In this document: positions 1 through 35,344 of the stretch, piece after piece
How the letters are laid out: each line of letters opens with the position of its first letter
How positions within the stretch are numbered: the stretch's first letter is position 1
IMG/VR virus record: IMGVR_UViG_3300044950_000231
Coordinates: 1 to 35,344 of that record
Source of the DNA: a virus
Direction: 5' to 3' (one strand)
DNA length: 35,344 bases
Made by a program: the position numbers and the translations under genes
The notes under the pieces: model-generated
The model's database searches: none
Told to the model about the DNA's origin: nothing
Seen by the model: only the letters and a program-made list of their open reading frames with translations

Positions 1-635
1 AGTTGCATACCTTCAAATTTGATTAAGTTCGCGCCCCACTGCCGCTTAAGTAAAGCAGTTGCATACTTCTTAAGCATCATGTCGTTATACACGTCTGGGT
101 ATGCGTCAGGATCAAGAATTTGATAGCCTTCAAGAATAACATATTGGCCTTCCGTGAGGCCAGCCTCCAACCAATTGATTTCGATTGAGAGGCGGTTCAT
201 ATGACGTGTGAATGTCACTTGTTGTGACAACCCATTGATCGTCATGTCAATCAACGACATGTACTGCTTCGTCATTTCATAGTCAAGTATTCCGCCTGAG
301 CGATGCAACGAATAAAGGTCATTCATATGCATCTGATACTTAACCGAGAACATATCGGATCCTGATGAATCCGCGGTCACGATAGGAAACACTCTAAATA
401 CTGAGATCAAAGCCTCAGGCAGAACAATGTAGTTATTCGCGACATCAATAGCAGTTAACTGATGCTTCACAAATACACGTTTGACTGCGTCTGAGTGATA
501 TTCTTGGTAGTACTGAATAGCCTCATCGATGCGATCCTCGATTTGATCGTCGTCGATGTTAACTTCAACTACAGGTTCTCCGAGATTACGAAGACAGTAT
601 TGAATGAGCGATGCTCGTGTAGTAGGTTTACTCAT
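1..635 (-). CDS. gp13: Neck protein, T4 gp13-like (C-terminus beyond the window)
   Basis: In T4, gp13 forms the neck ring with gp14 that closes the filled head and accepts the tail. About 211 residues are visible from ATG at 635; the gene runs off the left edge. The N-terminal region has the pattern of this family: a short leader, LGEPVVEVNIDDDQIEDRI, then a helix with AIQYYQEYHSDA. Later come NRLSIEINWLEAG and a C-terminal LKRQWGANLIKFEG, recalled from cyanophage gp13 proteins. The start overlaps the end of the preceding gene (stop at 628) by 8 nt. An AATAAATA late-promoter element lies 6 nt upstream of the ATG and there is no Shine-Dalgarno. Family assignment is by recalled similarity, not a search. 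Confidence 0.85.
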   Translation of the reverse strand, partial: MSKPTTRASLIQYCLRNLGEPVVEVNIDDDQIEDRIDEAIQYYQEYHSDAVKRVFVKHQLTAIDVANNYIVLPEALISVFRVFPIVTADSSGSDMFSVKYQMHMNDLYSLHRSGGILDYEMTKQYMSLIDMTINGLSQQVTFTRHMNRLSIEINWLEAGLTEGQYVILEGYQILDPDAYPDVYNDMMLKKYATALLKRQWGANLIKFEGMQ

Positions 636-1701
636 TGATACTATTTATTAGTGCAGATTTGTATTTTTGGCCCTTAACATACGGATACGCTATTTTGCCT
701 ATGACTTTAAAAGTGGCGCCGCCATCAATAGACATAGACACATGGATGTATTTCTTGATGTCAGGATAAGCTGGATCTATTTCAGATACGATGTTGGTTT
801 TATATCTTTGTCCCTTGACCAAAGGATAAGGAACCTTGCCGATAGACGTGAAGCTCGCGCTCGGCACCGACATTAGTATATCAATGAATCTGGCCGGGCT
901 TTCGACTGCAAGAGGCATTGGAGCAGATGGAAAATTCTTGATTACGACGTTTGCTACGAGCTCGTCAGATGGTTCAGATATCAATCCGTCTGTGTTAACT
1001 GCGACAAGCGACAAATATGTTTTCTTAGTATCCATATTGACGAATTCGTATCGCAATTTTCCAACGACGTCGATATGCTTCGTGTAGTTACCAGAAGAGA
1101 ATCCGTATGAAATAACATATTTTGCAATGTTAGGTTCGGGATTAGCATCCCATTTAATCGCGAAGTTTGGAGCTACGTTTAGAGTAGTATCTATAGGTGG
1201 AGCAATAGGAGTTACTCCGAGGTCTATAACATATTCGTGCGGCAGCGGAGCTGGAATTTTCCAATCTGTTATCCAAAACGTATTTGGATTTCCATCTATT
1301 GCGAACAAAGGTCCGCCGAACGGAGATCCAACTGCTGGAGTAGAAGAATCAGCCGATACTTTCCAATCTTTACGATCTAAGTTATTGCCATTTTTGTCTA
1401 TGACATTTATTTCAGAAATGTTGGTGTTATTGCTCCCATTTCCTTCAGTTAATACTTTCAATTTAACAAAATTAGAATTGATTGTGGGAAAATTTATTTT
1501 CTTCAGTGTTTTATCATTAGACATTACACCGGACGCGACGGCCGCACCCCAATTTTTGCCGTCCATGCTGGAATACAATTCGTATTTTGCTATGTTCCCA
1601 TCTAAAACGTTATCTTGCCTTGGTAACACAGAGAATCCGCTGATGCTAGTGTCGGCGAATAGATTCAGTGTTAAAAACAAATATAGTAGTGCAGTTTTCA
1701 T
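628..1701 (-). CDS. Secreted-looking F5/8C-FN3 protein, 357 aa
   Basis: The N-terminus (MKTALLYLFLTLNLFA-DTS) looks like a cleavable signal peptide, unusual for a tail protein. Residues 18-101 match the C-terminal two thirds of an F5/8 type C (discoidin) domain: SGFSVLPRQD, then YELYSSMDGKNWG and a strand ending SEINV. Residues 110-162 match the N-terminal third of the same fold: WKVSADSS, AIDGNPNTFW, PHEYVIDLG. The pieces are therefore in permuted order. Residues 170-252 look like a fibronectin III domain. Residues 287-309 and 333-355 are two copies of a motif IGK..YP.VKGQ.YK. F5/8C domains usually bind carbohydrate, so a glycan-binding role is inferred. It sits 2 nt downstream of the large fiber gene, without a Shine-Dalgarno. 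It could be a virion adhesin or an exported protein acting on the cell surface. Confidence 0.65.
   Translation of the reverse strand: MKTALLYLFLTLNLFADTSISGFSVLPRQDNVLDGNIAKYELYSSMDGKNWGAAVASGVMSNDKTLKKINFPTINSNFVKLKVLTEGNGSNNTNISEINVIDKNGNNLDRKDWKVSADSSTPAVGSPFGGPLFAIDGNPNTFWITDWKIPAPLPHEYVIDLGVTPIAPPIDTTLNVAPNFAIKWDANPEPNIAKYVISYGFSSGNYTKHIDVVGKLRYEFVNMDTKKTYLSLVAVNTDGLISEPSDELVANVVIKNFPSAPMPLAVESPARFIDILMSVPSASFTSIGKVPYPLVKGQRYKTNIVSEIDPAYPDIKKYIHVSMSIDGGATFKVIGKIAYPYVKGQKYKSALINSINE
642..649 (-). promoter_or_regulatory. T4-type late promoter element AATAAATA before gp13
   Basis: Matches the T4 late consensus TATAAATA at 7 of 8 positions. Only 6 nt separate it from the gp13 ATG, so the expected transcription start lies 1-2 nt before the start codon. 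It lies inside the 3' end of the preceding gene. Confidence 0.6.
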
Positions 1702-1703
1702 AA

Positions 1704-4574
1704 TTATAGATTGGTTAGTGATTGGAGTCTTGGTCCTGATAAACGTTTCTTGTAGTAGCGGATGCGGGAAATATGCCCGGTCGGCCAGCCGGCGTCGGCG
1801 TTTGCTGGGTCCGCAAGTAGAAATTGTGTAGGGGTAATTGGTGTAGGCGTGGCGCTTGTTGCATGTGCGCCGCCATTGAACGAACGAGTCGCAGTAGTTC
1901 CGCTCATCGATATTGCTACTTTAAACGGATCATTGCCTGGCCAGCCTAAGTTCACTGACGTTGAATGCTGAATCATTGGGGCTGCAGTTTGCTTGAATAT
2001 CACCCAGTGTCCAGTATACGATGCGCCGTTCGCAAACCCAACGATTGACCTATTGCCGAACGCGCCCGCTGGGACTAACAAGTCACCCTCCCAGGTCAAT
2101 GTTCCAGCGGCCGGGTTGTATAGTTTGTCGAAGGCGAACGCCGCCGCTGTGGTCGCGGTTTGCACGTAGGTCGGAGCAGTTGATCCGTAAGACATCATCG
2201 CACCCCACAAGTAGAACTTGTCGGTGCTGTTTCCGACCACGGTGCGCGAACCGCTTCTTGCCGGGGACAGCCGCAAGGTCGTCGTCGAGGTTGCCAAGGC
2301 CACTGCGGTCACGGAACACCGATACCAACCATTTCCGACAGCCAAGATGGTCCCCGCAGCGCCAGTCGAGGACGCGACCGATCCGGCTCCCGAAAGATTG
2401 AAAATAATATCGACCGGCCAAGTGCCCGGACTACCAGCCCAGGCGGAGAACTGCGGGAAGTCGCCGCCGTTGACGTAAAACGAAAAGCAATAAGGCACCC
2501 CGGCCGTGAACCCCACGTTCTGCACGCATTGATAGACCGTAGTGGTAGCGCCGACCGTGCACTTATCGGCGGTCTGCGTTCCGTTAGGTGCCATGGCTTC
2601 CGCAGTGTCCGCAGCAACCGTGAAGTTTCTGGTTCCGGCCGGACTCCAGTCCGCTGCGTCAAATGCCTGCGACTGTGGGATTATGTTAGCAGGAATGAAA
2701 TCCGTCGCTTCAGTGCCGTTCTCAAGCTGTGCCCCGTATAAGCAGAACCTAGCAGAAGTTGCTCTGGTGATTTCGTTGTTTCCGATAACGGCACGGTAGT
2801 CAATATAGCACACCGACCCTCCGGTAAACGTGGCTGTTATAGCTAGCCTATACCAGCCATCACCAACAGACTCGAATGTCGGCGGTTTCACTAGAGTTCC
2901 ATTAGCAGTGTTGTATGAACCCAACACGCCGCTCCCGGTGAAATCCACATAAGCATTCACAGAGAGTCCTGTGGACGTCTTGAAAGTTACTCGCAACCAG
3001 TTCGATGTCCCTTTCTTCAAATATACAGATGCGGTATGCGCGGCACCTATGGTATGAGCACCACCGCCAGACACAATGTCGCCAGTGTTGCTGAAAAGCA
3101 CCTCCTGACCAGCGTTTCCTCCGAACGGATCAGCCACGGCAGCATATAAGGAAGATCCGGCAAATGACCACGGTGAGGCTACCATATTGCCCCCGGCGAC
3201 TATCAAGTTGTCACGACGGAAGTTCTCCCGATACACTCCGAGATAGTCACGGCTTCGCGTCGCGGTTGCCGTGGTAGTCGGGATGTAAGATGTCGGGAAT
3301 GCGCCAACCTCAAGCTGCGCCCCCCAAAGAGCGTAAGCGCCAATATCAACTAGAGTGATGGTTTCATACACGAAACTGCTGTTGGTAAAAGTAATCCATA
3401 CTCTATACCATCCGTTTGCGTGCTTTTCAATTCCTCCAGCATACCCGGCATCGTTAGCTGTCACGCTTCCCGCGCCAGCCAATGAAAACGTGCTGCCGTT
3501 TGCCCCGGAGAGGGCGTATCCGAGCTTGAAAGTGATGCCCGCGCCTAACGGTTTTACAAACACGCTGTAAGTCTGCGTGCTGGCGCTAGTAGTGCGCTGT
3601 CGATAATGGTAGTTGCTAACAACGGATGTAGTCCATACATCCGCCGCCAACGTCCCGTCCGGTGCGACTTCCGAGTTCTCCAATACAGTTAGTCCGGGTC
3701 CGATAGACCAGTTGGTTCCACCGTTGGCTAGAAACAAAGTGGAGTTTGTGATCAGGTTCGTCCTCGTCTCCTCATACAGTAATCCTTTGCATGCTCCGGT
3801 GATTGGGTCGTGATCGTAGCGTGGACCAAACACGCCGCCCCCAACAGCGGAGGGCATGTATGGATGCAATGTCGTTCCGCGAGACACCTGAATACCCCAA
3901 AGGTAAACCCCGCTAGTGCCGTCCCCGTTGTATGAGTTGCTCACCCCGTTGTGGAGTCCGACATCCATCAGATAGTCAGGCGCGGCTAGGTAAGACAGCC
4001 AGCACCTCCACCAACCATTACCAGCATCTACGATACCACTGGCCAGCACGGATGCTCCTTGAGAAAGCACAACGCCGTTTACCAAGTCAAAGGTGGCGAT
4101 ATTCGCTGGATTGATAGCACCCACTGTCCCTACCAGCGCCATAGAGCGTCCAGCGGCCTTCAGGTAGCACGACATGTTGCACGCCCGTCCAGTCAAGGCA
4201 GCAGCCCCCATGCTAACCCTCGCATAGTGCGTGTTTGCGGCAGTGGAATCCTCTATGATCTTGTCAGCCGTTAGCTCCCCATTAGGTGCCGTCGTGGCGT
4301 TGTAGGCAGCAGTCGTGCGGGTCTTCGTCCATGGAGTGATGTCCTCGGAGTTGTTGGTTAAGTTCTCTGCCGCATACTTAATTGATCCGTCCGAATCCAC
4401 GAAAGTCCCGAGGCTTGCGCGGGAGAACTGCATGGCTGGCCCACGAAGGCTCGGAATCAAAAAGCCGTTTGGCACATACGGATCTTTCGTGAAGGCGGGC
4501 TTCTCCTTCAAGTTACAATCCAGCGCAAGCTTTTCATTGCCTGCCGTCAGTCTATGTTTGAACGGATAGAACAT
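1704..4574 (-). CDS. Large multi-domain tail fiber / adhesin, 956 aa
   Basis: Likely host-recognition protein. I chose ATG 4574, which follows the upstream stop (TGA 4578-4576) by one base; a longer reading from 4721 would overlap the upstream gene by about 146 nt. After an N-terminal segment with a recurrent phage fiber motif (FSRASLGTFVDSDG, about residues 50-62) there are four diverged beta-sandwich units of about 165 residues. Each carries a GNGWYR-like strand and ends with LWGAQLE.G..PT.YIPT or a relative (near residues 225, 425, 605 and 785). Residues about 815-950 resemble a LamG/concanavalin-like domain. This fold set is typical of carbohydrate binding. An AAGGA lies 13 nt before the ATG. 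The gene is visibly richer in G+C than its neighbours (one 60-nt line near 2281 is 58% GC, a baseplate line near 27661 is 37%), suggesting acquisition from elsewhere. Confidence 0.8.
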   Translation of the reverse strand: MFYPFKHRLTAGNEKLALDCNLKEKPAFTKDPYVPNGFLIPSLRGPAMQFSRASLGTFVDSDGSIKYAAENLTNNSEDITPWTKTRTTAAYNATTAPNGELTADKIIEDSTAANTHYARVSMGAAALTGRACNMSCYLKAAGRSMALVGTVGAINPANIATFDLVNGVVLSQGASVLASGIVDAGNGWWRCWLSYLAAPDYLMDVGLHNGVSNSYNGDGTSGVYLWGIQVSRGTTLHPYMPSAVGGGVFGPRYDHDPITGACKGLLYEETRTNLITNSTLFLANGGTNWSIGPGLTVLENSEVAPDGTLAADVWTTSVVSNYHYRQRTTSASTQTYSVFVKPLGAGITFKLGYALSGANGSTFSLAGAGSVTANDAGYAGGIEKHANGWYRVWITFTNSSFVYETITLVDIGAYALWGAQLEVGAFPTSYIPTTTATATRSRDYLGVYRENFRRDNLIVAGGNMVASPWSFAGSSLYAAVADPFGGNAGQEVLFSNTGDIVSGGGAHTIGAAHTASVYLKKGTSNWLRVTFKTSTGLSVNAYVDFTGSGVLGSYNTANGTLVKPPTFESVGDGWYRLAITATFTGGSVCYIDYRAVIGNNEITRATSARFCLYGAQLENGTEATDFIPANIIPQSQAFDAADWSPAGTRNFTVAADTAEAMAPNGTQTADKCTVGATTTVYQCVQNVGFTAGVPYCFSFYVNGGDFPQFSAWAGSPGTWPVDIIFNLSGAGSVASSTGAAGTILAVGNGWYRCSVTAVALATSTTTLRLSPARSGSRTVVGNSTDKFYLWGAMMSYGSTAPTYVQTATTAAAFAFDKLYNPAAGTLTWEGDLLVPAGAFGNRSIVGFANGASYTGHWVIFKQTAAPMIQHSTSVNLGWPGNDPFKVAISMSGTTATRSFNGGAHATSATPTPITPTQFLLADPANADAGWPTGHISRIRYYKKRLSGPRLQSLTNL

Positions 4575-4575
4575 A

Positions 4576-6360
4576 TCAGTAAGTGAATCCTTGTGCGCAA
4601 GTTCCAAACCATTTGCCGCCCTTAGCAACAAATGAAATGATGTCCATCTTGCCAATTGCAGTAGTGATTGTTGGCGCACCAGCATCGCCCCAATCAACTC
4701 CGGTGAAAGTTGCGCTACCATTTCCAGTGACGGCCGGCTGCTTCACGAACAGCGTAAAGCTTGTTCCTTCGGTAGCAGGAGGCATTGTGACCACACAAGC
4801 AGTTGAGGCCGTTAGCGTAACATCCAACGAGGTTCCGCTAGTGATGCTTAATGTGCAAGCGGTTCCAACCCCAGTAGTCGTTGCGGTAGTTGAAGTCTCT
4901 GCGAAGGCTGCTATAGTAGTGTTGCCGCCTACATTCAGCGCGCCACCGATACCAACTCCGCCCACCACAACCAAGGCTCCAGTTGATGTGTTGGTAGATG
5001 CCGTGTTAGGCGCAACATACGCCCGAGTATTAGTTAGATTAAGAACGTCCGTCGCTCCGTTAATTTGGAACCGCATCTCTCCGTTGTAGGCATTGCGGAA
5101 GTATACGGTGTAGTTGGTCTGGCCAGAAGATGCGTCGATCACGCCAAACGATCCGATGCTGCGGAATGCAGTGCCGGATATTGTGTTCCCGATATTGATA
5201 CCCATGGAGACGTTATGTGCCGTCTCAGTAGACTGGATGGCAGCGAACGTGTTCCTTCCTGATCTTGAGTTTAGGATGCCATTGAAAGTATGAGCTGTGG
5301 TAGCATTGAGTCCATACGTCATCGAGGACCATGTGCCGGAATAACCGATAGCTAGATCATTTGCACCGATTACATTGGAAAAGGCCGTTCCGTTTCCAAT
5401 AGTAAGGTAAGGCAATTTTAACGAGCCATCGTTTCTAGTGAACGCGAGGACACTGCCTGCACTGTTATGATACTCCTGAAGGTTACCTGTCTGGCCAGCA
5501 GCTCCTTTCACAGTAAGGCCTATTACACCCGCACCGCTTGATTGGATAGTCTGCCCGCCCGTGAGCTTGATGAACAGCCCTCCAAGTTTGGAGAACATAT
5601 TCGCCCATGAGAATAGTTTTGTTTCAGCGCCTGACTTAACAGCAAAGGAGTCGGCATCTGCGACATCGGAGACAGTCGTGGTGAATGTGCCGCTAACAGC
5701 AGCATTAGTAACATTTGCGTCATTCCCATCAACGCCATCGGCTCCAGGTTCGCCAACTAATGTGAAGGACCAGTCAGAGGTTGCTGATGGGTCCGCTGTA
5801 TAGAACAGAACATCTACTATCATCCACTGCCCATCGTAGGAAACAACTCGTCCCTCGACATAGTAGGATTGTCCTAAGGCCGTAAATCGGATTCGGTTTC
5901 CTGGAACGAACGCTAAGTTAGCTCCTACAAAAATCTCCTGCTCACCAATCAGGCTGCTTATTTCAGCGATGGTGGTTCCGCTATAAACTGGAGCTGATAC
6001 TCCATCAATACCATCATCGCCTTTTTCACCTTTGATGTCAGCTAGCGCAATGATGTTGATCCACGTGTCTGTATTAGTTGGCTTCCATTGGATATGAGTT
6101 CCATTGTTGCGGAGATCTACACTCTCGCCAACATCACCCTTTAAGCTAGCAATAGAAACTAAATCTGTCCACACCACATCTCCCTCATATCGCCACTGAA
6201 TATGAGTGACACCTGCTTGGATTTCCACCGGCCGGCCATCGGCTCCAGCAGGACCAACATTCAGTATGGTATTCTGCAAATGCCGTGGAGCATCCACATC
6301 CATTGCTAAAGCATGAGTGTGCGGCCCAACTCTAACCTTTATTGTAGTCAATTCACTCAT
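4576..6360 (-). CDS. Collagen-like tail fiber protein, 594 aa
   Basis: Probable trimeric fiber. The N-terminal part has two copies of a unit with THIQW, a W-rich strand and SIASLKGDVG or ALADIKGEKG (about residues 52-80 and 87-115). Short collagen-like Gly-X-Y runs follow (GEKGDDGIDG, GEPGADGVDG). The middle contains shaft-like beta sequence, and the C-terminus (TACVVTMPPATEGTSFTLF to the end) resembles small beta-structured tip domains of phage fibers. Its ATG overlaps the stop of the preceding gene as ATGA (6357-6360), so translation is probably coupled. The receptor is unknown. Confidence 0.8.
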   Translation of the reverse strand: MSELTTIKVRVGPHTHALAMDVDAPRHLQNTILNVGPAGADGRPVEIQAGVTHIQWRYEGDVVWTDLVSIASLKGDVGESVDLRNNGTHIQWKPTNTDTWINIIALADIKGEKGDDGIDGVSAPVYSGTTIAEISSLIGEQEIFVGANLAFVPGNRIRFTALGQSYYVEGRVVSYDGQWMIVDVLFYTADPSATSDWSFTLVGEPGADGVDGNDANVTNAAVSGTFTTTVSDVADADSFAVKSGAETKLFSWANMFSKLGGLFIKLTGGQTIQSSGAGVIGLTVKGAAGQTGNLQEYHNSAGSVLAFTRNDGSLKLPYLTIGNGTAFSNVIGANDLAIGYSGTWSSMTYGLNATTAHTFNGILNSRSGRNTFAAIQSTETAHNVSMGINIGNTISGTAFRSIGSFGVIDASSGQTNYTVYFRNAYNGEMRFQINGATDVLNLTNTRAYVAPNTASTNTSTGALVVVGGVGIGGALNVGGNTTIAAFAETSTTATTTGVGTACTLSITSGTSLDVTLTASTACVVTMPPATEGTSFTLFVKQPAVTGNGSATFTGVDWGDAGAPTITTAIGKMDIISFVAKGGKWFGTCAQGFTY

Positions 6361-7034
6361 GGTGTGCTAGGCGAAGGCTGTATAGTTAACAAGATGGTTG
6401 GAGTAACGTTGACAACGCTGTCAGACTCATCTAGTATCTTCACATCGAAATAGTAGTTTCCTGGTTCTAAATTTGCAGTGTCTTGGTCTATGAGTATGTG
6501 CCCATTTTCAATTGTTGGGGCAAATACTAATGCTTCTGGTCCAGTTGGATAAAGCTTAACCAGACGTGACACAGCTGACCAATCAGACGGGATTAGATAC
6601 GGCAATCCAGCTTCATCTAATCCGCTCAGCAATATGTGGAGAGGCTGCCCTCTTTTGATCGTGATGACGTTAGCATCAGTTTCGGCTGGTAGCAAAATTG
6701 GAGCATCTTCGATAGTTACCGCGCTGTTAAAATGAGCTTGGCCCTCCATCTCTTTGTGAATGACGCCGCTTATCTTATTAGTCGCAAAAATATCGTACAC
6801 GCCACGGTTTCTCTTCAGCAGAGAAGTGTTGTTTGACGATATTGTTATCTTTACTTTCTTAGGCTCATTCGCTACTGCGCCGAATGAAAAAGGGACAGAC
6901 GCAACAGATGAATACGAAGATTTTATTGAACCACTGAAATCATACTCAGCATAATTAACAGAGATCTCGATTGTCTGTTCAAAATCTGATCCTTTATCAA
7001 TGAATATATCTCGGTATGTTGGATGTGTTGCCAT
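6357..7034 (-). CDS. Ig-like fiber/baseplate-upper-type protein, 225 aa
   Basis: Contains two tandem beta domains with similar openings: residues about 8-105 (YRDIFIDKGSDFEQTIEI) and about 118-225 (NVITIKRGQPLHILLSGLD). The first resembles small phage proteins of the type 'IDQG.D....V...GTP.NLTGY', found beside fibers in marine myoviruses and in BppU-like baseplate-upper proteins. A role as connector or adaptor for the fiber that follows is inferred. It overlaps the preceding gene by one base (TAATG) and the next by four (ATGA), so the three genes look like one translational unit. Confidence 0.55.
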   Translation of the reverse strand: MATHPTYRDIFIDKGSDFEQTIEISVNYAEYDFSGSIKSSYSSVASVPFSFGAVANEPKKVKITISSNNTSLLKRNRGVYDIFATNKISGVIHKEMEGQAHFNSAVTIEDAPILLPAETDANVITIKRGQPLHILLSGLDEAGLPYLIPSDWSAVSRLVKLYPTGPEALVFAPTIENGHILIDQDTANLEPGNYYFDVKILDESDSVVNVTPTILLTIQPSPSTP

Positions 7035-7495
7035 TACTTAATTGTGTTGTTAGCGTGTAGCTGGTCGAGTTGAATAGCACGAATTTTGCCTGCGTCAGCC
7101 ATCTCGTTTGTGAGACGAATGATGTTGTGATCCATTGAGATGATCGCGTTTGTTGAAGACATTTGCGCTTTTGTCGCAGCAACTGTTAGGATTTTCAGAT
7201 CGTCTGCAGTCTTTTCGTTAAGATCAATTAGGGCTTTGAAGTGCTCTTGCTGAGTAGCAATTGTTTCTCTGTGCCGACGTTCGCGCGCAGCATCATCTCT
7301 TACGGACTTTGTCCATACGACGATAAGACCAATGATTAGAACGAATACGAGACCATGTGGTCCCGTGATCCTATTCCAATCATCGGACGAAATCAGCGTT
7401 GCGATCCCTTGCCATACCGCAAGTAAACCTAACATGGATATGTCGACCACGGCCGCGATTGACGGGAAAATAAAGGAGGAAATTCGGTGAGGCAT
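7034..7495 (-). CDS. Two-helix membrane protein with coiled-coil tail, holin candidate
   Basis: 153 aa. Residues about 10-36 and 48-62 are hydrophobic and long enough to span the membrane. The rest (about 65-153) is charged and heptad-like, consistent with a soluble helical tail. Small phage proteins with two membrane segments are often holins, but the 90-residue helical tail is unusual, and spanin-like or membrane-anchored roles are possible. It begins a new late unit: a hairpin terminator ends the upstream transcript and an exact TATAAATA lies 6 nt before the ATG. There is no Shine-Dalgarno. Met21 is an alternative start but would cut into the first hydrophobic segment. Confidence 0.6.
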   Translation of the reverse strand: MPHRISSFIFPSIAAVVDISMLGLLAVWQGIATLISSDDWNRITGPHGLVFVLIIGLIVVWTKSVRDDAARERRHRETIATQQEHFKALIDLNEKTADDLKILTVAATKAQMSSTNAIISMDHNIIRLTNEMADAGKIRAIQLDQLHANNTIK

Positions 7496-7501
7496 TTTAT
7501 G

Positions 7502-7509
7502 TATTTATA
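7502..7509 (-). promoter_or_regulatory. T4-type late promoter TATAAATA (exact)
   Basis: Exact match to the T4 late consensus on the minus strand. It ends 6 nt before the ATG at 7495 and lies just downstream of a terminator hairpin. The expected start point is at or next to the start codon. Confidence 0.8.
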
Positions 7510-7522
7510 CAACCCGACACTA

Positions 7523-7558
7523 AAAAGCGGGCATGCCCGAATGAACATGCCCGCTTTT
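7523..7558 (-). terminator. Rho-independent terminator after the 180-aa fiber-tip gene
   Basis: A perfect 13-bp stem (AAAAGCGGGCATG pairs with CATGCCCGCTTTT) with a 10-nt loop, followed on the minus strand by a further T. It lies 15 nt past the stop codon at 7574 and before the next late promoter. Confidence 0.85.
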
Positions 7559-7573
7559 CGAGAACTAATCAAA

Positions 7574-8116
7574 TTAGCTGAGTGGAAGAACTTCCCATGT
7601 GTTAGACGCAATACGAACGACCTTAACCGACGCCGTTTGAAGAACAGCTGCGGTGCCTACGATCGTAACGTCGCCGTCAACCGGAGTAATCGTTAGAGTA
7701 CCCGCACCAACATTCTTGACGGTGAAGTAAGTACCAGGAACCCATGTCACGACGGATTGTTTTGGAATCGTGATCGTGTTCGCCGTAGCAAATGTACGAC
7801 GAATGTACGATGCATGATTACCAAGAGCGAGGACAGTATCTTCATTCGTATCTTCAAGAACACGAATGTAACTTGCGGCTGCACCGATCAATGCGAGCTG
7901 AGCAGGAGCGTCAGCTGCGGTGAACATAGCGACACCTGCAGCGGTCTTATCGCTTAGGTTAGTTGATGCAAGAGTGATTGGAACTTCGCCAAGAGGAGTT
8001 GCTCCTTCGGAAGTAACGAGGTTAGGAACGCCTTCAATCATGTCAAGATAGACGCGGCCTGCGGCTGTTCCTGTGTTAGGAGATGTGGTTGGGAATGATA
8101 GACGGGATACTTTCAT
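7574..8116 (-). CDS. Small fiber-tip-like structural protein, 180 aa
   Basis: The C-terminal half (IRRTFATANTITIPKQ, FTVKNVGAGTLTITP, ASNTWEVLPLS) is a beta-rich pattern common at the ends of phage tail fibers. A similar ending occurs in the 594-aa fiber of this window. The N-terminal half has a short shaft-like stretch (GRVYLDMIEGVPNLV). It has its own upstream AATAAATA and downstream terminator, so it is probably made as a single-gene late transcript. A role as fiber tip, capping protein or small adhesin is inferred. Confidence 0.5.
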   Translation of the reverse strand: MKVSRLSFPTTSPNTGTAAGRVYLDMIEGVPNLVTSEGATPLGEVPITLASTNLSDKTAAGVAMFTAADAPAQLALIGAAASYIRVLEDTNEDTVLALGNHASYIRRTFATANTITIPKQSVVTWVPGTYFTVKNVGAGTLTITPVDGDVTIVGTAAVLQTASVKVVRIASNTWEVLPLS

Positions 8117-8141
8117 GTTTTCTGGGGTGTAATTACTATTC

Positions 8142-8149
8142 TATTTATT
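8142..8149 (-). promoter_or_regulatory. T4-type late promoter element AATAAATA
   Basis: 7 of 8 matches to TATAAATA in the 41-nt gap before the gene starting at 8116. The predicted leader is about 20 nt and contains no clear Shine-Dalgarno. Confidence 0.6.
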
Positions 8150-8157
8150 CAAATCAC

Positions 8158-9933
8158 TTAGTTAATGACCTCAGTCGTGTTGACTGTAGCACAAAACACA
8201 ATAGAAACCCCGACTTGACCTGTCGCCAGAAGTCTAAGAGCACCGTTGGTCGTATCGGCATTGATCGTGAAAGTCCATGTGGAAGCGCCAGCATCCTGAA
8301 GAGGAGCGTCAATAGTTACCGCGCCAACAAGAGCAGTTGATGCAGCGTCAGCACCACGTTTGATCGTTCCTCTGAATCTCCATGATGACACGTTAGCGCC
8401 AGCTTTAGCCGCACATGATCCGTCAAACACAAACACCGAATTGTTAGGCATAGTGATTCGAGTTGTTGCGCTCGGTGTGGAACCGCCGCCAGTAAGTTCA
8501 TATGAAGATGTGTCCGTGACATATCGGCTAACTACATATCGTCCGTGCTGGGCATCTCCGGATGTGTTATAGCGCCCAGTAGCGTGTGCCATCATTCCAT
8601 AAATGCTGCGAGTGTTGGAATAATATCCCATAGTAGCTGAATAGTCTCCAGACGCGACATTACTGCGCCCGCCAAGAACACTTGAGTATTGGCCGGATGC
8701 AGTATTACTAGCGCCGCCGGTGACAGAACTATATGTTCCAGATGCAGTATTCGCTTGGCCGCCTAGAACAGCTGCTTGAGATCCGTTAGCCGTATTCTGA
8801 ATACCACCTGCGATTGTGCTATACGTTCCACCGGACGATATAGTGTTGAGATAACCGCCGGAGACCGTCGAGTTCTCGCCAGCCGCGCCATTGTCATAAC
8901 CGCCGCCAACAAATGCATAATATGCAGAAGCTTCATTTGATCTTCCGCCAACAACAGTAACATAGTCACCGTTGTTGATTGTATTGCTGCTGCCGCCACC
9001 AATAAACTGATAGTAGCCACCGCTTAGACTGTTCGTTGTGCCACCGCAGATAACACCGATGTTACTGTTGTTAGTATTGCCACTGCCGCCGCCAATAACC
9101 CCGCTGCCAGCATTTGTATTGAGGAGGTTGCTTGAGCCGCCGCCTACAAAACCGTTAGCTGCAACGCACGTGTTATTTGACCCGCCTACGATGACAGTTC
9201 GAGATCCTGAAGCGACCTGTGATGCGGCTGTTCTAACTGTCTGAAGATCAATTGCGCCAACTCCTCTTTTGTTACCTCCAGTCACGAGGTTGTCAGGTAT
9301 AGCAGCGATGATGCTGCCGGTGCCTTTAGGCCGAAACACCGCGTCAACATTAGTCGTTGTAGCTGCAGCTGTTAAACTTGATACGTTCACAGTATCGTTC
9401 GGTGCTGCTGACGTTAGTCCTTCAACAAAGTTAATGGCGGTGGGAACATCCACGAGATCGGAATAGGAGACAGCGCCGTCGAGGCGCGATGTCAGAGCCA
9501 AGGTCCCGCTTGCATCAGGTAAAGTAATGATGTGATCCGCCGTGTAGCTTAATGGCGCGTAGAGCTGAGCCTTGAACCCCGCGTCGCTCCACATATTCAA
9601 TACGCCACTTTGCCCACTACCAGACGTATTGACGGAAATCGAACTGACTCCGAGCCCATCGCCTTCCTGTGCCAAGAGCACCAACAATTGGGCTTGGGTC
9701 AGCTTTCCTGAAAGGGCTAACGCCAAGTCCTCTTGATTGTCGAGCGTGCCGGTAATCGTACCCCAGGCCCCACCAGAGCTTATGCTTTGAATGACACCAT
9801 CGGCGTCCTTGTAATACAAAATCCCGTCTCTGTAATTCAACGCGAGTTCACCAAACGATAAGAACGATTGGTCAGGAACTGCGCCTTCAACAGCAGTCTT
9901 CTTGATGATAAGTTTTGCAGTGATTTCGGCCAT
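8158..9933 (-). CDS. Tail fiber with YadA-head-like repeats, 591 aa
   Basis: The N-terminus (about 1-55, with FGELALNYRDGILYYKDADG) matches a common phage fiber attachment motif. Residues about 242-452 are a run of 13-16-residue repeats of the type NTASG.YSSVLGGRS. This is the left-handed parallel beta-roll signature of YadA-type trimeric adhesin heads. The C-terminal 110 residues form a beta-rich tip. A trimeric host-binding fiber is inferred. It begins 6 nt after the stop of the upstream fiber (stop at 9939), probably co-transcribed. Confidence 0.8.
   Translation of the reverse strand: MAEITAKLIIKKTAVEGAVPDQSFLSFGELALNYRDGILYYKDADGVIQSISSGGAWGTITGTLDNQEDLALALSGKLTQAQLLVLLAQEGDGLGVSSISVNTSGSGQSGVLNMWSDAGFKAQLYAPLSYTADHIITLPDASGTLALTSRLDGAVSYSDLVDVPTAINFVEGLTSAAPNDTVNVSSLTAAATTTNVDAVFRPKGTGSIIAAIPDNLVTGGNKRGVGAIDLQTVRTAASQVASGSRTVIVGGSNNTCVAANGFVGGGSSNLLNTNAGSGVIGGGSGNTNNSNIGVICGGTTNSLSGGYYQFIGGGSSNTINNGDYVTVVGGRSNEASAYYAFVGGGYDNGAAGENSTVSGGYLNTISSGGTYSTIAGGIQNTANGSQAAVLGGQANTASGTYSSVTGGASNTASGQYSSVLGGRSNVASGDYSATMGYYSNTRSIYGMMAHATGRYNTSGDAQHGRYVVSRYVTDTSSYELTGGGSTPSATTRITMPNNSVFVFDGSCAAKAGANVSSWRFRGTIKRGADAASTALVGAVTIDAPLQDAGASTWTFTINADTTNGALRLLATGQVGVSIVFCATVNTTEVIN
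8578..9210 (-). repeat. YadA-head-like coding repeats
   Basis: Encodes residues about 242-452 of the 591-aa fiber. Gly-Gly pairs recur every 13-16 residues with SNT.SG.YS motifs between them. The copies are diverged at DNA level. Confidence 0.75.
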
Positions 9934-9938
9934 AAGTA

Positions 9939-10982
9939 TTAGAATATAAGCGTGAACATGAAACCGCCAAAAGCAGCAGCGGGTATGCTATTAGCGTCTT
10001 TGAAAGCAACATTATTTTCGATGAGATTAGTAAGCTTTGTGTCTATGCTCTGCACAACGAAATATCCCGCCTGTCTATCCGTCACAGTAAATAAATGGTC
10101 GCCGTTATTGCCCAATCCAGTGACCATTACACTATAACCAGTGATTGGCATGGCCCAATTAAAGTGAATAACTGCGATGCCAACACCCCAAGGCCCCATT
10201 GGTGCTATGGTTGTGTTAATTTCTGCGGAGCAGTTACCGAACCCTCCGCCGCCGAACACAGTTCCAAATGCCCGAACACCATATATTCTATATGCATCAT
10301 ATGCAGTGCCGCCAAACAACTTGCTTGATGTTATAGCACCTCCGCCGACTTTAGTAGCAGTGATTGCGCCGTCACCGATCTTTCCATTCGTGACCGCGAG
10401 ATTTGCAATCTTTGTTCCGGTCACAGCTAAATCAGCAATCTTTCCAGTCGTGACATTAAGATCTGCGATCTTAGTAGATATGACTGATCCGTCGATCAGC
10501 TTCCCGGATGAAATCGTGGTGTTTGCAATCTTTGTTCCGGTCACAGCTAAATCTGCGATCTTTCCAGTCATGACAGCTAGATCTGCGATCTTTCCAGTCG
10601 TGACAGCCAGATCAGCGATCTTTCCAGTCGTGACATTAAGATCAGCGATCTTATCAGTAATTACTCCGCCTAAACTTATACGTGTAGACGTTACGGCGCC
10701 GACCGCAATCTTTCCTTCAGTTACGGCTGCAGCAGCTAGCTTTAAAGTTGTGACAGCATCATTGAGAATATGGGTTGTGTTAACGCCGTTTACTTTAAGA
10801 GAAATCGTATTCGTCGATGTATTGACCGAAATGGATTCTGACGCAGAGTTTGCACCAAAGCCAGCGATCACGTTGATGACGCCGTTGTCTTTCTTCCGCC
10901 ATAGGTTGAACGTGTCAGTCGTCACAACACCGCTCGACGAAAATGCATCGAACGAAGTGAACTCATCAGGATCAGTAATCAT
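9939..10982 (-). CDS. Decapeptide-repeat tail fiber protein, 347 aa
   Basis: Residues about 76-225 are tandem 10-residue units of the form KIADLAVTTG, with gradual drift at both ends (KLIDGSVIST, KIGDGAITAT). They probably form a rod-like shaft, as in fibers recalled from marine myoviruses. The N-terminal segment (about 1-75) would anchor to the tail. The C-terminal 115 residues (from about 230, with AYDAYRIYGVRAFGTV and TGYSVMVTGLG) form a distinct tip domain. A GATAAATA late element lies 6 nt upstream of the ATG and overlaps the stop codon of the preceding gene. Receptor unknown. Confidence 0.8.
   Translation of the reverse strand: MITDPDEFTSFDAFSSSGVVTTDTFNLWRKKDNGVINVIAGFGANSASESISVNTSTNTISLKVNGVNTTHILNDAVTTLKLAAAAVTEGKIAVGAVTSTRISLGGVITDKIADLNVTTGKIADLAVTTGKIADLAVMTGKIADLAVTGTKIANTTISSGKLIDGSVISTKIADLNVTTGKIADLAVTGTKIANLAVTNGKIGDGAITATKVGGGAITSSKLFGGTAYDAYRIYGVRAFGTVFGGGGFGNCSAEINTTIAPMGPWGVGIAVIHFNWAMPITGYSVMVTGLGNNGDHLFTVTDRQAGYFVVQSIDTKLTNLIENNVAFKDANSIPAAAFGGFMFTLIF
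10310..10755 (-). repeat. 30-nt tandem coding repeats (decapeptide shaft)
   Basis: About a dozen 30-nt units encode K-I-A-D-L-x-V-T-x-G decapeptides. Several are near-identical at DNA level (the 12-mer GATCTTTCCAGT recurs on the plus strand near 10558-10640), giving potential for slippage or recombination that changes fiber length. Confidence 0.8.
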
Positions 10983-10988
10983 TGACAG

Positions 10989-10996
10989 TATTTATC
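10989..10996 (-). promoter_or_regulatory. T4-type late promoter element GATAAATA
   Basis: 7 of 8 matches to TATAAATA. It ends 6 nt before the ATG at 10982 and overlaps the stop codon of the upstream 78-aa gene. Confidence 0.6.
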
Positions 10997-11228
10997 CCTT
11001 AGTTTTTATGAACTCGACAAACATCTTTTGCAACTCCGCATATTGTTTGCTAAGCTTATCAAGGTCGTCTTTCAACGAGGTGACCGTTGCGTCCTTGTCA
11101 AGCATTGCTTTCTTGCGAGCACGTGCTGCAGCATAGCTTGACCGGTCTATGTTGATGATAGCCTTTGAGAACGTATCACGCACCAGGTCGGGTTTATCCT
11201 TGACTTTGATTTTCTTTTTTGAGGCCAT
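10992..11228 (-). CDS. Small basic coiled-coil protein, 78 aa, function unknown
   Basis: I do not recognise it. The N-terminal third is Lys-rich (MASKKKIKVKDKPD). From about residue 40 a heptad-like helix (LKDDLDKLSKQYAELQKMF) suggests a coiled coil. Its ATG follows the stop of the 1665-aa gene by one base (TAA-C-ATG), so it is probably translated by coupling. Its place between the wedge genes and the fibers suggests a connector, chaperone or trimerisation factor for a fiber, which is inference only. Confidence 0.65.
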   Translation of the reverse strand: MASKKKIKVKDKPDLVRDTFSKAIINIDRSSYAAARARKKAMLDKDATVTSLKDDLDKLSKQYAELQKMFVEFIKTKG

Positions 11229-11229
11229 G

Positions 11230-14200
11230 TTATGAAGTTGCTATGATTCGAAGATTCTTGACAGTTGTCACGCGAGGTGTAGCCGCTGCGGTAAACACGA
11301 TTTTAACCGAGAATGAAATGAAGTCATTCAGCGATGAATCGTAAATATATTGTACCTCAGAATACTCGTCACGATCAGTCGTGACCGGAATTCTAACCTG
11401 TGGCGCAACAGGAATCCAATCGGAGTATGTATTTGCATCATACTTCAACTTGACATATAACGCGATCGTTGAGTTCTCCTCAGGACGCGATACATCAAGA
11501 TAGATGTTGAGTTGATCAGCAGGATCGTTCAGATCAACTTCGCGCGTGATGTATCTCGATAGAGCAGACCCTGCATCCAGTGTATCTTCGTTAGTGGTCA
11601 ACGTATTGACCTCGTTCTCGATTGTAAGCAACGCCATCGAATCAAGATCAATGACAGGCGAAATGTATTGGCTTGTCGTCGTTAGAGACGAGGCAATCGT
11701 TGCACGATTCGACTTCGTGATCGTGAACTCCGACGCGGCTTCATATGTTTCTTCGGAGTCAACATCAGTGTATGTTGTCGCTCCAAATGTTAGGGTGTTT
11801 GTCAACGCACTTTCTTTTTGAACTGATGAACTTTGAATTAAATTGAATGCAGATGTTGGCGCGGAATACATATGTGCAACTGCTGTTGCGAGGGTGCCTG
11901 GTCCAACAGGAACAATCGTGACAAGCGGAGCAGCTGCATAACCGGATCCAGGATCGGTCACAGTAACACCTGCCAACGTGCCTGACACGATGTCAATTAC
12001 AGCGTCGGCATATGCCTGTGTTCCATCGAGTTCAGTAGGAGCCGCGATAGAAACCGTTGCTGCTACATAGCCTGATCCAGGTGCAGTGACCTCGATTGAT
12101 TGAATGCCTTCGCGCAAGATCGACTTGAACTCAGCCGTGCCGGTAACTCCAGGAGTGAATACCGCGCGGTTAAGAACGAACTTAAGATCACGTGTTTGAT
12201 CAGCGGTCCATGTTGATGCATTCTGCGACATGAACAACGTGCCGCCATACGGATTCGTTTGAATGACCTTACCGTCTTCGCCGGTGCCGCCTAAGCGGGA
12301 GACCTTGACACGATACAATGGATCATTCGAGACCAGGACGATTGCATATTCGGTGCCACCTTTGAGGTACACAGGATCGGAGAACTCAAACTTTGTTAGA
12401 CTACCGTCAATGTTTACATCGGCTTCAAGAAGTGTTACTTCCGAGAAAGGAACAACTTGTTGTGTTGGATAACCGTTATCAACCGTGACGATACGAGCCG
12501 TAACCGGGATCTTTGACTTGGTCTTGGATGTGAACCAAAGATCAAGCGATGTTACAAAGACTCCTTCAGCAATGTCATCGATTAAGAATGTTTGTGCAAG
12601 CGGATCGAACCAACGAATCTTGGTATCAATAGCGACGCGTGTTTTTCTTACGCGCTCCTTCTTGATCACAGGAACACGTGTAGAAAGAATTGTTGACTCG
12701 ACGGACTGGGCAGTGCCAGACGCGTTGTAAACACCATCAGCATAAGTAGTTTCTTCCTCCAAATTATTCGTAGGAGAGTCAGACAATCTAAAGACACGTT
12801 CACCAGTACGGAACTTTAGTGAAGAGTTGTTAGGAATGATGAAGTTACCAATAAGAGTGCCATCTGCGGTTGACACTAGAGGTGCAGCCGTAATGAAGCC
12901 AGTAGAACCTATCGTCTTTCCAAAATATTCTCGAACATTTGTAAGAGTTGAAGGTGTTACAACGCTTGCTGTTGGCGCAGTGTATCCGCTTATGTCAATA
13001 CCGTCAAAGAATGGATAAACCTTCGTTAGAGGTTTAAGACCTTGTGCATTGAAGTAAACTCGGCGCGAACGAATGAATGGAACAAAACTAACGTCAACGA
13101 TGCGTTCACCAAGATTTTCTGTCACGGTGTTACTTGTCAACTTGGTTTTCCAACCAACCCTGTTTTGAACCTTTGCGACAACCGTAGTTTCGGTACGGCG
13201 GAGATGCCCATCAGGCGCTACCACGGTATGCGGCGGAGATTTTACAGTCGCGACAACGCCTGCCCAGTTAGTCTTCCAGCTCTTCCATTCGGTGCCTAGA
13301 ATATTGGATTCCTTTGCAACATACTTGAGTGCATCATATGCGCCTTCTTGGTTTACGATAACCGCAGGACGAGTATTCACGTCAACCCAAGTATCATTCG
13401 TTGGATACAGCTTAACTGAACCAATGAATGTAGCAACCTCGTATGGGTTGACTGATTCGGATTCCGATGACTTGGTCTGCGAGATCAATGGAGTTTCCGT
13501 GAACGCCATCGTAATCGTGTTTTCATTCATCGACACGTTAGTCGATGAATTTAGAACAAGGTCGACTGCGTCAGTCTTGAAGTGTGGACGAAGTGTTTGA
13601 TCCGCGACGTCGATTGAACATACGTATGCAGGATTGAATACGTTACCAACCGAATGCCCATTGAACGAGTCAATCAACATACCGTTCTTAAACCGTTGCC
13701 CTTGAACAGAATCGAAGATTGACTTGTTGTTAGCCGATGTTTCAAGCAGTGATAGAGACGTGTAATACTCAAGAGATGAGACGCGGCGGTCAATAGAACC
13801 GATGTCACGCATCGTGTACCGACGATTGTCAACATACTTGACACGGATGTCGCTTGCATCGAACGTGTACGCTGGAAACTCGAGTTCATACAATGACATC
13901 GATGCAGGAGGCGTCACAGGTGCTGTTGCTGCAAGACGAGGAACACCGTTGATAATCTTGAACTCTCCGTTCGAGTTCACGATGAGTTTATCAACACGAG
14001 GGAGGAAGAATGTTGGTGTGCACGTAAGAACACTGTTAGGATCCGGTTGGATCGCTGTAACAATGCCTGGCGTAGCAAGAATTGTTGGACGGAAGTCAAT
14101 ACAGTCAGTAAGAACATTCTGATTGAACGTAGGAACGTCCTTGTATCGAATTTCAGTTGCTCCTAACACATCATCTTCATCCCAGTTGATTGGATATGAG

Positions 14201-16227
14201 TTAGCCGTGAATGGCATACCGCTGTGAACAAAGTAACGATACACAACCTCAATCGTTGGAGGCGTGCCTGCTCCCGTGTATTTCAATTGGGAGTTCGTAT
14301 ACTTAGAAGCGGTTTGACCATCGAATGAAATAATGATGTCAGACTTGACGTCAGTCGCTGTTCCATCGACGACGACTGACACGATGTCGAAGATGTCAGT
14401 TGTTGGAAGCGCGTAAGTATCGCCTGAAGGAATAAGTGTTGATTGCGTTACTTGAGTCAGCGTCTTTGATGCAGGTACATTTGATGCAACTGTCACAGGG
14501 AAGATAACCGTAACATCATCGCCGTTTACCCACGGTGTCCCGCTTGATTTAATCGTGATTGACGATGAGGACGACGTGACGACTGTGAAGTCAGTCGTTG
14601 CAAGCCATGTTCCTTCGTGTTCAACCAATATGTTACCAACCGATGCATCTCCAAAGGTTTCATTAGCGCCTGTGCTAAACACGAACTGATTCGATGGGTT
14701 TACCGTTCCTGGGAAAATCTTCTTAAGGACATAAGTCATGTCCGTAGGATTGACCGCTGCAAGCGACTTAACATTGTTGTAAGGAAGCTTGAATACAGCG
14801 GTGTCGCCTGAGGTATCTTGCACCGTTGAACCAGGAGCGACCGTGAGGTCAACATCATTGGAACCAGAGTCAAGATAGATACGTGCAATGTCAGAAATGT
14901 TATTTGCACCAGTCAGCGCGATGTCATATAGGAATACACGGTAGAGCGCTCCCACAGTTTCAATCGCTTTGATACGGCAAGAACCAATTTGAGCAGGAGC
15001 GACAGGCGGCGAAATAGTGCCTGCATCCCAAAGCTCGTATGTTACATGCGCGGAGTTTGGTTGAGGAAGGTTAGAGCCTGCGACCAATGAAACGTCAACG
15101 TAGTTGCCGATGCTCAATGATACGCTAACATCTGAAGCCGACGTGTCTCGCGCGCGAGGTGCCGTGAGGTCAAGCTTTGATCCAAGCTCGATTCGGTAAC
15201 CATCGACATAAGCAACGGATGGTTCAAGGCCAACATACACGTCGTCCGCTGCGTCAACGTCGTCATGGCCTGGACGAAGCGAGCCTGCTAGATTAGAAAC
15301 ATCAATCTTGAATGGATTGGTGATGTAATTTCCAGATTCTTCATATGTTCGTTGCGCGAGCTGGCGATCAATGTCGGTGTATCGCGTTCTTGTCGCGAGA
15401 ACCACTGCGCCATCGTTTATCTTCAGAAGATTGATACGTTCAACAGTATCAGCAACAGCAGCATCATCAAGATATGCAAGTGTTAGGGTGATCTGGTAAC
15501 GGTCAGCACCTGGAGCAAGATGATTTGGTTGGCCAGTCGCATTATCAAGTAGTGTCGTATCATTTACATAGTTGACATACGACTCAACAACATTAAGCAC
15601 TAATGAACCTGAAAGATCACCGACGAGAGGCTTATCAATGAAGATTGACTGCTTAGGAGTTACCACGAATGAACCATTCGTGAAGAATACTCCATCGGCT
15701 AGAAAAGCGCCTGCCACAACGGTATGTTCCATCGACAAAGCAGACCCCGAAATCACACCTAGATCAGATCGAGACTCTAACCCAATCTCTGTAAGAATAT
15801 CAAATACACCCGCGGCATTATCAGCTTCACCGCCTGTTGCATACCTAACATAGAATGTGGTTGTTACTTCGTTGGTGTCATAACCTAACACATCCGCAAT
15901 AATTGCAGCATCGCCTTGCCCTTGAACCAATGTATCAATTTCAGATAGAGTGATCTGCGAAATTGGCGGTGTAACTAAAGAAGTTGAGAACGTGATTGCG
16001 ACGATGTTATTATCGAACGTGCAAGCACCTCCAAGAACAGCCGTTCCTGATTTCCAAATGCTTTGGCCAAACTTGTCGATCTGTGATTGTAGGATCGACT
16101 GCAACTGGTTGACTTCGCGAATCTGAACAGAACGCCCGCCATTGAACAAGATGCGTAGATAGTTCTTATCCTCAACACCGTTGTCGATGAAGTCGTCCTT
16201 ATAGATTGTGTTATTTGCAGTAATCAT
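11230..16227 (-). CDS. Large DUF4815-type baseplate-periphery structural protein, 1665 aa
   Basis: The N-terminus (KNYLRILFNGGRSVQIREVNQ, then LQSQIDKFGQSI) and the middle motif RRYTMRDIGSIDRRVSSLEYY are hallmarks I associate with DUF4815 proteins, large virion proteins of marine myoviruses. Residues about 1375-1440 hold two copies of a PGSGY.AA..V.I module, also found in the adjacent gp8. It follows gp8 directly with a one-base overlap (TAATG). That is where T4 has genes 9 and 10, so it may do the job of the T4 gp10/gp9 fiber-anchoring wedge periphery. No enzymatic motif was seen. It is by far the longest gene in the window. Confidence 0.75.
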   Translation of the reverse strand: MITANNTIYKDDFIDNGVEDKNYLRILFNGGRSVQIREVNQLQSILQSQIDKFGQSIWKSGTAVLGGACTFDNNIVAITFSTSLVTPPISQITLSEIDTLVQGQGDAAIIADVLGYDTNEVTTTFYVRYATGGEADNAAGVFDILTEIGLESRSDLGVISGSALSMEHTVVAGAFLADGVFFTNGSFVVTPKQSIFIDKPLVGDLSGSLVLNVVESYVNYVNDTTLLDNATGQPNHLAPGADRYQITLTLAYLDDAAVADTVERINLLKINDGAVVLATRTRYTDIDRQLAQRTYEESGNYITNPFKIDVSNLAGSLRPGHDDVDAADDVYVGLEPSVAYVDGYRIELGSKLDLTAPRARDTSASDVSVSLSIGNYVDVSLVAGSNLPQPNSAHVTYELWDAGTISPPVAPAQIGSCRIKAIETVGALYRVFLYDIALTGANNISDIARIYLDSGSNDVDLTVAPGSTVQDTSGDTAVFKLPYNNVKSLAAVNPTDMTYVLKKIFPGTVNPSNQFVFSTGANETFGDASVGNILVEHEGTWLATTDFTVVTSSSSSITIKSSGTPWVNGDDVTVIFPVTVASNVPASKTLTQVTQSTLIPSGDTYALPTTDIFDIVSVVVDGTATDVKSDIIISFDGQTASKYTNSQLKYTGAGTPPTIEVVYRYFVHSGMPFTANSYPINWDEDDVLGATEIRYKDVPTFNQNVLTDCIDFRPTILATPGIVTAIQPDPNSVLTCTPTFFLPRVDKLIVNSNGEFKIINGVPRLAATAPVTPPASMSLYELEFPAYTFDASDIRVKYVDNRRYTMRDIGSIDRRVSSLEYYTSLSLLETSANNKSIFDSVQGQRFKNGMLIDSFNGHSVGNVFNPAYVCSIDVADQTLRPHFKTDAVDLVLNSSTNVSMNENTITMAFTETPLISQTKSSESESVNPYEVATFIGSVKLYPTNDTWVDVNTRPAVIVNQEGAYDALKYVAKESNILGTEWKSWKTNWAGVVATVKSPPHTVVAPDGHLRRTETTVVAKVQNRVGWKTKLTSNTVTENLGERIVDVSFVPFIRSRRVYFNAQGLKPLTKVYPFFDGIDISGYTAPTASVVTPSTLTNVREYFGKTIGSTGFITAAPLVSTADGTLIGNFIIPNNSSLKFRTGERVFRLSDSPTNNLEEETTYADGVYNASGTAQSVESTILSTRVPVIKKERVRKTRVAIDTKIRWFDPLAQTFLIDDIAEGVFVTSLDLWFTSKTKSKIPVTARIVTVDNGYPTQQVVPFSEVTLLEADVNIDGSLTKFEFSDPVYLKGGTEYAIVLVSNDPLYRVKVSRLGGTGEDGKVIQTNPYGGTLFMSQNASTWTADQTRDLKFVLNRAVFTPGVTGTAEFKSILREGIQSIEVTAPGSGYVAATVSIAAPTELDGTQAYADAVIDIVSGTLAGVTVTDPGSGYAAAPLVTIVPVGPGTLATAVAHMYSAPTSAFNLIQSSSVQKESALTNTLTFGATTYTDVDSEETYEAASEFTITKSNRATIASSLTTTSQYISPVIDLDSMALLTIENEVNTLTTNEDTLDAGSALSRYITREVDLNDPADQLNIYLDVSRPEENSTIALYVKLKYDANTYSDWIPVAPQVRIPVTTDRDEYSEVQYIYDSSLNDFISFSVKIVFTAAATPRVTTVKNLRIIATS

Positions 16228-17579
16228 TAGAATTGTAAGATGATCGTGATATCTTCAGATTGTCCAGCGATGCGTGAAATCTTCTTGCGGTTTTCCGTGA
16301 ATACAACCTCACCTGTTTGTTTCACATATTCTCCTGTAGAGACTGCCGACGGATCATATGGATCAAGACCAATAGCGATAGGCGTATCATCAAATGCGAT
16401 GAAACCGGTCTCCGCTGTTTGATGATAGTATAGATACTTATTCACTTCATCGTAGTAATCAACGATGCCGATTGCACCGGTTGCTACCTGCGTGATTGTA
16501 TCTCCAGTCGACGCGCTTGTTGGTTCAGGCGCGGAACTAAACGTCATTTTCTCGAGGCAGTTAAGCGACAATTCAGGATTGAGTACACCTCCTGTGTAGT
16601 CTGGATTACGAACAATGGATACTTGACGATACGGAATGAAAGCGCCGTCGTTGATACCTTCAACAGCCTCGACCGTAATGCCTGCATACCATGAAGGTAG
16701 ATCCGATGCTGGAACAGCACCAAACCCTAGAGCAGGCCCGATATTTGCATACACGCGCGCAGTCCCAGATGCAACTTTAACGTAACCACGCTTCTTAATC
16801 CATGTTAGTGGTGTCGTCAATGCAGTATATGTTACTGATGTGATTGCGCCATCAGCAACGGTCGCGAGTAATGTTGTAGACGCGCCGTCTTCATCGATGT
16901 ATTCAACTGTAGGAGCAACAGCATATCCTGACCCACCGTCAATGACAGTAAAACCATACACGAGATTACCTGACGCATTGGTGATGGTGCTTAGTGTTTC
17001 AACACCGTTAAACGTAGGATCTTCTGTCACGGTAACGAATTGGCTGCCATTGATAGCGTCTGCAGGCAAAACCGAATACACGTAAATCCAAACAGATCCA
17101 TCAGCATTTTCTTGAGGAATACGCGAGGGCGGATTCGAACCGTTAGGCAATGAATATGAAGGAAGAATGCCATCAGCTTCGCGTAAGCAAAGATAGACAT
17201 TGTCATTCACGATAACATAACAAGGATACATCTGAACACCTAGGACAGACGTTTGGTAAAAACAGTTAGGGTCAAATGGATTGTATGCCTTGTGCTTATG
17301 ATTTGTCTTTGCGGCAATGTTAGGAATGACCTGGGTATATAAGCCAGTCGTGATGCCGACGAGCGTTGTAAGATTATTCAGGACCTCCACATTATCACCA
17401 GACGTGCCAATTGGATCAGCAACAACATAGTTAGAGTCATCTTCAGCATATACTCCTGCGTCAGGCCATGCATCTGATTTGCCGATGCCGACATAGTACC
17501 TGTTTGAGACGTCACTTATATCAGCAAGGAATGCCTTAGTGTTGTTTCTGCGAAAAGTTTCAGTAATGATTGCTGACAT
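16227..17579 (-). CDS. gp8: Baseplate wedge protein, T4 gp8-like
   Basis: 450 aa (T4 gp8 is 334). The N-terminal region with NRYYVGIGKSDAWPD parallels the T4 gp8 segment around FITFGRSEPW. The segment VWIYVYSVLPADAI and the later FIPYRQVSIVRNP (T4: GFRQISIITNP) support the call. The extra length includes a beta insertion with GSGYAVAPTVEYIDEDG around residues 208-230, a module shared with the next gene. In T4, gp8 dimers join the wedge arms to gp7 and gp10. An exact TATAAATA lies 19 nt upstream. It is followed by the DUF4815 gene with a one-base overlap. Confidence 0.85.
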   Translation of the reverse strand: MSAIITETFRRNNTKAFLADISDVSNRYYVGIGKSDAWPDAGVYAEDDSNYVVADPIGTSGDNVEVLNNLTTLVGITTGLYTQVIPNIAAKTNHKHKAYNPFDPNCFYQTSVLGVQMYPCYVIVNDNVYLCLREADGILPSYSLPNGSNPPSRIPQENADGSVWIYVYSVLPADAINGSQFVTVTEDPTFNGVETLSTITNASGNLVYGFTVIDGGSGYAVAPTVEYIDEDGASTTLLATVADGAITSVTYTALTTPLTWIKKRGYVKVASGTARVYANIGPALGFGAVPASDLPSWYAGITVEAVEGINDGAFIPYRQVSIVRNPDYTGGVLNPELSLNCLEKMTFSSAPEPTSASTGDTITQVATGAIGIVDYYDEVNKYLYYHQTAETGFIAFDDTPIAIGLDPYDPSAVSTGEYVKQTGEVVFTENRKKISRIAGQSEDITIILQF

Positions 17580-17598
17580 ATCGTGTTATCGTTTGATT

Positions 17599-17606
17599 TA
17601 TTTATA
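17599..17606 (-). promoter_or_regulatory. T4-type late promoter TATAAATA (exact)
   Basis: Exact consensus in the 36-nt gap upstream of gp8. The predicted leader is about 14 nt (AAACGATAACACGAT) and has no Shine-Dalgarno. Confidence 0.8.
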
Positions 17607-17615
17607 GGAGATTGA

Positions 17616-18800
17616 TCACATGTTTTCATATGAACTGCCACTCCAGTCGCCTAATCCTGCGCCACCCGCTTCATCGAATGAGGAACCGTCCCATACGCCG
17701 TCTCCTGCTCCAAATTCAGTATCGTAGAAGCTGTAGTCAATCGTCGAATCATGCGTGTGGACACATATAGCGGACAGGTTAATTTGTCGGTAATCATTGA
17801 CATTCGAGAATGTTTCATCGGCATCGCCAATTACCTTATCAAGAACGCCTGCTCCAATCTCCAACGTGTCGATGAACTTCTCCGAGATCTGATATTGCTC
17901 GCGGACGAATACATCACGAACGTTGACAGGCCCGCGAAGACTCTTAAGCTTTGTTATGACTAGCCGTGTTAGGGCCGCATCCTGCAGAGGATCAATGAGG
18001 TACGTGAAGATGTAACGAAGGATACGTTCACGTAGATATCCAGGCTGATACTTAGGAGTGTGATATCCGATTGATGTTGGATTGAGCGCGTGCGGCGGAA
18101 TCAACGCCTGCAACCACGAATAGTCGGTGTTAAGATCTTCCGACGTGTAATCAAGAGGCGCATACCATTCGTTTCGTAACACTAATTCAATAACGATCGA
18201 CGAGAACATTTTTAGTCCTGCCGGATGAATGAACTTCGTGTAGTCATCATACCAAACAGATGAGTCAAGGTCTGACCGAATCTCATACGAATAGTTCTGC
18301 CAATAGTGACCGTCGAAAAGCTTGTAGTCGTCGGATGGAAATGACTTATGATCTTCATAGACCCACTCGCCTTCAACCCAAGAGCCTGTCCCTCCCGAGA
18401 GATCGAAGAGGTGTTCTCGAGGGTAATAGATGGAAACGATTTGATCGTAGAAGATCTTGAAGAACGTGTGAATTGAATCCTGCGAGCCTCGTGAGTTGTA
18501 GTACTTCACGATAATCTTGTAAAGCTCGACCTTATTAAGGGCTTGCGAATACGGAATCGACTTACCAATGAGTTCTTCGATCTGATCGATGTACTTCATC
18601 GACACAGCGTCGATATCCTTGAGAGAACTAATCGCGCCTATCTCTGCTGACGGAAGACCTTCTGAGTTTAAGTACTTGTAGTAATACTCAAGAAGATCGA
18701 CGAACGTCGTTGCATACGGCTGAATGCCAAATGGAAGCAAGTCATTTGTTCTGACAGACTCGATGTTTCGAGGGGTCGTGTTGGCGATGCTTAGTAACAT
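17616..18800 (-). CDS. Baseplate wedge protein in the gp7 position, 394 aa
   Basis: It lies between gp6 and gp8, exactly where T4 has gene 7, but is much shorter than T4 gp7 (1032 aa). Residues about 40-125 carry ELIGKSIPY and YYNSRGSQDSIHTFFKIFYD, and residues about 185-200 carry TKFIHPAGLKMFSS. I recall these from tail/baseplate proteins of marine T4-like phages. The last 50 residues are rich in Gly, Asp and Ser. A wedge-core role is inferred from order and recalled similarity; homology to T4 gp7 itself is not shown. Its ATG follows the gp6 stop by two bases. Confidence 0.6.
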   Translation of the reverse strand: MLLSIANTTPRNIESVRTNDLLPFGIQPYATTFVDLLEYYYKYLNSEGLPSAEIGAISSLKDIDAVSMKYIDQIEELIGKSIPYSQALNKVELYKIIVKYYNSRGSQDSIHTFFKIFYDQIVSIYYPREHLFDLSGGTGSWVEGEWVYEDHKSFPSDDYKLFDGHYWQNYSYEIRSDLDSSVWYDDYTKFIHPAGLKMFSSIVIELVLRNEWYAPLDYTSEDLNTDYSWLQALIPPHALNPTSIGYHTPKYQPGYLRERILRYIFTYLIDPLQDAALTRLVITKLKSLRGPVNVRDVFVREQYQISEKFIDTLEIGAGVLDKVIGDADETFSNVNDYRQINLSAICVHTHDSTIDYSFYDTEFGAGDGVWDGSSFDEAGGAGLGDWSGSSYENM

Positions 18801-18802
18801 AC

Positions 18803-20659
18803 TTAACGGTCACGCTTGAAGGTGTTGTAGTCTGACGTGCGGGAAGATCCGCCGACAGCGACGGTGTCTACTTCGCCTGAAACTAATAGGCGTGACATGT
18901 CAATCTGAAGCAGTTGATTTCTCTTAGGAGCAATATCATTTGATGCAGGCATTAGATCAAGCGTTACATCAACGATTTCATCAGGATAGATTTCGTTCAG
19001 GCTTAATAGGCCTGTCTCGATGTTAAGCGTGCCTGCATTCTCGATAACACGAGTCTTGATTGCATTCTTGTAGTAATACGTGTAAATGTTTCTGTTATAC
19101 CCGTCGCCAATAACATCTTCGTCGCCAAAGAAAGTTTCAACGCCGCCTGACATGAATGGCGTACACGAAATAATTACCTTTCCGTCATCAGGAATAAGCG
19201 GCGTCGCGAAATCAATAACCTTCTTCTCGATAGAGTTAGGATTGAACGATACTGACTTCGTGACGAACACTCGAACGTGTGAGTTTAGAATCGCGGGAAT
19301 GTATGAATCAATCGAAGATGTAAGCGATGAATATCTGAACACGCCGTCGAATGCTTGCAGCCGATCTTTGTTGTATGTATCAACGACGCCCCTAACACCA
19401 CTCTCTAATTGTCCAAGATTCAATGCAGTTAGATTCTTGTTGTACTTGAAGAACACATCGAGTGTTAGTCGTAGGTACTCAGGATCAATCAGCTCAGGTG
19501 TAATCGACAAGACCTTCTTCCCGTGAAGGAACGAAAGAATCGCGGAGGACTGTGCCGCGGTTAACAGATCAGCATCTTTAGGCTTTGCGGAGATGAACAC
19601 CTTGCCATAGATAGGTGGGTCATTGTCCTCTCCTCCCCAAACCGAAATCGTTTCAACGTCGGAGAAGTTTCGGTAAATGAGGTTCTTGTAATCGTCGGCC
19701 GTAACTGCTCGGTTCTGCGTGATGAACGACAGTGGCGCGTTATACCTAACAGAATCGACTGATTCCTTACCGCTTCCTCCGGTTGCTACTGACGTTGTTG
19801 TGACAAGAGGAGCACGAATGATTCCATTTGGTAGTGCAGCTGCATATGTAAAAACAGCGGAGCCGTTCGATGCATCGCCATCCGTGATGATGTACGACAA
19901 CTCGATGATTGATAGGTTCGTTGGTTGCTTGCCAAAGACGTTATTACCAAACGAGATTTGATAGTTTGAGTCAGTGTTCTCAGCAATGAAGTAAATCGTT
20001 GAGTCACCTGTGATGCCTGTTGCATCGTTAAGCGGCGTGTAAATATCAGCGACGGACGATGAAATCGACGAATAGATTTTGACAACCAACGTGCTTAGAT
20101 CAATCGTGTCATCGTCAATCTCGTATGCAACAGTTGGCTTGTCGAGAAGGTTATTGACTTGGAATCGTTTCGTTTGATATGCGCCCTGCTTGATCGAGAT
20201 TCCAGTCTTTTCGTATTTGCCTGACGATAACAGAAGAACGTGTTCGTCATCAGTAACATAGACATACCGCGTATCATTCAATGATGTTGAGAACGGTGTC
20301 CCTTTCGGAAGAACGATTTGTGAAGGTGAATTGTTGTCCTTAGCCGTGAACGAAATGTCGATCGTTGCGGTAGGCGCTGAATATGAACGTGGCGTGTAAC
20401 CCAACAACTTCGCGAGCGATACGACCGATGACCGTAACTGCGCCGAATCAATGAATGATTCTGAAACACCCATGTGCGCCATGACAGCATTATAGTGAGT
20501 GTTATACGCGAGCGCGTCCATCATGATGTTCAAACCCGACCCCTCGAAATTCCAGTCACGAAAAGGCGATTCTGCGTTAGAGAAGTAGTTGACGAGGTTG
20601 GCTTTGATCTGGTCAAAGTCAAGTTCAGTTACGTTTAGGTTCTGACGTAGGGAAGACAT
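18803..20659 (-). CDS. gp6: Baseplate wedge protein, T4 gp6-like
   Basis: 618 aa (T4 gp6 is 660), the core wedge protein that forms the inner dimer ring and drives baseplate opening. The N-terminal region is diagnostic: DFEGSRLN-type motif (here NFEGSGLNIMMDALAYNTHY), VSESFIDSAQLRSSVVSLAKLLGYTPRS, then a long beta-rich middle like baseplate J proteins. The segment around residues 300-330 (ITQNRAVTADDYKNLIYRNF) is also typical of this fold. It begins one base after the gp25 stop (TAA-C-ATG) without a Shine-Dalgarno, so coupling to gp25 is likely. Confidence 0.95.
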   Translation of the reverse strand: MSSLRQNLNVTELDFDQIKANLVNYFSNAESPFRDWNFEGSGLNIMMDALAYNTHYNAVMAHMGVSESFIDSAQLRSSVVSLAKLLGYTPRSYSAPTATIDISFTAKDNNSPSQIVLPKGTPFSTSLNDTRYVYVTDDEHVLLLSSGKYEKTGISIKQGAYQTKRFQVNNLLDKPTVAYEIDDDTIDLSTLVVKIYSSISSSVADIYTPLNDATGITGDSTIYFIAENTDSNYQISFGNNVFGKQPTNLSIIELSYIITDGDASNGSAVFTYAAALPNGIIRAPLVTTTSVATGGSGKESVDSVRYNAPLSFITQNRAVTADDYKNLIYRNFSDVETISVWGGEDNDPPIYGKVFISAKPKDADLLTAAQSSAILSFLHGKKVLSITPELIDPEYLRLTLDVFFKYNKNLTALNLGQLESGVRGVVDTYNKDRLQAFDGVFRYSSLTSSIDSYIPAILNSHVRVFVTKSVSFNPNSIEKKVIDFATPLIPDDGKVIISCTPFMSGGVETFFGDEDVIGDGYNRNIYTYYYKNAIKTRVIENAGTLNIETGLLSLNEIYPDEIVDVTLDLMPASNDIAPKRNQLLQIDMSRLLVSGEVDTVAVGGSSRTSDYNTFKRDR

Positions 20660-20660
20660 G

Positions 20661-21101
20661 TTATCTTAGGCGTGTAAGGAAGAACTCAATTTCGGAAGTA
20701 GTCTCTGAATAGAATACCCTGAAGCCTACAGTCACTGCATATGCATTCATATCCGACTGATCTTTCACTTGAACAGTGACGTCGGTCGCGCGAGGCTCGT
20801 ATCTATTTATCACTAATTCAATAGCGTCAGTCAATGCGATCTCCGTGAACACATCCGCATTGTCAAAAAGCAATGCGACTAAACCTGACCCTAACTGAGG
20901 ATTGAATGGGCGGTCATGAAAGTTAGTCAACATCAAGTTTCTGATTGAGTTCTTGACTGCATCAATGTCCGTGACGGGGTTGATGTCTTTCGTGATCGGA
21001 TTGATCGTGAATGCTAGGTTAAGATCACTATAGACACGCGTTCGCGCAACGTTGCTTGTAATCCTATCGCTAGAATTGTAATCTGATAAGAGGGTACTCA
21101 T
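20661..21101 (-). CDS. gp25: Baseplate wedge protein, T4 gp25-like
   Basis: 146 aa, close to T4 gp25 (132). GPW/gp25 family features: DIDAVKNSIRNLMLTNFHDRPFNP with the LGSGL turn that follows, and the conserved YEPRATDV strand near residue 105 (the EPR motif). gp25 sits at the contact of wedge, hub and sheath and helps start sheath polymerisation. An exact TATAAATA ends 9 nt upstream of the ATG, so this gene opens a late unit gp25-gp6-gp7 position. Confidence 0.95.
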   Translation of the reverse strand: MSTLLSDYNSSDRITSNVARTRVYSDLNLAFTINPITKDINPVTDIDAVKNSIRNLMLTNFHDRPFNPQLGSGLVALLFDNADVFTEIALTDAIELVINRYEPRATDVTVQVKDQSDMNAYAVTVGFRVFYSETTSEIEFFLTRLR

Positions 21102-21110
21102 GTCCGTTTC

Positions 21111-21118
21111 TATTTATA
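21111..21118 (-). promoter_or_regulatory. T4-type late promoter TATAAATA (exact)
   Basis: Exact consensus on the minus strand in the 26-nt gap before gp25, with a predicted leader of about 4-5 nt (CGGAC). Confidence 0.8.
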
Positions 21119-21127
21119 GGACATTTC

Positions 21128-23170
21128 TTAAGCAACGGTAGTACCTCCATAAGTTCGCTGTGCTAATTTATACTGCGACTTCTTCTGAGTGCCTTTGCTG
21201 ACAAGATACACCTGAACTGAACCTGTGTTGGTATACATGTTAGGTGTCGTCGTATAAATGTCAGGCTTCTTATAGGTAAGTTGTGCATTACCAGTGTCCA
21301 TGACGGTGTACTGCCCTGATGGATTCTTTCCTGTAGGATCATACGCGGTTCCATCAGGATTACGCATTGCCAGAACAGACCCGCCAGGAACACGTGTTGA
21401 CGCACATGTCCTATCGGAAACGATTGGGCCATACGCTCCTTGGAAAGCCTCGGCATAATCAAGAGTTCCAATCTTGAATGTTTTACCGGCGGAATTCGTG
21501 TAGGTGCTTCCTGTTGGAATTCGTCTGCCCTGCGCTTGATACTTAGCAGTTAGTTCAGGCGGGCGTTGTTCAGGCTTGATGTCAAGGTATGTCGTGAAGT
21601 CCTCGGCAGGACCTGAATATGTAGTGACACCAACAGATAGGAGTGTTCCTGCGGCTAACGTGTTTCGGTTATAGAAGTTACGGATCACTTGTGTGTTACG
21701 GCTGATTTCATCGCCGATTGATGTAGTCCTATTGTTATATGAGTTCTTAATTTCAGCAGACCACCCAAGATTCTTTTGCCGCTCAAGGTCTGCATTTGCC
21801 TTATACTTTGACAGAAGCTCAGCATCCTTCGAAGCATCAATGGTTTTCGACACATCATCGTGATAACCCATGGCGAGAGTCGTGACAATGGAAAGCATCG
21901 CGGCCCTGTCAGGGTCTTGTTGTGACACGTCATCGATCTCAAGTGACTCCTTGAGCTTGAACGCGAACTCGTCGTAAGCATCCTTTGCAGAAGAGTTGTA
22001 AGTAGAAACAGCGCCAGCAGAAACGCCGGGAACGATTGGTGGTGTCATATTCGTTGGAGTGAGAATTTGTTTCGGCACGGAAGTACCATCAGCGTAGTAG
22101 TTAGGCTGTCCGCATATACCGCTTTCTAACGCCGCAGCAATGATCCCGTTAAGCCCAGAAACATTGCCAAACGTATCAGCGATGTATTGCATTTTCTGCG
22201 CAAGAGCAGCACCGGTCAGTCCCTGCGCTTCGAGCAAAGCTGCCATTAAAGTTTCGGGGTGTTCTATCACTGCATGCACGCGCTCCGCAATATCACTGAT
22301 AGTTTCAATTGCGGCTTCAGCAAAAATCACCGCGCCCGCGAGCTTCTGAACTGATTCATTCTTCGCAGCAATATCAAACAACTTCGCTTGAGCCATTCCT
22401 AACAGACGTTGTGGAATGTTTTTAGTGCAGTCCACGAGCGCGTTTATTGCCGCTACCTGCTCAAGCTCTTCAATGTAAAAGTCATCCAGAATGTCCGCTG
22501 AATCAACCGTCTTATTCACTGCTTCAGATTTTAATGTAGCCGGTGTTGAGTCATAACGAACACTCGCTATATTTGATTTCTTCGAGGTGTTAGAATAAAT
22601 GTCAGAACACGCGTCGTCGTTAATTTGTATTGATACCTCGGTGGTTTCTGTCGCGAGCAGTGTGACCACGTAATTCTGGCCGCTCCCTGAAATGTCGTAC
22701 ACACTGCATTTGTCTGTGCTACAGCTAATTCCGTCTGCTGTCAAACCCGTGACGTCATCATCAAATTCAACTCGGAACTTTATGTACTTGTTGTCAGTCA
22801 ACACACCGTCTTGAATTATAGTAGCACGTGGCTTGATTGCGTTAAAGCCTCGAGTAAACACGTCAAGCGCAGCTTCAAATCTTTCTGCAGACACCGGCGT
22901 ATCAGCATTCGTTTTTGAATTCAACGTGACGATCATATCAGATCTATGCTCGTCTGTTATAGTTTCGATCCGCCATTCAGTAGACGAGATTTTGCGAGTG
23001 TTAATGCATCGGCCGTTCTCAGCATAAACGTCTACTGTCCTGAGATTATTCATGTCAACGTAAACACGCGGAAACGTACCTACTTGATAGAATTTAGCTG
23101 AGAACAGTATTGGAGATTCGTTCGTGTATCTTGGGGAGATCGCGAAGAGTTCAGATTGGATTAAAGCCAT
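21128..23170 (-). CDS. Virion protein with Ig-like and possible 3D-type domain, 680 aa
   Basis: It sits between the gp5 needle and gp25, so it is probably a hub- or spike-associated structural protein. Residues about 115-207 look like a bacterial Ig-like beta domain (DDDVTGLTADGISCSTDKC, SGSGQNYVVTLLATETTEV). Residues about 225-480 are mostly helical (LEQVAAINALVDCTKN; LAGAVIFAEAAIETISDIAE). The C-terminal region about 590-660 has VPGGSVLAMRNPDG, VMDTGNAQ (Asp about 623) and KKPDIY, resembling the double-psi barrel '3D' domain of some lytic transglycosylases. That similarity is weak and catalytic activity is not established. Its ATG follows the needle-gene stop by one base. Confidence 0.6.
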   Translation of the reverse strand: MALIQSELFAISPRYTNESPILFSAKFYQVGTFPRVYVDMNNLRTVDVYAENGRCINTRKISSTEWRIETITDEHRSDMIVTLNSKTNADTPVSAERFEAALDVFTRGFNAIKPRATIIQDGVLTDNKYIKFRVEFDDDVTGLTADGISCSTDKCSVYDISGSGQNYVVTLLATETTEVSIQINDDACSDIYSNTSKKSNIASVRYDSTPATLKSEAVNKTVDSADILDDFYIEELEQVAAINALVDCTKNIPQRLLGMAQAKLFDIAAKNESVQKLAGAVIFAEAAIETISDIAERVHAVIEHPETLMAALLEAQGLTGAALAQKMQYIADTFGNVSGLNGIIAAALESGICGQPNYYADGTSVPKQILTPTNMTPPIVPGVSAGAVSTYNSSAKDAYDEFAFKLKESLEIDDVSQQDPDRAAMLSIVTTLAMGYHDDVSKTIDASKDAELLSKYKANADLERQKNLGWSAEIKNSYNNRTTSIGDEISRNTQVIRNFYNRNTLAAGTLLSVGVTTYSGPAEDFTTYLDIKPEQRPPELTAKYQAQGRRIPTGSTYTNSAGKTFKIGTLDYAEAFQGAYGPIVSDRTCASTRVPGGSVLAMRNPDGTAYDPTGKNPSGQYTVMDTGNAQLTYKKPDIYTTTPNMYTNTGSVQVYLVSKGTQKKSQYKLAQRTYGGTTVA

Positions 23171-23171
23171 A

Positions 23172-23957
23172 TCAGTTTAGATTTATGCGTGATGCAGTAA
23201 CAGAAGTGTCACCGCCTGAAGATATGTTGGTATGGCCGCCGGACTTCAACGATAATCCAGATCCAACATCTACTGAACTTGATCCGAAGACTTCTTCTGT
23301 TTTCGAACCACCAGCAAATACGTTCATGTTCCCCGCGGAACCAAGATCTAATGTGTTCCCCACGAAGCTTGCTTTTCCGCTCGTCATGATCGTGTTATTG
23401 CCACCAATCATCATCTGGTTCTTGCCTGAAATTGTTATGCGAGAGTCAGACATAGCAGAATGCGTTTGTTTGCCTTTGATAGTCGTATTGCCTTCCCCTG
23501 TTATGTAATCATCAGATGACCCGTGAATGACGATTTTACGAGAACCGCCGACGTTCATCGCGTAGTCAGACATTACTTCAAGCAAGTGCTGACCGCCGAC
23601 CTTCGTAATCTTGTTCCCCTTGATTGTCTCAATGGAGTCGCCATTGACTTCAGTAACGTGATTCCCCATGATAACAGAATTCATGTTACCTAACACTGTG
23701 ACGTTACATTGTCCCTCAATGACAATCGAGTCGTCTCCATGAATAACTTTGTAACCCGCGCCGTAAACGACAATCGTTCTATCGCCCGTCGCATTGATCT
23801 CTTCTGAAGTGCCTGACTTGTGCTGCTTGTAAATACGTTCTGATCCGAGCGTGTCGTTAACCTCGAAGATGTGGCCTGCTCTTGACCGCGTGATATTGAC
23901 AAAGGGGTACACCCCGCCTTTGCTGTTAGGTGCTGGAGCTGTCCATGATTCTGGCAT
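23172..23957 (-). CDS. Cell-puncturing needle, gp5 C-terminal beta-helix as a separate gene
   Basis: 261 aa. The N-terminal part carries the VgrG/gp5 hallmark HIFEVNDTLGSERI followed by H-K-SGT and a charged strand (residues about 29-60). From about residue 70 on, short strands recur every 6-8 residues (EGQCNVTVLGNMN, VNGDSIETIKGNK, VGGQHLLEV), as expected of the triple-stranded beta-helix needle. In T4 this is the C-terminal product of gp5 after maturation cleavage; here it has its own ATG, promoter and stop. It should trimerise and sit under the hub on the gp5 OB/enzyme protein encoded just upstream. Confidence 0.85.
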   Translation of the reverse strand: MPESWTAPAPNSKGGVYPFVNITRSRAGHIFEVNDTLGSERIYKQHKSGTSEEINATGDRTIVVYGAGYKVIHGDDSIVIEGQCNVTVLGNMNSVIMGNHVTEVNGDSIETIKGNKITKVGGQHLLEVMSDYAMNVGGSRKIVIHGSSDDYITGEGNTTIKGKQTHSAMSDSRITISGKNQMMIGGNNTIMTSGKASFVGNTLDLGSAGNMNVFAGGSKTEEVFGSSSVDVGSGLSLKSGGHTNISSGGDTSVTASRINLN

Positions 23958-23962
23958 AATGA

Positions 23963-23970
23963 TATTTATT
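23963..23970 (-). promoter_or_regulatory. T4-type late promoter element AATAAATA
   Basis: 7 of 8 matches, overlapping the stop codon of the gp5 enzyme gene and ending 5 nt before the ATG of the needle gene. This would let the needle be transcribed independently. Confidence 0.6.
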
Positions 23971-24937
23971 GGCCGATCGTTATAGCACTCCTAACATCAC
24001 AAAGATGATTAGTTTTTTCACGAACAGCATTACCGGAGTTTCCTCCTATTGACCTAAAGTCTCCGTTCAAATCAGACGCGGTTGTCGCGATGACGATGTG
24101 AGAAATTGCTTGAATGACGATGTCGCCTTTGTTGATTGACGTTGGATTGAAGCGTAGTGACACCTTAGGCGCCTTCGATCTTGCCCATGCTTCATATCCA
24201 CCGCCCTTGAATGCAGAGGCCGACTTAGGACGATCCGCTTCAGAGAATAAGCCAGACTGACGAATGCACCAAGTTGTAAAGGCAGCACACCATGGTGCAC
24301 GATCATTATAGCCTGACGAATAATCACATGCGGACCAATACTTCTGAATGCCAGCCCCTTGGTTCTCCGATGTTTCGGATACGCCAACCTCTCCTCGAGC
24401 AACGCTTATCAAGCTGTCAATGTTGCCGTTTACTTGGATAGGCGCAACCGGGCCATGCAATGTGGTTGCTGTGGTTCCTTGCCCAACCGCAACAGTGTTG
24501 AATGATGAGAACGCGGACTTTTGGTTATTGAATCCATCGTTAGACCCATACCCGAACGTCGTCGCACCTGTAGGAATGTCAGGCCCTAACACATTTGGAT
24601 ATGAGCCATGTGGATCCGCAAATCCATTGCCACGCTCTCCCGGAAATGAGGATGCAGAAGCAAGTGAACCTAGGATGACAGGATCTTGCAGTTCAATACC
24701 ATCACGGAAGAAACCAAATACCCACGAGCCTGGCATCAACCCGGTCGAGCTTTGTCCAATACCTGAGATGGACGGCGACGTTACCGGGAGAACACATGTC
24801 GACCATGGAAGATCCTGTGTTGGAATATCAGCCATCGACGGGCTGTGGTAATTAAAACAGCGAACCCTAACACGACCTAATTGCATAGGGTCGGCTATGT
24901 CCTCAACAACACCAGTGAACCAATTTGTAATGTTCAT
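23966..24937 (-). CDS. gp5: Baseplate hub protein gp5 N-terminal part: OB fold plus CHAP-type peptidase
   Basis: 323 aa. Residues 1 to about 100 form the gp5 OB-fold (WFTGVVEDIADPMQLGRVRVR, GSWVFGFFRDG, DPVILGSL), which binds the gp27 trimer. After a linker, residues about 172-323 resemble a CHAP (NlpC/P60-like) amidase/peptidase: APWCAAFTTWC puts the catalytic Cys at 217, SHIVIAT the His at 280, and Asn300 in GGNSGN is a candidate third residue. T4 has a glycoside-hydrolase lysozyme here, so this phage would breach peptidoglycan by cutting peptide or amide bonds (inferred). The ATG overlaps the gp27 stop (ATGA). Confidence 0.85.
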   Translation of the reverse strand: MNITNWFTGVVEDIADPMQLGRVRVRCFNYHSPSMADIPTQDLPWSTCVLPVTSPSISGIGQSSTGLMPGSWVFGFFRDGIELQDPVILGSLASASSFPGERGNGFADPHGSYPNVLGPDIPTGATTFGYGSNDGFNNQKSAFSSFNTVAVGQGTTATTLHGPVAPIQVNGNIDSLISVARGEVGVSETSENQGAGIQKYWSACDYSSGYNDRAPWCAAFTTWCIRQSGLFSEADRPKSASAFKGGGYEAWARSKAPKVSLRFNPTSINKGDIVIQAISHIVIATTASDLNGDFRSIGGNSGNAVREKTNHLCDVRSAITIGQ

Positions 24938-26289
24938 GCGTCCTTAATGATCTTCACTTTTGATGTGTATACGCCATTCGTGAATGAATGCGCAACGACT
25001 GCGACTATGTAATCACCTGACATTGACCTATCAAGTTCATCGCCGGATGCGCCTGCATAGTCGCCTTGATTAACCGACTTAGGAATCTCGATTGTAATGC
25101 GGCGGCCGGGGTTAAGATCGAAATCACCGTACACAACGATCTGATGAGAGATCGCTTCGAAGTTTGCATAGTATGACTTTGCTTTCGAGATGTTATCTTG
25201 AACAGGACCTGACGTGCTGTTAGGATTGCCTTGATAGTTCGTTCCTGCGTTAGTAGACACGTTCGAAATACTTGCGGACGTGAACTCGTTGAATGACTTT
25301 GGACCGCCTCCTTTCGTAGGAGATAGCATATTTTTGAATGACGAGAATAGATTCTTGTCAGGATTGAGACGAGCCGTTTTATTGTCTTTCGTAACATCGA
25401 AGATACGCTCAGCATACGACTTGGTGGCGAGATCAGTAACATTTGTTCTTGAAGCAAAGCCGCCATTCACCGCTTGATTAAGCTTGTCCATCTTGATGTT
25501 CGACTTCATGTCGAGGATGCGTAACGCGTTTTCGTTATATGCATCAACTGACTTCGACGCGTTCGCGATGAACTGCCGATACTCATACTTGCGGTACGAC
25601 TTGTTACTCTTGGACCAGAGGTCGGACAACGGCGTAATTAGAACGTCAGGTTCGGAAATCGACGAGTACACGAAGAACGGTGAACCCGTTACATCAAACG
25701 ATTTTGATCGCAACCATTCGATTGCCTTCAAAGGTGTTTGGATCGTGATGATACCGTCAAAACTAGAAACACACAACCCAGTTCGTTTCGCTTTGACTCC
25801 TAAGTCATTCTTCAGGATTGACTCGATGTTAGCGATAGGATTGCCCTTAGTTGACCGCGAGATACGTTGCAACATCGACGAATAACCAAACTTCGAGACA
25901 GCGACTATGTTATACTCCTGAACGTTTGGTTCGGCTGCGCTCTTTTGATAGTTAGGGTACTCCTTGACGTTCAACGACAGCTTAACTCTTTTGAGTTTGC
26001 TACCTGCCGTGATGTGTTGTAACTCGACATTGATTACCTCTTCGCCGCTTAACATGAAATCCTCGAAGAAGTTCAGCGTATCGCGCACGCGTAAATTCAT
26101 TACAAGGATAGGCGAGAACAGTTCTTCCGTCAACGTGAAAGACGTGACTATCGGGAATATGTCGAACACCTTTCCGTTCTGGTTTACACACTCAAGACGC
26201 ATCACTTCAAACGATGAAGGCACGTCAGCCTTATCATTAGGAGATCCACCCTTGGGCGTGTTAGGATTTGGAACTGGATTTGTTGCCAT
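24934..26289 (-). CDS. gp27: Baseplate hub protein, T4 gp27-like
   Basis: 451 aa (T4 gp27 is 391). It has the double barrel pattern of gp27/VgrG N-termini: FDIFPIVTSFTLTEELFSPILVMNLRVRD near residues 40-70, EVINVELQ, a middle YRQFIANASKSVDAYNE, and a C-terminal barrel with VYGDFDLNPGRRITIEIP and MSGDYIVAVVAHSF. gp27 trimers form the hub centre, holding gp5 below and the tube above. It is preceded by gp53 (TAA-C-ATG junction) and overlaps gp5 by 4 nt, an order that supports co-assembly. Confidence 0.85.
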   Translation of the reverse strand: MATNPVPNPNTPKGGSPNDKADVPSSFEVMRLECVNQNGKVFDIFPIVTSFTLTEELFSPILVMNLRVRDTLNFFEDFMLSGEEVINVELQHITAGSKLKRVKLSLNVKEYPNYQKSAAEPNVQEYNIVAVSKFGYSSMLQRISRSTKGNPIANIESILKNDLGVKAKRTGLCVSSFDGIITIQTPLKAIEWLRSKSFDVTGSPFFVYSSISEPDVLITPLSDLWSKSNKSYRKYEYRQFIANASKSVDAYNENALRILDMKSNIKMDKLNQAVNGGFASRTNVTDLATKSYAERIFDVTKDNKTARLNPDKNLFSSFKNMLSPTKGGGPKSFNEFTSASISNVSTNAGTNYQGNPNSTSGPVQDNISKAKSYYANFEAISHQIVVYGDFDLNPGRRITIEIPKSVNQGDYAGASGDELDRSMSGDYIVAVVAHSFTNGVYTSKVKIIKDA

Positions 26290-26290
26290 G

Positions 26291-27367
26291 TTATCCGTTC
26301 AGGATTTTGAAGTATTCGGAAATAAAGTCGGCGATTCGGTCACGACGAATAACACGAATCTTCGTCTTACGCTCGTTGATGATTGACTCCTTGGCGTGAT
26401 ATGAAATGTATTTGGGCGTGACGATGTCAGGATTAGTAATGACGTCATATGCAGATACTGTCACGGGCCCTTGGTCTGTGTCTTCATAATATTCAGCAGG
26501 CGCTTTACGATATGAATCCCATGCCATGTTACGCATCTTTTTTTCGACGAAATCATATTGTTGCATAGGAACGTACTGTTTACCAAACGCGTAATCAGAT
26601 TCTTCCTTTGCGATTGCTGCATTAATTTCAGCCTGTGATCCTGACGTGCTAAAGCGAGAAGGATCTATAATTGCAGACTCATCAAACTCAGCATACACAG
26701 CAATAGTTTTGTTGATGAAATCAACACGACCTGCATCACATGCATTCCATGAATCCGCTTCTGTTATTTCATCGAACGGATTTACCCATGAAAGGGTGAA
26801 GTAGGAGGACTCAAGGAATGTCTTGTTTGTTGGAGGCACACCCGACCCATCAACATTTTCAATCGTGTTCACGACTAACTGAAGTAACGCATTGTCGTAT
26901 TTGAGGATCTTTGCGTGTATCGCTTTATTTTGAGAAACAAGTCGAAGATATGGAATGTAATCTTCCCAAAGGTGAATTAGCTGAACAAGACCGCTTTTAT
27001 TAAGACCGTTGATATCAGTAGTGTTCTGCGGCTTGAATGTAATCGCGGAGTGTGGATCATACTCATCAACCATCATCCGCTCAAGTTGATTTGAGGATAT
27101 GGGCCATGCGTTATTGATACCTGCACGTAAATCATTATTGATGATGAAGAAGGTCCAGTAGTAATTCGGGTTATCATATAAACGATAAGAAACGGTATCA
27201 GGCCGTTCGCCGTCTTGGATCTCGTGATACGTATAGTAGGTAGCGTTATTCGCATACACGTCATTCACGTCAACATTCTTGACGATGTTGGTAAGCTCGA
27301 GGAGTGAACCACGGCCATCCATGTTATAGTCAATGGTCGGAAATTTTGCGAAGAAGTTAGTAGCCAT
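26291..27367 (-). CDS. gp53: Baseplate wedge protein, T4 gp53-like
   Basis: 358 aa, longer than T4 gp53 (196). Residues about 48-90 hold a LysM-like motif typical of gp53 (IQDGERPDTVSYRLYDNPNYYW, here split: IQDGERPDTVSYRLY then NPNYYWTFFIINN). The C-terminal region (YISYHAKESIINERKTKIRVI) also fits the family by recall. gp53 clamps neighbouring wedges around the hub. The ATG follows the gp48-like stop by two bases. Confidence 0.8.
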   Translation of the reverse strand: MATNFFAKFPTIDYNMDGRGSLLELTNIVKNVDVNDVYANNATYYTYHEIQDGERPDTVSYRLYDNPNYYWTFFIINNDLRAGINNAWPISSNQLERMMVDEYDPHSAITFKPQNTTDINGLNKSGLVQLIHLWEDYIPYLRLVSQNKAIHAKILKYDNALLQLVVNTIENVDGSGVPPTNKTFLESSYFTLSWVNPFDEITEADSWNACDAGRVDFINKTIAVYAEFDESAIIDPSRFSTSGSQAEINAAIAKEESDYAFGKQYVPMQQYDFVEKKMRNMAWDSYRKAPAEYYEDTDQGPVTVSAYDVITNPDIVTPKYISYHAKESIINERKTKIRVIRRDRIADFISEYFKILNG

Positions 27368-27369
27368 TG

Positions 27370-28248
27370 TTAGAATACGCTAGGATCGTTTTGTCTATTT
27401 GCTTTTGCAACTCTTTCATCTTCGGCGGCAGCCGCCGCTTTGTCAGCTTTAGCAGCTGACTCCTTGATCTTATCTGTTAATAGGAACGCGCGTTTGAAGT
27501 CGCCTTGTTTGAATGGGCGTTCCTTCAATGATTGAATGTCCGCGAGTGTTAAGGCACGAGATTCAATGAAGGTTAGTTGTATGTCAACCTCAACCGGAGA
27601 ACCGTCCTCATGAAACATGTTCATCCCATCATTGTATGATGTTTGTAAGTTCGTCAAATAGGATTCAAAGATCTTCGGGATGTGTTTAATGTCAGTACCA
27701 TTCTTCTTGAAGTTGATGTACCATGTTGGCGGATACTGCAATTGCAATGAATTGCCTTCAGGATAAAGACCTTCGCGGAATATGTCGATCATGTTTCGAA
27801 TGATTACCGACTCTTCATTAGATACCGCGATAAGCTTAAATTGAAACGAGAATTGCCGTGTCGAGATTCCAGTGAACTCAGTGACGATGTTCTTGTTGAG
27901 AGTTGTTCCTGTTGCTACACCAACAGCTGCCCGATTCTCGCCCCCCAAGGTTTTAGAACCGAGAAGCCCGACGAGTGACCGCATGTTCTGTGGGACTGAA
28001 TTACGGCCTTGTGTTAAGACATTCGAGAATGCGTCTGAAACGCTTTCAGACTTACCTGCATTTAGAATAGCGGCTCCACCAAAGCCTAGTTCTGAGTTAT
28101 TGTATGCAGCCGAATCGCTGAACTGTAATGACTGAGGAATTGGAAGGACGATGTAATCTGCATTCCGTGCCTTAGTCTTCTTTGACTTAAACATAACAAC
28201 AGGACGATCCTTTGCGTTGTTTGCGATTGAGGTAGGGAAGATGATCAT
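27370..28248 (-). CDS. gp48: Baseplate tail-tube cap protein, T4 gp48-like
   Basis: 292 aa (T4 gp48 is 364). The central part (TEFTGISTRQFSFQFKLIAVS, then EESVIIRNMIDIFREGLYPE) and the following PPTWYINF segment fit the tube-fold proteins gp48/gp54 that cap the hub and start tube polymerisation. The C-terminal 40 residues are a Lys/Ala-rich helix. It is the first gene of the long minus-strand block and has an exact TATAAATA about 24 nt upstream. It could instead be the gp54 equivalent. Confidence 0.7.
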   Translation of the reverse strand: MIIFPTSIANNAKDRPVVMFKSKKTKARNADYIVLPIPQSLQFSDSAAYNNSELGFGGAAILNAGKSESVSDAFSNVLTQGRNSVPQNMRSLVGLLGSKTLGGENRAAVGVATGTTLNKNIVTEFTGISTRQFSFQFKLIAVSNEESVIIRNMIDIFREGLYPEGNSLQLQYPPTWYINFKKNGTDIKHIPKIFESYLTNLQTSYNDGMNMFHEDGSPVEVDIQLTFIESRALTLADIQSLKERPFKQGDFKRAFLLTDKIKESAAKADKAAAAAEDERVAKANRQNDPSVF

Positions 28249-28256
28249 GAGACGGG

Positions 28257-28264
28257 GATAAATA
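28257..28264 (+). promoter_or_regulatory. T4-type late promoter element GATAAATA, rightward
   Basis: 7 of 8 matches on the plus strand. It lies 40 nt before the gp4 ATG and overlaps the expected leader of the leftward unit, giving a compact divergent late promoter pair. Confidence 0.55.
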
Positions 28265-28272
28265 CTTAAATC

Positions 28273-28280
28273 TATTTATA
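28273..28280 (-). promoter_or_regulatory. T4-type late promoter TATAAATA (exact), leftward
   Basis: Exact consensus on the minus strand in the 56-nt divergent intergenic region. It would drive the gp48-gp53-gp27-gp5 unit with a leader of about 20 nt. Confidence 0.8.
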
Positions 28281-28304
28281 TGCAGTTTAAGCACACACAC
28301 CACT

Positions 28305-28751
28305 ATGAAATTCTATCGCGGCAAGTTCCGTCCTGCTAACCCAGGCAAGTATGAAGGTGATTTCAAAAACATCGTCTATCGTTCAATGTGGGAGAGACAA
28401 GTCTTCCTATGGTGCGACCGAGAAACATCAGTGGTTGGCTGGTCATCTGAAGAGGTGATCATTCCATACCGATGTGCAACCGATAACAAGATGCACAGGT
28501 ATTTCATGGACCTGAAGATCAAGTTCAAGAACGGCGACGTCTACCTCATCGAGATCAAACCCAAGAGCCAGACACAGGAGCCTAAGAAGCGGTCAAGAAC
28601 AACGCAGAAGTACATCAACGAGGTGATGACATATGCAAAGAATCAGTCAAAATGGAACGCGGCTGCATCTCTATGCGAGCAACGAGGATGGCATTTCGAG
28701 GTTTGGACTGAGGATACGTTAAAGAAACTTGGTATCAAGCTGCTCACTTGA
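28305..28751 (+). CDS. gp4: Head-completion nuclease-fold protein, T4 gp4-like
   Basis: 148 aa, matching T4 gp4 (150). It shows the gp4 pattern: YEGDFKNIVYRSMWE, WSSEEVIIPYR, HRYFMDLKIKF and YLIEIKPK. This fits a PD-(D/E)xK/TnsA-type nuclease core with Asp69, Glu83 and Lys85, and Glu30 in the first helix. In T4, gp4 (gene 50/65 product) finishes packaged heads before tail joining. The ATG follows an A/C-rich leader with no Shine-Dalgarno. Confidence 0.85.
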   Translation: MKFYRGKFRPANPGKYEGDFKNIVYRSMWERQVFLWCDRETSVVGWSSEEVIIPYRCATDNKMHRYFMDLKIKFKNGDVYLIEIKPKSQTQEPKKRSRTTQKYINEVMTYAKNQSKWNAAASLCEQRGWHFEVWTEDTLKKLGIKLLT

Positions 28752-28753
28752 CC

Positions 28754-28761
28754 TATAAATA
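28754..28761 (+). promoter_or_regulatory. T4-type late promoter TATAAATA (exact)
   Basis: Exact consensus in the 16-nt gap after gp4. Six nt separate it from ATG 28768, so the transcript would begin at or one base before the start codon. Confidence 0.8.
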
Positions 28762-28767
28762 TAGTTG

Positions 28768-29367
28768 ATGAAATCAGTTGCTAACACTTACTTTACTCGC
28801 ATCGCGGCAAAGGCCGAGAAGGCAGGTATTAGGAAGAACACCGAGGAATCTCACAAGTGGTTCATCGACAATTTAAAGAACATCCGTAACATTTCACGTA
28901 AAGCATTGTTGAATGACAACGTGCTGACGACGAGGTCAAAACCATTGATCGGCCGTATGTTCATGTACTTCTATGATCCTAAGTACAAAGAAACACTCCC
29001 ATACTATGACCAGTTTCCGCTAATCATAATGGTTGAACCTGCAAAGAATGGTTTCTATGGTCTTAACCTTCACTACCTTCCACCTCGTGTTAGGGCAGTG
29101 TTCTTTGACCGCCTTCTTGAGTATGCAAACAACAAGAAGCTGAATCCAAAGACTCGTCTAATGCTTACGTATGAGATGCTGTCGAGCACGCGTAAGTTGC
29201 GTGCATTCCAACCATGTTACAAGCGGTACTTGTTTGATCACATTGCATCAAAGGTAGTTGAAGTTCCGCCAACTGCATGGGAAGCAGCTCTATTCTTACC
29301 AACCGATTCGTTCGTATATGCTGACCGCCGCAAGATCTGGCGCGACTCACTTCCATTCCAAAAGTAA
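28768..29367 (+). CDS. Conserved protein of T4-like marine phages, function unknown, 199 aa
   Basis: I chose ATG 28768; a TTG at 28765 is in frame but would fall in or before the expected transcription start. The protein has no motif I can assign. Its central part (GRMFMYFYDPKYKETLPYYD, then FPLIIMVEP, NGFYGLNLHYLPP) and the C-terminal FKPCYKRYLF-like segment (here FQPCYKRYLFDHI) recall a family often found in cyanophage structural regions and annotated as hypothetical or virion protein. Its neighbours (gp4, tube-fold protein, gp26) suggest a head- or baseplate-assembly role. It overlaps the next gene by one base (TAATG at 29365-29369). Confidence 0.7.
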   Translation: MKSVANTYFTRIAAKAEKAGIRKNTEESHKWFIDNLKNIRNISRKALLNDNVLTTRSKPLIGRMFMYFYDPKYKETLPYYDQFPLIIMVEPAKNGFYGLNLHYLPPRVRAVFFDRLLEYANNKKLNPKTRLMLTYEMLSSTRKLRAFQPCYKRYLFDHIASKVVEVPPTAWEAALFLPTDSFVYADRRKIWRDSLPFQK

Positions 29368-29888
29368 TGACAAACCTCGACGCATTCAAGGCCGCAATGG
29401 CAAGACGCGGTGGCATATCAAAGGCCAACCGCTTCGACATGATTTGCACGCTACCGCCTAGCATCACAAGCGATGACCGAGGCCGTGACCTAACACTCAT
29501 GTGTGAGTCCGCGCAGTTGCCTGGCAAGCAGATCACGTCAATTGAGTACTCGCTTTACGGTCATAACATCAAGGTTCCTACGGGATTCATTCAAGAAGAC
29601 GTTACCCTTGTGTTTAACATCACGAACGATTACTACGCAAAACGAATCTTCGATGTCTGGCAAAACATTGTCGTCAACGGCACAACTTTCAATTTAGCGT
29701 ATGATTCCGAATTCAAAGTTGACATTATGATTCGGCAGTTAAGCGACAATGATTCGGTTGTTTACACGACACACCTGCTAAGAGCATATCCTATCTCCGT
29801 TCAAGCAATGACACTTGACAATAACTCCGACTCACAAACTCAGAAGCTTACTGTCGTCATTGCATACGACGACTTCCGACAATTCTAA
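29367..29888 (+). CDS. Tail-tube-fold protein (gp19/gp54-like), 173 aa
   Basis: Its length and strand pattern fit the tail tube fold (T4 gp19, 163 aa): RFDMICTLPPS, ESAQLPGKQITS, VTLVFNITNDYYAKRIFDVWQ, and the C-terminal LDNNSDSQTQKLTVVIAYDDF, which parallels the T4 gp19 ending around EIQTFEVTLALDYW. The major tube gene normally lies beside the sheath gene downstream of gp13-15. A copy next to gp4 and gp26 is therefore more likely a baseplate-side paralogue such as the tube initiator (gp54 role). That choice is inference. Confidence 0.65.
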   Translation: MTNLDAFKAAMARRGGISKANRFDMICTLPPSITSDDRGRDLTLMCESAQLPGKQITSIEYSLYGHNIKVPTGFIQEDVTLVFNITNDYYAKRIFDVWQNIVVNGTTFNLAYDSEFKVDIMIRQLSDNDSVVYTTHLLRAYPISVQAMTLDNNSDSQTQKLTVVIAYDDFRQF

Positions 29889-29892
29889 TCAC

Positions 29893-29900
29893 GATAAATT
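29893..29900 (+). promoter_or_regulatory. Weak late-promoter-like element GATAAATT
   Basis: Only 6 of 8 matches to TATAAATA, but it sits 5 nt before the gp26 ATG, the same spacing as the better elements in this window. Confidence 0.35.
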
Positions 29901-29905
29901 ATAGT

Positions 29906-30613
29906 ATGGCATTACCAACAATCGAATCACCAAAATACAGTGTCCGCCTTCCATCAACAGGCAAGACCATTGAATACCGCCCATTCCTAGTTAAGGAAGA
30001 GAAGGTCCTACTTATGGCGCAGGAATCAGGCTCGCCTCGTGAGATGGTCACGGCAATGAAGGACATCATCAAGGCCTGCACGTTCAACAAGGTTGACCCT
30101 AACGCCCTAACGTCATATGACCTGGAATTCATGTTCCTCAAGTTGCGTGCAAAGTCAGTTGGCGAAACATCGACGATCAAGATCAAATGCGATAAGTGCG
30201 AAGCGTTCACTCCTGTTGATGTCGACATCGACAACGTTACGCTCGACGTTCCTCAAGACAAGGTTAACATCATGCTGACCGACACCGTCGGAATCACGAT
30301 GCGGCATATCCGTGTTAGAGACATGGGCAATCTGACAGACACAAAGGATCAGGGCGACCTAATCAATGACACCGTCATTGCTTCGATTGAATCAATCTTT
30401 GACGCAACGCAAGTGTATCCTACTGATACTGAAAAGAAGGAGGAACTCGTCAAGTTCGTCAACTCGCTCAACCGCGCGCAAATGAAGGAGATCGAAGCAT
30501 ACATCGCGAACACGCCCAAGGTATCGTGCGACGTTGCTTTCAAATGTTGTGGCCCAGAATGTGGTCATGAGAACAAGGTATCCCTAACCGGCATCCAATC
30601 TTTTTTCGACTAA
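29906..30613 (+). CDS. gp26: Baseplate hub assembly protein, T4 gp26-like (zero-frame product)
   Basis: 235 aa (T4 gp26 is 208). The N-terminus (PKYSVRLPSTGKTIEYRPFLVKEEK) and ALTSYDLEFMFLKLRAKSVGE are typical of gp26-type proteins. Cys95/Cys98 (CDKC) and Cys208-His221 (C..., CCGPECGH) look like a two-part zinc ribbon. The zero-frame ends in SFFD then TAA, directly on a slippery heptamer that leads into a longer -1 product. It lies immediately upstream of the tape measure, the place of tail assembly chaperone genes in other tailed phages. The ATG has no Shine-Dalgarno. Confidence 0.8.
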   Translation: MALPTIESPKYSVRLPSTGKTIEYRPFLVKEEKVLLMAQESGSPREMVTAMKDIIKACTFNKVDPNALTSYDLEFMFLKLRAKSVGETSTIKIKCDKCEAFTPVDVDIDNVTLDVPQDKVNIMLTDTVGITMRHIRVRDMGNLTDTKDQGDLINDTVIASIESIFDATQVYPTDTEKKEELVKFVNSLNRAQMKEIEAYIANTPKVSCDVAFKCCGPECGHENKVSLTGIQSFFD

Positions 30614-30783
30614 GCCTCTCGCACGAGTCGCTGGTGAACTTCTTCCAGACGAACTTCGCGCTGATGCAGCATCATAAATACTCGCTAACCGAACTTGATA
30701 ACATGATGCCGTGGGAACGGGAAGTATACGTCTCAATGCTAATCAATCATCTCAAGGAGGAGGAAGCTAAACACAAGAAATAA
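29906..30783 (+). CDS. gp26 frameshift product (292 aa by -1 shift at 30601-30607)
   Basis: After a -1 slip on T TTT TTC, codons resume at 30607 and stay open for 58 residues to TAA at 30781-30783. The extension begins RLSLSHESLVNFFQTNFALM and includes NMMPWEREVYVSML, a helical ending I recall as part of full-length gp26 homologues. In this frame a TGA at 30568-30570 closes the reading upstream. The only ATGs inside the extension (first at 30664) have no ribosome site, so fusion is the likeliest way to express it. The stop overlaps the tape-measure ATG by one base (TAATG). A missed T in the homopolymer would give the same fusion without frameshifting. Confidence 0.7.
30601..30607 (+). promoter_or_regulatory. 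-1 ribosomal frameshift site, T TTT TTC
   Basis: In the gp26 frame this reads (TC)T TTT TTC, an ideal X XXY YYZ heptamer. It lies 3 nt before the zero-frame stop at 30611-30613. P2 tail gene E uses the close relative T TTT TTG for its E+E' product. No strong downstream hairpin or pseudoknot was found by eye; CGACT 30607-30611 can pair with AGTCG 30626-30630, but it starts too close to the site. Confidence 0.7.
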
Positions 30784-32618
30784 TGGCAAGATATTCATCG
30801 ATAAACGATTCTGGGATTACTCAAATCGTCAAGGCCTTGGAGAAGGCTAATGATAAGCAGGAGTTTATTGCTGACACGATTGTCGGCTTTAATCCTGTCT
30901 TGCAGTCTCCTATCGTTTACGACATCATTGATAACGCGGTAGTGTTCATGGCCGGCGTTGCGTCAACACTGATAGACATTTCTGATACGGTCAACGGAAT
31001 CAAAACTGGAATCAGCGATGTGTTAGGGTTCTTCACAGGTCGCCAACTTCAGGAAGAGGAAAACCGTCGTGAATTGATCGACGCGTTGAACAACCTTGGA
31101 GAAGGCAGGGGCGGCCCTGGGCCTGTACCAACGAATGAAGCAAAGGATAAGAAAGTTCCTGCTTGGTTAATGTCGTTAGGTGGCATCACTGCGTTTGGCG
31201 CTTCGTTAGGGATGCTTTCAGGATTCATGGGCGAGATGTCTAAGTTACTTGCTAGTTCTCGTGGTATTATCTGGAAACTTCGAGTACGCGTTCGGTGGCT
31301 ATCAGGTAAAGGTCTTAAGCTGTTCGCTAGCATGTCTGAAGATTTTGGCAAGTTGACGAATAATCTTCAGACAATGCTTGAGAATAACAGATTCACAAAG
31401 CCATTCGCGAATATCGTAAAGTACTTCCGAGTTACGACCGAGGCAGGCGGAGGATTTCTTAAGTTCATAGGCAAGATCCTAACGAAAATCAAAGATGGCT
31501 TCATCGCGTTTGGCAAGTCGTTCAAATGGGGTGCAAAACTAGGAGGGTTGTTAGCCAAAGCACTTAAAGCGATTGCATGGCCTATCACAGTCATCATGGG
31601 CGCATACGCAACTATCATGGGCGCGATCAAAGGTTGGAAAGAAGGCGGATTGATTGGCGCGCTCGAAGGCGGCATATCTGGCCTGCTGGTAAACCTAGTC
31701 GGCGAAGTAGTTGATCTCCTCAAAGATGCGGTCTCATGGGTTGCAAAGATGTTAGGGTTCGAGAACTTCTCGAAGGCGCTTGACGGATTCTCATTCTCCG
31801 AATTGCTTGACACTGGCGTTAAAGCAATCTTTGGAACAATCGAGTACGTATGGGATTACATGGTTGGGCTGTTCTCACCTGATAAGTTGATTGCCTCGTT
31901 CGAGCAAGGCGGGTTTGCAGGTCTTGCTGCAATGATCGGTGGCGGTATCCTCGACATGGTAAAAGGAGCAGTCTCTTGGTTTGCAACAATGATAGGCGAC
32001 TTTGAAGTTGCTAACTGGCTTGACAACTTCTCAATTCAAGACTATCTCGTGAAGGGAGTGAAGGCAATGATTGACTTCGTTGGAGTCGCTATTGATGCTG
32101 TCATCAAGTGGTTCGAGGAAGCGCCTGCGATGATCAATAATGCTATGAAGTCGGTAGGCGACATGGCGAGTGATTTTGCAAAGAATATCCTGAAGTCAGT
32201 TTTACCCGATCCATCAAAGCATGATTCAGCCATTGACCCATTACACTGGGTCGGTAAAGCGATTCCAAAAGAAGTGTATCAGTTCGCGGGTATGCAAACG
32301 CCTGAGGAATACTCGAACTCGTTGAACGCCGGGACAGGTGGTGTTAATCCTTACGAGCAAAAAGCGAGGGAGATTATGGCGAAGGAGAAGAATGCCGCTG
32401 ATCAAAAGCTTATGGTTGAAGACTACATTCGTGGTGTTCCATCAAAAGCAGGATCAACCCTTGGTGAGGCAGGACCTGGCACAACAAATGCAGCGCCTGT
32501 GATCATCAATAACATGGGAGGCAACGTCACCAACAACTCATCATCTAACGTGAACAACAACTCATCGCCATTCGAGCCTATCATTTCAGGTTCCGCTTTG
32601 GGATTCTCGTCGTTCTAA
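30783..32618 (+). CDS. gp29: Tail tape measure / hub protein, T4 gp29-like
   Basis: 611 aa, near T4 gp29 (590), which sets tail length. The sequence is largely helical with repeated hydrophobic stretches at about 125-150, 262-285, 380-400 and 425-445. It also has recurring AVSW(V/F)A-M(L/I)G units and ends in a low-complexity Asn/Ser tail (NNSSSNVNNNSS). This, plus its place directly after the gp26 frameshift pair, supports a tape measure. If spacing per residue is as in other phages, the tail would be about as long as that of T4. The ATG overlaps the frameshift-product stop. An AAGGAGGAGG stretch lies 15 nt upstream, the best Shine-Dalgarno-like run in the window though far from the ATG. Confidence 0.75.
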   Translation: MARYSSINDSGITQIVKALEKANDKQEFIADTIVGFNPVLQSPIVYDIIDNAVVFMAGVASTLIDISDTVNGIKTGISDVLGFFTGRQLQEEENRRELIDALNNLGEGRGGPGPVPTNEAKDKKVPAWLMSLGGITAFGASLGMLSGFMGEMSKLLASSRGIIWKLRVRVRWLSGKGLKLFASMSEDFGKLTNNLQTMLENNRFTKPFANIVKYFRVTTEAGGGFLKFIGKILTKIKDGFIAFGKSFKWGAKLGGLLAKALKAIAWPITVIMGAYATIMGAIKGWKEGGLIGALEGGISGLLVNLVGEVVDLLKDAVSWVAKMLGFENFSKALDGFSFSELLDTGVKAIFGTIEYVWDYMVGLFSPDKLIASFEQGGFAGLAAMIGGGILDMVKGAVSWFATMIGDFEVANWLDNFSIQDYLVKGVKAMIDFVGVAIDAVIKWFEEAPAMINNAMKSVGDMASDFAKNILKSVLPDPSKHDSAIDPLHWVGKAIPKEVYQFAGMQTPEEYSNSLNAGTGGVNPYEQKAREIMAKEKNAADQKLMVEDYIRGVPSKAGSTLGEAGPGTTNAAPVIINNMGGNVTNNSSSNVNNNSSPFEPIISGSALGFSSF

Positions 32619-32621
32619 ACA

Positions 32622-32652
32622 AAAGCGGCGCTGAGGTTATCAGCGCCGCTTT
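32622..32652. terminator. Bidirectional rho-independent terminator between gp29 and gp32
   Basis: A perfect 13-bp GC-rich stem (AAAGCGGCGCTGA pairs with TCAGCGCCGCTTT) with a 5-nt loop between convergent stops. On the minus strand it is followed by a T-rich run (TTTTGTTT), so it should work best for the gp32 transcript. It also ends the rightward late unit. Confidence 0.9.
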
Positions 32653-32674
32653 CGAATGTATCAGGCTTCAGACG

Positions 32675-33565
32675 TTACTGAGCCGCAAGCTTAGCAAAGT
32701 AGCTAAGCGTGGTGTCGCCTTCATCAGAATGAAGGTCAGCTTCATCAGCGACAGGCGCCGAAGCAGCAGGACGAACCTCATCAAGCGAGACGCGTTCGGA
32801 TGTTGTGTACGAGGTTTCTGCCTCGGCTTGTCCGATGACCGCGTTGAACTTGGTCTTGAGTTCAGCGTATGACTTGTAGTTCTTTGGATCCACAAGCTCG
32901 TCGAGAGACTGCAGCGAACCGTAGACTTCCTCGAGTTGTGCATCATCTCCAGCACGGTGTGCTGAGACTTTGTCGAACGCCGACTTGTCGTAGTTGCGGA
33001 AACCTTCGACCTGGCAAATGCGCAGCTTGAAGTTTGCTCCCGCCCACATGTCGAACGGATTCATAGGCGCTTCGTCCGGGAATTGCGGTTGCATCGCGTC
33101 CATCAACTTATCAAAGATCTTCTTGCCGTACTTGTAACGGAAGACTTTGCCTTCGTTCGCAGCGTTACCCGGATCGGAGATGACCTCAATGTTCGAGACG
33201 TAGTGCAAGCGGCGCTTACGATCACGCACGATTTGCTTATCTTCATCGCGTCCCGTGTTCCACAGAATCGAGTTTGCTTCTGACACAGGGTCAGGCAAGC
33301 CGATCGATGTTAGGGAGTTCTCGATGTACCAACGGCCAGTCGGCCCCTTGAAACCATGGTCCCAGTATTGGATCCATGGGAGAGCTTCACCTTCCTTGGC
33401 TGGAAGGAAGCGGATGATCGCGTAACCGTTCCCGGCTTTGTCGACCGTAGGAGCCCAGAAACCTTCGTTACCGTAAGTCTTAGGTGAACCTAGCTTTTCA
33501 GCTGCATCAACCAACTTTGTGATGGCCGACGCTGCATTCTTCTTCATGTTTGCGAATGATGACAT
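32675..33565 (-). CDS. gp32: Single-stranded DNA binding protein, T4 gp32-like
   Basis: 296 aa (T4 gp32 is 301). It coats single-stranded DNA in replication, recombination and repair. The core has the family motifs WDHGFKGPTGRWYIEN, DPVSEANSILWN, HYVSNIEVISDPGN, EGKVFRYKYGKKIFDKL, GANFKLRICQVEGFRNYDKS, and an acidic C-terminal region (residues about 270-285) for partner contacts. The T4 zinc ligands are absent: T4 Cys77 corresponds to Ser in DPVSE, and only one Cys exists in the whole protein. A sigma70-like promoter lies upstream, and the leader is A/C-rich and apparently unstructured, fitting autogenous translational repression as in T4. No Shine-Dalgarno. Confidence 0.95.
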   Translation of the reverse strand: MSSFANMKKNAASAITKLVDAAEKLGSPKTYGNEGFWAPTVDKAGNGYAIIRFLPAKEGEALPWIQYWDHGFKGPTGRWYIENSLTSIGLPDPVSEANSILWNTGRDEDKQIVRDRKRRLHYVSNIEVISDPGNAANEGKVFRYKYGKKIFDKLMDAMQPQFPDEAPMNPFDMWAGANFKLRICQVEGFRNYDKSAFDKVSAHRAGDDAQLEEVYGSLQSLDELVDPKNYKSYAELKTKFNAVIGQAEAETSYTTSERVSLDEVRPAASAPVADEADLHSDEGDTTLSYFAKLAAQ

Positions 33566-33611
33566 ATATGTTTTGTGTGTTTGTGTTGTTGTGTGCTATG
33601 TATACTGCAAC
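33566..33611 (-). promoter_or_regulatory. A/C-rich unstructured leader of gp32, candidate autogenous operator
   Basis: Between the predicted start point (about 33611) and the ATG, the mRNA is nearly free of G (CACACAACAACACAAACAC) and cannot form a stable stem. T4 gp32 represses its own translation by binding an unstructured leader; the same control is inferred here. Confidence 0.45.
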
Positions 33612-33617
33612 TTATCT

Positions 33618-33646
33618 ATTGTAATCTATTTCCCTACGTTTGTAAA
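33618..33646 (-). promoter_or_regulatory. Sigma70-type promoter for gp32
   Basis: -35 TTTACA at 33646-33641 and -10 TACAAT at 33623-33618, each 5 of 6 to consensus, with a 17-nt spacer. It lies over the last codons of gp59 and points at gp32, which suits early or middle expression by host polymerase. Confidence 0.65.
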
Positions 33647-34258
33647 TAGGTTTATGATAACATTTTTAGAAGCAGCTGGATTGATCCGCGGCACGATGAA
33701 CGGTTTGTACTGTTGCAGCGTGTAGACCATGTCGCTCAGAATTCCGAGTGGATCCGACAGGGTTTTTTTATTTATACGTGAAAGAAAGTCAACCAAAACG
33801 TCGACTATGATCACTGATTCATAATGTATCTTCTCTCGCCTACAAAGATCTAAGATTGGGACAATGTTCGACACAGGCCTGGGCGTTAAGCACTCGTCGA
33901 AAGTAAGACATTGATTGATCGCATAATCGCAAAGGACGTTCATGTCATTGCTGAACTGATACTGCATACGCTGCATCTTGGCAACCCACAACATATACGT
34001 GTCGTGATCCATGTCACGAATCCACCGATTGCCCGCGAGAGTATTCGCAAGCAGGTAGTGAATAAGGTCGACTATGTTAGGAAACTTCTTCGCAAGCTTC
34101 TCATACGCAAATCGGTCAGGCGACTTCTGAAAGGCCGAGTTCTTTCGAGACGGCCCCTTGAAGTTGAACTTGAATGCGTCGTATGTTCCCTTGTCGAAGT
34201 GTAACTTAACCGCTATGTAAGTCGAATAAACGACGAGCGGATTTACTTCTGTTTTCAT
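33626..34258 (-). CDS. gp59: Helicase loader, T4 gp59-like
   Basis: 210 aa (T4 gp59 is 217). gp59 places the gp41 helicase on forked DNA coated with gp32. The N-terminus (PLVVYSTYIAVKLHFDKGTYDAFKFNFKG, read as VYSTYIAVKLHF and YDAFKFNFKG) and FQKSPDRFAYEKLAKKF match the family pattern recalled from T4 (YKLYLMIKQHM, KYDVIKYNW, RRDKYFFQKLSEKY). The following LIHYLLANTLAGNRWI matches T4 LIFISNLVANQDAWI. The order gp33-gp59-gp32 is that of T4. The ATG follows the small Cys-rich gene's stop by three bases. Confidence 0.88.
   Translation of the reverse strand: MKTEVNPLVVYSTYIAVKLHFDKGTYDAFKFNFKGPSRKNSAFQKSPDRFAYEKLAKKFPNIVDLIHYLLANTLAGNRWIRDMDHDTYMLWVAKMQRMQYQFSNDMNVLCDYAINQCLTFDECLTPRPVSNIVPILDLCRREKIHYESVIIVDVLVDFLSRINKKTLSDPLGILSDMVYTLQQYKPFIVPRINPAASKNVIINLFTNVGK
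33769..33776 (-). promoter_or_regulatory. Internal TATAAATA inside gp59, possible late promoter for gp32
   Basis: Exact late consensus within gp59, about 200 nt upstream of gp32. T4 gene 32 is also transcribed late, so it may be functional, but it codes for R-I-N-K in gp59 and could be chance. Confidence 0.35.
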
Positions 34259-34261
34259 TCG

Positions 34262-34471
34262 TTAACATCTGGGTGTGCAGCGCGGACAAGGACACGACAA
34301 TGCGTGCACACAATATCCGAGCCCGTCTTTTCTTTGACCTGTCCCGCCGCACATCGTGCATGATTTATGCAAGCATGGCTGCTCAGTGACAGACCATGGA
34401 GGCGGTGGCCAAATCTTGCCGTCCCATGGATTGCCCCATGGCCATGTCGTCAGCGGTCTGCTATTCGTCAT
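34262..34471 (-). CDS. Cys-rich zinc-finger-like mini-protein, 69 aa
   Basis: I do not recognise it. The first half is Trp/Pro-rich (TWPWGNPWDGKIWPPPPW). The second half holds CTMCGGTGQRKDGLGYC and CPCPRC, a CxxCxGxG motif like the DnaJ zinc finger, with eight Cys and two His that could bind one or two zinc ions. It overlaps the gp33 end by 11 nt and precedes gp59 by three bases, so it belongs to the replication/late-transcription operon. A chaperone-like or protein-binding role is only a guess. Confidence 0.6.
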   Translation of the reverse strand: MTNSRPLTTWPWGNPWDGKIWPPPPWSVTEQPCLHKSCTMCGGTGQRKDGLGYCVHALSCPCPRCTPRC

Positions 34472-34724
34472 AGAGCGAGTTGGGTTTAGGCAGGATGTTG
34501 TTCCGCTGTGCCTCTGCTTCGAGCTTGTCTTTTAACGGGCCTGTCACCATCTTAGCAATGTCCTCAGGCTCAAGATCTAGGTCAGCACATATTTGGAGGA
34601 TGGCTTCCAGATACGACAAACCGTCAGACCGAACTAGTCGCTCTGCACGGATTGTCAATTCTTGCTTTGTGATGGCAGGCGTGATACTAACCGCCCCGTA
34701 ATCTGTCGATGTATTATCTGTCAT
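34461..34724 (-). CDS. gp33: Late-transcription co-activator, T4 gp33-like
   Basis: 87 aa (T4 gp33 is 112). gp33 bridges host RNA polymerase to the sliding clamp and activates late promoters. The central pattern (LVRSDGLSYLEAILQIC, LDLEPEDIAKMVTGPLKDKLEAEAQ, cited in parts) matches small gp33 proteins of cyanophages as recalled. The C-terminus ends NSLYDE, which resembles the hydrophobic-acidic clamp-binding tails of T4 gp33, gp55 and gp43. Its location upstream of gp59-gp32 is as in T4. It fits with the many TATAAATA promoters in the window. Confidence 0.75.
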   Translation of the reverse strand: MTDNTSTDYGAVSITPAITKQELTIRAERLVRSDGLSYLEAILQICADLDLEPEDIAKMVTGPLKDKLEAEAQRNNILPKPNSLYDE

Positions 34725-34729
34725 GAATC

Positions 34730-35344
34730 TTACACACGAACGTCAACCGCTCTGACAAGAATTGTCTGTGGGTTGATGCGTCCATTCCCTTTTCTCTTCT
34801 TGCACTTCATGCTTTCGAGATACTTATCAACCTGCTTAGGCGTTGACGAGATGATGGCGTTTAGAACCTCTTTCGGTTTTCTCAGTGTGGTGATGTAGCT
34901 TGTCGCGACATCGAAATTTTTCAGGGATGTTCCTTTGACCTCAAAGCCGACATTGCCTGATGCAATATAAACGCCTAGCTGGCGATACTTCGTGTTGAAA
35001 GTATACAACCGTTGAGCGGACGGAACCCGTGTAGGATTGATCGACTCAAGATCGAAGTCCTTAGAGCTTTGCTGGAACTTGAGTCGAGCGACCTGCTTGC
35101 CTGCATCCTTGATCTTCTTAGCACGAGGTTTGCGCAACGCTTTCGAAACGTTCGAGTGTTTGACGACGTCGGCAATCATGCCTTCAAGAACCGTGATTCG
35201 ATTCTTTAGGGCAGGCTTCGACATGTGAGAGTATCCTTCGACGAGGTCAGGATCGGTCTTATCGTATGCTCCTTGATATTCCGCGAGCTGCTTGTTCAGC
35301 CAATCCGTGATATGCTTGCAACCCGCGGCCGGGATGTTCCCGTC
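34730..35344 (-). CDS. Conserved phage protein of unknown function (N-terminus beyond the window)
   Basis: The frame is open from the right edge: about 40 residues (DGNIPAAGCKHITDWLNKQL, then AEYQGAYDKTDPDL, VEGYSH) precede the internal Met at 35224, so at least 204 residues are visible and the true start lies outside. The Met at 35224 has an AAGGA 10 nt upstream but is probably internal. The C-terminal half, with INPTRVPSAQRLYTFNTKYRQLGVY, VKGTSLKNFD and TLRKPKEVLN, recalls a protein common beside gp33 in marine T4-like phages. Residues 25-55 after that Met are Lys/Arg-rich (RKPRAKKIKDAGKQ). No catalytic motif was seen. Function unknown. Confidence 0.7.
   Translation of the reverse strand, partial: DGNIPAAGCKHITDWLNKQLAEYQGAYDKTDPDLVEGYSHMSKPALKNRITVLEGMIADVVKHSNVSKALRKPRAKKIKDAGKQVARLKFQQSSKDFDLESINPTRVPSAQRLYTFNTKYRQLGVYIASGNVGFEVKGTSLKNFDVATSYITTLRKPKEVLNAIISSTPKQVDKYLESMKCKKRKGNGRINPQTILVRAVDVRV

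Follow-up and report, generated by a model that had tools for sequence, protein, structure and literature searches.

The window, a virus record of 35,344 bases, carries on its minus strand a series of baseplate genes in the order tail tube cap, gp53-like, gp27-like, OB-CHAP, needle, ORF680, gp25 and gp6 (Table 1). The OB-CHAP and needle open reading frames were found exactly at the coordinates proposed in a first-pass annotation of the same sequence. The hub gene is presumed to be gp27-like on the basis of its phrog_350 match and its position. The synteny gp53-gp27-OB-CHAP-needle-ORF680-gp25 is retained in relatives, and the nearest isolate by gp6 is Methylophilales phage Melnitz (36.9%). On the plus strand, a TnsA-like endonuclease N-terminal domain (PF08722, 2.6e-18) is encoded at 28305-28751, adjoining the baseplate operon.

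A second, intact gp5 elsewhere was considered and rejected: a single Gp5_OB locus is present in the window record, itself a 35-kb fragment, and one each in three longer contigs from relatives, sized 82, 94 and 109 kb (G007, G009 and G010), two of which represent one phage type. Two OB loci are found in contigs G015 and G016, and Melnitz has a second, sub-threshold one. In most split loci the gene after the needle is ORF680, whose C-terminal region is conserved. ORF680 has no Pfam family, its best PDB profile match reaches an E-value of 0.24, and the mean pLDDT of its model is 68; against solved structures this model gave nothing above Z 7.3, with Ig-like matches only, to about residues 110-209. 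A double-psi barrel at its C-terminus is suspected from the sequence, and the model gave no support either way.

Table 1. Features of the baseplate region of the window, listed from the operon head downstream
Feature	Position	Strand	Basis or remark
Exact TATAAATA before tail tube cap gene	28273..28280	-	likely head of transcription unit
Baseplate tail tube cap	27370..28248	-	phrog_230, 5.7e-40
gp53-like baseplate wedge	26291..27367	-	PF11246, 2.3e-6
gp27-like hub protein	24934..26289	-	phrog_350, 1e-36, annotated as tail protein; 4-nt overlap with OB-CHAP start
OB-CHAP gene (gp5 N-terminal part and peptidase-type domain)	23966..24937	-	323 aa; ORF, Gp5_OB 2.2e-24, fold
OB domain, residues 1-113	24599..24937	-	extent of OB profile match; predicted contact to gp27-like hub
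Linker, residues 114-170, predicted disordered	24428..24598	-	pLDDT <50 over 94-170
CHAP/NlpC-P60-fold domain, residues 171-323	23969..24427	-	TIGR02594 match, model, structure alignment, triad
Cys217 codon, predicted nucleophile	24287..24289	-	invariant 25/25 and 35/35
His280 codon, predicted catalytic	24098..24100	-	invariant 25/25 and 35/35
Asn300 codon, predicted third triad residue	24038..24040	-	invariant 25/25 and 35/35
AATAAATA, late-promoter-like element	23963..23970	-	overlaps OB-CHAP stop codon (23966-23968); 13 nt before needle ATG
Needle gene	23172..23957	-	261 aa; triple-stranded beta-helix of gp5 C-terminal type; Gp5_trimer_C 8.8e-11
ORF680, conserved gene after needle	21128..23170	-	downstream of needle in relatives too
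Exact TATAAATA before gp25, comparison promoter	21111..21118	-	motif match
gp25 baseplate wedge	20661..21101	-	PF04965, 4.7e-12

The OB-CHAP protein

The first gene was described in the first-pass annotation as an OB fold that is joined to a CHAP-like domain with Cys217 and His280 and then stops, a description that is confirmed by the OB profile, the predicted fold and an invariant triad. The Pfam profile Gp5_OB (PF06714) matches residues 36-122 with 86.8 bits against a cut-off of 25, and phmmer relates the protein to T4 gp5 structures at about 1e-24 (T4 gp5 match 2-137). The C-terminal half is matched by Pfam CHAP (0.0098; 16.8 bits, with the cut-off at 26) and the protein by NCBIfam TIGR02594 (9.3e-10, 38.9 bits against 70.55). 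Both scores lie below the curated cut-offs, and the domain is therefore termed CHAP-like rather than a curated member of either family.

The structural model, built from 25 aligned sequences, has block pLDDT values of 80-91 for residues 171-320 and of 70 for the last three residues; values fall below 50 over residues 94-170 and are only moderate in the OB part (blocks of 54-80). VIA-align placed the modeled CHAP domain closest to the endolysin LysIME-EF1 (Z 14.6, rmsd 2.2, 125 aligned), followed by the endolysins PlyGRCS (Z 13.6), LysGH15 (13.2) and CHAPK (13.1), with CHAP named in the structure entry titles of LysGH15 and LysK only. Aligned in this way, residues 171-320 of the model have the papain-like CHAP fold. 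The absence of a CHAP-like fold from residues 172-323, which would have spoken against the first-pass annotation, is not what the model predicts, as residues 171-323 fold as CHAP. Assignment to the CHAP/NlpC-P60 fold is thus clear by predicted fold and sub-threshold by sequence. Cys217, His280 and Asn300 are invariant in all 25 aligned sequences and in all 35 OB-CHAP rows of a wider set, the window being counted in both.

No lysozyme family was found on OB-CHAP or needle among Pfam matches up to an E-value of 1. Together with the CHAP fold and its triad, this agrees with the proposed exchange of a glycosidase for a peptide or amide hydrolase, the hydrolase role being a prediction. The "different cell-wall target" that had been attached to this exchange is better worded as a different bond in presumably the same peptidoglycan. 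A GH75-like tail on OB-CHAP proteins of 448-451 aa, suggested by a sequence motif, was dropped when Pfam found none.

The needle gene and the gene junction

That the needle is a gene of its own is borne out by its separate open reading frame, which lies in a different frame and matches Pfam Gp5_trimer_C (PF22178) with 42.4 bits against a cut-off of 30.9. In the alignment, T4 gp5 residue 381 is the counterpart of needle residue 11, which places the gene start near T4 residue 371, about 19 residues past the T4 cleavage site between Ser351 and Ala352 (PMC3004832; PMC7650644). OB-CHAP, with 323 aa, is close in size to the T4 N-terminal product of 351 aa. Both the needle start and the size of OB-CHAP thus set the gene boundary near the boundary of mature gp5* and gp5C. 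The bypass of maturation cleavage that had been postulated follows from the gene structure, which leaves no covalent precursor to cut.

The OB-CHAP stop and the needle start are separated by 8 nt, the two frames differ (offset 2), and an open needle frame reaches just 11 codons back from its ATG. Read-through or frameshifting between the two genes, named in advance as a possible refutation, is not visible: there is no joining frame, and no slippery heptamer was found in the overlap of the two frames, as checked on contig L012, which has the same sequence as the window at this place. In a set of 18 junctions from relatives, of which one matches that of the window exactly, stop-to-start gaps range from 1 to 48 nt, the frame offset is 2 in 12, 0 in five and 1 in one, and a slippery heptamer is found in none; open frames overlap to some extent in 11 and not at all in seven.

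A terminal HxH motif, as in P2-type spike tips, is present in 12 of 22 aligned needles and absent from that of the window. A PAAR protein was found in three of seven searched records without HxH, in none of six with it and in neither of two whose HxH status was not checked, numbers too small to suggest a link.

A putative late promoter before the needle

The first-pass annotation had also assigned the needle a late-promoter element of its own. This element, AATAAATA, is one mismatch away from TATAAATA, and one-mismatch matches to TATAAATA number 27 in the window against 25 expected, which is chance level; AATAAATA in the window is therefore by itself no evidence of a promoter, and support comes from comparison only. 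Exact TATAAATA occurs six times in the window against 0.84 expected; one copy precedes the tail tube cap gene by 32 nt and another precedes gp25 by 17 nt.

For the comparison, 49 loci with a separate needle were grouped into 20 clusters at 80% identity (176 loci and 38 clusters after more were added), and loci truncated upstream of a gene did not enter the count for that gene. The sequence NATAAATA, which is the late motif in cyanophage S-PM2 (PMC2984593), precedes the needle by 9-45 nt in 15 of the 20 split-needle clusters (14/19 after reclustering with the added loci), at 13-17 nt in 14 and at 32 nt in one. It precedes gp25 in all 19 clusters, at 12-19 nt, and the tail tube cap gene in nine of 14, whereas it is found before gp53 in 1/16, gp27 in 0/19, the OB gene in 1/20 and ORF680 in 0/19 (together 2/74). 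Comparing the needle with these four neighboring genes, Fisher's test gives p = 2e-11, a value that is not a true probability because the clusters share ancestry and the motif was first seen in the same set. In held-out clusters NATAAATA precedes the needle in 6/19 (5/18 adjoining an OB gene and 1/1 with the upstream part cut off) against 3/47 for gp27, OB gene and ORF680, and gp25 keeps it in 15/17.

Our first reading, that the motif before the needle is due to chance, was thus overturned by the comparison, which the held-out set then weakened. What stands of the original claim is an element that is well conserved in the clade of the window and not across all split-needle phages, and whose promoter role, supported by this comparison, is putative. 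With the motif starting at -13 and a spacing of 13-17 nt, the leader would measure about 0-4 nt. The first base of the 15 in-sample needle sites is A in ten, G in four and C in one, and never T, which would be explained by the OB-CHAP stop codon, as this codon contains or adjoins the base in most sites; a cluster found later (L127) has T. Among the T4 late sites listed, A occupies -13 in nine of 50 (PMC2988020). In relatives, the motifs before gp25 and needle mostly lie 12-19 nt from the ATG and, if they are promoters, would yield nearly leaderless late transcripts.

Arrangements among relatives and in known phages

From each of four scans for relatives, which gave 303 to 599 matching stretches, the 80 best loci were kept, and 286 complete OB open reading frames in 70 clusters were tallied by arrangement. 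Among the matches listed, OB-CHAP with a separate needle accounts for 28 of these clusters and an OB-needle fusion without a CHAP match, rows with other enzyme domains included, for 29; OB without CHAP and with a separate needle (six), no needle seen downstream (five) and a fused OB-CHAP-needle (two) make up the others. Few relatives came from scanning with the needle of the window or the CHAP-only protein of L062. When 54 OB domains were placed in a tree, the window fell into a clade of 30 rows (support 99/92), of which 28 are split and two have no needle seen. Split rows also occur outside this clade, in Delftia phage PhiW-14 and Acinetobacter phage SH-Ab 15599 and in Melnitz; deep placement in this tree is unsure owing to long branches.

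The first-pass annotation had framed the locus against T4 alone, which overstated its novelty, as both a CHAP domain in gp5 and a split gp5 are already in print for other phages. The gp5 of CBA120, described in 2011, carries a CHAP/TIGR02594 region in place of lysozyme (PMC3184105), and for Atu_ph04, phiM9 and P10VF a split T4 gp5 is stated in a paper of 2019 (PMC6630229). The Ackermannviridae (CBA120, AG3 and May) resemble the window in that CHAP/TIGR02594 replaces the lysozyme between OB domain and needle; they differ in having one fused gene of about 540 aa instead of two.

The Pootjesviridae (Sinorhizobium phage phiM9, Rhizobium phage P10VF and Agrobacterium phage Atu_ph04) resemble the window in that the needle part is encoded apart from an OB-CHAP/NlpC-P60 protein, which in their case measures about 290 aa; for phiM9, NLPC_P60 is noted in the record. 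No needle is annotated or recognized adjoining their OB gene, whereas the two genes of the window lie 8 nt apart; in Atu_ph04 the needle is part of an open frame of 872 aa at a distance of about 96 kb from the OB gene, and by eye this frame also contains a lysozyme-like stretch. The Pfam needle profile found nothing in Y68, phiM9 and ORM_20, and the same profile also missed the needles of PhiW-14 and SH-Ab 15599.

In PhiW-14 and SH-Ab 15599 the OB-CHAP gene is directly followed by a separate needle gene, as in the window; unlike the window, their needles have a GH19-like region in front (3e-5 and 0.073, both below cut-off) and the late-promoter motif is absent. Combined with OB-CHAP, such GH19-like needles (L002:4984-6750 in PhiW-14; L004:4908-6368 in SH-Ab 15599) could bring two wall enzymes to one spike. 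The OB-CHAP gene of PhiW-14 (L002:3998-4984) is unannotated in its GenBank/RefSeq record. Melnitz likewise has an OB-peptidase gene adjoining a separate needle gene, although its peptidase is VanY/M15-like rather than CHAP and its needle has, by weak matches, an OB remnant and an M15-like end; the accessible portions of the Melnitz paper (PMC9004378) make no mention of an adjacent split or promoter. T4 gp5 itself has in common with the window the OB domain, the needle and the place beside gp27, and the split lies close to its cleavage site; it differs by its lysozyme domain and by being one gene, the precursor being cut at Ser351/Ala352. In the accessible text of openly licensed papers we found no description of an adjacent split or of a promoter between the parts. 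Measured against that literature, the adjacent arrangement, the promoter-like site overlapping the stop codon and the extent of gp5 dismantling in the clade are new.

A proposed spike encoded by two genes

We consider it probable that the locus fills the gp5 slot of a T4-type tail with two genes in place of one precursor, taking spike, enzyme and promoter together. Profile matches and the model show an OB domain joined to a predicted CHAP-fold hydrolase with an intact Cys-His-Asn triad, followed by a second protein that is the needle. Three OB-CHAP chains would sit on the gp27 trimer and three needle chains would form the beta-helix; binding of the two without a covalent link would then lead to the nine-chain complex that in T4 is the outcome of proteolysis. 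Upon tail contraction the needle would pierce the outer layer, and the CHAP domains would cut a peptide or amide bond in the peptidoglycan. Besides read-through transcription that starts at the operon head, the needle may have transcripts of its own from a T4-type late promoter embedded where OB-CHAP ends. On this proposal, a T4-type puncturing device need not arise as a single cleaved precursor, the genes in the clade of the window being divided near the border of mature gp5* and gp5C, and a conserved promoter-like site at the gene boundary would allow the supply of needle to be set apart from that of enzyme. The relatives, being fused, two-part, three-part and enzyme-less, form a natural series for comparing the parts played by covalent linkage, by the type of enzyme and by hub stoichiometry.

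With regard to transcription, AATAAATA at the junction might instead be a termination and re-initiation or A-rich translation signal and no promoter at all, with the needle made from the operon transcript only. The chance frequency of one-mismatch motifs in the window would fit such a role, as would the lack of T at -13 in the 15 in-sample needle sites, for most of which stop-codon overlap would account, and the lack of the exact motif in 13 of the 19 later clusters, many of which have other A/T-rich sequence there. We nevertheless judge it unlikely, as the needle shares its 7-mer with gp25 of the same loci, at a spacing (13-17 nt) close to that at gp25 (12-19 nt), and as gp27 and ORF680 are never preceded by the motif and gp53 and the OB gene hardly ever are. 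There is hardly any chance that a sequencing error has divided a single gene into the two frames, or that programmed frameshifting or read-through joins them: the predominance of frame offset 2 (12/18 relatives) and the overlap of open frames in 11/18 could be read in this sense, but this split recurs in many independent contigs, offsets of 0, 1 and 2 all exist with gaps of 1 to 48 nt, and the slippery heptamer (0/18) and, in 7/18, any frame overlap are missing.

The two remaining alternatives to a two-gene spike concern the proteins. A CHAP domain that is structural or inactive has a precedent in the degenerate CHAP remnants of some relatives, where the His is changed to Tyr; retention of Cys, His and Asn in 35/35 OB-CHAP rows makes this very unlikely for the window. 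It is similarly improbable, to a high degree, that OB-CHAP and needle do not share a spike, with the needle mounted on another hub protein. The needle part of Atu_ph04, some 96 kb away from its OB gene, illustrates that linkage is not required; against a needle on another hub stand the adjacency of the two genes in 28 of 70 OB clusters among the matches listed and the single OB locus in the window record and its larger relatives.

Further dismantling of gp5 in relatives

In several relatives (L103-L106, L115-L118, L120 and L123) three genes are present, encoding an OB-only protein, a CHAP remnant with a C-terminal extension and the needle; L109-L114 have the same three-gene look with a more divergent CHAP remnant (read in L109 and L111). 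The OB protein of L106 aligns with residues 1-184 of the L052 OB-CHAP (67%) and the next protein with residues 184 onward (38%), which locates the break just before the catalytic Cys. All six CHAP remnants that were read (L103, L106, L109, L111, L115 and L116) have Tyr in place of His. Peptidase_M15_3 is matched in L106 (8e-15) and L103 (2e-14), the C-terminal regions of L109, L115 and L116 have no Pfam match above cut-off, and L119 encodes an OB-VanY protein (2.5e-7). Loci such as L052, L062 and L063 combine OB-only, OB-CHAP and CHAP-only genes with a needle.

We tentatively speculate, while doubting that it will hold in full, that gp5 is here a kit of exchangeable base, enzyme and needle genes in one slot. 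In one branch, the gene boundary would run through CHAP, so that the first helix stays with the OB protein and the part with the catalytic Cys starts the enzyme protein; with its His changed to Tyr, the domain, put together again from its two chains, would act as a docking module for swapped-in enzymes (an M15 peptidase in some loci, other domains elsewhere). In another branch, bare and CHAP-bearing OB paralogues would form a mixed trimer and so set the number of enzyme heads per spike. A mixed trimer of bare OB and OB-CHAP is possible in loci such as L052, L062 and L063, and VgrG heterotrimers of type VI secretion systems offer a comparison. For the system of one study, VgrG1-VgrG2 heterotrimers were argued against (PMC4924876). 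In L052-L064 and L097-L102 the needle is preceded by two gp5-type OB genes in tandem, of which one is bare and the other has CHAP, often together with a CHAP-only gene.

Follow-up and report, generated by a model that had tools for sequence, protein, structure and literature searches.

The locus considered here raises the question of whether a single T4-type gene 26 gives rise to two proteins, a short one ending at its own stop codon and a long one made by a programmed -1 frameshift. The DNA analysed (the window) covers positions 1 to 35,344 of IMG/VR virus record IMGVR_UViG_3300044950_000231. Its comparison with homologous loci leads to the conclusion that one gene very probably yields two tail assembly chaperone isoforms in this way.

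Gene order and reading frames

All the features of the locus lie on the plus strand. The gene of the tail tube protein (29367..29888; phrog_3629, E 5.7e-37; phrog_45, E 3.1e-35) is followed by that of a gp26 homologue (29906..30613, 235 aa plus stop), the short chaperone form (TAC-N), and by that of a probable tail tape measure protein (30783..32618, 611 aa). The genes follow the order tube, chaperone, tape measure, the last one being assigned by position and by weak profile matches to tape measure families (best named: phrog_5448, E 0.001). The first-pass annotation had called this last gene gp29-like. It has indeed the position and the length of gp29, but its weak matches are to general tape measure families alone, and the 611-aa protein gave no match in the profile search to phrog_1283, where T4 gp29 falls. 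Elsewhere in the window, a 591-aa protein encoded on the minus strand (8158-9933) has many GG..N.A.G..S.V.GG repeats like those of trimeric adhesin heads and is probably a tail fibre. The adjoining region (9939-10982) is characterized by TGKIADLAVT repeats.

The gp26 homologue has the PF12322 core domain (T4_baseplate; 191 bits for a cut-off of 24.5, E 2.6e-56) and matches phrog_150 (baseplate hub, E 6e-62). Its identity to phage records does not exceed about 41%. By direct reading, the letters 30599-30613 in the gp26 frame are TCT TTT TTC GAC TAA. They include the -1 slippery heptamer T_TTT_TTC (30601..30607), in the correct codon phase of gp26, and the zero-frame stop TAA (30611..30613), one codon past the slip site. 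The -1 frame read from 30607 (CGA CTA AGC ...) has 58 sense codons and ends with TAA at 30781-30783, i.e., an extension located at 30607..30783, the stop of which shares one base with the next ATG (30783-30785). The joined CDS, join(29906..30607,30607..30783), gives after shifted translation a product of 292 aa (TAC-NC). In the -1 frame the closest stop upstream of the slip is TGA at 30568-30570, and the sole two candidate starts inside the extension are a GTG and an ATG, 11 and 21 codons past the slip, respectively. The perfect heptamer, the 58-codon open frame with its one-base overlap and the lack of an upstream start are all present as the first-pass annotation had described them.

Conservation of the slip site

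A protein search gave 80 IMG/VR loci (gp26 identity from 36 to 100%), which, together with the window and 14 phages from GenBank, made up a set of 94 readable loci. A further 23 readable loci, probably binned phage contigs, were taken from bacterial and archaeal genome bins. A run of at least six Ts, the first of them at the third codon position, then a gp51-like -1 frame, is found in 94/94 loci of the first set and in 23/23 of the second one. The first-pass annotation had proposed an alignment of homologues as a check of the junction and of the slippery site; both are conserved in 117/117 readable loci. The distance from the slip site to the gp26 stop is 0-2 codons in 85/94 loci and 8 codons in the 9 others.

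The removal of gp26 proteins more than 80% identical left 43 representatives. Phe-Phe is present at the slip site in 40 of them and is written T_TTT_TTY in 40/40, vs. just 6/163 for Phe-Phe elsewhere in the same loci. These sequences are not independent; the contrast is nevertheless far beyond what chance retention by shared ancestry would leave at 30-40% protein identity.

The signal is present in named phages of Kyanoviridae, Schizotequatrovirus, Angelvirus, Ceceduovirus, Nanhuvirus, Pootjesviridae, Emdodecavirus and Menderavirus, and also in a Desulfovibrio phage. The T4-like gp26-51 loci from genome bins (genome_contigs, L112-L135) are in bins labelled Euryarchaeota, Thaumarchaeota, Bacteroidota and others, mostly as phage-like contigs in MAGs; the one found in a Heimdallarchaeota MAG (L134) has an N run within the gene.

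Two other arrangements must be mentioned. At about 2170-2420 of the Bacillus phage SP-15 locus (L098; NC_031245 33514-36807), a gp26-like gene lies upstream of the annotated tape measure. The open frame of its extension, which contains MAIFERKEMYSRLLL, is +1 (= -2) instead of -1, and the T6 run is in another codon phase; this is possibly a -2 frameshift. In the Ackermannviridae phages KWBSE43-6, bering and Sa157lw (L092, L110 and L111), gp26 is followed by a conserved and unannotated -1 extension that is about 54 codons long and terminates in SMPWHL..LTETLK. At the junction the sequence reads ATT TTC ATT TAA and contains no canonical heptamer; the annotated gene that comes next encodes the tail lysozyme, not a tape measure.

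Signals around the slip site

For the 43 representatives, kinship being ignored, the stretch preceding the slip site shows stronger pairing with the 16S tail than is expected from synonymous recoding (mean -6.6 vs. -5.2 kcal/mol, Wilcoxon p 1e-5), and the median rank of this pairing is in the top 3% of same-gene windows. The 60 bases past the slip site have a mean structure z of -1.55, vs. -0.02 to -0.84 in eight control stretches (kinship again ignored). In S-PM2 a 14-bp hairpin is located downstream of the slip site. No Shine-Dalgarno-like element precedes the slip site in the window phage or its nearest relatives, and no downstream structure better than shuffles was found in the window (z -0.75). 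The heptamer of the window is thus bare, and the slip efficiency may be low; a six-U site without clear helpers would fit low-percentage slippage. A tentative view, which falls somewhat short of being probable, is that the gp26-gp51 slip is tuned across T4-like phages by lineage-specific stimulators of the dnaX kind, namely a Shine-Dalgarno-like GGAGGG located some 9 nt before the site and a hairpin that follows it within about 20 nt. The bare heptamer would serve in some lineages, the window phage included, and T-even phages would have swapped the signal for a gene duplication.

These data also bear on transcriptional slippage, in which RNA polymerase would insert one additional U when transcribing the T6 run, the edited mRNA then being translated into the long protein. 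This alternative is improbable. In keeping with it, all the loci have a homopolymer run, 7 or 8 Ts long in 24/94, but 70/94 runs have six Ts only and bacterial slippage has been described on about nine As or Ts (PMC5009743). Moreover, the constant start of the run at the third codon position (94/94) is needed for a tandem tRNA slip, not for a polymerase slip, and the Shine-Dalgarno-like elements and downstream hairpins of many lineages are ribosomal stimulators. A slip of the ribosome is thus the preferred reading.

Identity of the extension and T4 genes 26 and 51

The extension, thought protein-like at first pass, can now be named. In the profile search it matches phrog_634, «baseplate hub assembly catalyst» (T4 gp51), with E 4.9e-29, and this family is matched by 24/24 extension or gp51 C-terminal members. 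It also matches the final 50 positions of phrog_150, the gp26 family profile (E 4.7e-7), thus some members of the gp26 family are already joined. When the window is compared with a related locus (L005), the mismatches at codon positions 1/2/3 of the -1 frame are 11/7/33 and 44/55 residues are kept. The differences are mostly at the third position, which indicates that the extension is translated and under purifying selection. On the basis of these matches, the extension is the conserved C-terminal part of gp51.

In T4, genes 26 and 51 are separate and divergently transcribed. T4 gp26 corresponds to the short form (27% identity to the window gp26). In the T4-type gene 26 the matching Phe-Phe is written TTC TTT: the T run is lost and the slip site is gone. 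T4 gp51 spans positions 13-280 of the 282 positions of phrog_150 (E 2.6e-84) and aligns with the 292-aa window product across core and tail, its last 47 residues or so being aligned with the extension. It is required for assembly and absent from the particle (PMC3004832). The same two-gene split is found in Aeromonas phage AS-gz. According to these alignments, T4 genes 26 (short) and 51 (long, i.e., gp26-like core plus tail) are paralogues, from which the same two isoforms are made; T4-type phages thus use two genes in place of a frameshift.

It is very improbable that gp51 is a separately started gene outside this group, as the GenBank annotation has it. Many cyanophage records do give gp51 a separate CDS, but the starts chosen do not agree with each other, or the ORF was overlooked (phages LPCS28 and P19). 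Among the 43 representatives the first starts range from -17 to +34 codons and two sequences have no start at all; in the window, the GTG and the ATG are already inside the conserved domain. T4 gp51 consists of a full gp26-like core plus this domain, and cyanophage gp51, about 20% the length of gp51 of other T4-like phages (Sullivan et al. 2010, PMC3037559), is short by about 200 N-terminal residues, as expected of a frameshift product. A sequencing error (seven Ts, hence one continuous 292-aa frame) is extremely unlikely and was rejected in practice, since, common as homopolymer errors are, six Ts are also present in independent IMG/VR contigs from other samples (L001, L002 and L003, the last one with nearby synonymous differences) and the frame break is common to all 117 loci, from many projects.

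The joined CDS is absent from every annotated GenBank record with the slip site that was examined; gp51 has arbitrary starts, is labelled hypothetical or is missed. In Cronobacter phage LPCS28 (L091) and Aeromonas phage P19 (L095) a gp51-like extension lies, unannotated, just after gp26; in other records its start is placed within the conserved domain. Outside the T-even group, gp51 of most T4-like phages is very probably the frameshifted end of gp26, with no gene of its own. This explains the «truncated» gp51 that had been noticed in cyanophages in 2010, and it follows that a joined CDS is needed in many GenBank records.

Proposed mechanism

With a ribosomal -1 slip, most ribosomes would stop at 30611 and produce the 235-aa gp26 (TAC-N). 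A smaller share, with the P and A sites both occupied by tRNA-Phe, would slip at 30601-30607 from TTT-TTC to TTT-TTT, read 58 further codons and produce the 292-aa gp26-gp51 (TAC-NC). In the lambda model, the tape measure is bound both by gpG and by the G portion of gpGT, and the tube protein by the additional T domain (PMC5009743). By analogy, gp26 would be made in many copies and gp26-51 in few: the abundant short form may coat the tape measure protein, and the extra domain of the scarce long form may recruit tail tube subunits or seed tube assembly.

Comparison with known systems

The gp26 frameshift had been regarded at first pass as possibly undescribed, which apparently does not hold. 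In T4-like phages, poly-T stretches of the short chaperone gene are known to act as -1 signals (PMC12846349, citing Vladimirov 2022), and some of these phages have separate genes for the short form and for a long fusion in place of frameshifting (PMC10885494, citing the same work). As represented in these citing papers, the gp26/gp51 chaperone class with poly-T slippage was apparently already described by Vladimirov, Gautam & Davidson (2022, Virology), thus the window locus appears as a further member of a described class. Nothing essential seems to differ from the T4-like chaperones so cited, the window coming from an uncultured phage with a distant gp26. Possible small additions to known work are (i) the occurrence, in many lineages but not in the window phage, of a Shine-Dalgarno-like element before the slip site and of hairpins after it; (ii) the mis-listing or absence of gp51 in GenBank.

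The flanking signals resemble the E. coli dnaX cassette: in S-PM2 and others, a 7-nt slip site of the homopolymer type is preceded at about 9 nt by GGAGGG and followed by a strong hairpin. However, the dnaX slip site is A_AAA_AAG and its shift yields a shorter product, and the window is devoid of flanking stimulators.

With the AlphaFold model of gp26 (pLDDT 85.8), no match with E <= 0.001 was obtained in a PDB structure search; the HK97 chaperone 2ob9 was at rank 50 (E 3.9, TM 0.35 on target). The model of a T4-type gp51 had no significant match in the same kind of search, and gp26 has no sequence relatives in PDB. Pfam and NCBIfam scans of 23 members revealed no other chaperone family, zinc-ribbon look-alikes alone being found.

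The lambda gpG/gpGT and P2 gpE/E' chaperones belong to another protein family, with no detectable sequence match, and gp26 is larger, with zinc-ribbon-like Cys motifs. The likeness is in the arrangement, i.e., a short form and a -1 frameshifted long form encoded directly before the tape measure gene. In the window, at the sequence level, the short and long products share their N-terminus and are related by a -1 slip near the 3' end, as in G/GT. The proposal that gp26 and its -1 extension join the lambda G/GT and P2 E/E' class is thus supported by comparative evidence.

The G-T frameshift has been described as conserved in long-tailed phages except T4 (Atkins et al. 2016, PMC5009743). As T4 gp26 is the short form and T4 gp51 the core with the same tail, gp26/gp26-51 would be the T4-type counterpart of lambda G/GT, and the T4 pair gp26/gp51 its equivalent after duplication. 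Short and long forms both match between T4 and the window; T4 differs by its two divergent genes and by a gene 26 devoid of slip site. T4 is therefore a natural test of whether two genes can replace a frameshift ratio.
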